A stretch of DNA of 47,538 nt, from contig JAAYCQ010000220.1 in the NCBI GenBank assembly GCA_012729715.1, positions 1 through 47,538 on the forward strand, given 5' to 3'. The translations under genes were made by a program, and so were the position numbers. Every line of letters begins with the position of its first letter. Position 1 is the stretch's first letter. Source of the DNA: Syntrophomonadaceae bacterium (lineage in GTDB: Bacteria > Bacillota > Syntrophomonadia > Syntrophomonadales > Syntrophomonadaceae). Under the pieces are notes generated by a model. That model saw only the letters and a program-made list of their open reading frames with translations. It had not been told where the DNA came from and did not search any database. Positions 1 through 47,538 of this stretch are shown in pieces.

Positions 1-9
1 TAAGAACAA

Positions 10-125
10 GAATGTGTTGTTTCCCCGCTGCGAAACTGTCGCCCCGGTATTAATCTGTTGTCACAAAGCTTAAGTCATAGAAAATTAATTTGTCGTTGCT
101 GCCGATGGTAATTTGTCGTTTAACA
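10..125. mobile_element. Probable terminus of a Tn7/Tn5053-like (DDE TnsB/TniA-type) transposon with repeated transposase-binding sites
   Basis: Read inward on the minus strand: TGTTAAACGACAAATTACC...CAACGACAAATTAAT...TGACAACAGATTAAT...GCGACAG. This is a TGT terminus followed by repeated (C/T)GACAAATTA-like motifs. Plus-strand copies: TAATTTGTCGTT at 85-97 and 109-120, ATTAATCTGTTGTCAC at 49-64, ACTGTCG at 35-41. It lies exactly where the downstream helicase ORF is truncated. Confidence 0.5.
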
Positions 126-2341
126 CTAAAGAATTCGAGGATCTTTTTAAAAGCATTGAAGTGATAGAAAATAAAATCCAAGATCTAAACAAGCTGATTT
201 CTAAAAAAAATCTTTACCTGGAAAAGTGTCAAAAACAACTTGAGAAAGCTCTAAACGCATTGTTTAAAAATGCGGATAAAATTAGTGAGATCTCCATACT
301 ACTTGAAAAAGCAGAAGATGATCTGAATATTGAAAAGGCCAGGTTTGTAGATCTAAATCAAAGAAAACTTGAGCTTAAGAATGTGTTGGATACTGCCCAA
401 CTACGAATAAACTCCCAAAGAATAGTATGTGACAGGTTACCTTCTCACGAATATCTTAGTAAAGAGATTACATCTATTACAGATCAAATAATGAGATTGA
501 CAGGTGAAATACAGGCTATACAATTGGAGATTGACCAAATTCAAATGAAAGTAATCTCCAATGCAACGATAATATTTGCTACGTTAACCAAGAATTACAC
601 GGGAAGGGAACTGGAAACAGAGAAATTCGATGTTGTAATTATCGATGAGATATCAATGGCACTTCCACCAACCATATTATTAGTAGCACACAAAGCACAA
701 AAAAAAGTTGTATTAGTAGGCGATTTTCTACAACTTCCTCCTGTAGTAAGGGGTACAAATAAGGAAACAAATCCACAGCTTAATATAGATGTGTTTCATC
801 TTGCAGGGGTAGCTAGAGACATGAAAGCTGTACCTAATTGTCCGGTATTAGCGAGGCTTTCTGTACAACGTAGAATGTTGCCCCAAATTTCTAAGGTTGC
901 TTATAATTTGGCGTATAGAAAAGCAGGATTAAGATTAAAGGACGATAAGGAATATTTAACTGTCCGTTCAACTCCTGATTGGATACAAAGAATATCCGAA
1001 AAGCCATTAATAATTGTGGATACAGCTGAAATGCATTGTTGGTGTGGTAAGCAGCCCCAGACTTTAAGTCGGTTTAATTTTTATACGGCCAATATTGCAA
1101 TCGAGTTAGCACGCCGTTTTATTAGTAGCCTTGAACCTCCCAATGATAATGAAACTTTACCGATAGGAATCGTTACTCCTTATGCTGCTCAGAGACGAAT
1201 TCTTTCTCAACTTTTAATAGAAGCAAAATTGGAGCCATGGGTTAAAGCGGGAACAGTACATACCTTTCAAGGAGGAGAAGCTGAATTAATAATATTTGAT
1301 TCAGTACTTGACGAACCATACTGGTCAGCAAGATTATGTAATCCCAGAGATGCAAACGAGGTAATACGTGACTTGAATGTTGCAGTTACCAGGGCAAGGC
1401 ATAGGTTCCTTTTTTTGGGTTCATCTATATGGATGAATAGACATGCAAATATAAATAGCGGATTAGGAGAATTCTGGTCTTTGCTTTTGCAAAAGAATGA
1501 TCCGGTACCTATTGGTAAGTTTTTTGAGAGTAATCAAGTACAGCCGGAATTAAATTTTGGTTTGAACACCATAGGATGGAATAATACAGATGGAGACGAA
1601 GAATATACCTTTGAGCTGTTAGATGAACAAAGTTTCTTCCCGCGATTCACAAACGATCTAGCAAACGCCCAATATTCGATATTTGGACTCGCTCCTTATT
1701 TTGGACAATTCCGTTGGCCACAGATAGAACCATTCTTCAGAGCTGCCTTGCAAAGGGGGGTAAGTGTGACATTAATTGTCCCAGTTATTGATGAAAATAC
1801 TCTCAATAAAACTTATGTGGAAAATGTCATCAATAATTTGAAAGCTTTGGGAGCAATTATTATTTATGCAAATGGACTTCATGGGAAAGATGTTCTGATT
1901 GATCAGGAGGTTCTCTATACTGGTAGTATGAATTGGTCCAGTCATAGAGGACGAGTGGAAATTATCCATAGAATTCATTCTGCAACATATGCTCAAAAAT
2001 GGCTGGATTATATACAGGCTAAACACATAAGAAGTGCATCGCTACAGGAGGACGAAACTCTTAGAATTTGCCCGTACTGTGGATGCACAACAATAATAAT
2101 TAATCAAAAAAAGCAGAGGGCATGGGATCGTCAACCCATAAAGGTGGGATGCTCTAACCCTGATTGTAAAAAATATTTACGAAATATAGATGAACGTCTA
2201 CCTTTTAACAATATCCCGGTATGTGAGATTGATGGTAGAACGCAGTATAGAAGAGTAGTAAGGGGGAGAAGGGACGTCTGGGAATGTCCTGTACATCCCA
2301 GGGAAAGGATAAAGGTTGTACCGGGTGATCCGGAAAGTTGA
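113..2341 (+). pseudogene. 5'-truncated SF1 (DNA2/NAM7, COG1112-like) helicase with C-terminal PLD domain and Zn ribbon; Mokosh type II-like
   Basis: Has FDVVIIDEIS (motif II), GDFLQLPPVV (III), QRRMLPQI (IV), GTVHTFQGGEAE (V), NVAVTRARHRF (VI), a PLD HxKx4D motif (HGKDVLID...GSMNWSSH) and CPYCGC/CSNPDC cysteines. No Walker A (GxxxxGKT) upstream of the coiled coil; in-frame TAA at 86-88. Confidence 0.7.
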
Positions 2342-2528
2342 GTTAACAGATCCGGTCTTCTCTTATAAAACTCGGGTTCCATAAATAGTAGCGATAACAT
2401 GTCAGGGAGTGTGTTTCGTTTCAAGCTATTAATTACTAATATCTCATCCGGTTGTCGGAAATAGAAGATGAATTGTGCATGAAGTTGCTTACTTTTACCA
2501 AAGTAAGAGGGGGAAGGAAGGAATTAAT

Positions 2529-3146
2529 ATGAGTCTTGACACAACTACTTTGGCAGCAATATATGGAGGAGCTATTGGTTTAGTTGGTTCTGCTATTGGG
2601 GGAATTGCAAGTTACCTTGGGAGCAAAAAAGCTGCTAAAGTTAACATAGATGCTCAACAGAGAGTTTTGAACGAAGAAAAAATTAAAGAGAAGGAGGAAC
2701 AAGAACAGATACTTAGAACCAGTGCTAGAATAATATATATAGATATATTTACAGTTTTAAAAGAAATAATTAGAATCCAAACCAAAATTCAAAAACCGAA
2801 TATTGGAAGTGCTCCGGAAGGTATTTCAATTAGTCGTAATTATTCTGAGCATATTGCTAATCTGAGCGGTGATTTTCAGTTAGAGCAATTAGTTCTTATA
2901 AATAAATTATACGGTCTAGTCTGGAGACTTCAACAGGATATACTCCGTCTTAACTACATAACCGACGACTATAACGCAATACGTTTTAGCGTGAACATCA
3001 TAGGAGTTGAATTATTTGGAGCTAATTTCTTTTCTATACTTGATGAAATAGAATATGATAATTTGGATGATCGCAAAATAATATCTAGAATGGAACCTCA
3101 ATATTACGGATTATTGGATAGTCTTAAAGGAATCGCATTATTATAG
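2529..3146 (+). CDS. Hypothetical membrane-anchored protein (one N-terminal TM segment)
   Basis: Start MSLDTTTLAAIYGGAIGLVGSAIGG preceded by RBS-like gggggaaggaagga; one glycine-rich hydrophobic helix then a charged helical region. Confidence 0.6.
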   Translation: MSLDTTTLAAIYGGAIGLVGSAIGGIASYLGSKKAAKVNIDAQQRVLNEEKIKEKEEQEQILRTSARIIYIDIFTVLKEIIRIQTKIQKPNIGSAPEGISISRNYSEHIANLSGDFQLEQLVLINKLYGLVWRLQQDILRLNYITDDYNAIRFSVNIIGVELFGANFFSILDEIEYDNLDDRKIISRMEPQYYGLLDSLKGIALL

Positions 3147-3229
3147 GATTAAAAAATCAGACTAAAGAAGGAATATAATAGCGTGAGTCTAACAGAGAGT
3201 TCCATATATCTTAGATACCTAGCGAAAAC

Positions 3230-3253
3230 GGGGCAGACCCATGGGTCTGCCCC
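3230..3253. repeat. Perfect 24-bp palindrome GGGGCAGACCCATGGGTCTGCCCC
   Basis: Self-complementary; same family as copies near 9276, 14214 and 20812. Confidence 0.85.
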
Positions 3254-3259
3254 TGTATT

Positions 3260-5875
3260 TTAACCTGCATCTCTGTCTATCTTGACTATTAACTGGTCGC
3301 CTTGGGCGCTCAGGATTACGGTATCATTGGGCTCAATATCTCCCTTAATAATATACCGGGAGAGCATGGTTTCGACTTCATGTTGCACCAGGCGCTTTAG
3401 GGGGCGGGCGCCGTAAGCGGGATTATAACCTTTTTTAGCCATGTAGCTTAAGGCCTCATTATCCCATTTCAGATCAGCCTGGACATTTTTCCGAAAACGC
3501 TCGGCCAGATTTTTCAGCAGTATCTCGGCAATAGCCTTAATCTGCTCCTGATCCAGAGCATGGAATACTATGATTTCATCAATCCGGTTTAGAAACTCGG
3601 GTCTAAAATAACCCTTTAACATTCCGGTTACCCGTGACTTCATCTCTTCGTAGTCGCCGCCCTGGTGCTGGTATTCCAGTATTTCATGACTGCCGATATT
3701 GGAGGTCATAATAATAATGGTATTGCGGAAATCCACGGTCCGTCCTTTACCATCAGTTAAACGACCATCATCCAGGATTTGTAACAAGATGTTAAACACA
3801 TCATTATGGGCTTTCTCGATTTCGTCAAATAAAATTACGGTGTAGGGCTTACGCCGTACCGCTTCAGTAAGCTGGCCACCCTCATCATAACCGACGTAAC
3901 CGGGAGGAGCACCAATTAAACGGGCAATACTGTGTTTTTCCATATACTCGGACATGTCAATCCTGATCATGCTGCGTTCATCATCAAAGAGGGTTTCAGC
4001 CAGGGCTTTACTCAATTCGGTTTTTCCTACCCCGGTCGGCCCCAGGAAGATAAAACTCCCTACTGGACGATGCGGATCTTTCAATCCCGCTCGGGAGCGG
4101 ATTACAGCATCTACTACGGCTTCAACCGCTTCACCTTGCCCTACTACTCTCTCATGCAGGATTTCATTTAAGTGCAGCAGCTTTTCCCGTTCTCCTTCCA
4201 GTAAGCGACTAACCTGAATCCCGGTCCAGCGGCTTACTACCCGGGCAATATCCTCATCATCAACTTCTTCTTTTAGAAGAACATCGCCTTTCTGTTTGTC
4301 AGCCAGGTGTTCTTCTTCCGCTTTTAATTTGCGCTCCAGGTCGTTCAAACGTCCATATTTTAGTTCGGCAATGCGATTTAGATCATATTCCCGTTCTGCC
4401 CTTTCCATCTCGTTACGGCATTCTTCTATCTCTTTTTTAATGTTTTGCATCCTTACTATGGACTGTTTTTCCGCCTGCCAGCGGGCCTGCATAGCGTCCG
4501 ACTCAGTTTTTAAATCCTGCAGTTCCTTGAGCAGATTATTAAGCCGTTCCCGGGAGGCAGCATCTTTCTCTTTTTCCAGGGCAGCGGCTTCTATCTCCAA
4601 TTGCATTATGCGGCGGGTAATATCATCTAATTCCGCCGGCATGCTGTCGATTTCAGTTCGCAGCTTGGCTCCGGCTTCATCTACCAGGTCAATGGCCTTA
4701 TCCGGCAGAAACCGGTCAGATATATAACGATCGGATAGCACAGCTGCCGCTACCAGGGCGGCATCCTGAATCCTGACCCCGTGATGAACTTCATAGCGCT
4801 CTTTTAAGCCCCGCAGAATGGAAATGGTATCCTCGACCGATGGCTGATCTACCATTACCGGTTGAAAGCGCCTTTCCAAAGCCGGATCTTTTTCAATATG
4901 TTTACGATATTCATCCACAGTGGTAGCACCAATAGCTCGTAATTCTCCCCGCGCCAGCATTGGTTTTAAGAGGTTGCTGGCGTCCATAGCCCCTTCGGCT
5001 GCTCCTGCTCCCACAACCGTATGCAGTTCATCAATAAATAGAATGATGCCGCCATCTGATTGTTCCACTTCTTTCAGTACTGCCTTTAATCGTTCCTCAA
5101 ATTCACCCCGGTATTTAGCTCCCGCAACCAGCGAACCCATATCCAGGGCAATACATTTCTTACCCTTCAAACCTTCCGGTACGTCTCCGGCGGTAATACG
5201 ACGGGCCAACCCTTCAACAATGGCGGTTTTACCTACCCCGGGCTCACCAATTAAAACCGGGTTGTTCTTGGTACGGCGGGATAGTATTTCCATCACCCGG
5301 CGGATTTCCTCATCGCGTCCGATAACCGGGTCCAGTTTACCATCGGCGGCCATGCGGGTAAGGTCACGGCCATATTTCTCCAGAGCTTCATAACTATCCT
5401 CGGGGTTATCACTGCTTACCCGTTGGGAACCGCGTACATTGCGCATAGCATTCAGGAATCTTTCCCGGGTTAGACCGGTACGGGTGAAAAGATCGCGCAG
5501 GTCACTTTCCCCTTCGCTCATTATGGCCAGAATCAGGTGTTCCACACTAACGAAATCATCTTTTAAGCTCTGAGCTTCTTTTTCCGCCCGGGCTATGATA
5601 CGAGAAACGCTACCGCTCATATATACCGAGCCTTCGTAACCATAAACTGCCGGAATTTTATCAATTAATCGGCTTAAACCATCACGGAAGGATGGTAGGT
5701 CAATCCCGGCCGCTTCTAAAAAGCGTTCCGTAATGCCACCTTCCTGTTCCAGCAAGGCCATCATCAAGTGTTTGCCTCCCACTTCCTGATGATGTTTCGA
5801 GGCGGCCAATTGTTGAGCATCCATTAGTGCCTGGCGGGATTTTTGGGTTAATTTTTCTATGTTCATACTTTTCAC
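3260..5875 (-). CDS. clpB: ATP-dependent chaperone ClpB
   Basis: Two AAA modules ([31 protein letters not shown]), Clp N-domain, coiled-coil M domain, 871 aa. Confidence 0.97.
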
Positions 5876-6150
5876 CTCTTCTCTTTTAACCGGCGGACTT
5901 CGTCCTCCAGTTCTGTAATTCGTTCCATTAAATCACAGATTAATATAGCCCCATTCAGGTTAATCCCCAGCGAGTCTCGCAGTCGCATTATTTTATTTAT
6001 GCGCTGCAAATCGTTCTGTTCCACCTGTTCATTTACGACTTCTATTACTCCCAGTTCCTCCAAAATATCCAGGAGTCCGGGGTGGATGGAAAGCCGGGAG
6101 ATAGGTAACCAATTTTCCTCAGCCGGAAATACTACACGCAGCAGTTTCAT
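5872..6150 (-). CDS. MerR/CbpM-like chaperone modulator
   Basis: 92 aa, [23 protein letters not shown]... plus C-terminal coiled coil; lies between the DnaJ-like gene and clpB. Confidence 0.65.
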
Positions 6151-6161
6151 AATTCACACCC

Positions 6162-7154
6162 CTATTTTTCGTAAATTGCCCGTATTTGGCGATACAGTTC
6201 TTTTTCTTCTTCCTTTATATCAGTCGCAATATTGATATTTATTTTGACATACTGGTCTCCGTTGTCTCCTTGCCGTCCAGGCAACCCCTTGCCCTTTAGC
6301 CGTAGCCTTCTACCGGCAGGTGTTCCCGGTGGAATAGTAACTCTTACTGAGCCATCCAGGGTAGGAACCATTACTTTATCACCCAGGACCGCCTGGTCGG
6401 GACGCAGGTTCAATGGGTATTCTATATCCTTACCTTCTACCGTAAACTGAGCATGGGGCAGCAGCCGCACCTTGAGATACAAATCTCCGGATGGGCCGCC
6501 GCCGCTACCTTCTCCGCCCTGGCCTTTAAGGCGGATAGTACTTCCTTCTTTTATTCCCGCCGGGATTTTAACCTCTATATTACGCAGGGTAGGTACGGAA
6601 CCGGTACCTCCACAGATGGTACATATGGTGCGTCCGACTATGCCCCGGCCATGACACTCGCCACATACCTTCCCAGCCGATAGGCGCAGAGATTTATTCC
6701 CGCCGTGATAGGCTTCCTCCAAGGTAAGCTCAATTTCGCTTTCTACATCCTGTCCCCGCATGGGTCCATCATAAAAAGTACTGGCTCCCCGGTGTCCTGG
6801 TTTGCTGCTGCCAAAAATACTGGCAAAAAAATCGCTAAAGCCTTGAAAATCAGCAGAATTGAAATCCCCACTATAATAATGGGTACTGCCCATATCGCCT
6901 GGGTCAAACTGGTCGCCATTTCTCCAATTACTGCCCAGACGGTCATATTTAGCCCGTTTATCGGTATCGCTTAATACCTCATAAGCCTCATTAATCTCTT
7001 TAAATTTTTCCTCCGCTCGTTCCTTATCCTTACCTGTATGCAGGTCAGGATGCCATTTACGAGCTAGTTTACGGTATGCAGCTTTTATTTTCTTTTCATC
7101 AGCATCACGAGGCACACCCAGGGTCTCGTAATAGTCACGAAAGGTTACTGCCAT
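6162..7154 (-). CDS. DnaJ-like co-chaperone with abbreviated zinc-finger region
   Basis: J-domain ([31 protein letters not shown]), only two CxxCxGxG motifs ([16 protein letters not shown]), DnaJ C-terminal domain. Confidence 0.93.
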
Positions 7155-7184
7155 CTCTTAAGCCTCCTGACCCCCTTTTAGGGC

Positions 7185-9032
7185 TTAGTTCTCATCAAAT
7201 TCAGCATCAATTACCTCGGAATCACCGGCTGCCCCAGCAGCATCTGCAGTAGTAAGTTCGAGTCCCTGCATAATTTCCTCCAACTCTTGCACCACAGTCT
7301 CAATCTGTTCAACCGGAGCTTTTTCTTCCAGAGCCTGGCGTAGGCGGTTGATAGCCTCCTGGGCTTTCTCCTTGTCAGCCAATGATACTGCTTCGCCCAT
7401 GGCTTCCAGCTGACGGCCTGCATTATAGCATATCCCATCAGCGTGATTACGAGCTTCAGCTTCCTGTTTACGCTTGCGGTCTTCCTCACTGTAACGTTTA
7501 GCATCTTCAATCATCCGGTCTATTTCAGCTTTATCTAAATTAGAAGAATTGCTGATGGTGACCTTTTGCTCCTTACCGGTTGATTTCTCCCGAGCATTTA
7601 CGGTTAGAATACCGTTGGCATCAATATCAAAAGTAACTTCAATCTGGGGAACTCCCCGCATAGCCGGTGCAATTCCATCCAGTTTGAACTGACCCAAAGA
7701 ACGGTTATCCCGAGCCAACTCCCTTTCTCCCTGCAGTACATGAATATCTACAGCCGGTTGGTTATCTTCGGCAGTAGAAAACACTTCACTTCTTCTAACC
7801 GGGATAGTAGTATTTCTTTCGATAATCCGGGTCATGATTCCGCCCATGGTCTCAACTCCCAGTGAGAGCGGGGTAACATCCAGCAGGACCACGTCTTTAA
7901 CCTGCCCGGACAAGACTCCGGCCTGAATGGCTGCTCCTACTGCAACTACTTCATCCGGATTTACCCCCATGTTAGGCTCTTTACCAGTCAAATCCTTAAC
8001 CAGTTTTTGCACCGCCGGGACCCGGGTGGAACCACCGACCAGAATGATTTCTTCAATATCCTCTTTGGTTAAACGAGCGTCTTTTAGAGCATTTTCAACT
8101 GGTACTCGTAGTTCTTCTACTAAATCATGAATCAAGTTTTCAAATTTGGCCCGGGTTAATTTCATATCCAGGTGTTTGGGGCCATCAGCATCCGCCGTAA
8201 TAAAGGGCAGGCTGATTTGCGTCTCGGTTACACTGGACAATTCCACTTTGGCTTTTTCTGCCGCCTCGGTTAAGCGCTGCAGTGATTGCTTATCTTTACG
8301 CAGGTCAATGCCGTAGTCTTTTTTAAACTCATCTGCCAGCCAGTCTACTACCCGTTTATCAAAGTTGTCACCACCCAGGTGGGTATTACCATTGGTGGAT
8401 TTCACCTCAAAAACGCCGTCGCCTACTTCCAGAATGGATACGTCAAAGGTACCGCCCCCCAGGTCAAATACCAGGATAGTCTGGTTATTTTTACTATCCA
8501 GACCATAAGCCAGAGCTGCCGCTGTAGGCTCATTAATAATACGCAAAACATTTAGTCCCGCGATTTTACCGGCATCTTTGGTAGCCTGACGCTGGGCATC
8601 ATTAAAATAAGCGGGTACGGTAATTACTACATCATTTATCTTTTCCCCCAGATAACGGGAAGCATCCTCAACCAGTTTTTTAAGTACCAGAGCCGAAATT
8701 TCCTCAGGTGATATCATATTATTACTTACTTGAAAACGAACGGCATCATCATTGCCAGCCACTACTTTATAGGGAACCAGGGTTCTCTCGTCGGCAACCT
8801 CGGAAAAGCGCCGCCCCATAAATCTTTTCACCGAGTAAAAAGTATTCTCCGGATTAAGTGCAGCCTGCCGCTTGGCAATCTGTCCCACCAATCGCTCCTC
8901 ACCTTTGAAAGCAACTACCGAAGGAGTAGTGCGAGCTCCCTCCGCATTAGTAATAACCTCCGGATTACCGGATTCTATAACGGCAACGGCTGAATTAGTC
9001 GTGCCCAAATCAATACCTAAAGCTTTTGCCAT
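7185..9032 (-). CDS. dnaK: Molecular chaperone DnaK
   Basis: [41 protein letters not shown]; 615 aa. Confidence 0.98.
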
Positions 9033-9146
9033 TTTGACAAACCCCCTTCTTAATCATTTTAAAAGTCAAAAACAAGCAAAACTACAGTTGACCATGATCT
9101 TTTAGTCTTCTACTTATGTTCGGATTTCACATGTGCTCCTATTGGC

Positions 9147-9186
9147 AGTATAATACCTGTTTGACTAATAGTCAATAATAGTCAAA
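9147..9186 (-). promoter_or_regulatory. Sigma-A promoter overlapped by CtsR-like operator upstream of dnaK
   Basis: Minus strand: TTGACT - 17 bp - TATACT. Plus strand: TTTGACT-AAT-AGTCAAT-AAT-AGTCAAA (9160-9186) fits the CtsR heptad layout (RGTCAAA-NAN-RGTCAAA), with an extra inverted heptad. Confidence 0.72.
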
Positions 9187-9275
9187 GATATTTTTAAAAT
9201 ATTTTGATCATTAACCGGATGCATTTAAAAGGCGTAACTAAAGGGGAAAAAATTGAAGTGAGGAGGAAAGACACA

Positions 9276-9299
9276 GGGGCAGACCTAAGTGTCTGCCCC
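9276..9299. repeat. Interspersed palindrome GGGGCAGAC...GTCTGCCCC
   Basis: ggggcagacctaagtgtctgcccc, near-perfect inverted repeat. Confidence 0.8.
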
Positions 9300-9305
9300 G
9301 TTTTC

Positions 9306-9620
9306 TTATTGCATGGGCATCTGGAAATTCTGGGACTGCTGTTGTTGAATGGCCTGCAGTCCCTGGTCAAAATATTGCTGTTCAACTGGGTTAAGAACAA
9401 ATAGAAGCTGCTGTAATTGACCTACATGGCGCCTTTCTTCATTGGCAATGTGGGTTAATACCTTTTTTACCCTTTCATCAGTGGTGGCCATGACATGAGC
9501 TTCGTAGCCGATTATGGCCTCCAATTCACCTGCAATATCAACCCTTAATGCCTGTATTAATTCCTCATTAGAGAGCTGACGGGGTAAATTAGCTACAAAG
9601 GGATCACCAAGTAAAGCCAT
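9306..9620 (-). CDS. Ferritin-like / encapsulated-ferritin-like half-bundle protein
   Basis: DIAGELEAIIGYEAHVMATTDERVKKVLTHIANEERRHVGQLQQLL: ExxxxxxYxxH...EExxH. Start chosen at MALLGDPF, preceded by AAGGATGGGAGAT. Confidence 0.65.
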   Translation of the reverse strand: MALLGDPFVANLPRQLSNEELIQALRVDIAGELEAIIGYEAHVMATTDERVKKVLTHIANEERRHVGQLQQLLFVLNPVEQQYFDQGLQAIQQQQSQNFQMPMQ

Positions 9621-9773
9621 ATCTCCCATCCTTTCTTTGTTTTTGACTAGTTTGTCTTTTCCAGTGATAATGTATTCATATTTCATTCGCAAATTACCCC
9701 TGGAAGGTATAGAATAGACAAATAAATCGCTATAGTTACCATTCATGGCCACTGAACATAGGAGCAAATCATT

Positions 9774-10967
9774 ATGGCATTCATTAAAAAGAATATTGGT
9801 ACACCCCTCATCCTATTTGCCATGTCGACTTTGATGATGGGTGTATATTCCGGTCTTTATGATCCTTCCTTTAATAACTACCTGGCGCAGGTACATAATG
9901 TTAGTGAGGTTACCCGGGGAGCACTAGAGTTTCCACGGGAATTACCAGGATTTCTGGTAGTATTTATTTTTACGGCGCTGCTTTTTCTAGCGGATACGCG
10001 CATCGCCTCGGTATCAGCATTACTAGTAGCTTTAGCCTTATGGGGTCAGGGGTTTTTAGCGCCTAATATTACTATGGTAGTTGTCTGGATGTTTATTTGG
10101 AGTACCGGCGCTCACTTATACATGGCCATGACTCAACCGATCGCACTGCGCCTTGCCACTGAGGGACAGGAGGGCCGTCGCCTGGGCCAGTTGGGCTCGT
10201 TGGAAGCCCTGGGGGCAATTTTAGGAATGATTATTGTCTATTGGGGAGCTTCGCGCTATCATATTTCCTTTGGTGTACTCTTTGGTATCGCCGGCGGTTG
10301 CGCCCTGTTAGCCAGTATAGGTTTATTCCTTATAAAACCTCAGCCTTTAACTAATGTTTCCCGTCGTCTGGTCTTTAAGAAGAAATACACCCTCTTTTAT
10401 ATCCTTAATATCCTTTTTGGAGCCCGGAAACAAATCTTTTTAACCTTTGCTCCCTGGGTTTTAATTAAGGTTTTTCATGCCAATATTGAAACCTTTGCCA
10501 TACTTGGTTTTATAGGTACAGTTTTAAGCATCTTCTTCCGCCCTTTACTGGGGAGAGCCATTGATGCCTGGGGAGAAAGACGTATTATTGCCATGGAATC
10601 TTGTATGCTCATAATAATTAGCATATTATATGGTTTTTCACCTGGCTGGTTCTCCAATCAGGTGGCCATGCTGATAATAATGGCTTGTTTTATCTGTGAC
10701 CAATTATTATTTTCCGTTCGTATAGCTCGAACTACTTATCTGGCTCGTATTGCTGATGGGCCCGAGGATATTGCTTCCACCATATCAATGGGGCTAAGTA
10801 TGGATCACGCTGTTTCCATGTTAATCCCCTTAGGAGGCGGTTTATTGTGGGCCCATTATGGTTATCTGCCGGTATTTCTGGTATCAGGGGGACTGGCTAT
10901 ATGTAACCTTCTAATCGCTTTTTTTATTCCTGATCGCCAAAACAACCCATGTAATAGCAACTCGTAG
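9774..10967 (+). CDS. MFS transporter
   Basis: About 12 hydrophobic segments, 397 aa; typical MFS architecture. Confidence 0.85.
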   Translation: MAFIKKNIGTPLILFAMSTLMMGVYSGLYDPSFNNYLAQVHNVSEVTRGALEFPRELPGFLVVFIFTALLFLADTRIASVSALLVALALWGQGFLAPNITMVVVWMFIWSTGAHLYMAMTQPIALRLATEGQEGRRLGQLGSLEALGAILGMIIVYWGASRYHISFGVLFGIAGGCALLASIGLFLIKPQPLTNVSRRLVFKKKYTLFYILNILFGARKQIFLTFAPWVLIKVFHANIETFAILGFIGTVLSIFFRPLLGRAIDAWGERRIIAMESCMLIIISILYGFSPGWFSNQVAMLIIMACFICDQLLFSVRIARTTYLARIADGPEDIASTISMGLSMDHAVSMLIPLGGGLLWAHYGYLPVFLVSGGLAICNLLIAFFIPDRQNNPCNSNS

Positions 10968-11014
10968 TTTAATTGTACGTTTGTAGTAACCTGTACACTT
11001 ATCCGAGGTAGCGG

Positions 11015-11043
11015 AAAGGGCGAACAGACGGGTTCGCCCTTTC
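11015..11043. repeat. Interspersed palindrome GGGCGAAC...GTTCGCCC, possible bidirectional terminator
   Basis: aaagggcgaacagacgggttcgccctttctt. Confidence 0.75.
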
Positions 11044-11052
11044 TTAAGGAAA

Positions 11053-11295
11053 TCAACCGATTACTTTGTTTGGTTTGCTACTAAAGTATAACATCATAGT
11101 ACATCGGCTACAGGTAAGTGCTGTGGCCATCTTACCTGTATACTCGTTTTCGGCATAAGCCGATTCATAGATGTTGCACTGGACCCTGCTCTCGTAAAAT
11201 TTCTGAGCTCGGCAATGAGGGCAAATGACGTTAACACCGGCTACCTGGTAATGATTAGGCTCAGTAGGGTCTGACAGTGGTCGAAAGATGGACAA
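11053..11295 (-). CDS. Small zinc-ribbon protein
   Basis: CPHCRAQKF...CNIYE...CSRC in 80 aa. Confidence 0.6.
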   Translation of the reverse strand: MSIFRPLSDPTEPNHYQVAGVNVICPHCRAQKFYESRVQCNIYESAYAENEYTGKMATALTCSRCTMMLYFSSKPNKVIG

Positions 11296-11459
11296 AACTT
11301 ATGTCACCTCCCAAATAAACGTTAATAGTTAGTTTAATTATACTGGAAAATTTTTGTTTTGAGTAATTATTCTGATAATTTCCCTGATTAAACCACTATC
11401 ATATTATTTATAAGGTTTAAATTAAGTTTGTCCCTGCCGAATCTGCTGCCCCACCCTAT

Positions 11460-12182
11460 TTAAAACCCATTATGCAAGTATTTCGGCATTATTACCGGAC
11501 CAGGCTTCATCTGATATTTTGCCGGTATAACTGGCCTTGTATATTTATAAGTAGTTTTCGAAGAATACGCTGTAGTTGGGAGTACCCGCCGGGCACCATT
11601 AAAATGCTGGCCATACCAGTAAGTAAAACTGGTAGTTATACCAATGGCGGTTGGATAACCTTTAACCGTATGTATTATAGTTGGCTTTCCGTTTAGTTTA
11701 CCCATATATATGGCTACATGGCCAATATAGCGTTTTCCGGTACTATCCTCTTTCCAAAAGGTAAAAATATCTCCTGGCTTAAGCTTATCCACACCTACCA
11801 GCATATATTTTTTAGTGCTGCCCGGCTGGCGTTTGCTATAAACTCCACTCACCGGCTTGCCTACTGTGTTATACTTTCGCGCTGCTGAAGTAATACTGTA
11901 GCCAAAATCCTTGTAAACTAGGGAGACAAAATTGGAACAATCTATGTAACCAGTATCCCAATATTTTTTATGTCCATAAACCATATATCCGTAATTCATA
12001 TACCAGATGGCTCGGCCTACTAGAGCATGGGCTGGACTGTTGTTGTATATTTCCCGGAATGCTTTTACCTGGGGTAAATCCGGTTTAATAACTGTTTCAG
12101 CAACAATAGTCTTAACTGGTGTTAGCGTTAAACCAAGTGTAAATACAAATACCATAATTAATGCCAAAGCTTTTTTCTTCAT
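11460..12182 (-). CDS. Secreted NlpC/P60-type cell-wall hydrolase
   Basis: Signal peptide; catalytic-like DCSNFVSLVY and HVAIYMG motifs. Confidence 0.75.
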   Translation of the reverse strand: MKKKALALIMVFVFTLGLTLTPVKTIVAETVIKPDLPQVKAFREIYNNSPAHALVGRAIWYMNYGYMVYGHKKYWDTGYIDCSNFVSLVYKDFGYSITSAARKYNTVGKPVSGVYSKRQPGSTKKYMLVGVDKLKPGDIFTFWKEDSTGKRYIGHVAIYMGKLNGKPTIIHTVKGYPTAIGITTSFTYWYGQHFNGARRVLPTTAYSSKTTYKYTRPVIPAKYQMKPGPVIMPKYLHNGF

Positions 12183-12438
12183 AAAGTACCTCCTCGTATA
12201 AAAAAACCTGATTAAAAATTTCTTTTTTTAGGACAAATTGCGTTGTTATTCTCATTAGCCCATAAGGTACCAGTGCACTATTATAAATGGTTCTTTTCCC
12301 AATGCTGTATACCTTTATGTAAATTGTGCCAATCCAATGGTATTCCCGATTTAATAATCATTGGAAGGTATAGATAGATTAAATCGAGGCAATATAATAC
12401 TGTGCTCAAAATAAAATTAATGAAAGGAGCAGCAAAGA

Positions 12439-12621
12439 ATGAATATCAATCAGATGGAATTGCAAACCCTTAGACATTTAATTGGTTCCCATGAAAATGC
12501 TGAAAAGAAACTTAACTTCTATGCTTCTCAGGTTCAGGATCCCCAGGTTAGGCAGATGTTTCAGCAATCAGCTCAATCCGCTTCTCAGACCCGTCAGAAA
12601 CTATTATCATTTTTGGGATAA
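12439..12621 (+). CDS. Small CotF-like / coat-associated helical protein
   Basis: 60 aa, MNINQMELQTLRHLIGSHENAEKKLNFYASQVQDPQ; RBS gaaaggagc. Confidence 0.55.
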   Translation: MNINQMELQTLRHLIGSHENAEKKLNFYASQVQDPQVRQMFQQSAQSASQTRQKLLSFLG

Positions 12622-12633
12622 GGAGATGAAAAA

Positions 12634-12888
12634 ATGCAGCATATCGGCGATAAAGAAATGGTAAATGATATTCTTTCCATGATGAAAAGCAGTTTAACCA
12701 CCTACGCTAGCAGTATTAGCGAATGCTCTAATCAGCAACTGCGTCAGACCCTGCAGCAGATTAGAAACTCTGATGAACAGTTCCAGTACCAGTTGTATCA
12801 AATGGCAGAATCTAAAGGTTTCTATAAACCTGCTACCCCGGCTGACACCAAAGATATCCAACAAGTTAGATCTTCGGTCAGTTCCTAA
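12634..12888 (+). CDS. CotF-family spore coat-like protein
   Basis: 84 aa helical; SKGFYKPATPAD tail typical of CotF-like proteins; forms a tandem with the preceding gene. Confidence 0.6.
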   Translation: MQHIGDKEMVNDILSMMKSSLTTYASSISECSNQQLRQTLQQIRNSDEQFQYQLYQMAESKGFYKPATPADTKDIQQVRSSVSS

Positions 12889-12902
12889 TTATTTCGATCA
12901 GT

Positions 12903-12942
12903 AAAATAGACCTGGGGATATAAATCTCCGGGTCTATTTTTT
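12903..12942 (+). terminator. Rho-independent terminator
   Basis: aaaatagacctggggatataaatctccgggtctattttttat stem-loop plus T-tract. Confidence 0.8.
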
Positions 12943-13036
12943 ATACTCTCTCCTGTTAATACTTTCCATTATTCAGTCATAAGTGAAAAAAAAACCAATA
13001 AATATGATAATATATTTTCTGTATAAGGAGAGAGTT

Positions 13037-14131
13037 ATGAAAAAAGGAAAACATTTTATAGCTATAGTTTTACTAATCACATTAATCACATGTTATGCTA
13101 CCCCGGTAATAGGGGCGGAGACAACTGAGTCCCAGGTGCTACCTCAGGAAGTAACTCAGGATGTAACCCAGGACGCACCTCAGGATGTAACTCAGAAAGT
13201 ACTAATTAAATCCATAATTGTTCGAACTATTGAAGTTTATGTGGATGGCCAAAAAGCCCCTCTTAATTATGCTGCCTTTATTGACACCACAGCAAAGACA
13301 GTAATTTCATTAAATGATTGCAGCCTTATATTCGGTGTTCAGGTTGAATTTATCGATACCAGACTCTTGCTTAGAAAGGATTCCAAAGAATTCTCACTGG
13401 AAAAAGACGATTATCTACAGCTTCCTCCAGCCCAGGTGCAGGAAGAAGATCCAGGTACACTCAAACTCGATGAGTTCTATCTACCCATGCGCTTTGTAGC
13501 TGAACAGTTGGGTTATAATGTAAAATACAATTCCCGGGTGGGAGCAGTTATTGTACGCAGTGCTGATTATCAAGGTCCCGACCCCCAGTTTGCCCCCCCA
13601 CAACCACCACAGCTTCCTGCTAACTTACCCCGCTGGGGAACATTAAGTGATGCTCCGGTTATGGCCCAGTTATGGCCGGCGGAAAATATTATTGCCGGTT
13701 ATTTTACCAGCATTGCTACCAGCCCTCCACCACGTAATCATAATATCTCACTGTCCTGCAGCAAACTAAATGGGGTTATTGTTAAACCTAAAGAAGTTTT
13801 TTCTTTTAATCGGATAGTGGGAAGAAGGACAGTTGAGGCCGGCTATAAAACTGCAATTGTTTTTAGCGGCGGTCGTAAGGTACCAGGAATTGGTGGAGGA
13901 GTGTGCCAAACCTCCAGCACCCTTTATAATAGCTTGCTTACTTCTCAAATGAAGATAGTAGAACGACACCCTCATTCTCTACCTGTTAGCTATGTGCCAG
14001 CCAATCGTGATGCAACTATATCCTGGGGTGGAGCTGATTTGAAGTTTCGTAATAATAAACCTTACCCTATCAAAATACTGTGCCAGGTCTACAATAATTA
14101 TGTTATTTTTGCCATAGCCGCAGTGGAATAA
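13037..14131 (+). CDS. VanW family protein with copper-amine-oxidase-like N-terminal (stalk) domain
   Basis: Signal peptide; FYLPMRFVAEQLGYNVKYNSRVGAVIV; VanW core FSFNRIVGRRTVEAGYKTAIVFSGGRKVPGIGGGVCQTSSTLYN. Start set after aaggagagagtt. Confidence 0.85.
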   Translation: MKKGKHFIAIVLLITLITCYATPVIGAETTESQVLPQEVTQDVTQDAPQDVTQKVLIKSIIVRTIEVYVDGQKAPLNYAAFIDTTAKTVISLNDCSLIFGVQVEFIDTRLLLRKDSKEFSLEKDDYLQLPPAQVQEEDPGTLKLDEFYLPMRFVAEQLGYNVKYNSRVGAVIVRSADYQGPDPQFAPPQPPQLPANLPRWGTLSDAPVMAQLWPAENIIAGYFTSIATSPPPRNHNISLSCSKLNGVIVKPKEVFSFNRIVGRRTVEAGYKTAIVFSGGRKVPGIGGGVCQTSSTLYNSLLTSQMKIVERHPHSLPVSYVPANRDATISWGGADLKFRNNKPYPIKILCQVYNNYVIFAIAAVE

Positions 14132-14212
14132 AATTGACACAGAAGGACACTGATTTTTATGATTAACGCGAATTTTTATTATAATGTTAAGGATGCAGAT
14201 TTATGTGGCTTT

Positions 14213-14321
14213 TGTAGGGGCAGACCCGTGTGTCTGCCCGGCCGCCCGCTGACCCCCGCAGGGTAATCCCGTTGCTGATGTAGCTGCCTATTCCGGGCGA
14301 ACACATGGGTTCGCCCCTACA
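14213..14321. repeat. Composite palindromic element with inverted ends TGTAGGGGC...GCCCCTACA
   Basis: Contains GGGGCAGACCCGTGTGTCTGCCC and GGGCGAACACATGGGTTCGCCC hairpins. Confidence 0.8.
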
Positions 14322-14480
14322 GATTACGTGCCGTAGCCGGTTATATTAGTAGTACAATTCCAAATTTGAAGTACGCTTAATAATCCAGTATGCTATCTGG
14401 TAAGTATATTGGATTATTTTCCTGTCTTTGGGGAAAGAATCTATTATGACTAATGTATGACCTGAAAGGAGTTGTCAGAT

Positions 14481-15491
14481 ATGAAAATAGCTTTGTTATC
14501 GCCGATTGCCTGGAGAACTCCCCCTCGTCATTACGGTCCCTGGGAAAGAGTTGTTTCCCTGTTGGCTGAAGGTTTGGTGCAAAGGGGTATGGATGTTACT
14601 CTTTTTGCCACCGGAGATTCACAAACCTCGGCCCGCTTGCAATATATATGCCCTTTTCCCTATGAAGAAGACCCCAACATCGACCCGAAAGTATGGGAAG
14701 CCATGCATATAGCTTATCTTTTTGAGCAAGCTCATAAGTATGACCTGATTCATAACAATTATGACTTTATGCCCTTATCCTTTAGCCGCCTGGTAGATAC
14801 TCCGATGCTAACCACCATTCATGGTTTTTCTTCCAGCAAAATCCTGCCTATTTACCGGGAGTATAACCGGGATAATTACTACGTATCTATCAGCGATGCC
14901 GACCGTAACCCTGGACTAGATTACCTGGCTACGGTTTATCATGGTATTGACCTTAAGGAGTTTACCCTGGTTGAGCACCCTGGAGATTACCTGCTCTATT
15001 TTGGACGTATCCATCCGGACAAGGGTACTGCCGATGCTATTGAAATAGCACACCGGTATGGGAGAAAGCTATATATAGCGGGAATTATCCAAGATAAGGA
15101 TTACTACAACGCTAAGGTTGCTCCTCATGTGGACAACCACAATGTATTCTACCTGGGTTCAGTAGGCCCGGCCCAGCGCCGGCAGTTATTGGGGCAGACC
15201 TATGCCTTGCTGCATCCTATTCATTTTGATGAGCCCTTTGGCCTTAGCGTGGTAGAATCAATGGCCTGTGGAACCCCGGTCATTGCCTTTAAGCGAGGGT
15301 CAATGCCGGAAGTCATAAGTGATGGTCGTACTGGTTTCCTGGTTAATAATGTAGCTGAAGCCTGCGAAAAGTTGGATCTGATAAGAGAATTGGATAGAAA
15401 GGAATGCCACCGGTGGGTAAAAGAGCGCTTTAGCCAGGAAAGAATGGTAGATGACTATATCGCCCTCTACAAACAAATCCTGGGCAGGTAG
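14481..15491 (+). CDS. Glycosyltransferase family 4 (GT-B)
   Basis: MKIALLSPIAWRTPPRHYGPWERVVSLLAEGL; HPIHFDEPFGLSVVESMACGTPVIAFKRGSMPEV. Confidence 0.9.
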   Translation: MKIALLSPIAWRTPPRHYGPWERVVSLLAEGLVQRGMDVTLFATGDSQTSARLQYICPFPYEEDPNIDPKVWEAMHIAYLFEQAHKYDLIHNNYDFMPLSFSRLVDTPMLTTIHGFSSSKILPIYREYNRDNYYVSISDADRNPGLDYLATVYHGIDLKEFTLVEHPGDYLLYFGRIHPDKGTADAIEIAHRYGRKLYIAGIIQDKDYYNAKVAPHVDNHNVFYLGSVGPAQRRQLLGQTYALLHPIHFDEPFGLSVVESMACGTPVIAFKRGSMPEVISDGRTGFLVNNVAEACEKLDLIRELDRKECHRWVKERFSQERMVDDYIALYKQILGR

Positions 15492-15715
15492 TTTAAAAAA
15501 GACGGAACGGGCACAGGGGCCGTTCCCTACATATACGATTTCGCCCTATGGGTATGACAATTAAGGTTGCCGCGTCTATTCCCCGTTTTATTTTCTAAAC
15601 AAATCCTGGGCCGGTAGTTTAAAAAGACGGAACGGCACAGGGGCCGTTCCCTACACATCCGCGGTTTCGCCCTATGGGTACGGTTTCCGCGTCTATTTCC
15701 TAGTATTTTATTAGC
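15471..15715. repeat. Imperfect tandem duplication (about 126-bp period) including the 3' end of the GT4 gene
   Basis: aaacaaatcctgggc(a/c)ggtagtttaaaaa..gacggaacgg..cacaggggccgttccctaca at 15471 and again at 15597. Confidence 0.9.
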
Positions 15716-15716
15716 C

Positions 15717-16574
15717 CTATTCCCGAGGGGGGGTTAGGAAAAATACCGAATAGGTACCAGCACCTACATGGGACCCTATGGCGGCACCAATCTCTGAAAT
15801 AACAAATTCCTTACAGCCGAATTTTTCTTCAATTAACTTTTGAATCTCCAGGGCGCCTTCCAGATCATTAGAATGGTTTATTCCTATTAACTGCTCTGAC
15901 AACTGATAACCCCTGTCCTCCATTACTTCCAGAAGCCTTTTCTTAGCCTTTTTAATACCGTGGGCTTTTTCCAGGGGGTGAATGGTACCATCAATAAAGT
16001 GAGCAATAAGTTTTATGTTTAAGAGGTTACCCAGGGCAGCAGAGGTTGCACTGATACGACCTCCCCTTTTTAACATTTCGAAATTACCCACAATGAATAT
16101 ATGCTGGATACGCTCTATATTATCTTTTATTCCGGCAATTACCTCCTGTTTGGTCTTACCGGCAGCAATATCATGAGCAGCCTTAATTACGGTAAGGCCA
16201 TAGCCTACGGAAGCACTCTGTGAGTCTATTACGGTTATCCTCTCTGGATTCACCATATCCCGAGCTATACAAGCAGATTGGTATGTACCACTGAGGCCAG
16301 AGGAAAATGCAATATAGATAATATCATCATCACTTTCCTTCATAACCTGTTCAAACTCCTCCTGAAACTCCACCGGAGTTATCTGTGCGGTCATAGGGAT
16401 TACCCCAGGTTCAGCAATCAGGTGGTAGAATTCACCAGGACTAATAGTTAAACGGTCCCGGTAGGTCTTATCTTTTATAGTAACCGGCATAAAAAACATT
16501 TTAACCTTAAGTTGTTCTAGGAATTCTAAATCCAAATCACAAGCATTATCAACATAAAGACGAATTTTACCCAT
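15717..16574 (-). CDS. DegV family protein
   Basis: DNACDLDLEFLEQL, MTAQITPVEF, SGLSGTYQSA, IDSQSASVGYG. Confidence 0.93.
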   Translation of the reverse strand: MGKIRLYVDNACDLDLEFLEQLKVKMFFMPVTIKDKTYRDRLTISPGEFYHLIAEPGVIPMTAQITPVEFQEEFEQVMKESDDDIIYIAFSSGLSGTYQSACIARDMVNPERITVIDSQSASVGYGLTVIKAAHDIAAGKTKQEVIAGIKDNIERIQHIFIVGNFEMLKRGGRISATSAALGNLLNIKLIAHFIDGTIHPLEKAHGIKKAKKRLLEVMEDRGYQLSEQLIGINHSNDLEGALEIQKLIEEKFGCKEFVISEIGAAIGSHVGAGTYSVFFLTPPRE

Positions 16575-16738
16575 AATAAATGCCCTCCTGTAAATTTACT
16601 GGGAACGCATAATATAAAATTCTATCATCTATCGATAATTCCGGCAAGGGGGGCTGGTCCTCCTCTGCTTACCAGGAAGGAATTTCCTTGCAGCAATCGA
16701 ATTGCTATATATAAACAAATAGACAGGAGGGGGTTAGG

Positions 16739-17518
16739 ATGGATTACAGTAATTATAGTACCCTAAAAATCGAGATGCTGGATCAGGGTATTATGTTGCT
16801 GACTTTAAACCGGCCGGATAAACTTAACGCTGTAAATAGAGCTATGTTAGACGATCTGGCTGACCTTTGGGCTAAGCTGAGACATGATTTTAATACCCGA
16901 GTGGTAATCCTGCAGGGTGCAGGAGAGAAAGGATTCTGTGGCGGGGTAGATGTAAAAGAGGGCATGACCCAAGATTTGATGCATGCCCCGGGATTCTACG
17001 AATATCAAACCCGATTGGCAGAACTGCAATTGGATATGCGTAAAATTCCTCAACCAATTATTGCCTTAATCCATGGAGCTGCAGCGGGGGCAGGCTTTAG
17101 TTTCGCCATTGCCTCAGATATCCGCATAATTACACCTGATGCACGTTTTTCGGCTTTCTATATTAATGTGGGTTTGGGAGGGGCGGATATGGGCTCCAGT
17201 TATTTCCTACCCCGTCACATCGGAACGGGGCGGGCCTACGAGTTCTTGCTAACCGGTCGTTTTATGAAGGCCGAGGAAGCAATGCAATTAGGCCTGGCCT
17301 CCCGTTGTGTTCCCCGGGATAAACTGCTGGAAACTGCTCTGGAACTGGCTGCTGATATAGTAAGTAAGGAACCGCTGGCTATCCGCTGTACCAAAGAAGC
17401 TATTAACCAGAATCTAGACTGTGCCGGATTGGAATCAGCTCTAAGTATGGAGAACCGTAACCAGCTATTAATGGTTATGCACAACATACACAAAGGTAAG
17501 GAAAGGCCATTTGCCTGA
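16739..17518 (+). CDS. Enoyl-CoA hydratase/isomerase (crotonase family)
   Basis: LNRPDKLNAVNRAML, GAGEKGFCGGVDVKEG, IHGAAAGAGFSFAIASDIRI. Confidence 0.92.
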   Translation: MDYSNYSTLKIEMLDQGIMLLTLNRPDKLNAVNRAMLDDLADLWAKLRHDFNTRVVILQGAGEKGFCGGVDVKEGMTQDLMHAPGFYEYQTRLAELQLDMRKIPQPIIALIHGAAAGAGFSFAIASDIRIITPDARFSAFYINVGLGGADMGSSYFLPRHIGTGRAYEFLLTGRFMKAEEAMQLGLASRCVPRDKLLETALELAADIVSKEPLAIRCTKEAINQNLDCAGLESALSMENRNQLLMVMHNIHKGKERPFA

Positions 17519-17540
17519 ACCAACATTAAATTAGACAATG

Positions 17541-17577
17541 AAAACACCACTCCTCTTAATTGAATGAGTGGTGTTTT
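17541..17577. terminator. Terminator hairpin
   Basis: aaaacaccactc...gagtggtgtttt, 12-bp stem. Confidence 0.85.
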
Positions 17578-17613
17578 AACTTTTGCCAAACTCCTTCGCT
17601 CACCGGAAACAGC

Positions 17614-17793
17614 TTAGTGAACTTTTTTCCCTGATTCCTCCCGAAGTAGCAGATAGTACTGATTTATTAAATTATCAAGAATCTCGCTTTTTTTCAAAAC
17701 GTCATTATCATGTAATCCTCTGCGCTTACCCTGGTCATTTAACTGAGCCCGTAGTTCTTCTATCTCGCGCATAAGATTTTCCACATTTTTCAT
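17614..17793 (-). CDS. Spo0E-family aspartyl-phosphate phosphatase-like small protein (not in supplied ORF track)
   Basis: Hand translation: MKNVENLMREIEELRAQLNDQGKRRGLHDNDVLKKSEILDNLINQYYLLLREESGKKVH* (59 aa); SExLDxLIxxYY resembles the Spo0E S[QE]xLDxLI motif; AAGGAG upstream. Confidence 0.75.
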   Translation of the reverse strand: MKNVENLMREIEELRAQLNDQGKRRGLHDNDVLKKSEILDNLINQYYLLLREESGKKVH

Positions 17794-17882
17794 TAATCCC
17801 TATGCTCCTTATAAAGTATCCCGGCGCTCGTATTATAATAACCTTAGGTAGCTAATCTGGCAAGACTATATTTACTACCTTA

Positions 17883-19220
17883 TTACCCTATCTTATTAGT
17901 CTTGGTCCAAATATTCATCCTTTGGGCTTCTTTAATTAATTCATCACGAAAATCCGGATGAGCTATGGAAATTAACTCTTCCGCTCTCCACCAGGTAGGT
18001 TTCGCTCTCAAGCGTACCGCACCATATTCAGTTACAATATAATCTACCATTTGACGGCATATAGTAGTAATTGAAGAAGGCGCAAATGTTGGAACAATGC
18101 GGGATTTCAAATTTCCGTCCTTATCTGTATAAGTTGAAGCTAAGCAAATGAAACTCTTGCCATTTCTGGACCACTGAGCTCCCATAACAAAGTCCCACAT
18201 ACCACCATTACCCGAAATTTGGACGGTATCGCTGCTTTCACCGTTTACCTGGGAATAGAGGTCAACTTCCACTGCATTGACTATAGAAATGAAGTTATCC
18301 AACCCAGATATAACCCGAGGATCATTGGTATAGTTAACCGGATAGGAGGCACAGTAGGGATTGTTATCCATAAAATCATACATACGCTGGCTACCGATGG
18401 CAAAAGTAAAAGCTACCCGGCCCCGGTCAAAATTTTTAGCCATACCGTTCATGCGACCGGCCTCAATCATATCCACATAGGCATCAACAAACATCTCCGT
18501 ATGTCCACCCAGGTTTTTTAAATCCGATTCGGCAATAGCTGTACCAACTGCACCGGGCATACCGCCAATACCAAGCTGTATGCAGCAGCCATCATGGATA
18601 AACTCCATTAAATGGTTGGCAATGGCCTTATCAATTTCGGTAGGTTTAATTCCGGGCAGGTCAGGCAGTTTCTGATCATCCGGGGCTTCTACGATATAAT
18701 CTACCATACTAATATGAACTGACTCTTCAGCTCCTCCCAGACAAAGGGGTTGGTTCTTATTTACTTCAACTATTACTGTGTCAGCTACCTGCATGTTGGC
18801 CAGAGTCTCTGAATTCTGAGGCCCCAGATTAAAATACCCATGTTTATCCATGGGGGTAACCTGAGCTATGGCCACCTGGCGGTCAGGAGCAATTCCTTCA
18901 CGGTAAAGCTTGCAGGCATCATGGTACAAAATGGGGACGTAATTACATAATCCATAAGATTGTAGTATTCGGGATACTTTACTGAATTGCCAGTCATTGT
19001 AGATAAAACTGCCCTTTACTTTTGCAACTTCTGGTACTGGTGGCACGGTAACCGCGCAGTAAACCTGAACATCTTTCAGTTCAGTCCTTTTCGCCAGGGC
19101 CTGATCACAGACTACCGGCTTACCGCAAAAGAAACCGTAATCCACAATGTCTCCTGATTTGACCACCTTTACTGCTTCTTCTGCACTGACTAGTTTACGT
19201 TTGTACTCTTCTGCATACAT
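17883..19220 (-). CDS. Acetyl-CoA hydrolase/transferase family (4-hydroxybutyrate/butyrate CoA-transferase-like)
   Basis: [48 protein letters not shown]; 445 aa. Confidence 0.9.
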
Positions 19221-19445
19221 AATCTAAACCCCCCTTAAAAATCTACCCCTGCCTTATAATCTATTAGCAGGGTATATATTCCCCTCGATATATATTATAA
19301 CTTAAATTACTTAATATGTATTTATAAATATTTATTTACTCGTAACCCCTAAACAGCCAATCCAGTAGAGGTCGTGTCTAACTGTTAATGTCACAAATAC
19401 CATTAAATGATAGGCGCTATTTATCGTACAAACCATAAAAATTTT

Positions 19446-20627
19446 TTATATAATTCCCTTATTTTTATAAGCCGTTATTTCTTGGTTACTATATCCTAAC
19501 AAGGATAAAATCTCGTTGTTATTCTCTCCCAGTTTGGGAAAACTGGTGTTGATTTCTTCCGGTCCATGGGAAAGTTTTATAGGTATTCCGGTTAAAGGGA
19601 AGTCTACACCGGATCCTCTAAAGTCTCTCATCCAGTGAATCATTTTCCGTTCCTGCATTTGGGGGTGGTTTGCAACTTCATCTACTTCCAGTACGGGAGT
19701 AAGCTGCACATCATGACCGGCAAAAAACTCCACCCACTCATCCCGGGTCCGGGTCAGGAAAACTTCTTGAACACCCTGGTATATTTCTTCCTGCCTTTCT
19801 ACATCCACCTGTATACTTACATATTCTCTCCTGTTTATCATTACACAGAATCCTTCCCAGGATCTCGCTTCTATTGCACCCAGGCTTAGATACTTATCAT
19901 CTTTAGTCCGGTAAATGTTGTAATAGGCATAATTTCCAGGCATAGCTTTATCCCCGTGTTGTGGAAGCTGACCGGTACCCACCCACTGAGCCAGAGCTTC
20001 AACCATAAAGGTTAATGCACCATCTGCCATGGCTACTTCACAAAGCTGTCCCTGACCCGTTTTTTCCCGTTGGTATAGGGCCAGCATTATTCCCAGGGCA
20101 GCATACAAACCTCCTCCGGCCAGGGCTGCTACTGAAATAGGAGAAAGTTGGGGCATATTATCTTTATCCCGGATAAGGCTCAACATACCTGACATACTGC
20201 GGAAATTTAAGTCATGGCCGCTCAGGTCTCGCATAGGGCCGGTTATTCCATAAGCACTCAAGCTGCAGTAAATAATACCCGGGTTAATGTTCTTTAGTAC
20301 CTCATACCCTAATCCCAAACGTTCCATTACCCCGGGCCGAAACTGATCAATTACCACGTCACTTACCTTAACTAATTTTTTAAATATATCTTTGCCTTCC
20401 TGCGGACGCAGGTTAAGGGTAATGCTCTTCTTGCTTCGATTCACCATATAAAATTGGGTACCTGCTCCTTCCAGGAGAGGTGGGTAGTAACGTAATATAT
20501 CACCACCTGTAGTATTTTCCACCTTTATTATCTCCGCCCCAAAATCAGCCAGCTGCTGGGAGCAAAAGCCTCCAGTTATTCCTCGGGATAAGTCTAGAAT
20601 TCTAATTCCTTGTAATGGCAGCGGCAT
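19446..20627 (-). CDS. CaiB/BaiF family CoA-transferase (class III)
   Basis: LPLQGIRILDLSRGITGGFCSQQLADFGAEIIKVE, RSKKSITLNLRPQEGKDIFKKLV. Confidence 0.93.
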   Translation of the reverse strand: MPLPLQGIRILDLSRGITGGFCSQQLADFGAEIIKVENTTGGDILRYYPPLLEGAGTQFYMVNRSKKSITLNLRPQEGKDIFKKLVKVSDVVIDQFRPGVMERLGLGYEVLKNINPGIIYCSLSAYGITGPMRDLSGHDLNFRSMSGMLSLIRDKDNMPQLSPISVAALAGGGLYAALGIMLALYQREKTGQGQLCEVAMADGALTFMVEALAQWVGTGQLPQHGDKAMPGNYAYYNIYRTKDDKYLSLGAIEARSWEGFCVMINRREYVSIQVDVERQEEIYQGVQEVFLTRTRDEWVEFFAGHDVQLTPVLEVDEVANHPQMQERKMIHWMRDFRGSGVDFPLTGIPIKLSHGPEEINTSFPKLGENNNEILSLLGYSNQEITAYKNKGII

Positions 20628-20810
20628 AATATCTCCCCCTCTTTTTAGTAGTTTTACAATACTTCGCCAATTCAGGCTTAAAACCTGCCTTACTAGTTTG
20701 CGGGCATTAAATCACCTAATTTGGAAATAATTTATATAGCCTGGTGTAAAAACAGACACGGAATACGCATGCTTTTTTAAGTGAGGGGCGAGGAATGAGG
20801 GGTGAGGGTT

Positions 20811-20927
20811 TGTAGGGGCAGACCCATGTGTCTGCCCGGCCTAGCAGAAAACCCAGGGTTGTACGGGCGGGAAAGGTAAACAGCCGTTTCCTCTATCTGC
20901 CCGGCCAGCAGAAAATCCAGGGTTGTG
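20811..20927. repeat. Composite palindrome/direct repeat element
   Basis: tgtaggggcagacccatgtgtctgcccggcc, then tctgcccggcc(t)agcagaaaa(c/t)ccagggttgt occurring twice, about 65 bp apart. Confidence 0.75.
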
Positions 20928-20956
20928 ATCAGGATTATTAAAGAAGGGATCGTAAT

Positions 20957-23656
20957 ATGTTAGGGCAGATATATAGATTTATTATAGTAGGACTGTTAAA
21001 TACCGCCATTGATTTTATCGTGTTTAATCTACTTATTTCCTTAAGTGGCGTTAGAACCGGCCCAGGTTTGCTATTTATAAATGCAACGGCCGTTTTTGTG
21101 GCTATAGTTAACAGCTACATTTTGAATCGTACCTGGACCTTTAAATCCAGTGACCCTAATTACACGGCTCAGCTACCCAGGTTTCTTATCGCTTCCCTGA
21201 CCGGAATGTTTATTAATACCGTAACCGTGGGGCTTCTTTCCCTAATGTTGCTCCCTGGTACGGCGCCCTCCTACCTGGTACTTAATGCAATTAAGTTATT
21301 TGCTTCCATCCTATCAGTAAGCTGGAATTTTATCAGCTACCGCTACTGGGTATTTAAAAAAGAAAAACCAGCAGTAGAATTCCCCCCTTACCAGCCTGGT
21401 CTTATTAGTATTATTATTCCGGCTTATAACGAGGCTCTTCGCCTTCCGGAACGCTTGCAAGACCTGGCCTCAACCCTGCCGCTTTCGTATCCCGTGGAAA
21501 TAATAGTAGTTGATGACGGCAGCAACGATGAAACCGTTACCGTTACCCGACTTATATCTAAAACCTTCCCCCAGATTTCCTGCATTTCCTATGCGCGTAA
21601 CCAGGGTAAAGGGAAAGCGGTACGTACCGGCATGCTGGCCGCCCGGGGGGAGTTTATAATTTTTAGTGATGCTGATAATACCTTTACTCCCCAGCACATC
21701 AAATCTCTAATAGCTCAATTAAAAGCAGGAAACAAGGTCGCCATTGCCTGTCGTAATAGTACAAATGGTGAGCGCATTCAAGGTGAATCATGGCAAAGGC
21801 GTCTGATGGGTAAATGCTTTAACCAGCTGGTACAGGCTATCCTGCTTCCGGGTATAAAGGATAGCCAGTGCGGTCTTAAAGGGTTTCATTATCAAGCCGC
21901 CCGGGAAATTTTTTGCCGTCAGCGCCTTAATGGTTTTGCTTTTGATGTAGAAGTATTGACCCTGGCCCGAGCTCTGGGTTACGAAATAGCTGAACTGGAG
22001 GTTAAAGCAATTGATTGCAACGGCAGTAGGGTTAACCCGCTCCTGGCTCCGGCCCAAATGCTAGTAGACCTCTTTCGGGTAAGAAGAGCAATATTTTTTA
22101 ATGCTTATGCACTCCCCGGCGGTAACCAACGTATATTCCGAAGCGGACTCCTGCTCGGGGTTTTTATTGCTGCACTGGGATTGCGCCTGCCCTGGTTATG
22201 GGAAATACCGCGCTTTATAGATGAACTCAAGGAAGTAAGCCTGGCTTATATGATATATTCAGGGGAGTTTTTACCCCTGCATAATGCCGCTCAGGACATA
22301 GGTGCCATGCATAATTATATCCTGGCAGGTCTTTTTAAGATTTTGGGACCTAACATTTACCTGCCCCGTTTTTATGTGGTGGTAACTGCAGCCCTTACAG
22401 TTCCCCTGATTTATCAACTGGGCACCCGGCTTTATGGGCGGCGGGCAGGGTTGCTGGCTGCAGCTTTACTGCTCTTTAACGGTATGCACATCCTGGTGAC
22501 TCACATGGCCTGGTCTAATTGTACTACTCCTTTCTTTTTTACCCTGGCCCTGATAGCTACCTTAAATGCTGAAGAGAAAAAAAGTGGGCCCTGGTTAGTT
22601 TTAGCTGCCCTGCTCTGGGCAGCTACTCTCCAGACCCACTCTTCCGCCATTATCTACGTTCTGGCTGCTGCTATTTACCTTATACGACCATCTTTTCGCC
22701 GGCAAATCGGGATAAAACTGCCTTGGTATCTTACTTCTTTTCTGGGATTGCTGGGTGGTTATGCTAATATGATATATTTTAATATTATTTCCCGCGGTGG
22801 GAGCCTGCGCTGGCTTAGCCACAAATCTTACGCCTTGGAGCAAGAACCCGGGTTAATCTCTTACCTGAAGAACCTGCATAATATGCTGGTGGAACTTTTG
22901 CGCGCTTTAAGTTCTACTTATAGCAGCCATGACCACCTGCTGCAATACCTGACCCATCCACTATTTAGTCTGAGTCTATTGCTGTTACTGGTAGGAATTG
23001 TTCTGGCATGGAGGCAAAAAAGGGCCTCCTTGCCTTTATGGATGATAACTGCCGGGTTTTTAATCATACCGATATTAAATGAACGCTACAGTTTTTTCCT
23101 GGCCACCCGCTATATCATGCCGGTATTTATTTGTAGCCTCCTAATTGCGGCTGCCGGGGCAGTATATGTTTACGAGCAGATTTATATCCGCATCGGAAGC
23201 AGGAAACCTTTCCAGGCTGTAGCCGTAGCTACCGCCGCATTACTGGTATGCCTTCAGTTTGTTCCTTATTATAATTACTGCCGCAGCAAAGAAGTTACCA
23301 ATGAGTCTAACCGCCTGGCCCTTGAAGTAATGACCCTTACCCAACAGCTTGCTTCGCAAGGCGATACATTGGTATTGCTGGACCAGAGATTACCACTGGA
23401 AAACCAACCTTTACCCTACCTGTTAACTATGGGTCAGCAGCCTTACCAGGAAAGTAATTTTGATTCGTGGCCTAATTTTGTGGATGGAAACGGGAGATTT
23501 ATAGCGGTACTTAGTGATGAGAGCTATAAAAAGTTATCCTCCTTTATAAAAGGGGGTCGGGTAAGTTCATTTACCTGCTCGGTTACCTTACCCCAACCCA
23601 GCCAAGAAGAGCGGAAAGTACATGTGGTGGAATGGCAATCCTCGGGTACGAATTAA
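20957..23656 (+). CDS. Three-domain fusion: GtrA-like membrane domain, GT2 glycosyltransferase, PMT/ArnT-like multi-TM domain
   Basis: GtrA-like RFIIVGLLNTAIDFIVFNLL; GT2 ISIIIPAYNEALRLPERL...VVDDGSNDET; C-terminal GT39-like multi-TM region (YMIYSGEFLPLHNAAQD). Confidence 0.88.
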   Translation: MLGQIYRFIIVGLLNTAIDFIVFNLLISLSGVRTGPGLLFINATAVFVAIVNSYILNRTWTFKSSDPNYTAQLPRFLIASLTGMFINTVTVGLLSLMLLPGTAPSYLVLNAIKLFASILSVSWNFISYRYWVFKKEKPAVEFPPYQPGLISIIIPAYNEALRLPERLQDLASTLPLSYPVEIIVVDDGSNDETVTVTRLISKTFPQISCISYARNQGKGKAVRTGMLAARGEFIIFSDADNTFTPQHIKSLIAQLKAGNKVAIACRNSTNGERIQGESWQRRLMGKCFNQLVQAILLPGIKDSQCGLKGFHYQAAREIFCRQRLNGFAFDVEVLTLARALGYEIAELEVKAIDCNGSRVNPLLAPAQMLVDLFRVRRAIFFNAYALPGGNQRIFRSGLLLGVFIAALGLRLPWLWEIPRFIDELKEVSLAYMIYSGEFLPLHNAAQDIGAMHNYILAGLFKILGPNIYLPRFYVVVTAALTVPLIYQLGTRLYGRRAGLLAAALLLFNGMHILVTHMAWSNCTTPFFFTLALIATLNAEEKKSGPWLVLAALLWAATLQTHSSAIIYVLAAAIYLIRPSFRRQIGIKLPWYLTSFLGLLGGYANMIYFNIISRGGSLRWLSHKSYALEQEPGLISYLKNLHNMLVELLRALSSTYSSHDHLLQYLTHPLFSLSLLLLLVGIVLAWRQKRASLPLWMITAGFLIIPILNERYSFFLATRYIMPVFICSLLIAAAGAVYVYEQIYIRIGSRKPFQAVAVATAALLVCLQFVPYYNYCRSKEVTNESNRLALEVMTLTQQLASQGDTLVLLDQRLPLENQPLPYLLTMGQQPYQESNFDSWPNFVDGNGRFIAVLSDESYKKLSSFIKGGRVSSFTCSVTLPQPSQEERKVHVVEWQSSGTN

Positions 23657-23662
23657 TTTTAA

Positions 23663-24526
23663 CTACTCGCTAAGGATTTCTACACCACCTTCTGTTACCC
23701 GCACAGTATGTTCCCACTGAGCGGAAAGGGAACCGTCCGCGGTAACTGCCGTCCAATTATCATCCAGTACTCGGCATTTATACGTCCCAGTATTAATCAT
23801 AGGTTCAATGGTGAAAACCATATTGGGGATTAGTATCATACCACTATCCTTTTCCCCGTAATGCTGAACAAAAGGCTCTTCATGAAACTCTACTCCTACC
23901 CCGTGTCCGCCAAAATCCTGCACTACTGAATAACCGTACTTGCGTACGTGTTGTTCTATGGTATAGCCGATATCACCTACCCGGTTAAAAGGGCGTACCT
24001 GTTCAATCCCAAGATACATACATTCCCGGGCTACCTGCACCAACTCCCGGGCCTGGGCGGACGGTTCACCGATAAGGTACATACGACTGGTATCGCCATA
24101 GTAACCATCAAGAATACAGGTAACATCTACATTTAAAATGTCCCCGTCTACCAGTACCCGCTGTTCAGGTATACCATGACATATAACTTCATTAATAGAG
24201 GTGCAAACACTCTTGGGGTAACCGTTATAGTGCAAAGGCGCCGGATAAGCCCCGTGGGCCATAGTATATTCGTGTACCCAGGTGTTTATAGCTTCGGTAG
24301 TTAAGCCCGGGGCAATTACATCCTCCAGTCCATCTAGGATTTCCCGGCTTAACTGGCAGGCCCGGCGTATTCCCGCGATTTGCTCTTCAGTTTTAATAAT
24401 ACTGCGGGGCGGAATTATATAACCCTTTTTCTCTAATTCCTCCAAACGTAAATCCATTTCCAAATGACATTTCTTATATTTCCTGCCGCTACCACACCAG
24501 CAGGCATCGTTACGAGATAGTTTCAA
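23663..24526 (-). CDS. map: Type I methionine aminopeptidase with N-terminal SEC-C motif
   Basis: N-term RNDACWCGSGRKYKKCH; MAP core HGIPEQRVLVDGDILNVDVT, GHGVGVEFHEEP, FTIEPMI. Confidence 0.93.
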   Translation of the reverse strand: MKLSRNDACWCGSGRKYKKCHLEMDLRLEELEKKGYIIPPRSIIKTEEQIAGIRRACQLSREILDGLEDVIAPGLTTEAINTWVHEYTMAHGAYPAPLHYNGYPKSVCTSINEVICHGIPEQRVLVDGDILNVDVTCILDGYYGDTSRMYLIGEPSAQARELVQVARECMYLGIEQVRPFNRVGDIGYTIEQHVRKYGYSVVQDFGGHGVGVEFHEEPFVQHYGEKDSGMILIPNMVFTIEPMINTGTYKCRVLDDNWTAVTADGSLSAQWEHTVRVTEGGVEILSE

Positions 24527-24549
24527 ATCAATACATCTCCTAAAGTTTG

Positions 24550-25314
24550 TTACACTTTCCAGCCACCATCTATACCGAGAACCTGACCATTAATATAGGA
24601 TGCAGCCGGAGATAGTAGAAACAAGCAAGCAGATGCCACATCGTCAGGACTGGCCAGGCGTCCTAGAGGTATCTCTACGCTTAACATCGCCCGCTCATCA
24701 TTATCTAATTCTTGTAAGAGCATATCAGTTTCCACCGGCCCAGGTGCAATTACGTTCACAGTAATTCCTGAGGGTCCCATTTCCATAGCTAAAGACCTGC
24801 TAAGAGCAATAAGCCCCCCCTTGGAAGCAGCATAGACCGTTTCACAGGAAGCCCCCCGCAAGCCCCATATGGAAGCGATATTAACAATACGACCAAATCG
24901 AGTCCTAATCATAGCCGGCAAGGCACTGCGACAACATAAAAAAGCTCCTTTTAGGTTAATATCCATTACCTGATGCCATTCTTCTTCACTAGTTTCAGTA
25001 AATAATCGCTTTAGAGAAATACCAGCATTGTTTACCAGCAGGTCAACACTTCCCCATTTATCCTCAATCCGGGCAAACATCGCCTCAACCTCCCGGCCCT
25101 GGCTGATATCAGCCTGCACTGCCATTACCTGGCACCCCTGCTCAGTTAATTCTTCCACCAGCTGCATAGCTTGCTGCTGGGAAGAATGATAATTAATCAC
25201 CGTACGGGCACCGGCAACAGCTACGGTCCGGGCAATTTGAGCACCAATTCCTCGGCTCGATCCGGTTACCAGGCAAATATGCCCTCTTAGATGATGGTTA
25301 TATTCTGCTGGCAA
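24550..25314 (-). CDS. SDR family oxidoreductase (3-oxoacyl-ACP reductase-like)
   Basis: LVTGSSRGIGAQIA, NNAGIS, YAASKGG, NGQVLGIDGGWKV. Confidence 0.92.
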   Translation of the reverse strand: MPAEYNHHLRGHICLVTGSSRGIGAQIARTVAVAGARTVINYHSSQQQAMQLVEELTEQGCQVMAVQADISQGREVEAMFARIEDKWGSVDLLVNNAGISLKRLFTETSEEEWHQVMDINLKGAFLCCRSALPAMIRTRFGRIVNIASIWGLRGASCETVYAASKGGLIALSRSLAMEMGPSGITVNVIAPGPVETDMLLQELDNDERAMLSVEIPLGRLASPDDVASACLFLLSPAASYINGQVLGIDGGWKV

Positions 25315-25420
25315 ATACTATTCCTCCTTGTAGTAAGTGCTATTAGCAGTGATCTTGAGTTCCTGGAAACTAATTTATACTATAACATAATGAACTTCCA
25401 TTTCCACTTTAGGCACACAT

Positions 25421-25461
25421 AAAAAGGCCTTTTACAAGCAAGAGCTCATAAAAGGCCTTTA
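25421..25461 (-). terminator. Terminator of the ncRNA transcript
   Basis: Minus strand AAAGGCCTTTTATGAGCTCTTGCTTGTAAAAGGCCTTTTTA. Confidence 0.8.
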
Positions 25462-25473
25462 TCACTAAGGTAA

Positions 25474-25659
25474 GGTGGCGGAGAATAACCCAAGGTAACT
25501 GGCATAAACCCCATCCATTTAAGAGTTTTCTTAAAGAACCACCTGGTTAACCACAAAATTCAAAAGGAATATTAATCGTTAGAAACAATCGTTAAACCTG
25601 AAACCTCAACCCAATGACCTCTGACCCTAAGACTAACTATGCTTAAGTTCTCCGCCACC
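25474..25659 (-). ncRNA. Candidate 6S-like structured RNA (about 186 nt)
   Basis: 12-bp closing stem GGUGGCGGAGAA/UUCUCCGCCACC, internal hairpin UUUAAGA-AAAC-UCUUAAA on the 3' side, promoter TTGTAT-17-TATAAT, strong terminator, no ORF. Confidence 0.62.
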
Positions 25660-25668
25660 GTTAATTTT

Positions 25669-25697
25669 ATTATATGTGCTTTCACCAAAAAATACAA
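25669..25697 (-). promoter_or_regulatory. Sigma-A promoter of the ncRNA
   Basis: Minus strand TTGTAT (25692-25697), 17-bp spacer, TATAAT (25669-25674). Confidence 0.7.
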
Positions 25698-25738
25698 TAC
25701 ATCCGAAGGATATTAATTATAGGTATTTTCAACCATTC

Positions 25739-26248
25739 TTAATGGTGTGTTCCTTCAACAACTTTTATACCCTTGAGCTCCAGGTTCTTCCTTATTTCTT
25801 CAATATGAGGGCAAGCTGGATAGGGGCCTTCCAACAACATACAGGAAGAAAGATGAACCACATCCAGTCCATATTTTTTTAAGTTATCAACCAGGCGGGA
25901 TATTCTTCTGCCCGGGCAACCCCCACAGGTGAAAAAGCCTACGATTTCAGCATCCGGGCCATAGTCTTTAAAATGTATTTTGCGCTGGTTGAAGGCCTTA
26001 AAACATGCCACTCCGGGGCAGACTTCAGAAACTGTTTCACACCGGACCACTGCTATCCGGGGTCCGCTTTTATCCGATTTTTTGCTTATAATACCCAGGT
26101 ACTTGTCCCGGCTATGTTGTACGTCTGCTGCCTCTATCTCAGTCCTGCCGTTATTGCTAACCTCATGCTCAACTGCCTTTTTGGCCATATCTCTAACAAA
26201 TTTCGGTACCCGGGCAAGTTCTTCCAGTGCCTCCTCGGTCCAGTGCAT
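25739..26248 (-). CDS. PCP_red-like N-terminal domain fused to CGGC domain
   Basis: [41 protein letters not shown] resembles the DPOR-associated PCP_red domain; C-terminus has [11 protein letters not shown] and SSCM/CPH cysteines. Confidence 0.75.
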
Positions 26249-26279
26249 ATCTTTTTCCTCCCCTTGCTACTACGGTTTG

Positions 26280-26310
26280 CCCGGGCGAACACACGGGTTC
26301 GCCCCTACAA
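26280..26310. repeat. Interspersed palindrome GGGCGAAC...GTTCGCCCCTACA
   Basis: cccgggcgaacacacgggttcgcccctacaa. Confidence 0.8.
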
Positions 26311-26335
26311 TCTCTCCAGTCTCACGATTTTATTA

Positions 26336-26677
26336 TTAAGATTTAATCATAGTAAGCAGCATCTTAAACCGTTTTAAGGCATTCAAAGCATGAGGCTCGC
26401 CTGCCGGCATGATTATCATTTCCCCTGTCTGCAGAATATGCGGTTGTCCGGAAATAATGATTTCCGCCTCTCCATCGATAATAGATACCAGAGCATCAAA
26501 AGGTGCCGTATGTTCACTTAAACCCTGACCCTGATCGAAGGCAAACAGGGTTACGGTTCCGGTGGGGCGAGCTATCAAAGTTTTACTGACTACAGCATCC
26601 ACCTGGTAATCAATCATTTCTGCCATTTTCATCTTGGTCGTAGTAACAGAGCTTAAAACCTTAACATCCTTACTCAT
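26336..26677 (-). CDS. Cupin domain protein
   Basis: GLSEHTAPFDALVSIIDGEAEIIISGQPHILQTGEMIIMPAGEPHAL. Confidence 0.88.
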   Translation of the reverse strand: MSKDVKVLSSVTTTKMKMAEMIDYQVDAVVSKTLIARPTGTVTLFAFDQGQGLSEHTAPFDALVSIIDGEAEIIISGQPHILQTGEMIIMPAGEPHALNALKRFKMLLTMIKS

Positions 26678-26739
26678 GATACCTCTCCTTCCAATACTAT
26701 CCTGGTACTTCTTTTATATTGGAAACATTCTATAACAAC

Positions 26740-27144
26740 TTACTGATCCCCAAGCATGTCTTCTAAACTTTCTTTACGCAGTTCATTCAACATAGCCTGC
26801 TGAGCTCGGGCCAAGTTTCTAGATACCGGGCATCCTGGTTGGTTGGGACAATTATATCCGGGTGCCAGGCAAACGTTTAGTGCGACATTACATTCTACTG
26901 CTTCAATAATATCGACCAGGGTTATTTTCCCGGCAGGACGAGCCAATCTTATCCCCCCATGAACACCGCGCTGGGTACTAATAAGACCAGCTAACACCAG
27001 TAGTTTCAGGGTTTTCTTGAGGAAATCTTCGGGAATATCCTGCTGCTCAGAAATGTAACGAGTAGATAAAAATTCACCCCGAGGTGCTCGGGCTAGTTCC
27101 AACATGGTGCGTATGGCATATTCAGTCTGTCTGGTAATCTGCAT
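26740..27144 (-). CDS. Rrf2 family transcriptional regulator with Cys cluster
   Basis: MQITRQTEYAIRTMLELA; QRGVHGGIRLARPA; CLAPGYNCPNQPGCPVSR. Confidence 0.93.
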   Translation of the reverse strand: MQITRQTEYAIRTMLELARAPRGEFLSTRYISEQQDIPEDFLKKTLKLLVLAGLISTQRGVHGGIRLARPAGKITLVDIIEAVECNVALNVCLAPGYNCPNQPGCPVSRNLARAQQAMLNELRKESLEDMLGDQ

Positions 27145-27480
27145 ATTTATTCCCCATTGTGGACTAATATTGTCCTTTTTGTTTACTATAGGGTTTATGT
27201 CAGTAGATTGTCAAGGAAAATATTAATATTTTGATCATCATAATTCTCGGTAACCGAAATTTATCGGGACAAGTATAACAATTTATATAGAATTGTCTTC
27301 TATGGAAAACTGGTCTTAATTTGTCGTATTTAAATGAACGTTAAGTTTTTCTATTTCATTACGGGCACATCACTACCTTTTATAACTGAATTTCATACAT
27401 TATATGCAGGATATTTAGTATATAACCAGAATATCTATTATTAGTGCTACTGGTATGATTTGATACGGGAGGTAATTTTT

Positions 27481-28143
27481 ATGAATAAGGAGGAGATTCT
27501 GGATACGTTGGCCCGAGCGGTTGTGGAGATGAATGAAGAGACGGTTGAACAGATGGCACTCCTGGCATTACAGTCTGGGATCGGGGCGGAGGAAGCGATA
27601 GAAAAAGGTCTTTCCCGGGGAATGGAGCAAGTTGGTAAATTATATGATGCTAATCAATATTTTATCCCCGAGGTTGTAGTTTGTGCGGATACCATGTATA
27701 AAGGTTTGGAAATTTTAAGACCTGCCACTACAAAGTTACAGAATTCAAAAGGGCGAATTGTAATTGGAGTGGTAGAAGGTGATACCCATGACATAGGAAA
27801 GAATATCGTTGTTATGATGCTTGAATCAGCTGGTTTCGAAGTCTATGACCTTGGTCGAAATGTTCCTCCCGCAGATTTTATTAAACGGGTACGGGAAGTG
27901 GACGCTGACATTGTGGCTATGTCTTCACTGATGACTACTACCATGAAGGGAATGAAAACTGTCATTGAAGAACTTTATTACCACTATCAAGATCATAAAC
28001 CCCTGGTTATGGTTGGGGGAGCACCAGTATCAAAACCCTTCGCTATTCAGATAGGGGCTGATGGATATGCCTCTAATGCCCCTGGAGCAGTGCGAATAGC
28101 CCAACAATTAATGCAGCAAAGGAGAAAAGACGGATGCGATTAA
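27481..28143 (+). CDS. Corrinoid (B12-binding) protein of methyltransferase system
   Basis: Helical cap plus B12-binding GVVEGDTHDIGKNIVVMMLESAGFEVYDLG (DxHxxG); start MNKEE preceded by gggaggt. Confidence 0.93.
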   Translation: MNKEEILDTLARAVVEMNEETVEQMALLALQSGIGAEEAIEKGLSRGMEQVGKLYDANQYFIPEVVVCADTMYKGLEILRPATTKLQNSKGRIVIGVVEGDTHDIGKNIVVMMLESAGFEVYDLGRNVPPADFIKRVREVDADIVAMSSLMTTTMKGMKTVIEELYYHYQDHKPLVMVGGAPVSKPFAIQIGADGYASNAPGAVRIAQQLMQQRRKDGCD

Positions 28144-29126
28144 TTGATTTCATTTCCAAAAGAGACCGCTATCTCTCTTTTCCCTGGATGGCTACTGCCG
28201 GGTTGCAACTGTCTGGATATACACTATATGATGTATATCTTTCTCCACAACGACAGTTGGAAGTAGCCCAGCGAATGAATCAGGAATTTAATGCTGATTT
28301 CACTTACCCAATGGATGATGGAGCCATTTTTGTTGAGACCCTGGGTCTTCCCCTTTTAAAACCGGACTTTGATTTTCCCAGCGTCCTGGAAAACCCTATT
28401 AAAACCACTAAGGACTTGGAAGAGCTGCAGGTTCCCAATCCTTATTCGGACGGACGTATGCCTCTTAACCTGAAAGCCCTGGAACTCATAGCTACCGGAA
28501 TTAGGAAACCCCTGTCCCTATCTATTCAAGGACCCTTTACTTTGGCAGTGGAACTGGTAGGAGCCACAGACTTTGTGCGAGCTATTATCCGTAACCCGGA
28601 TTTTATAGAAAAGGTACTAGATTTTACTAACCAGGTTGTAGGCGATTACGCTCGCGCTACCGTAAAAGCTGGAACCAAATTTATCTGTATTTCCGAACCT
28701 ACCGCAGTAATCCTTTCTCCAGATCGCTTTGAGAAGATGGTGGCAGTTCGACTACGGGCGCTGTACAACAGTTTAGGACCAGGAGTTTGGAAAGTGCTAC
28801 ATATTTGTGGGGATACCCGATTTCTCTTGCCGCATATGCTTGAATGCGGGGCGGAAGGTCTGAGCCTGGATCAGGTGATGGATCTTTCCTCTATAATAAA
28901 AAAAGTCCCCAAAAATACGGTTATTTTGGGGAACCTTGATCCAATTTATGTCCTACGTGAGCTTTCCCCCGAAGAGGTCCGGGCAAAAACTTTGGAACTA
29001 TTACGTAGTATGAAAGGCTACTCCAACTACATGTTTTCCTTTGGTTGTGACTGCACTCCAGATACCCCCCTAAATAATCTAAGAGCTGCTATGGAGGCAT
29101 CGCGAACCCGGATTGTCGATTTGTAA
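28134..29126 (+). CDS. Uroporphyrinogen decarboxylase/MtaA-family corrinoid methyltransferase
   Basis: LSIQGPFTLAVELVG; zinc-type HIC (HICGDT) and C-terminal FGCDC; overlaps the corrinoid gene. Confidence 0.88.
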   Translation: MRLIDFISKRDRYLSFPWMATAGLQLSGYTLYDVYLSPQRQLEVAQRMNQEFNADFTYPMDDGAIFVETLGLPLLKPDFDFPSVLENPIKTTKDLEELQVPNPYSDGRMPLNLKALELIATGIRKPLSLSIQGPFTLAVELVGATDFVRAIIRNPDFIEKVLDFTNQVVGDYARATVKAGTKFICISEPTAVILSPDRFEKMVAVRLRALYNSLGPGVWKVLHICGDTRFLLPHMLECGAEGLSLDQVMDLSSIIKKVPKNTVILGNLDPIYVLRELSPEEVRAKTLELLRSMKGYSNYMFSFGCDCTPDTPLNNLRAAMEASRTRIVDL

Positions 29127-29159
29127 GAATAGACTATTACCGGAAGGAAGTTCTTATTT

Positions 29160-30254
29160 ATGGCTGCCAGGCTGGTGTTGGAAAATGTTAATAAATATTT
29201 CAATGCTCAAAATCCGGCTGTATCAGACTTTAACCTTGAGGTAGAGGAGTCCGAATTCCTGGTACTGGTAGGACCTTCTGGATGTGGGAAATCCACCATC
29301 TTGCGCATGGTTGCCGGGTTGGAAACGGTATCATTCGGAGAAATTTTCATCGACGATGTGTTAGTAAACGATGTACCTCCGAGCGACCGTGATATCGCTA
29401 TGGTTTTTCAAAATTATGCTCTATATCCTCATATGTCGGTTTACGACAATATGGCTTTTGGTTTAAAAATGCGCCGAACTCCCCGTAGTGAAATAGATGG
29501 GCGGGTCAGAGAGGTTGCCAAAATTCTCAACCTGAACCATCTCCTGAAACGTAAACCCCGGGCACTATCCGGTGGGGAGCGGCAGCGGGTTGCATTGGGA
29601 CGGGCCATGGTTCGCCATCCCCGAATTTTCTTGATGGATGAGCCTCTATCTAATCTGGATGCCCAGTTGCGAACCCAAACGCGAGCAGAGATTTTAAAAC
29701 TACACCACAAACTACAGGCCACCTTCCTTTATGTTACCCATGACCAGGTGGAAGCAATGACCATGGGGACACGGATTGCCGTAATGAAAGAAGGCAAGAT
29801 TCAACAGATTGGCAGCCCCCAGGAAGTATTTGAACGACCAGCAAATATGTTTGTAGCCGGATTTATTGGTAGTCCGTCTATGAATTTTTTACCTGCACGC
29901 CTACGCAGCAGTACCGGAAAACCTGTCCTGTCGGTTCTGGGAAGCGAACTAGAAATTTTGCCTGAACAGGTGCTACCATTAAAGCTTAAGGGAAACGGTG
30001 AGCAAACCTTAATACTTGGTGTGCGGCCAGAATACCTTTACCCGGTTGGAGAGGAGGGGGGTATTAAATGCCGGGTGGACGTAGTTGAAATGATGGGTGC
30101 GGAAATGTACTTGCATATGCAAGTAGGGAAAAACGAGCTAGTAGCCCGGGTTAAGACCGACAGCAGCATAAAACCAGGACAAAAGTTCGCTGTGCAAATG
30201 GATCTTGGTCAAATCCATCTCTTTGACCCACAAAGCGGGCAATCATTGATGTAA
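29160..30254 (+). CDS. ABC transporter ATPase, UgpC/MalK-type
   Basis: GPSGCGKSTILRMVAGLE, LSGGERQRVALGRA, FLMDEPLSNLDA, C-terminal TOBE-like region. Confidence 0.93.
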   Translation: MAARLVLENVNKYFNAQNPAVSDFNLEVEESEFLVLVGPSGCGKSTILRMVAGLETVSFGEIFIDDVLVNDVPPSDRDIAMVFQNYALYPHMSVYDNMAFGLKMRRTPRSEIDGRVREVAKILNLNHLLKRKPRALSGGERQRVALGRAMVRHPRIFLMDEPLSNLDAQLRTQTRAEILKLHHKLQATFLYVTHDQVEAMTMGTRIAVMKEGKIQQIGSPQEVFERPANMFVAGFIGSPSMNFLPARLRSSTGKPVLSVLGSELEILPEQVLPLKLKGNGEQTLILGVRPEYLYPVGEEGGIKCRVDVVEMMGAEMYLHMQVGKNELVARVKTDSSIKPGQKFAVQMDLGQIHLFDPQSGQSLM

Positions 30255-30295
30255 ATGCAATCACTGGATATTTATTACAAAAACAGGAGGTTTTT

Positions 30296-31609
30296 TTGAT
30301 GAAAAAGAAAAAAAGTTTAGTTTTAATAATTACTGTTCTCGTACTAGCAACGTTATGCTTTACAGGGTGTGGGAACAACGATAAACAAACTGACTCTCCG
30401 GAAGCGGGAGCTAAAAAGTTTTCCGGCACCACCCTAAATGTCCTTCTGCCACCCTGGTATGAGTTTTCTCCTGCCATGCTAGACGATTTTACCAAAGAAA
30501 CGGGAATTAAAGTTGACTTACAAATTATGGACTGGGATCCCTGCCTGGATAAAATTGTCACTTCAAATGCCGCCGGAGTTGCCCCGGCTGATGTCACTGT
30601 AATGAATTGGGATTGGGTCGGAAAATTCGGGGCAGCCGGCTGGTGTGAACCGCTTAATAATCATTTTGATGACGACTTTTTTGAGGATATTACTACCCGC
30701 TCACTATTTAAGTATAAAGATCAGTATATTGCAATTCCCATCTATAATGATTTTCGCGTGACCTATATAAATAAAGACTACTTCAAAAAGGCCGGCATCG
30801 AACGGATGCCAACCACCCCGGATGAACTGATGCAGGACGCCATTACCATCAAAGAAAAAGGTGTATGTGAATACCCTCTACTGGTACCTTTTACAGCTAC
30901 CGGAGCTACCACCACCCCCTGGTACTTGTTAACCAAAGCTTACGGGGGAGAGCTATTAAGCGAGACAAATGAACCACTTTTTGCCTCCAAAGATTCTGCC
31001 GGGTATAAAGCCATGGAGTTTCTCATTAAAGGCCTCAAGGATTACCAGGTAATAGATCCCGCTTCTATAGGTTGGAAGGGAACTGATGTGGTAGATAATT
31101 TTAAAGCGGGTCAGGGGGCTATCGATATCGCTGGTTGGGCCGGAAATGTATCTCTTTACACTAATCCCAAGGAGTCAAAAATTGTAGATTCAGTACAAGT
31201 AATTAAAGTTCCTGGACAGAACGGGAAAAGCCGGACCTATGGTTTGCAGGAAGGACTGAGTGTTCCAGCCAAGTCCAAAAATAAAGAAGCAGCTGTCGAG
31301 TTTATTCGCTGGCTGAACACCCCTGAGAATGTGGAAAAACTATTTATAGATAAGGGAATATTCCCCAACCACCATAGTACCATTGTTAAATTAGCTAATG
31401 AAGGTAAACTCCCAGGCGGGCAGACCATGGTAGAAGTACTTCCCACTATCGAATCACTCTTCCCCCAGGGAGTACCGGAGTGGAATATGGAATTTGAAAC
31501 AGAAACCTTTACTACTATGAACCAGATGGCTAAGGGAGCCATGACACTTGACCAGGGAATGAACCACCTGGCTGATACCGTAAAGAAGTTGAACCAGTCC
31601 AAACCTTAA
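30296..31609 (+). CDS. ABC transporter solute-binding lipoprotein (family 1)
   Basis: Lipobox LCFTGCGN; extracellular family-1 SBP fold features; 437 aa. Confidence 0.92.
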   Translation: MMKKKKSLVLIITVLVLATLCFTGCGNNDKQTDSPEAGAKKFSGTTLNVLLPPWYEFSPAMLDDFTKETGIKVDLQIMDWDPCLDKIVTSNAAGVAPADVTVMNWDWVGKFGAAGWCEPLNNHFDDDFFEDITTRSLFKYKDQYIAIPIYNDFRVTYINKDYFKKAGIERMPTTPDELMQDAITIKEKGVCEYPLLVPFTATGATTTPWYLLTKAYGGELLSETNEPLFASKDSAGYKAMEFLIKGLKDYQVIDPASIGWKGTDVVDNFKAGQGAIDIAGWAGNVSLYTNPKESKIVDSVQVIKVPGQNGKSRTYGLQEGLSVPAKSKNKEAAVEFIRWLNTPENVEKLFIDKGIFPNHHSTIVKLANEGKLPGGQTMVEVLPTIESLFPQGVPEWNMEFETETFTTMNQMAKGAMTLDQGMNHLADTVKKLNQSKP

Positions 31610-31668
31610 GGAGGGAAAGGAAGAGGGTGCAAAGTACTACTTTGCACCCCGTTAACCACAGGTGAACT

Positions 31669-32538
31669 ATGAAAATAAACCGTACCCTGCTCCCGTATAT
31701 ATTAATAGCCCCACTATTCATACTGTTGGTTCTGTTAACCTTCTATCCCCTGCTGCTTACCATCTTCAACAGCCTGCAGTCTCTGAATCTGGGCAGACCA
31801 GATGATATCCGTTTCGTAGGATTAGCCAACTACATCGAGCTGATGACTGATCCCGCAGTTTTAAATGCTATGAGAAATTCAGTTCAATATTTTATACTGT
31901 CGGTAAGCATAGAAATATTAGGCGGTATCGTAATCGCCCTAAGCTTACGAAACAAATTCAGAGGCCGAGCTATTATTCTGGGCATCGTTATCCTTCCCTG
32001 GGCTCTCCCCCCTGTGGTTAATAGTATCGTCTGGAAATGGATTTATGACCCCTCATACGGTTTGCTCAACGATGTTCTAATCAAATTGGGAATGATTGAC
32101 CACTTTCATGTTTGGCTGGGGGATCCCCATTTTTCACTTGTGTGGGTGGCTTTGGTTCATATCTGGAAGATGATGCCACTAATATCCATTATTATGCTGG
32201 CCCAATTACAGACTATTCCTGCTGAGCTTTATGAGGCCGCACGGATAGATGGAGCCAACTCACTACAATCCTTTCGACACATTACTTTACCCCTGCTTAA
32301 ACCAGCTTTAATTATAGCTCTGACCCTGGGAACGGTATCCGCATTCCATCTTTTTGACGAGGTTTACGTCCTTACTGGAACCAGTCTGGATACTCGTTCC
32401 ATCATGGTACAAGACTACCTGATTGCTTTTCGTGAACTAAAGTATAGCATGGGAATGGCCTTGTCATTAATCATTACTATAGTTATATTAGCGCTGACCT
32501 GGTTCTACAACCAGTTGGGAAAGGAGGCCAGGGTGTAA
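31669..32538 (+). CDS. ABC transporter permease (CUT1-type, MalF/UgpA-like)
   Basis: LYEAARIDGANSLQSFRHITLPLLKPAL (EAA loop), 6 TM. Confidence 0.92.
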   Translation: MKINRTLLPYILIAPLFILLVLLTFYPLLLTIFNSLQSLNLGRPDDIRFVGLANYIELMTDPAVLNAMRNSVQYFILSVSIEILGGIVIALSLRNKFRGRAIILGIVILPWALPPVVNSIVWKWIYDPSYGLLNDVLIKLGMIDHFHVWLGDPHFSLVWVALVHIWKMMPLISIIMLAQLQTIPAELYEAARIDGANSLQSFRHITLPLLKPALIIALTLGTVSAFHLFDEVYVLTGTSLDTRSIMVQDYLIAFRELKYSMGMALSLIITIVILALTWFYNQLGKEARV

Positions 32539-33374
32539 TGAGAAAATCAATTCCACTGGTCGCGGTTGTAAGTTTGATTGTACTATGGTCATTATTACCT
32601 ATATATTGGTCCCTGCGTACTAGCCTGCTACCAAAAATCGAGTTAACAACTACTCCTCTTAAATATATTCCTATGCCGCTTTCCTTAGAAAACTACCAAA
32701 ACCTCCTGGGAATCGGAACCCGGGGTAACGATGTCTGGATTCCTCTAAAAAATTCCTTAATAAATAGTATCGTAACCAGTACCGGAACTACCCTTTTGGT
32801 ATTACTGCTTTCTGTATTAGCCGGGTATGCCTTTTCCCGGTTTGCTTTCAAAGGTAAGAATCTCTTATTAGGTACAATTTTGGTCACTATTGCCCTACCT
32901 GCTTACTCCGTCATGATTCCCCTATATAGAATTATTATCAGGTTAGGTTTGCTTGACACTTGGGTGGGAATCACCTTGATTTTTACATCAGCTTTTGCTC
33001 CTCTGGGTGTCTGGTTGATGAAAGTAGCATTTGATACCATCCCCATCGAATTAGAAGAAGCAGCGATGGTAGACGGAGCCTCTCCGGCTAAAACGCTTTT
33101 AACCATACTACCATTGGTCGTACCTGGTATGGTAGCAGTAGCCACTCTAACCTTTCTTAGTGCTTGGAGCCAATTTGTCATTCCTTTGGTTTTCTCTCCT
33201 CAAAATGCTAGTCCCATAACGGTGCTAATCACCCAATTTGTTGGTCGTACGTCTATTGATTATGGACTCATGTCAGCAGCAGGAATCATAGCTATCATCC
33301 CTCCGCTACTCGTGGTAATGTTCCTCTCAAAATACTTGGTAGACGGCCTTATGCGCGGTGCAATTAAAAACTAA
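32538..33374 (+). CDS. ABC transporter permease (CUT1-type, MalG/UgpE-like)
   Basis: ELEEAAMVDGASPAKTLLTILPLVVPG (EAA loop); overlaps previous stop. Confidence 0.92.
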   Translation: MRKSIPLVAVVSLIVLWSLLPIYWSLRTSLLPKIELTTTPLKYIPMPLSLENYQNLLGIGTRGNDVWIPLKNSLINSIVTSTGTTLLVLLLSVLAGYAFSRFAFKGKNLLLGTILVTIALPAYSVMIPLYRIIIRLGLLDTWVGITLIFTSAFAPLGVWLMKVAFDTIPIELEEAAMVDGASPAKTLLTILPLVVPGMVAVATLTFLSAWSQFVIPLVFSPQNASPITVLITQFVGRTSIDYGLMSAAGIIAIIPPLLVVMFLSKYLVDGLMRGAIKN

Positions 33375-33600
33375 GAAATGGTCGAGGCGGGAGAGGGCGG
33401 AATTTATTTCTTCATGTAACCCATCGTCGGAATCCTGGTGTGATGGCTCATCCTCTGCGAACAGGTCTCCCTCTCGTTTTGGCTGGGTACCCTACTGGTT
33501 GCAGCAGAGGAGTGTTTTTGGTGATAAAAGAATCGCCGGGGGCGACCAATTGCTATTTTGGCTTCTTAGAGTATAGGTGTCAAGATAACCCCCCACCGCC

Positions 33601-34392
33601 TTATATTGCTACTGGTACAATGGTCTTTAACTTTTTTCCGCCGTAATCAAACGGGATGATTCTGACATCCACATCAAAATACTCTTTAAGATTCTCTTCG
33701 GTAATTATTTTTTCACTTTTTCCGAAAATAGCTTCCTTATTTTTTCCCAACATCAATGTTTTGTCTGATATATGCAGTGCATGATCAGGATAGTGTGTAT
33801 TTATTATGCAACTGATTCCCTCTTGTTTTGCTACTTTCATTAATATATCAAGAATAATCAATTGGTTTTTGAAATCCAAATGTGATTCAGGTTCATCGAG
33901 TATCAATATTTGGGGTTGGGATGTCAGTGCCCGTGCTATAAGAACAAGCTGTAATTCTCCTCCGCTAATCTCGGAGCAGGCTTTATTTTCAAGATGTGAT
34001 ATCCCCACCATCTCAAGTGAATGGCGGGCAAATTCTATGTCCTTCCTGGAAGGCAGAGAAAATAATCCCAGGCGAGGCGCTCTGCCCATCAAAACCATAT
34101 CCAGAACCGTATACGAAAATACCGATCCATTACCCTGGGGGACATATCCGATGCTCTTCCATATGGTTTTCTGTCCTAGTTCATCTATCGACCATCCATC
34201 AATAAAAGTATTTCCCATTGTCCATTTCAGCAATGATGTCGTACACTTTAGCAATGTAGTCTTGCCTACTCCATTGGGACCCAGTATGGTAAGAATTTCT
34301 CCCTTGTCAATATAGAAATTAACTCTTTGGAAAAGCGTCTTGCCTTTGGGATAATTGTATTCCCCATTTTCAACTTCCAGTTTCACTACCAC
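33601..34392 (-). CDS. FecE/BtuD-type ABC ATPase
   Basis: GPNGVGKTTLLKC, ISGGELQLVLIARAL, LILDEPESHLD. Confidence 0.9.
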   Translation of the reverse strand: MVVKLEVENGEYNYPKGKTLFQRVNFYIDKGEILTILGPNGVGKTTLLKCTTSLLKWTMGNTFIDGWSIDELGQKTIWKSIGYVPQGNGSVFSYTVLDMVLMGRAPRLGLFSLPSRKDIEFARHSLEMVGISHLENKACSEISGGELQLVLIARALTSQPQILILDEPESHLDFKNQLIILDILMKVAKQEGISCIINTHYPDHALHISDKTLMLGKNKEAIFGKSEKIITEENLKEYFDVDVRIIPFDYGGKKLKTIVPVAI

Positions 34393-35441
34393 TTCCCCCC
34401 GGTCTTTCTTAATAGATAAGCGAAAAATGGTGCTCCTATTACAGCTGTAAGAATAGATAGCGGAATCTCAGCACTTGTTGCCGAGCGGGCTATGTTATCA
34501 ATAAATAATAAAAGAAAAGCTCCTATGGAAATACAAGCAGGCAACAACTTGCGGTGATCAGGCCCGACCAGCATTCTTCCAATATGCGGAACCACCAGCC
34601 CTACCCATCCTACTATGCCACATAAAGAAACTGCTGTGGCTGTAATTACTGTAGCCGCAATGATAACCAGCCATCTGAGACATTGTACATCTATCCCCAG
34701 CGAGCGTGCTTCTTCTTCATCCAGAGATAAAATGTTTATTCTCCATCTCAATAGGTATAGAATAAATATTCCCCCCAAAATTAAAGGCATCCCGATTATT
34801 AAATCAGTATAGGTAGCTCCCGCCATACTCCCCATTAACCAATATACGATCGTCGGCAGCTTATCATTAGGGTCAGCCAGATATTTGAGCAGTGAAATCA
34901 AAGCCTGGAAAAATGCTCCTGTAATAACTCCTGATAAAACCAGCATGAAAAGAGGTGTTCCCGTCTTAAGGTGACCGATGCTGTAAGTGATAACAACGGC
35001 CACTATTCCAAAAGAAAAGGCCATCAACTGAATTAGTGCCAACTGCCCGGACGCCATAATGGCGAGGGCGGCACCAAAACCTGCCCCCGCTGACACACCT
35101 AGTATATCCGGACTGACCAAAGGATTACCAAATAGCCCCTGAAAAGCAGCCCCGGCAACTGCCAACCCTGCTCCCACCAGCATCACCAAGATTATTCTGG
35201 GCAACCTTATACTTAGTACCACAGATTCCTGAAGAGCAGACCAATCTGGAGTAATAGGAAGAACATGCGTAAACAGGATTTTTAATACCGTTTCCGGGGA
35301 AACCCAGTATCTTCCAAAACAAATTGATAGAAAGAATAATAATAAAGGTAATAGTACCATTAATATTACGTGAATCTTATTGTTGGTTCTTATGTTTTTT
35401 GTTGCTGTTTTGGTCTTTGTCTTGCTTAACAGATCTTGCAT
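34386..35441 (-). CDS. FecCD/BtuC-type permease
   Basis: VSIRLPRIILVMLVGAGLAVAGAAFQGLFGNPLVSPDILGVSAGAGFGAALAI; CGIVGWVGLVVPHIGRMLVGPDHR. Confidence 0.95.
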   Translation of the reverse strand: MQDLLSKTKTKTATKNIRTNNKIHVILMVLLPLLLFFLSICFGRYWVSPETVLKILFTHVLPITPDWSALQESVVLSIRLPRIILVMLVGAGLAVAGAAFQGLFGNPLVSPDILGVSAGAGFGAALAIMASGQLALIQLMAFSFGIVAVVITYSIGHLKTGTPLFMLVLSGVITGAFFQALISLLKYLADPNDKLPTIVYWLMGSMAGATYTDLIIGMPLILGGIFILYLLRWRINILSLDEEEARSLGIDVQCLRWLVIIAATVITATAVSLCGIVGWVGLVVPHIGRMLVGPDHRKLLPACISIGAFLLLFIDNIARSATSAEIPLSILTAVIGAPFFAYLLRKTGGKW

Positions 35442-35499
35442 TTCTTATCCACACCCTTGACAAGGCCTTGCTGCAAATCTTGTCATAATAAAGCTATCT

Positions 35500-36642
35500 C
35501 TATTGAGCATCTTTGGCACTATCTCTGGTTGGATTCAGAATCATCTGTACTTGCTGGTCGGAGAGATTATAATTATAGAACTTTGTATAATATTGCTTAA
35601 TTTCTTTTTCAATACTATACTCGGAGAACAGCTTAGGCTGGTTCTTCTGTGCCATCCACTTCAGCATGAGCGGCGTATCTCCGCTGGGAGGAAACCATCT
35701 GTAAATACCAAGCGGTATCTTGTAAACCTGCCCTTTTTGCACTGCTGCAACTTTACTCCAGTCCTGACCTTTAATGGTGTTTTTCAAAAGGTCTTCTGCC
35801 AAAGTCGGGGTAAAGTTGGTGATATAGATAATTTCAGGATTCCATTTATATATTTGTTCCATATTTACTTGCCCAAGCATTTTTATATCTTCAGCTACAT
35901 CCTGTGCTCCCGTAGTTCTCAGCCAGTAATTTCCGAAGAAATTGCTGCCTGCTACTTCTATCTTCTTTTCATCCAGTCGGTAGATTATAAGAGCTCTGGG
36001 CTTTTCTTGTTCTGTCAAGTTTGCGGTTTTATTGGTAATTGACTTCTCAACTTCACGACCATAATTTATTATTTCATCTGCTCGAGTCTCCAGCTTCATT
36101 ACTTCGCCTACTAGTTTTACCCATGAATTGAGAATTTCCACCGTATTACCATCCGGTCTTGCCATGGGCTGTACGGCTATGGCAGGTATCCCTGCTGCTT
36201 CCAATAGCTTAAGTTCCTTTTCATTGTTACCACGATAAAATACTACATCGGGCTTGAGCTTCATCAATTCTTCGATATTCAAATCTTCTCCTTTGATAAA
36301 GTCTGATTCAGCCTGCATTATTTCTGGGGCTAATATTTTCAACATGGAATTTTCCGCCGCACTTTTGCATGCAGGATGAACTCCTACCAGTTTAGAACAA
36401 GATCCATTGGCTAAGAAGTATACCGCTGCCAAGGGCAGTATACTGGTAACCACGACTCGCTCAATTTTGGTGGGTATTTTAACCGTTCTCCCGTTCTGAT
36501 CGACGACTGTCTTATATTCTTTCTCCTGTGATACCGCCGGTGTCTTCTTATCACTAACTTGCTTGTTGCACCCTAACACGCCGGTCATAATAAATGCCAG
36601 TACCAGTAAAAGCGCTGTTAACTTCATAAAATGCCTTTTCAT
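35500..36642 (-). CDS. Periplasmic-binding lipoprotein (PF01497-like, siderophore/cobalamin/metal-chelate type)
   Basis: Lipobox GVLGCNK; VVDQNGRTVKIPTKIERVVVT; LKPDVVFYRG. Start set at MKRHFMK with GGGAG RBS. Confidence 0.92.
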   Translation of the reverse strand: MKRHFMKLTALLLVLAFIMTGVLGCNKQVSDKKTPAVSQEKEYKTVVDQNGRTVKIPTKIERVVVTSILPLAAVYFLANGSCSKLVGVHPACKSAAENSMLKILAPEIMQAESDFIKGEDLNIEELMKLKPDVVFYRGNNEKELKLLEAAGIPAIAVQPMARPDGNTVEILNSWVKLVGEVMKLETRADEIINYGREVEKSITNKTANLTEQEKPRALIIYRLDEKKIEVAGSNFFGNYWLRTTGAQDVAEDIKMLGQVNMEQIYKWNPEIIYITNFTPTLAEDLLKNTIKGQDWSKVAAVQKGQVYKIPLGIYRWFPPSGDTPLMLKWMAQKNQPKLFSEYSIEKEIKQYYTKFYNYNLSDQQVQMILNPTRDSAKDAQ

Positions 36643-36644
36643 GG

Positions 36645-37868
36645 CTAAATCTCCCTTCCATGCCAATAATTATATGAGCTTCTTTCATCCATCATTTGTT
36701 CTTCAAAAAATGCTTTGCCTCCCTCCCCGATATAATCGATATCTCTATCCCAGTAAAGACGACTGGAAAGAGCAATATGCGGGAATTCAATATATTTTCC
36801 TCTGTACTCAGGATTAAGTGCAGCCTTATATAGTGGGTCGCCTATAATCATTTCATAATGATTCTCTCCGGTGATAACAGCCAAATCATCTTCCTGTTGT
36901 AGAAAGATGTCTTCTTTCTCTCGCAGAATATTATCCATACTAAGGAAAGATGCTACGTTTACCTGGCTAATACCAAAATCCATACGAAGGCAAGTACGAA
37001 TAGAATTACTCATAACCTGCTCACCTATAATAAGCACCTTATTTATATGGCTTTTATTTTTGTTTGAACTTCGAGTTATGTTGCTTTCCTGCTGAATTCC
37101 ACCCTCATGACGGATGATATCCCTAAAATAGCGACTGGCCTGATCTCCGATAGGAATCCCTGTCACATAAGGAATGTTGTATTTTTCCTGCATGTAACGC
37201 GCAGTTGCCAAACCTGACCAGGATACGATCATATTTAATTTGGCCTTACAAGCAAGTGTTATATCATCTATTTGTGTTCCCACTCCCCAAATTGAAATAT
37301 TGCTATATCCGGCCTTTTTTATCTGATCTATAACTTTCTTGATATTTGCCTGACTTCCCATATCGAGCGGGGTAGCTCCAATAATATTAATCTCAGGAGC
37401 AGCAAGGGATTCAAGCGCAAAGGGGTTTATAAATCTCTGCGCCAGTTCCATAAAAGCAGTTGATTGCCCCACATCATACAGTTTCATTCCATTAGTATCA
37501 AAAGCCAACGTTGGCAGTCCTGTTCTTTTGGAAATTATCCTTGCCAGTGCCCGATAATCCGTACCCATAACCATCGGGGCCGGGCTACCCAGTATGGCAA
37601 TGAATTTGCGCTTCAATGCTACTACAGCATCATTCAGCTTACCCAGCAGTTTCTCCTCATCACCCAGCACCGCTTCATTTTCGCGCAGCCCGGAACTAAA
37701 GACAGCACTTGTACCATCATACCAGCGAGGTTCATCATATCCGGTATAATTGCCGGTACAGCCACCTGCATCATGTATGACAACAATTCCTCCCATTTCA
37801 AACAATACTGCACATACTCCTGAATAATCAGGAGCAAAGGGAGGCAAGTACTTGTATAGTCCGTCCAT
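36645..37868 (-). CDS. Nitrogenase component 1-like protein, NifK-like
   Basis: SGVCAVLFEMGGIVVIHDAGGCTGNYTGYDEP; AILGSPAPMVMGTDY; LNMIVSWSGLATARYMQEKYNIPYV. Confidence 0.85.
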   Translation of the reverse strand: MDGLYKYLPPFAPDYSGVCAVLFEMGGIVVIHDAGGCTGNYTGYDEPRWYDGTSAVFSSGLRENEAVLGDEEKLLGKLNDAVVALKRKFIAILGSPAPMVMGTDYRALARIISKRTGLPTLAFDTNGMKLYDVGQSTAFMELAQRFINPFALESLAAPEINIIGATPLDMGSQANIKKVIDQIKKAGYSNISIWGVGTQIDDITLACKAKLNMIVSWSGLATARYMQEKYNIPYVTGIPIGDQASRYFRDIIRHEGGIQQESNITRSSNKNKSHINKVLIIGEQVMSNSIRTCLRMDFGISQVNVASFLSMDNILREKEDIFLQQEDDLAVITGENHYEMIIGDPLYKAALNPEYRGKYIEFPHIALSSRLYWDRDIDYIGEGGKAFFEEQMMDERSSYNYWHGREI

Positions 37869-37882
37869 TTATATCTACCCCC

Positions 37883-39193
37883 TTATATAACCAAGCCGGA
37901 ATCATATACTTGTTCCCGGTGACTCCTGGGATTATTCACTGCATCAAGCATTTGTCTAAGTAGAGATATTACACCGCGATATCCATAGGGTTGCGAATCC
38001 AGTGTAAGTGGGACGGTCTTTGCACCCGCGCAGAAATATCCGGCTTCCAAGCCGATGGCCAGGTCTACCGTAAGCTTCTCTTCCAGAATATCAACCATCG
38101 TGGGATGTATATTTGTGAATACCCTTATATTCGGCCGGTTAATTTGGAGCCATCTAAGATGCTCCTGGTCAAAATCAAGTAGCTGATCAGCAAAAATATA
38201 AGGCACCGCAAAGCCATACTCACTAAGGGCCCGTGCCAATTCAAAGGGACTGGCGTTTATGCTCTCTCCTACCGCAATGCTTATCTGCCCCAAACGGCGT
38301 TGATAATATCTGATTTCCCCCAGTACTTCCTCCCGAAATCGTTCTGTATCCAGTTTAACTTCCAGAAATTGTTCCAGCCTGCTATAAGCTCCCGTAATAT
38401 TATCCATCCCATATACTACCGGCTCAAAGCAAAAGGGAAGCCCCAGTTTCCTTTCCATATCCTGTGCAGCCAGGCGGCCGGCTGGTTTTAGCAGAATATT
38501 ATGTGTCGAGCATCCCATCGAATATAGCTCTTCCAAACTTGAGCAGGCTGCGATATGTCTGATTTTATTTATCCCAGCTCGGCAGAGTACTTCGTAAAAC
38601 TCGCTGTCCTCCTCAATCGGAGCAAAACACCCAACAATATTTACACCGCTGTCACTGGTAGTCGAATGAGGAATAAAGTCATAAATTGCCTGTTGGACTG
38701 AAAATTCCGGGGCAGTTTTCCTTTCCCTTGTGATAGGATCCATTCGGCACAGCCTGACCGCTATGTCATAATCTTTAGCAATTCTTGTGGAAATCGTATC
38801 GTAGTCCGAGCCTAGCAGATCATCAATACAGGTTGAACATATAATCATTGCTCTGGGTTTGGGTTTTACAGAGTTTAATATTTCCGCTGTAGCCAGAGTG
38901 ATTTTATCCAGATGCTGCCCGGTAACAACATCATTTTCGCTTATTTGTAAAAAGAACAGCCTTTTCTTAAATCCCAAGTGAAAACCCGCTATTGCCCCAT
39001 GACGGCCACATGCTGCAGGCGATACAAAAAGCATTACCGATTCCGGTACCAGTAAAGCAACTCGGATAATGCCCCAACCCCCTGAACCCGGCGAGCAATA
39101 ATGCATATAATTTTGGGGACTCAATTTAGGGCTGCCCTTTAAATCACATTCTCCAACTTCCGTAATAGGCAAAGAAAAAACTTGCCCATTCAT
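37883..39193 (-). CDS. Nitrogenase component 1-like protein, NifD-like
   Basis: [69 protein letters not shown]. Confidence 0.85.
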
Positions 39194-39954
39194 TGCCCGC
39201 CCCCCTCTGCCACCAAGTTCTGTGCAATATCCATAATAATGTGTGAGATCGGCAGTTCGGGGTTCCCTTCAATTACCGTTTGGTTTTGTTCTTCGAATAT
39301 TGCAATATTATTGTCGCGCGGAATGTCGCCTATGATTTTGATTCCGAGTTCTTCGGCAAATGTACCGACTATTTTGCCTTCATCCGGCATATTACGCCTA
39401 TTTAAAATTAAGCCTCGCAAGCTAGCATAATTACGGTCAGCAAAGTTATCAATAGCTGTCTTGATATTACGTGCTGCAAAAAGCGCCATTTTCTCACCCG
39501 AGGTTACTATTATCACTTCGTCCGCGTAACCTTCCCTAATAGGCATAGCAAAGCCTCCGCAAACCACGTCGCCAAGTACATCATAAAAAACAATATCGGG
39601 TTGATATACTTCAAAGGCATGCAGTTCTTCCAGAATGTTAAAAGTAGCTATGATGCCCCGACCTGCACATCCGATTCCCGGAGTAGGACCACCCGCTTCT
39701 ATACACAGGATTCCATTAAATCCTTCTACTACGATATCTTGCAATGATGGATAATAGCCTTTTTCCTTAAGATAATTCATAACCGGCATTACTGCCTCAC
39801 CCCGCGTAAGCTTGAGTGTCGAATCAGCCTTGGGATCACAGCCAATTTGCATAACCTTGAACCCAAGCATAGAGATGGCTGCCGCAAGTGAACTGGTAAT
39901 AGTAGACTTTCCTATACCGCCTTTGCCATAAACTGCAATTTTTTTCATTAGCAA
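39190..39954 (-). CDS. NifH-like ATP-dependent Fe-S reductase
   Basis: [73 protein letters not shown]-loop plus both cluster-ligating Cys. Confidence 0.95.
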
Positions 39955-40572
39955 CTCCTTCTATATTTAGAATTTAATCATTTTGTTCAAAACTCATATA
40001 CTGACTATAAATTCATTTATTAAACATTCCATGTGCCTTTGCAAATTCCTCCTATGTATTCTATATATTATCAAAGGTTATAGTCAATCGCCCCCCCAAG
40101 TTCGACCAATACAGCATTATAATACTATTGCATTTATAATATAGCCAGCTATGTTTACATGCAGCTAATTCATAATACATGGAACAATTGCCGACTGAAT
40201 TTTAACAAAGTCAGGAATAGCCCCGCCTATTCTCTACTATATTCTAGATATTTTTACATTTTGTAACACCTATATATTTATATTGACATTTATCGCTTAA
40301 TACTGCTATTATTCAAATAAGTAGCCTGAATATTCTGTTGATTGTATCTCCGTTAATTTTACCTTTTCTGTAATACTCCCTTCCTATAGATAAACTGGAT
40401 TTCGGCTTGGATGCAGTAACATGTTTTCCCCTTGGTATTGTTTTTAATTTATAGCGGCTTTGTCAGGTAAAGTGTCTTTACCTTTAAGGCAAATTTATCC
40501 TCGGGGGGGTGATGGAGAGTATCTTTGATTTCTAAATCAGGTTTTAAATGTTAAGAGAGGGAGGAGTAATAA

Positions 40573-41172
40573 ATGTCGTCTAACGAGCATAATGGCTGGG
40601 CAAGTCCTGCACCGGCCGGTTTGGTAGCGCTGGCTATAGCATGTTTTTGCTTTTATGCGCTCCTGGCAGGTAAGGTAGACCATTCTTGCATCCCCTTATT
40701 GGGTTTTTGGTTATTGGGAGGTTTCTTTGTACAAATTATCGTTGGAATAGTTGATTTAAAAGGCGGTCATACTACCGGCGGTAATGTTTTTCTCTTCTTC
40801 TCCGCATTCTTTATGCTGGTAGGGGGCCTGGAGTTTATCTTTAAGTATTTCGCTGCTGCCAATGGTTGGGCTATAGATGCGAGGATAGATGGATGGGCTT
40901 GGCTGGTTCTTTGGATAGTCTTAGTTATGTGGACTCCAGCCTACTTAAAACAATCCCCCCTGGTAATGAGCCTGGTTGTTTTGGCCCTGGATGTTGCCGT
41001 ATTTTTTGTAGCTTTTATGGATTTGCAGTTAATTTCCCGCGACTTTGCTCCTATAGCTGGTACTTTCCTGTTAATCGGAGGCATTCTGGGTATATATGTA
41101 GCTTCAGCAATTATTCTTAACACCGCTTTCTCCAAAAACGTGTTGCCCATGCCGGGGCCAATCTTAAAATAG
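40573..41172 (+). CDS. GPR1/FUN34/YaaH-family (acetate/succinate) transporter
   Basis: WASPAPAGLVALAIACFCFYALLAGKV; 6 TM, 199 aa. Confidence 0.87.
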   Translation: MSSNEHNGWASPAPAGLVALAIACFCFYALLAGKVDHSCIPLLGFWLLGGFFVQIIVGIVDLKGGHTTGGNVFLFFSAFFMLVGGLEFIFKYFAAANGWAIDARIDGWAWLVLWIVLVMWTPAYLKQSPLVMSLVVLALDVAVFFVAFMDLQLISRDFAPIAGTFLLIGGILGIYVASAIILNTAFSKNVLPMPGPILK

Positions 41173-41199
41173 ACGGCGTTTAATTTAATATTTCCTCAT

Positions 41200-41233
41200 A
41201 CAGTGGATCCAATAGGTCCACTGTTTTTTATTA
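41200..41233 (+). terminator. Rho-independent terminator
   Basis: acagtggatccaataggtccactgttttttatt. Confidence 0.85.
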
Positions 41234-41712
41234 CCCGGTCCCGGCATCTCCTCGTACCCTGTACCTGATCTAATCATTACAGATGAATAGGGATTTATTA
41301 TTCCTAAACCGAGGTCAACCATCTATCAAATATAACCCGACCTTACTTCTTTCCTTCCTCGCCTCCTCTCCCCTACCCCTTACTCACTTACCCTTTACCC
41401 TTCACTCATAGCCCCTCTACTTAATCGGCAATCCAAAAGATTACGGAATGAAAAAGTTAAACCAGTCATATAAACTAACAATAGAATTCTAGGCCGAAAA
41501 ACATATATGTGGAATCTATTGACAATTTTATTATTTACCAGTTAAATGTAATTAAGCCTTCTGTTATTTACACTCCCGGTATTCCATCCTGGTATCCTTT
41601 CTAAATGTGTTAAACGTTGTATTCTTTGTCGCAACCAAATTTTCCGAATATTTTAATTATTACCGCAACTACCGGGGAGAGGATAGCTGAAGGTTAGAAA
41701 TCAAAGGGGGGT

Positions 41713-42498
41713 ATGGGGATGGATTTTAAAACTATTGTTTACACCAAAGACTCTGGAATTGCCACGGTGCAATTAAACCGACCCGAAGTCTTAAACGCTA
41801 TTAATGAAGATGTCCTGCTCGATTTATCGCATGCCATGGATGATATGGTTAAAGATGATTCTGTTCGGGTGCTGGTAGTTAAGGGTAATAAAGAAGCGTT
41901 TGCCGCCGGTGCAGACATCAAAAGCTTTGTAAATTATTCTCCTCAGGATGCACACCAATATATTACCCAGGTACAAAAGGGAATGAATATGCTGATGGCG
42001 CTGGATAAACCTAGTATTGCTTCTATTTCTGGTTACGCCCTGGGGGGTGGTTGTGAGCTGGCTTTGGCCTGCGATATTCGCATCGCGGCTGACAATGCCG
42101 TTTTTGGCCTGCCGGAGATTAACCTGGGAATTATTCCCGGCGGCAGCGGCACCTTGAGATTGACCCGTCTGGTAGGTGAAGGTAAAGCCAAGGAACTAAT
42201 TTTTCTAGGCGAGATTTTTGATGCCCAGAAGGCTTGGGAATTAGGACTTATAAACCGCCTGGTGTCACTCGAAGATCTGGAAGCAGAAACTCTTAAATTG
42301 GCTCGAAAATTGACCAGGAAACCACCTGTCGCATTGCATTCGGCCAAAGAACTAATTCATTTAAGTTATGATGTGGACATTCATACCGGGCTAATGATGG
42401 AAAAAGAAAAGTTTGCCTATCTCTTTTCCACCGAAGACCAAAGAGAAGGCATGTTAGCTTTCCTGGAAGGTCGCAAAGCATCATTCCAGGGTAAATAG
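41713..42498 (+). CDS. Enoyl-CoA hydratase (crotonase family)
   Basis: LNRPEVLNAINEDVL, AFAAGADIKSF, ISGYALGGGCELALACDIRIAA, NLGIIPGGSGTLRL. Confidence 0.95.
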   Translation: MGMDFKTIVYTKDSGIATVQLNRPEVLNAINEDVLLDLSHAMDDMVKDDSVRVLVVKGNKEAFAAGADIKSFVNYSPQDAHQYITQVQKGMNMLMALDKPSIASISGYALGGGCELALACDIRIAADNAVFGLPEINLGIIPGGSGTLRLTRLVGEGKAKELIFLGEIFDAQKAWELGLINRLVSLEDLEAETLKLARKLTRKPPVALHSAKELIHLSYDVDIHTGLMMEKEKFAYLFSTEDQREGMLAFLEGRKASFQGK

Positions 42499-42555
42499 GA
42501 GGTTCCAATCTATATTTTAGGTTCCTTGGAACATGTGACATTAAAAGGGGGAGTT

Positions 42556-43890
42556 ATGATGAGTAATATGGTGAATAAATGGGAGGAATTATATAAACAA
42601 AAGTTAATGAGCGCCGATGAAGCGGCTAAACTGTTTGAATCCGGCGACGGTATAGTGGCACCTCTTTCCAATGGGCAGCCTTTAGGTCTGGTCAATGCTG
42701 TAGCCAAAAGAATTCGCGAAGGTGGTTTGACTGATATCCTTTACGTGAGCGGTGTTGATGTAAGATGGTTTGACTTATATCACCCGGATCTGGTGGGAAA
42801 AGTAACTATTGATTCAGGTTTCGTGGCACCGGCGACCCGCCATGGCGTAGGTCAGGGTATGTTTACTTATACTCCCTGCCGTCTGGGTGAGACGGTAGAT
42901 ATGATTTCCCGCTGCCGTGAGGTTGATGTTTGCACTATGGTAGTATCACCCATGGATAAACACGGTTTTTTCAGCACCGGTTGTAATGTGGACTGGGGCT
43001 GGGAAGCAGCCAAGGTTAGTAATCCCCGAGTGATTATTGTAGAAGTCAATGAAAACATGCCCCGTACCTACGGAAATAACCAGGTACATATCAGCGAGGT
43101 AACTGCAGTAATTGAAAATCACATTCCCCTGGTTGAACTGCCTCACATACCAATAACTGATAAGGATGAAAAAATTGGTCGTTTTATTGCGGAAATGATT
43201 GAAGATGGCTCCTGTATTCAAATTGGTATCGGCAGTATGCCTAACTCACTGGCCAATTTCCTTATGGATAAAAAAGACCTGGGAATTCATTCGGAGATGC
43301 TAACAGATAGTATGGTAGACCTTTATGATGCCGGTGTAATAAGCTGCAACAAGAAGAATTTTATGCCTTATAAATGGGTAGGTTCGTTCGCCCTGGGTAC
43401 CAGAAAGCTCTATGACTTTATCCACGAAAATCCCATGGTAGAGATGCATTCTACTAAATTTGTTAACGACCCTTACATTATCGGTAAAAATGATAATATG
43501 ATATCGGTAAACGGGACCATGGAAGTTGACCTAAGCGGGCAATGTGCATCTGAGTCGATTGGATTTATGCAGTATACCGGTACGGGTGGACAGCTTGATT
43601 TTGTTCAAGGAACCTGGCGTTCTAAAGGGGGCAAGTCCTTCCTTACCCTTTATTCAACCTATACCGATAAGAATGGAGAAGTGCAATCAAAGATAGTACC
43701 CAGCCTGAGTAATGGTATGTTTACCACGGTTTCCCGCACCGAAGTTCAATATGTAGTAACCGAATATGGGGTGGCTGATTTGAAGGGGCAAAATTTAAGA
43801 ACCAGGGTAAAGGAATTGATGTCTATCGCCCATCCTGATTTCCGCCCCTGGTTAGAATGGCAGGCGCGGAAGATGAATTTTATTCCTTAA
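42556..43890 (+). CDS. Acetyl-CoA hydrolase/transferase family (butyrate/acetate CoA-transferase-like)
   Basis: KLMSADEAAKLFESGDGIVAPLSNGQP, GIGSMPNSLANFLMDKKDLGIHSEMLTDSM, VTEYGVADLKGQ; start after gggggagtt. Confidence 0.92.
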   Translation: MMSNMVNKWEELYKQKLMSADEAAKLFESGDGIVAPLSNGQPLGLVNAVAKRIREGGLTDILYVSGVDVRWFDLYHPDLVGKVTIDSGFVAPATRHGVGQGMFTYTPCRLGETVDMISRCREVDVCTMVVSPMDKHGFFSTGCNVDWGWEAAKVSNPRVIIVEVNENMPRTYGNNQVHISEVTAVIENHIPLVELPHIPITDKDEKIGRFIAEMIEDGSCIQIGIGSMPNSLANFLMDKKDLGIHSEMLTDSMVDLYDAGVISCNKKNFMPYKWVGSFALGTRKLYDFIHENPMVEMHSTKFVNDPYIIGKNDNMISVNGTMEVDLSGQCASESIGFMQYTGTGGQLDFVQGTWRSKGGKSFLTLYSTYTDKNGEVQSKIVPSLSNGMFTTVSRTEVQYVVTEYGVADLKGQNLRTRVKELMSIAHPDFRPWLEWQARKMNFIP

Positions 43891-44002
43891 TAAGAGAATA
43901 GACTATGGATGCGAACTCGCTTCGCTCGCGCGGATTTCATAAGGATTAACACGGTGGATTATTATAAAATAATTGTTACGCGTATTTCCTGATGTATGTT
44001 TA

Positions 44003-44029
44003 AAACCGGGGGTTTTTAGCCCCCGGTTT
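44003..44029. terminator. Bidirectional terminator hairpin
   Basis: aaaccgggggtttttagcccccggttt; overlaps the stop codon of the minus-strand gene. Confidence 0.85.
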
Positions 44030-45167
44030 GTTTGCTTATATCATGTACGGCTTTGATAACCGTCTCTATTTCTTCTTTGGTGGTGAAGTACCCGGGGCTA
44101 AGCCGGCAGGACCCTCTTTCCAGGGTACCGATGGTCTGGTGGGCCAATGGGGTACAGTGCAATCCGGAGCGGGTTACTATACCATACTGGTAATCCAGCT
44201 GCATGCTGAGTTCTCCGCAATCCACATCATCTATATTAAATGCAATTACTGCTGTCTGTTTTTCACTGTCACTCGGGCCATATATCTTTATCCCCTTAAT
44301 TTCTCGAAGGCCATCCAGCAGCATTTCTGTAATCTCTTGTTTCTGACAGCGTATATTCTCTCTCCCTGTTTGCAAGATAAATTCTACCCCGGCAAGGAGA
44401 CCAACTATTCCCGGTGTATTAGGGGTTCCGGCCTCCAACCGATCCGGCATGAATTCCGGATGCTGCAGGTGTTCGGAAAAAGACCCGGTCCCACCTTCTT
44501 TAAGTGGGGTTATTTCAATTCCGGTCGATACATAAAGTCCGCCGGTACCCTGTAAACCAAGTAATCCCTTATGCCCGGTAAAGGCAAGTAAATCAATATA
44601 TTGAGCTTCTATATCCAGCGGCAGCACTCCTGCCGTTTGAGCACTATCAACCAGAAAAACCAGGCCGTTTTCCCGGCAGATTTTACCCACTTCGGCAATC
44701 GGCATAATCGTCCCGGTAAGATTGGAAGCATGTAACATAGCAACCATACGGGTATTGGGCTTAATAGCCTTGCGAATGTTGTCCGGGTCCAAACTGCCGT
44801 CGGCAGCACAGGCTACCGCGGTCCATTCTACCCCCTGTTGGGAAAGAGTATAAAGGGGCCGAGCTACGGCATTATGCTCCATGCTGGTGCTTATTACATG
44901 GTCACCGGGATGCAGGAACCCTTTCAGGGCTATATTTAGTGACTCAGTTACATTGGCGGTAAAAGCAATTTGTTCACAGTCTTTTATATTAAATAAGCGG
45001 GAGAGTGCTTCCCGGGCATCAAGCAAGATTGATCCCGCCTTTAGGGTTGCATGATGGCTTCCCCGCCCCGGGTTCCCCCCCAGGCAGCGATTAAAGTGGT
45101 CAACCGCAGTATATACACTTTCTGGTTTGGGAAATGATGTTGCGGCATTATCCATGTATATCATCAA
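44016..45167 (-). CDS. Aminotransferase class V / cysteine desulfurase family
   Basis: MDNAATSFPKPESVYTAV, STSMEHNAVARPL, DSAQTAGVLPLDI, FTGHKGLLGLQGTGGLYV (PLP Lys). Confidence 0.93.
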   Translation of the reverse strand: MMIYMDNAATSFPKPESVYTAVDHFNRCLGGNPGRGSHHATLKAGSILLDAREALSRLFNIKDCEQIAFTANVTESLNIALKGFLHPGDHVISTSMEHNAVARPLYTLSQQGVEWTAVACAADGSLDPDNIRKAIKPNTRMVAMLHASNLTGTIMPIAEVGKICRENGLVFLVDSAQTAGVLPLDIEAQYIDLLAFTGHKGLLGLQGTGGLYVSTGIEITPLKEGGTGSFSEHLQHPEFMPDRLEAGTPNTPGIVGLLAGVEFILQTGRENIRCQKQEITEMLLDGLREIKGIKIYGPSDSEKQTAVIAFNIDDVDCGELSMQLDYQYGIVTRSGLHCTPLAHQTIGTLERGSCRLSPGYFTTKEEIETVIKAVHDISKQTGG

Positions 45168-45245
45168 TCAATGTTCCTTCCGCACAAAAGTATTGTTTCG
45201 CTATATTTATGCGCTGGCTAAATAAAATAGTAAACTACCTAATAA

Positions 45246-45827
45246 TTAAAGTGTTAGACTGCGGGCGGTAGTAGTCAAAATTTCCAGGGCGGTGTACATA
45301 TTAGTAACACTGCCAACTGCTAATTTGTCCTTGGACTGATAATAATCCAGGCAAGTACCACAGGAAAGAATCTCTACCCCTTTGTTCTCCAGAACCTTCA
45401 GAGTATCAAGAACGGGAGACCCTTCAATAGTTAAGAAGATGCCACTATTCATGAATATGATATGCTTTACCTGGGCATCAAGTTCAGTTAAAGTAAACAG
45501 GAAACTTTTCATCAGCACCTGACCCAGCTCGGCTTCACCCTGACCAAAAAGATTGCTGCGTATCATTATAGCTATATCCTCACCTTTACTGCCGGCATCT
45601 TCATCATTGCCACCTACCCTGGTCATATGGATGTAGTAGTCATCATCCTCCTGCTTTACTTCAAATTCGTATCCCTGGCTTTTTGCTAACTTGCTAACAT
45701 TCTCCAGGGCCACCGTTTGATTAACAATGGTAGTAAGCTCCTCACCCCCGGGTTCTTCCATTGCTTTTTTAGTCATGATAACCGGCTGGGGACAAGTAAG
45801 TCCTCTGGCATCCACTACTTTACCCAT
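45246..45827 (-). CDS. yedF: Sulfurtransferase-like selenium metabolism protein YedF
   Basis: N-terminal TusA-like VVDARGLTCPQPVIMTKKAM; C-terminal DsrE-like domain with SCGTCLDYY. Confidence 0.93.
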   Translation of the reverse strand: MGKVVDARGLTCPQPVIMTKKAMEEPGGEELTTIVNQTVALENVSKLAKSQGYEFEVKQEDDDYYIHMTRVGGNDEDAGSKGEDIAIMIRSNLFGQGEAELGQVLMKSFLFTLTELDAQVKHIIFMNSGIFLTIEGSPVLDTLKVLENKGVEILSCGTCLDYYQSKDKLAVGSVTNMYTALEILTTTARSLTL

Positions 45828-45854
45828 GAATAAACATCCTTTCTATCGACATCA

Positions 45855-46616
45855 TTAACTATTCTGTCCCAGTAATGCCGCACCCAAAGCCCCGGTAAAC
45901 TGGCATCCCTCCGGTATTAACAACTGACACCCCAGTTCCTCCTGCAGAGCCCGGCGTACACCTGGGTTTTTAGCTACTCCCCCAGTAAAGGCGACCTCAC
46001 CGTCTATACCAATTCTTCTAACCATGGCGGCTACCCTTCTGCCTACGGATTGGTGCAGGCCGGCAATTATCCCGGCTTTGGAGGTCCCCCGGGCCAGTAA
46101 GCCAATAATTTCGGATTCAGCAAATACTGTACACATACTATTAATAGCAACCATATGATTGGGGTCTTCATGTTCCCCCAATTCACTTACGTCCAGGCCC
46201 AGGGCATTGGCCATAACCTGTAAAAAACGACCGGTCCCGGCAGCACATTTATCATTCATGGCAAAATCAATTACCCGACCCTGTTCATTAACCCTTATTA
46301 CTTTACTATCCTGCCCGCCTATATCAACTATAGTCCCTACCTGCGGATATAGCTGGGCCACTGCCCGAGCATGGCACTTAATTTCAGTCGCCACCTGACC
46401 GGCATCAGCAACTGCTATACGGCCATAACCGGTTACAATTATGTCGTCCAGTTGTTCTCGTTCGCGTCCGGACATCTGCAGTAATTGACAAATAAGTGCT
46501 TCACTGGCATCGCGCGGACTCCAACCGGTAGGTATCATGGCCCGATGCATCCTGCCCCGATCCAGCATAACCCCTTTAGCTGCCACCGAACCTATATCTA
46601 AACCAACTACCAACAT
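45855..46616 (-). CDS. Acyl-CoA dehydratase activase / ATP-dependent Fe-S activator (HgdC/DCCR-type)
   Basis: VGLDIGSVAAKGVMLD, VDIGGQDSKVI, NDKCAAGTGRFL, VAFTGGVAKNPGVR. Confidence 0.95.
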   Translation of the reverse strand: MLVVGLDIGSVAAKGVMLDRGRMHRAMIPTGWSPRDASEALICQLLQMSGREREQLDDIIVTGYGRIAVADAGQVATEIKCHARAVAQLYPQVGTIVDIGGQDSKVIRVNEQGRVIDFAMNDKCAAGTGRFLQVMANALGLDVSELGEHEDPNHMVAINSMCTVFAESEIIGLLARGTSKAGIIAGLHQSVGRRVAAMVRRIGIDGEVAFTGGVAKNPGVRRALQEELGCQLLIPEGCQFTGALGAALLGQNS

Positions 46617-47538
46617 TAGCCCACCATCTCCAATAACGCTTCAATACGTATTTTCAGTGTTTCCAGGTCGGAAGAGGAATAATCGCTTTCCAGGTGCAGG
46701 TAGGGAAGCCCTTTATCTCGAACCATGTTGCCCACCGCAAAGGCTTCAACATTGTAAGTATGACAGGCCTGCCAGGTAAGGTCAATAACTGCATCTACCC
46801 GGAACTCTTCCAACATGCGCTCCAATAATTCAAACCGGTAAGGGTTGGGACTCATACAGGAACAAGGTATCTCCATATATTTTTGCGCTAATGCAACTAT
46901 CGGATCATTTAACTCAGTATCACTCTGTAATTCCAGAGTCTTGTAACCGGAGCAATTCTCCATTGCTACAATTAAGCCACCGGCTTCTTCCACCAGGCGA
47001 ATAACCTTCTCGGAACCCAGGCCGACCGGGCAACCGGTGAGCAGTACCCGGGGCTTTTTGGTACCACCCTGCGCCGCCCGGCTGGCAACCAGTTCTTGCT
47101 GTAGTTCCTCAAGCATTGTAACAAGACTTCCCTTATCGCTGCTAAAATTGCGCGACCAGGTAACCGTAAGTAAATCCAGTCCACTTAGTACCGGTGGATC
47201 AATTTTATTTAAATCACAAATAGTTTTAACTGCTATAGTCTCTTGGTTTACCTTCCTAATAGCATCCCACAACTTTTCATCAGTAATTTCTACATCCAGT
47301 TCTTCCTCCAGGGTAGAACGCAAACGCCTCAGTTCCTTTGCCCATAGTTCTAGAGCAGCATCCAACTGATGCAAATGAGGCAACTGCATTACATATACCG
47401 GCTTGATGTCCTGCATAATCTCAAACATCTTTTTCTTGCCATCACAGGTAGTTTCACCAATAACCAAATCAGAAAAATGAAAAAATGGGCAGGTATCGGT
47501 AGCGGCAAAACCGTAAGATGATTTTATTAATGGGCAAA
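46616..47538 (-). CDS. 2-hydroxyacyl-CoA dehydratase subunit D/HgdB family protein (partial; 5' end beyond window)
   Basis: The frame stays open through 47538: CPLIKSSYGFAATDTCPFFHFSDLVIGETTCDGKKKMFE. The listed start at 47467 is an internal TTG. Confidence 0.9.
   Translation of the reverse strand, partial: CPLIKSSYGFAATDTCPFFHFSDLVIGETTCDGKKKMFEIMQDIKPVYVMQLPHLHQLDAALELWAKELRRLRSTLEEELDVEITDEKLWDAIRKVNQETIAVKTICDLNKIDPPVLSGLDLLTVTWSRNFSSDKGSLVTMLEELQQELVASRAAQGGTKKPRVLLTGCPVGLGSEKVIRLVEEAGGLIVAMENCSGYKTLELQSDTELNDPIVALAQKYMEIPCSCMSPNPYRFELLERMLEEFRVDAVIDLTWQACHTYNVEAFAVGNMVRDKGLPYLHLESDYSSSDLETLKIRIEALLEMVG

Follow-up and report, generated by a model that had tools for sequence, protein, structure and literature searches.

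A split helicase gene in a Syntrophomonadaceae genome and the end of a probable insertion sequence for DUF6431, TnsB-like and MuB/TnsC-like proteins

Introduction

What kind of mobile element ends at the left edge of this contig, and how is its end related to the incomplete helicase gene beside it? The stretch of DNA analysed here (the window; 47,538 nucleotides) is the entire contig C200 of a draft Syntrophomonadaceae genome (2.67 Mb, 298 contigs, 93% completeness, 4% contamination). An initial annotation had placed a transposon end at this edge, likened it to the ends of Tn7-like, Tn5053-like and type V-K CRISPR-associated transposons (CAST), and put the body of the element to the left of the window. 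The features that were delimited are collected in Table 1.

Table 1. Features at the left edge of the window
Feature	Position	Strand	Details and evidence
Insertion sequence right end	1..125	-	Terminus at 125; body runs left, past the contig edge; end profile E=1.9e-17 and copies on C125 and C30
Second internal repeat ACGACAAATTA, putative transposase site	86..96	-	Exact copy, spaced 23 bp from the other repeat
First internal repeat ACGACAAATTA, putative transposase site	109..119	-	Exact repeat; position matches the repeats of related right ends
Target-site duplication CTAAAG, 6 bp	126..131	.	Same 6 bp immediately before the left end on C99
Helicase-PLD (Mokosh-like) gene, 3' part, split by the insertion	132..2341	+	Pfam AAA_11/AAA_12/PLDc_2; PADLOC MkoA/MkoC; 5' half on C99

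The right end in the window

The reverse complement of the left edge reads as it had been quoted, with a TGT terminus followed by spaced repeats: two exact copies of ACGACAAATTA and degenerate copies further inward. Taken alone this 11-mer is weak evidence, with five matches in the window at one mismatch or less against 1.2 expected. The end was therefore compared with a profile built from 16 right ends of related DUF6431-type elements, none of them from this genome. The profile matched the window from 125 to 6 with 59.4 bits, at an E-value that is approximate because the profile is small, and its best match in 2.85 Mb of shuffled control sequence scored 10.5 bits. The window end thus fits the end profile of insertion sequences that carry genes for DUF6431, a DDE transposase and an AAA ATPase. 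The right end also recurs in the same genome, identical over 124 bp at C125:1-124 and with 96% identity at C30:389-513, and one end of a complete element on C188 is a more distant match. Recurrence within the genome and the profile score against shuffled sequence show that the right end is not a chance resemblance, and a transposon end at this edge is borne out. Viral contigs gave no match to the exact right-end core, and neither the 200 relatives nor the 399 genomes of the phylum that were searched contained a near-identical full copy.

On C30 (L019, 1-514), this third right-end copy adjoins a tail resembling istA and a stretch resembling an IS21 end; no left partner was found for it. Could the window carry the end of an IS21-family element? 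The istA tail lies upstream of the right-end copy, and IS21 ends also carry repeats. In a relative (G031), however, the istA-istB unit has behind it a short stretch of its own that is homologous to C30:211-255, which indicates that C30 holds two adjacent elements. In addition, the left ends found on C99 and C184 resemble that of C188, and a profile built from DUF6431-type elements only matches the window end. An IS21 end has next to no probability and was rejected, since the istA tail belongs to the neighbouring element.

The insertion site and its paired flanks

The listed open reading frame at 113-2341 has its start codon side within the element. Its AAA_11 match in Pfam begins only at position 121 of 257, so that the N-terminal part of the helicase domain is missing. 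A full helicase homologue from elsewhere is an open frame of 1095 aa, and a search of the same genome with the N-terminal part of this homologue led to C99:7958-8755. The end of C99 (L186) carries, in order, the helicase 5' half with its Walker A motif (7928-8864), CTAAAG and a left end, TGTAGCGCAACAAC..., which aligns with the left end of C188. When the two flanks are joined and one CTAAAG is dropped, a single 1055-aa open reading frame spans the junction. The insertion into the helicase-PLD gene duplicated CTAAAG and split the gene.

The window copy therefore has a partner left end of the family type and a short target duplication, and the genome contains both element ends and both helicase parts, on separate contigs. 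The orientation of the right end and the left end on C99 agree with an element body left of the window, and the partner end that had been suggested as a check was recovered directly after CTAAAG. The predicted duplication of ctaaa starts where it had been placed, at 126; its length is 6 bp rather than 5. An intact helicase 5' half contiguous upstream had been named as evidence against a transposon end. The 5' half lies on C99, with the element between.

A second pair of flanks was found in the same genome. The left end on C184 and the right end on C125 are both flanked by CTCAAAT (7 bp), and joining them minus one duplication restores a 140-aa CheY-like frame. The left ends of C99 and C184 are identical over 125 bp. 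The shared stretches are probably about as long as a large assembly k-mer; this would account both for the contigs ending at these points and for the missing body. The body of the window copy is probably absent from the assembly because identical copies collapsed during short-read assembly.

Alternatively, the window copy may be a shortened derivative that has kept both ends but no genes and depends for its movement on a complete copy acting in trans, for example the one on C188. In favour of this, the assembly has two copies whose ends are identical and whose bodies are absent, and the one complete family transposase detected in the genome lies on C188, where the end sequences are different. 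However, the ends of C188 have clearly diverged from those of the window type, which makes cross-mobilisation doubtful, and a lost repeat body is the usual outcome for multi-copy elements in short-read bins. A non-autonomous derivative is accordingly regarded as unlikely, and an element with its own genes is preferred.

The insertion accounts for the split defence-like helicase gene and links the contigs into two pairs, C99 with C200 and C184 with C125. The helicase-PLD gene resembles MkoA/MkoC of Mokosh, and since it is split the system is unlikely to be active here.

A family of three-gene elements

The complete element on C188 is 3350 bp long, starts with TGTAGTGCGACAA and ends with TCGTTCAACA. 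It carries three genes in one direction, encoding a 207-aa DUF6431 protein, a 424-aa DDE transposase (rve, Mu-transpos_C) and a 267-aa AAA_22 ATPase. The order shared by the family is left end, DUF6431, DDE transposase, AAA ATPase, right end. A scan of genome contigs gave 49 loci that encode relatives of the C188 transposase; DUF6431 lies upstream of the DDE gene in 45 of them and the AAA gene downstream in 45 of them, and the exceptions are mostly contig ends or truncated copies. The AAA gene is also there in all nine of the longer loci with DUF6431 and DDE genes. Of 30 DUF6431 loci taken from genomes of the phylum, 24, including that on C188, had an adjoining DDE gene within the short stretch examined. 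Plasmids from Cupriavidus and Streptomyces share the gene order, and a similar gene was found in Rhodococcus.

The window copy's ends are about 65-80% alike to those of C188, and its gene content is deduced from C188 and the relatives. On this basis, positions 1-125 are very probably the right end of an insertion sequence with genes for DUF6431, a TnsB-like DDE transposase and a MuB/TnsC-like AAA ATPase, inserted in the helicase gene.

Target duplications were also studied in Clostridium sp. KNHs214, where a 3152-bp element with ends TGTAGTGCG...TTTAACA has copies in assembled contexts. A first automatic pass for duplications was noisy, and the family motif was required of every end that was used. 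Duplications of 6 bp were found at L079, L081, L083 and L084, and one of 7 bp at L089. Once one duplication is removed, the frames of an MFS transporter gene, a GGDEF gene and an HsdS-like gene are open. Duplication length is not fixed (6 or 7 bp), and at some copies in KNHs214 no duplication is seen.

Does the window then hold a true Tn7-like or CRISPR-associated transposon, of the V-K or Tn5053-like kind, with TniQ, cas or cargo genes left of its edge? The likeness noted by the initial annotation is real in part: the transposase of related elements is closest to V-K TnsB by sequence and by fold, the TGT terminus and repeat layout agree, and the body of the window copy is unassembled. Membership is another matter. 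All delimited related elements measure about 3.1-3.35 kb and carry the DUF6431, DDE and AAA genes only; no TniQ, TnsA, cas or cargo genes were found in them. Their duplications are 6-7 bp, not 5. A search of the same genome for TniQ gave no match, but the control likewise matched nowhere, which makes this a weak negative. A CAST, Tn7 or Tn5053 element is thus highly improbable. Because of the gene content of the delimited elements and the length of their duplications, the family is not filed with any of these groups.

Two variants were seen among the relatives. Plasmid relatives carry a small extra open reading frame (62-85 aa) after the AAA gene (L189 5056-5313, L190 5182-5379, L192 5100-5324 and L193 4933-5121), which gave no Pfam match in the three tested and could be a fourth component. 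In a 6.9-kb member (L115, 5036-11915), roughly 3.4 kb of unassigned DNA interrupts the transposase gene. Searches of the literature returned no description of the DUF6431-DDE-AAA gene set; ISfinder lay outside the search, and the family may be catalogued there already.

The three proteins

The roles proposed for the proteins of the family are drawn from sequence relationships. The best solved relative of the DDE profile in the PDB is TnsB of the V-K CAST ShCAST (E=3.5e-18, over almost the whole protein). The predicted structure (pLDDT 82, pTM 0.58) likewise gave V-K TnsB as its top fold match (E=1.9e-20), followed by IstA, Tn7 TnsB and MuA. Residues D168, D231 and E267 are invariant and likely form the catalytic triad. 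For the AAA profile, the best solved relative is MuB, entered under the name 'ATP-dependent target DNA activator B' (E=1.4e-6), and the Walker A and B residues are invariant.

The DUF6431 protein has invariant C47, C50, C86, C89 and H93 and a predicted helix-turn-helix. Weak Pfam matches of its relatives to the ISL3 zinc ribbon and helix-turn-helix suggest that it binds DNA. The structure model (pLDDT 81, pTM 0.74) gave no fold match in the PDB, with a best E-value of 0.49. A relationship to TniQ was considered and rejected, as the best E-values were 0.14 for PDB sequences and the same 0.49 for folds. DUF6431 has appeared alongside transposition in one gene table (PMC12323340). Its position beside the DDE gene across loci identifies it as a stable partner of this type of transposase, with licensing, aiming or mere regulation as candidate roles.

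TniQ is described as near-universal in Tn7-like elements, and TnsE as the sole known selector other than TniQ (PMC11406308). A tentative proposal, with the odds against it, is that DUF6431 fills the role that TniQ has elsewhere, as a third type of partner with no relation to TniQ or TnsE, and licenses or aims a transposase of the TnsB-TnsC type; the elements would then be a minimal, CRISPR-free Tn7-like system across Bacillota, Actinomycetota and Pseudomonadota. The interesting part of the family is this non-TniQ protein in third place. A compact family that combines a transposase closest to V-K TnsB, an AAA protein and an unrelated zinc-ribbon/helix-turn-helix protein offers a small, testable system for the regulation of such transposases.

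In the proposed mechanism, the DDE protein would, by homology, bind the spaced CGACAAATT repeats, nick the TGT/ACA termini and join them to the two target strands at positions 6-7 bp apart. The AAA ATPase may assist on target DNA in the manner of MuB, IstB or TnsC, and the DUF6431 protein is probably a DNA-binding partner that assembles or aims the complex. TnsA is missing, and the analogy with V-K CAST (PMC11406308) makes it probable that the element moves by a replicative route through a cointegrate or by a copy-out route.

Insertion neighbourhoods

Insertions in unrelated genes make targeting look loose. Several family members sit inside or next to defence loci, and a raw listing of these gives the helicase, an mza operon, a type III restriction-modification pair, a CRISPR array and an HsdS-like gene. 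A leaning towards defence loci was weighed, but no claim is made, given that further copies hit genes for an MFS transporter and for GGDEF and CheY-like proteins, among others.

Individual sites were recorded as follows. A related right end directly adjoins a CRISPR array with the repeat ATTTCAATCCACGCTCCCACGCAGGGAGCGAC at L042 (G029:C20, 1-270). At L043 (G037:C12, 207-5464), another lies about 300 bp downstream of the type III restriction-modification pair, and at L083 a KNHs214 copy sits within the HsdS-like gene. In another genus, a right end identical in reading to that of C188 follows mzaB and mzaC and cuts the next open reading frame (L044; G027:C373, 1283-5722); recent transfer or shared contamination is possible.

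Comparison with known systems

The family probably works like the core of a Tn7-type system, TnsB with TnsC/MuB. Type V-K CAST (ShCAST) has the best sequence and fold relative of its transposase and shares with it an AAA partner, TGT ends with spaced repeats and the lack of TnsA, whereas its delimited members have three genes in about 3.3 kb, without Cas12k, crRNA, TniQ or cargo, and duplicate 6-7 bp. Tn7 and Tn5053 (TnsABC or TniAB with TniQ) likewise have a TnsB/TniA-type DDE transposase with a Mu C-terminal domain, an AAA partner and TGT/ACA ends. In the family, DUF6431 replaces TniQ and there is no resolvase or cargo; the target duplication of Tn7 and Tn5053 is 5 bp, unlike that of the family.

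IS21 (IstA/IstB) and phage Mu (MuA/MuB) also pair a DDE transposase with an AAA partner for target DNA. IS21, however, has no third protein, and the family transposase scores 66.7 bits against the IS21 model (NF033546), below its cut-off of 160. The IS1202 family (ISAjo2 and relatives; PMC10132070) is similar in its insertion sequence size, TnsB-like transposase, TGT/ACA ends and internal binding site; it has no additional proteins, and its ISAjo2 group has 5-bp duplications and targets dif sites (PMC10132070). Lastly, IS481 (NF033577) is the best NCBIfam match of the transposase, at 175.9 bits and below the curated cut-off of 224. Plasmid relatives are annotated as IS481, whereas the family described here has additional genes for the AAA ATPase and DUF6431.

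Follow-up and report, generated by a model that had tools for sequence, protein, structure and literature searches.

A six-gene operon in the window (the whole stretch of DNA analysed, 47,538 nucleotides from a Syntrophomonadaceae bacterium) combines a nitrogenase-like set of H, D and K genes, called HDK below, with an ABC importer. We give an even chance to the reading that this operon encodes an ATP-driven nitrogenase-like reductase, working with a single bridging [4Fe-4S] cluster, together with the importer of its metal-complex substrate, and that relatives of the reductase were recruited twice to assembly of the H-cluster. The neighbourhood, i.e. the importer operon, is the most informative feature, and it was left unused in an earlier interpretation of the same DNA (the sequence-only reading). 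The HDK family was noted in 2012 without a function, and the comparative result is the first testable role for it.

Genes of the operon

All six genes lie on the minus strand in the order H, D, K, substrate-binding protein (SBP), permease and ATPase, with overlapping or near-touching ends; the stop codon of H overlaps the start of D. The nifH-like gene H (39190..39948) encodes an ATP-dependent reductase component of 252 aa, which scores about equally with the CfbC and NifH models of NCBIfam (300.6 bits with a cut-off of 402, and 299.1 bits with a cut-off of 394, respectively). Its characteristic loop and both bridging-cluster Cys motifs were read in the sequence. The NifD/E-like catalytic subunit D (37883..39193, 436 aa; PF00148 2.1e-26) and the NifK/N-like catalytic subunit K (36645..37868, 407 aa; PF00148 7.1e-24) are found exactly where the sequence-only reading had placed a D-like and a K-like open reading frame (36645-39193). 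The top NCBIfam models are NifE, alternative-nitrogenase and DPOR-N for D, all far below cut-off (nifE 49 bits against 505), and NifE, DPOR-B and NifD for K, again below cut-off. D and K are the only PF00148 proteins in the window's genome (G000, 93% complete), and a search with PF00148 found no NifDK, NifEN or DPOR elsewhere in it, i.e. no second pair of the NifEN type as expected for a nitrogenase.

The importer consists of a lipoprotein SBP of the FepB/MolA class (35500..36642), identified by its lipobox VLGC and its PDB relatives, a FecCD/BtuC-type permease (34386..35441; NCBIfam BtuC 250 bits, below the cut-off of 461) and an ATPase (33601..34392), assigned from NCBIfam models and its co-occurrence with HDK. 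With these three components in one operon, NCBIfam models and PDB relatives identify a FecCD-type ABC importer.

Two further gene groups of the window were recorded. On the plus strand at 27460-33374, a corrinoid protein, an MtaA/CmuA-like methyltransferase and a sugar/glycerol-phosphate-type ABC transporter probably serve the uptake and demethylation of a methyl substrate. On the minus strand at 44016-47467, cysteine-desulfurase-like and TusA/YedF-like genes were recognised by eye, together with an activator and a subunit of the 2-hydroxyacyl-CoA-dehydratase type.

Cofactor ligands and cysteines

Conservation was counted in alignments of 121 D and 122 K homologues. At the position of the cofactor ligand Cys275 of NifD the family alignment places D-Leu235 (codon 38489..38491, minus strand), as had been claimed from matching ERKLGLPF with EEKYGIPW, a register that proved right; the column is a Cys in only 3 of the 121 homologues. 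A Pro had been proposed at the His442 position. There is indeed no His, but the Pro came from a slip in register: the window protein has a one-residue deletion instead (PY-GYRG against PYaGYeG in NifE), leaving a gap where His442 would be. No column of D holds a conserved His in the 121 homologues. The absence of FeMo-cofactor ligands, claimed earlier from the two local comparisons, is upheld by the alignment, and both ligand positions differ from those of a nitrogenase (NifDK). In MarD, the cofactor His is contributed by another loop and had escaped sequence analysis (PMC12552129), so that the missing His442 alone is a weak argument against a cofactor. The missing equivalent of Cys275 together with the lack of a conserved His in D makes an M-cluster-like cofactor unlikely.

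The window's D protein carries three Cys at P-cluster positions, namely Cys33 (codon 39095..39097; NifD Cys62 position, in YCSPGSGG), Cys62 (39008..39010; NifD Cys88 position, in AACGRHG) and Cys122 (38828..38830; NifD Cys154 position, the second Cys of CSTC). The K protein carries two, Cys19 (37812..37814; NifK Cys70 position, in SGVC) and Cys37 (37758..37760; NifK Cys95 position, in GGCTGNY), and its third position, within residues 94-105 (GSPAPMVMGTDY, 37554..37589), is without a Cys; Pro98 of this segment is kept in 116 of 122 homologues. All of these codons are on the minus strand. Five of the six P-cluster Cys are thus present, where a nitrogenase (NifDK) has six with three per subunit. 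This asymmetric 3+2 set was correctly described in the sequence-only reading for the window proteins, but does not extend to the family. D-Cys62 and D-Cys122 (121/121) and K-Cys37 (122/122) are invariant, D-Cys33 is a Cys in only 19 of 121 and K-Cys19 in 63 of 122 homologues, and many homologous D/K pairs lack both. Judged from the alignments, 2+1 is the family rule and 3+2 a trait of the window's subgroup. The pattern is far beyond chance, since it is kept across more than 100 diverged sequences. The earlier interpretation is supported in two respects: D is without M-cluster ligands at the NifD positions, and the subunit pair has too few Cys for a P-cluster. DK would instead hold a bridging [4Fe-4S] cluster and an open cavity. 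K also has conserved acidic residues, Asp14 (122/122) as well as Asp45 and Glu46 (both 121/122), which are candidates for the fourth cluster ligand.

Fold

Single-chain AlphaFold2 models of D (pLDDT 92.4) and K (pLDDT 88.0) both have the nitrogenase fold. The top solved match of the K model is BchB of DPOR (9buo_D; VIA-align Z 33.5, rmsd 3.5, 383 aligned residues), with Z of at most 29.0 against Mar, NifN, NifE and NifK chains. The D model is about equally close to AnfK/VnfK, BchB/BchN, MarD and NifN (Z 25-27). By profile, NifE is the top PDB match of D (1.2e-21) and likewise comes out for K among solved proteins. The earlier likening of the enzyme to the DPOR type holds for the K fold and the missing M-cluster ligands; it fails at the family models, which are far below cut-off (bchN 25 against 420 bits, BchB 45 against 490 bits).

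Gene neighbourhoods of relatives

We compared 99 loci, the kept loci being the best 80 of at least 578 relatives, and the proportions of the types are not population estimates. Three types of neighbourhood were distinguished, a split not found in the literature searched. Type A is the arrangement of the window, H-D-K with SBP, permease and ATPase, and its hosts include Syntrophomonas, Tissierella, Christensenella, Treponema, Ruminococcus flavefaciens and Methanospirillum. The arrangement is kept from Syntrophomonadaceae to Treponema, Synergistales and Methanospirillum, and a FecCD-type permease adjoins HDK in about 60 loci. Type B, represented by Coprococcus catus, Blautia luti, Megasphaera, Selenomonas bovis, Mogibacterium and Eubacterium pyruvativorans, combines H-D-K with HypF-HypC-HypD-HypE, usually adds a second H-D-K and in many cases also has HydF, HydE or HydA. 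Type C has an H-D-K of the second kind with the importer, and HydE and/or HydF in most cases. Examples of HypF, HypC, HypD, HypE, HydF and HydE from type B and C clusters exceed the curated cut-offs, as does the TM1266 iron-only-hydrogenase regulator. The latter is present in 20 loci, all but two of which are type B. Importer and Hyp genes were not found together in any locus scanned. HDK relatives were absent from viral contigs.

Natural D-K fusions of 790-870 aa occur in the Hyp-linked unit of four loci (L045, L048, L050, L127). In two others (L037 and L051, genomes G346 and G386) a pair of MoeA-like genes flanks the HDK-importer operon; the D, K and MoeA genes of G386 are fragmented. Both genomes encode HydA-like proteins, with no HydE, HydF or HydG above cut-off. 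A HydE-like match in them was rejected as HydE, as its score is far below cut-off and its neighbours, judged by eye, resemble a pyrrolysine cluster.

Absence of HydG

The CO and CN ligands of the H-cluster are known to come from HydG, yet several bacteria that have HydE, HydF and [FeFe]-hydrogenase are without it. In a sample of 398 genomes of the phylum, HydE was listed in 220 and HydG in 214 (219 and 213 above the curated cut-offs). A close HDK was present in 9 of the 13 genomes with HydE and without HydG, against 8 of the 207 with both (Fisher p=5e-9, with phylogeny ignored). The nine genomes belong to five families, and the four HydG-less genomes without a close HDK are incomplete or fragmented assemblies. 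Almost all of the sampled HydG-less bacteria have the nitrogenase-like genes, and mostly these are found beside HypF-HypC-HypD-HypE or HydE/HydF.

A second set of 50 named genomes consists of 26 of type B, 4 of type C and 20 of type A. HydF was found in all 26 type B genomes and HydG in none of them; for type C the counts are 4/4 and 2/4. Type A is mixed: nine genomes have HydF and HydG, two have HydF without HydG, and nine have neither. Given the 26 out of 26 and the presence of isolate genomes, assembly gaps are unlikely to mimic the absence of HydG. A divergent HydG was also considered and rejected, as the 170-222-bit matches in the nine genomes tested are ThiH (471-526 bits with the ThiH model, against a cut-off of 380). 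No tyrosine-lyase match other than HydE was found in HydG-less G053, G315 and G318. In the six HydG-less genomes checked, the [FeFe]-hydrogenases keep the three H-cluster motifs. Three HydG-less genomes (G296, G071, G380) gave no [NiFe]-hydrogenase match, and their sole HypD is encoded within the HDK cluster; HypF-HypC-HypD-HypE is for this reason not serving a [NiFe]-hydrogenase of the recognised family there. HDK with HypF-HypC-HypD-HypE and/or HydE/HydF in genomes without HydG was recorded at L040, L042, L087 and L120 and at the type B loci L043-L050 and L070-L129.

The link of types B and C to the H-cluster is strong. No published link between nitrogenase-like HDK and the absence of HydG was found in the literature searched, subscription papers being outside its scope. 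In a 2022 survey of acetogens, HydG went undetected in the majority of the genomes, and no settled explanation was offered (PMC9431212). The same paper is the source for a background of roughly 1% hydrogenase activity with HydE and HydF in the absence of HydG.

The window falls outside the HydG-less class. Its HDK adjoins the importer only, and its genome has an ordinary hydG-hydE-hydF operon and [FeFe]-hydrogenases. A general tie of type A to the H-cluster was rejected because HydF is missing from 9 of the 20 type A genomes. Because the window's own genome has HydG and type A is common without HydF, the link is not directly transferable to the window's operon.

Phylogeny of the K subunit

A maximum-likelihood tree of 50 K proteins falls into two halves (split support 100/96), consistent with a tree of 122 rows. 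In the first half, the window's Syntrophomonadaceae clade is joined by Methanospirillum and by every Hyp-linked first unit (100/96), with the window's clade as sister of the Hyp clade at 92/76. The second half comprises the other importer-linked forms together with all second units and type C units (the second HDK being monophyletic, 100/100). As importer-linked forms are found in both halves, the H-cluster-linked forms look like the outcome of two separate recruitments. In HydG-less bacteria, HDK appears to have entered H-cluster assembly once from the window's lineage, with Hyp genes replacing the importer, and once from the other lineage, with HydE/HydF. The archaeal importer-linked operon of Methanospirillum stamsii (L056) groups with the window and the Hyp-linked clades, a placement that suggests transfer of the HDK operon between domains.

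Proposed mechanism and alternatives

The genes present, the conservation of the operon, the pattern of ligands, the fold, the phylogeny and the association with HydG are observed; the type of cluster, the substrate and the reaction are inferred. By analogy with its relatives HDK would be a reductase. The NifH-like dimer would pass low-potential electrons, with hydrolysis of ATP, to a (DK)2 core. There they would enter a single D/K-bridging [4Fe-4S] cluster held by D-Cys62, D-Cys122, K-Cys37 and a fourth ligand, which may be D-Cys33, K-Cys19 or an invariant carboxylate such as K-Asp14, and would be spent on a small substrate at the site of FeMoco in nitrogenase. What is reduced would most likely be a metal complex, probably of iron, that the neighbouring importer brings in and that is released or activated by the reduction. 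The SBPs of types A and C share conserved residues such as E124, E262, W267, P269 and Y314-R315-W316 (79 homologues), which suggests one common cargo. Common to types A and B could be a reduction step on an iron complex, which type A would import and type B would make with HypF-HypC-HypD-HypE.

A wider proposal is more tentative, and we lean somewhat against it. Here the HDK family would be central to a route to the H-cluster that is independent of HydG and so far undescribed. In HydG-less bacteria, an iron-cyanide(-CO) unit would be made by HypF-HypC-HypD-HypE and then remodelled for HydE/HydF by two nitrogenase-like reductases. Importer-linked operons, the window's included, would feed like chemistry from an imported compound, and in type C the importer, the second HDK and HydE/HydF would replace HydG and Hyp. 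If the association is causal, nature has a second means of making the H-cluster, in which elements of [NiFe]- and of [FeFe]-hydrogenase maturation are mixed with a reductase of the nitrogenase type, and it is used by the gut and rumen genera Blautia, Megasphaera, Coprococcus and Selenomonas.

Four other readings were weighed. HDK could be a tetrapyrrole reductase, with the importer bringing in haem or a corrinoid whose ring or metal is reduced, as by DPOR, COR and CfbCD. Tetrapyrroles are indeed the substrates of those characterised nitrogenase-like enzymes that have a simple bridging cluster, K is structurally nearest BchB, and the importer class, which also carries siderophores, B12, haem and molybdate, includes BtuCD and the haem importers. 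The SBP itself has 4ovk_A as its top solved relative (3.8e-65), followed by HI_1472 (5.8e-20); matches to BtuF and IsdE are weak, that to BtuF being at noise level. The nearest characterised class is HI_1472-like and not BtuF. Upstream of 14 type A loci, the window's among them, no cobalamin riboswitch or other Rfam element that could hint at the cargo reached the gathering threshold, and the Hyp-linked and HydE/F-linked relatives have no tetrapyrrole context. We regard this reading as unlikely.

DK as a maturase or scaffold, a NifEN-like site for building or reducing a metal cluster that is then passed on, with the importer supplying the metal, appears quite improbable. It would fit the profile matches of D and K to NifE, the cofactor-assembly genes beside the relatives (HypF-HypC-HypD-HypE, HydE, HydF) and the role in metallocluster assembly suggested by Dos Santos et al. 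(2012; PMC3464626). Against it, the Cys275-type ligand is missing, and type A operons encode no metalloenzyme as recipient.

The close kinship with Hyp-linked HDK from HydG-less genomes, and the [FeFe]-hydrogenases, HydE and HydF of the window's own genome, would suit an operon acting there as a second, HydG-independent source of Fe-CO/CN. This is very unlikely with HydG present, no hyd or hyp gene adjoining the operon and nine of 20 type A genomes lacking HydF. The last reading, a genuine nitrogenase or an enzyme of the Mar/Isr type whose 8-iron active-site cofactor sits on unrecognised ligands, has a precedent in the displaced His of MarD; it can hardly be credited with no conserved His in D, an unconserved Cys275 column, five of six P-cluster Cys (three invariant in the family) and no second PF00148 pair in the genome. 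The reductase with its imported metal complex is the reading that we retain.

Comparison with known systems

The importer shares its lipoprotein SBP, FecCD permease and ATPase with FecCD-type systems such as BtuCD-F and HI_1470-1472 (MolBCA), from which it differs by an SBP of the subgroup whose closest solved member is 4ovk. The DPOR system (BchL/BchNB) resembles HDK in its NifH-like donor, in a D/K-like core without M-cluster ligands and in the K fold, nearest BchB. The cluster ligand of DPOR from BchB is an Asp; in the window's HDK a Cys of K, invariant in the family, replaces it, K is shorter, there are no pigment genes, and the operon includes an importer. CfbCD of F430 biosynthesis is the system with which H scores best, and it has Cys at the alpha-C88 and alpha-C154 positions. 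However, CfbD is a single subunit forming a homodimer, whereas the window encodes two distinct subunits and no F430 genes; H stays below the CfbC cut-off, and methan_mark_13 gives 26.5 against 268. MarHDK and IsrHDK, the C-S cleaving enzymes, are likewise group IV nitrogenase-like HDK operons. Mar has six P-cluster Cys, the ligand Cys270, an [Fe8S9C] cofactor and a radical-SAM gene (PMC12552129), a set that the window's operon lacks.

The closest match is with the NifEN-like 2+1 clades of Dos Santos et al. (2012; PMC3464626), among them Mlab_1040/1039, Dhaf_1539/1540, Coprococcus catus and Dorea longicatena. That paper already describes the 2+1 Cys pattern, notes that the FeMoco ligands are lost and that the fourth ligand may be other than Cys, and reports neighbours that are ABC transporters or hydrogenase maturation genes. 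The window's family agrees, with invariant alpha-C88, alpha-C154 and beta-C95 positions, no FeMoco ligands and adjacent ABC transporter genes, and Coprococcus catus is one of our Hyp-linked type B loci (L070). In its structural part, then, the finding is a further member of a known HDK kind lacking a characterised function. The window's member has two Cys in addition to the 2+1 rule, D-Cys33 and K-Cys19. Beyond the available part of the 2012 description, the present comparison adds the absence of HydG, the interleaving with HydE and HydF, HypC, TM1266 and the alternation of importer and Hyp genes.
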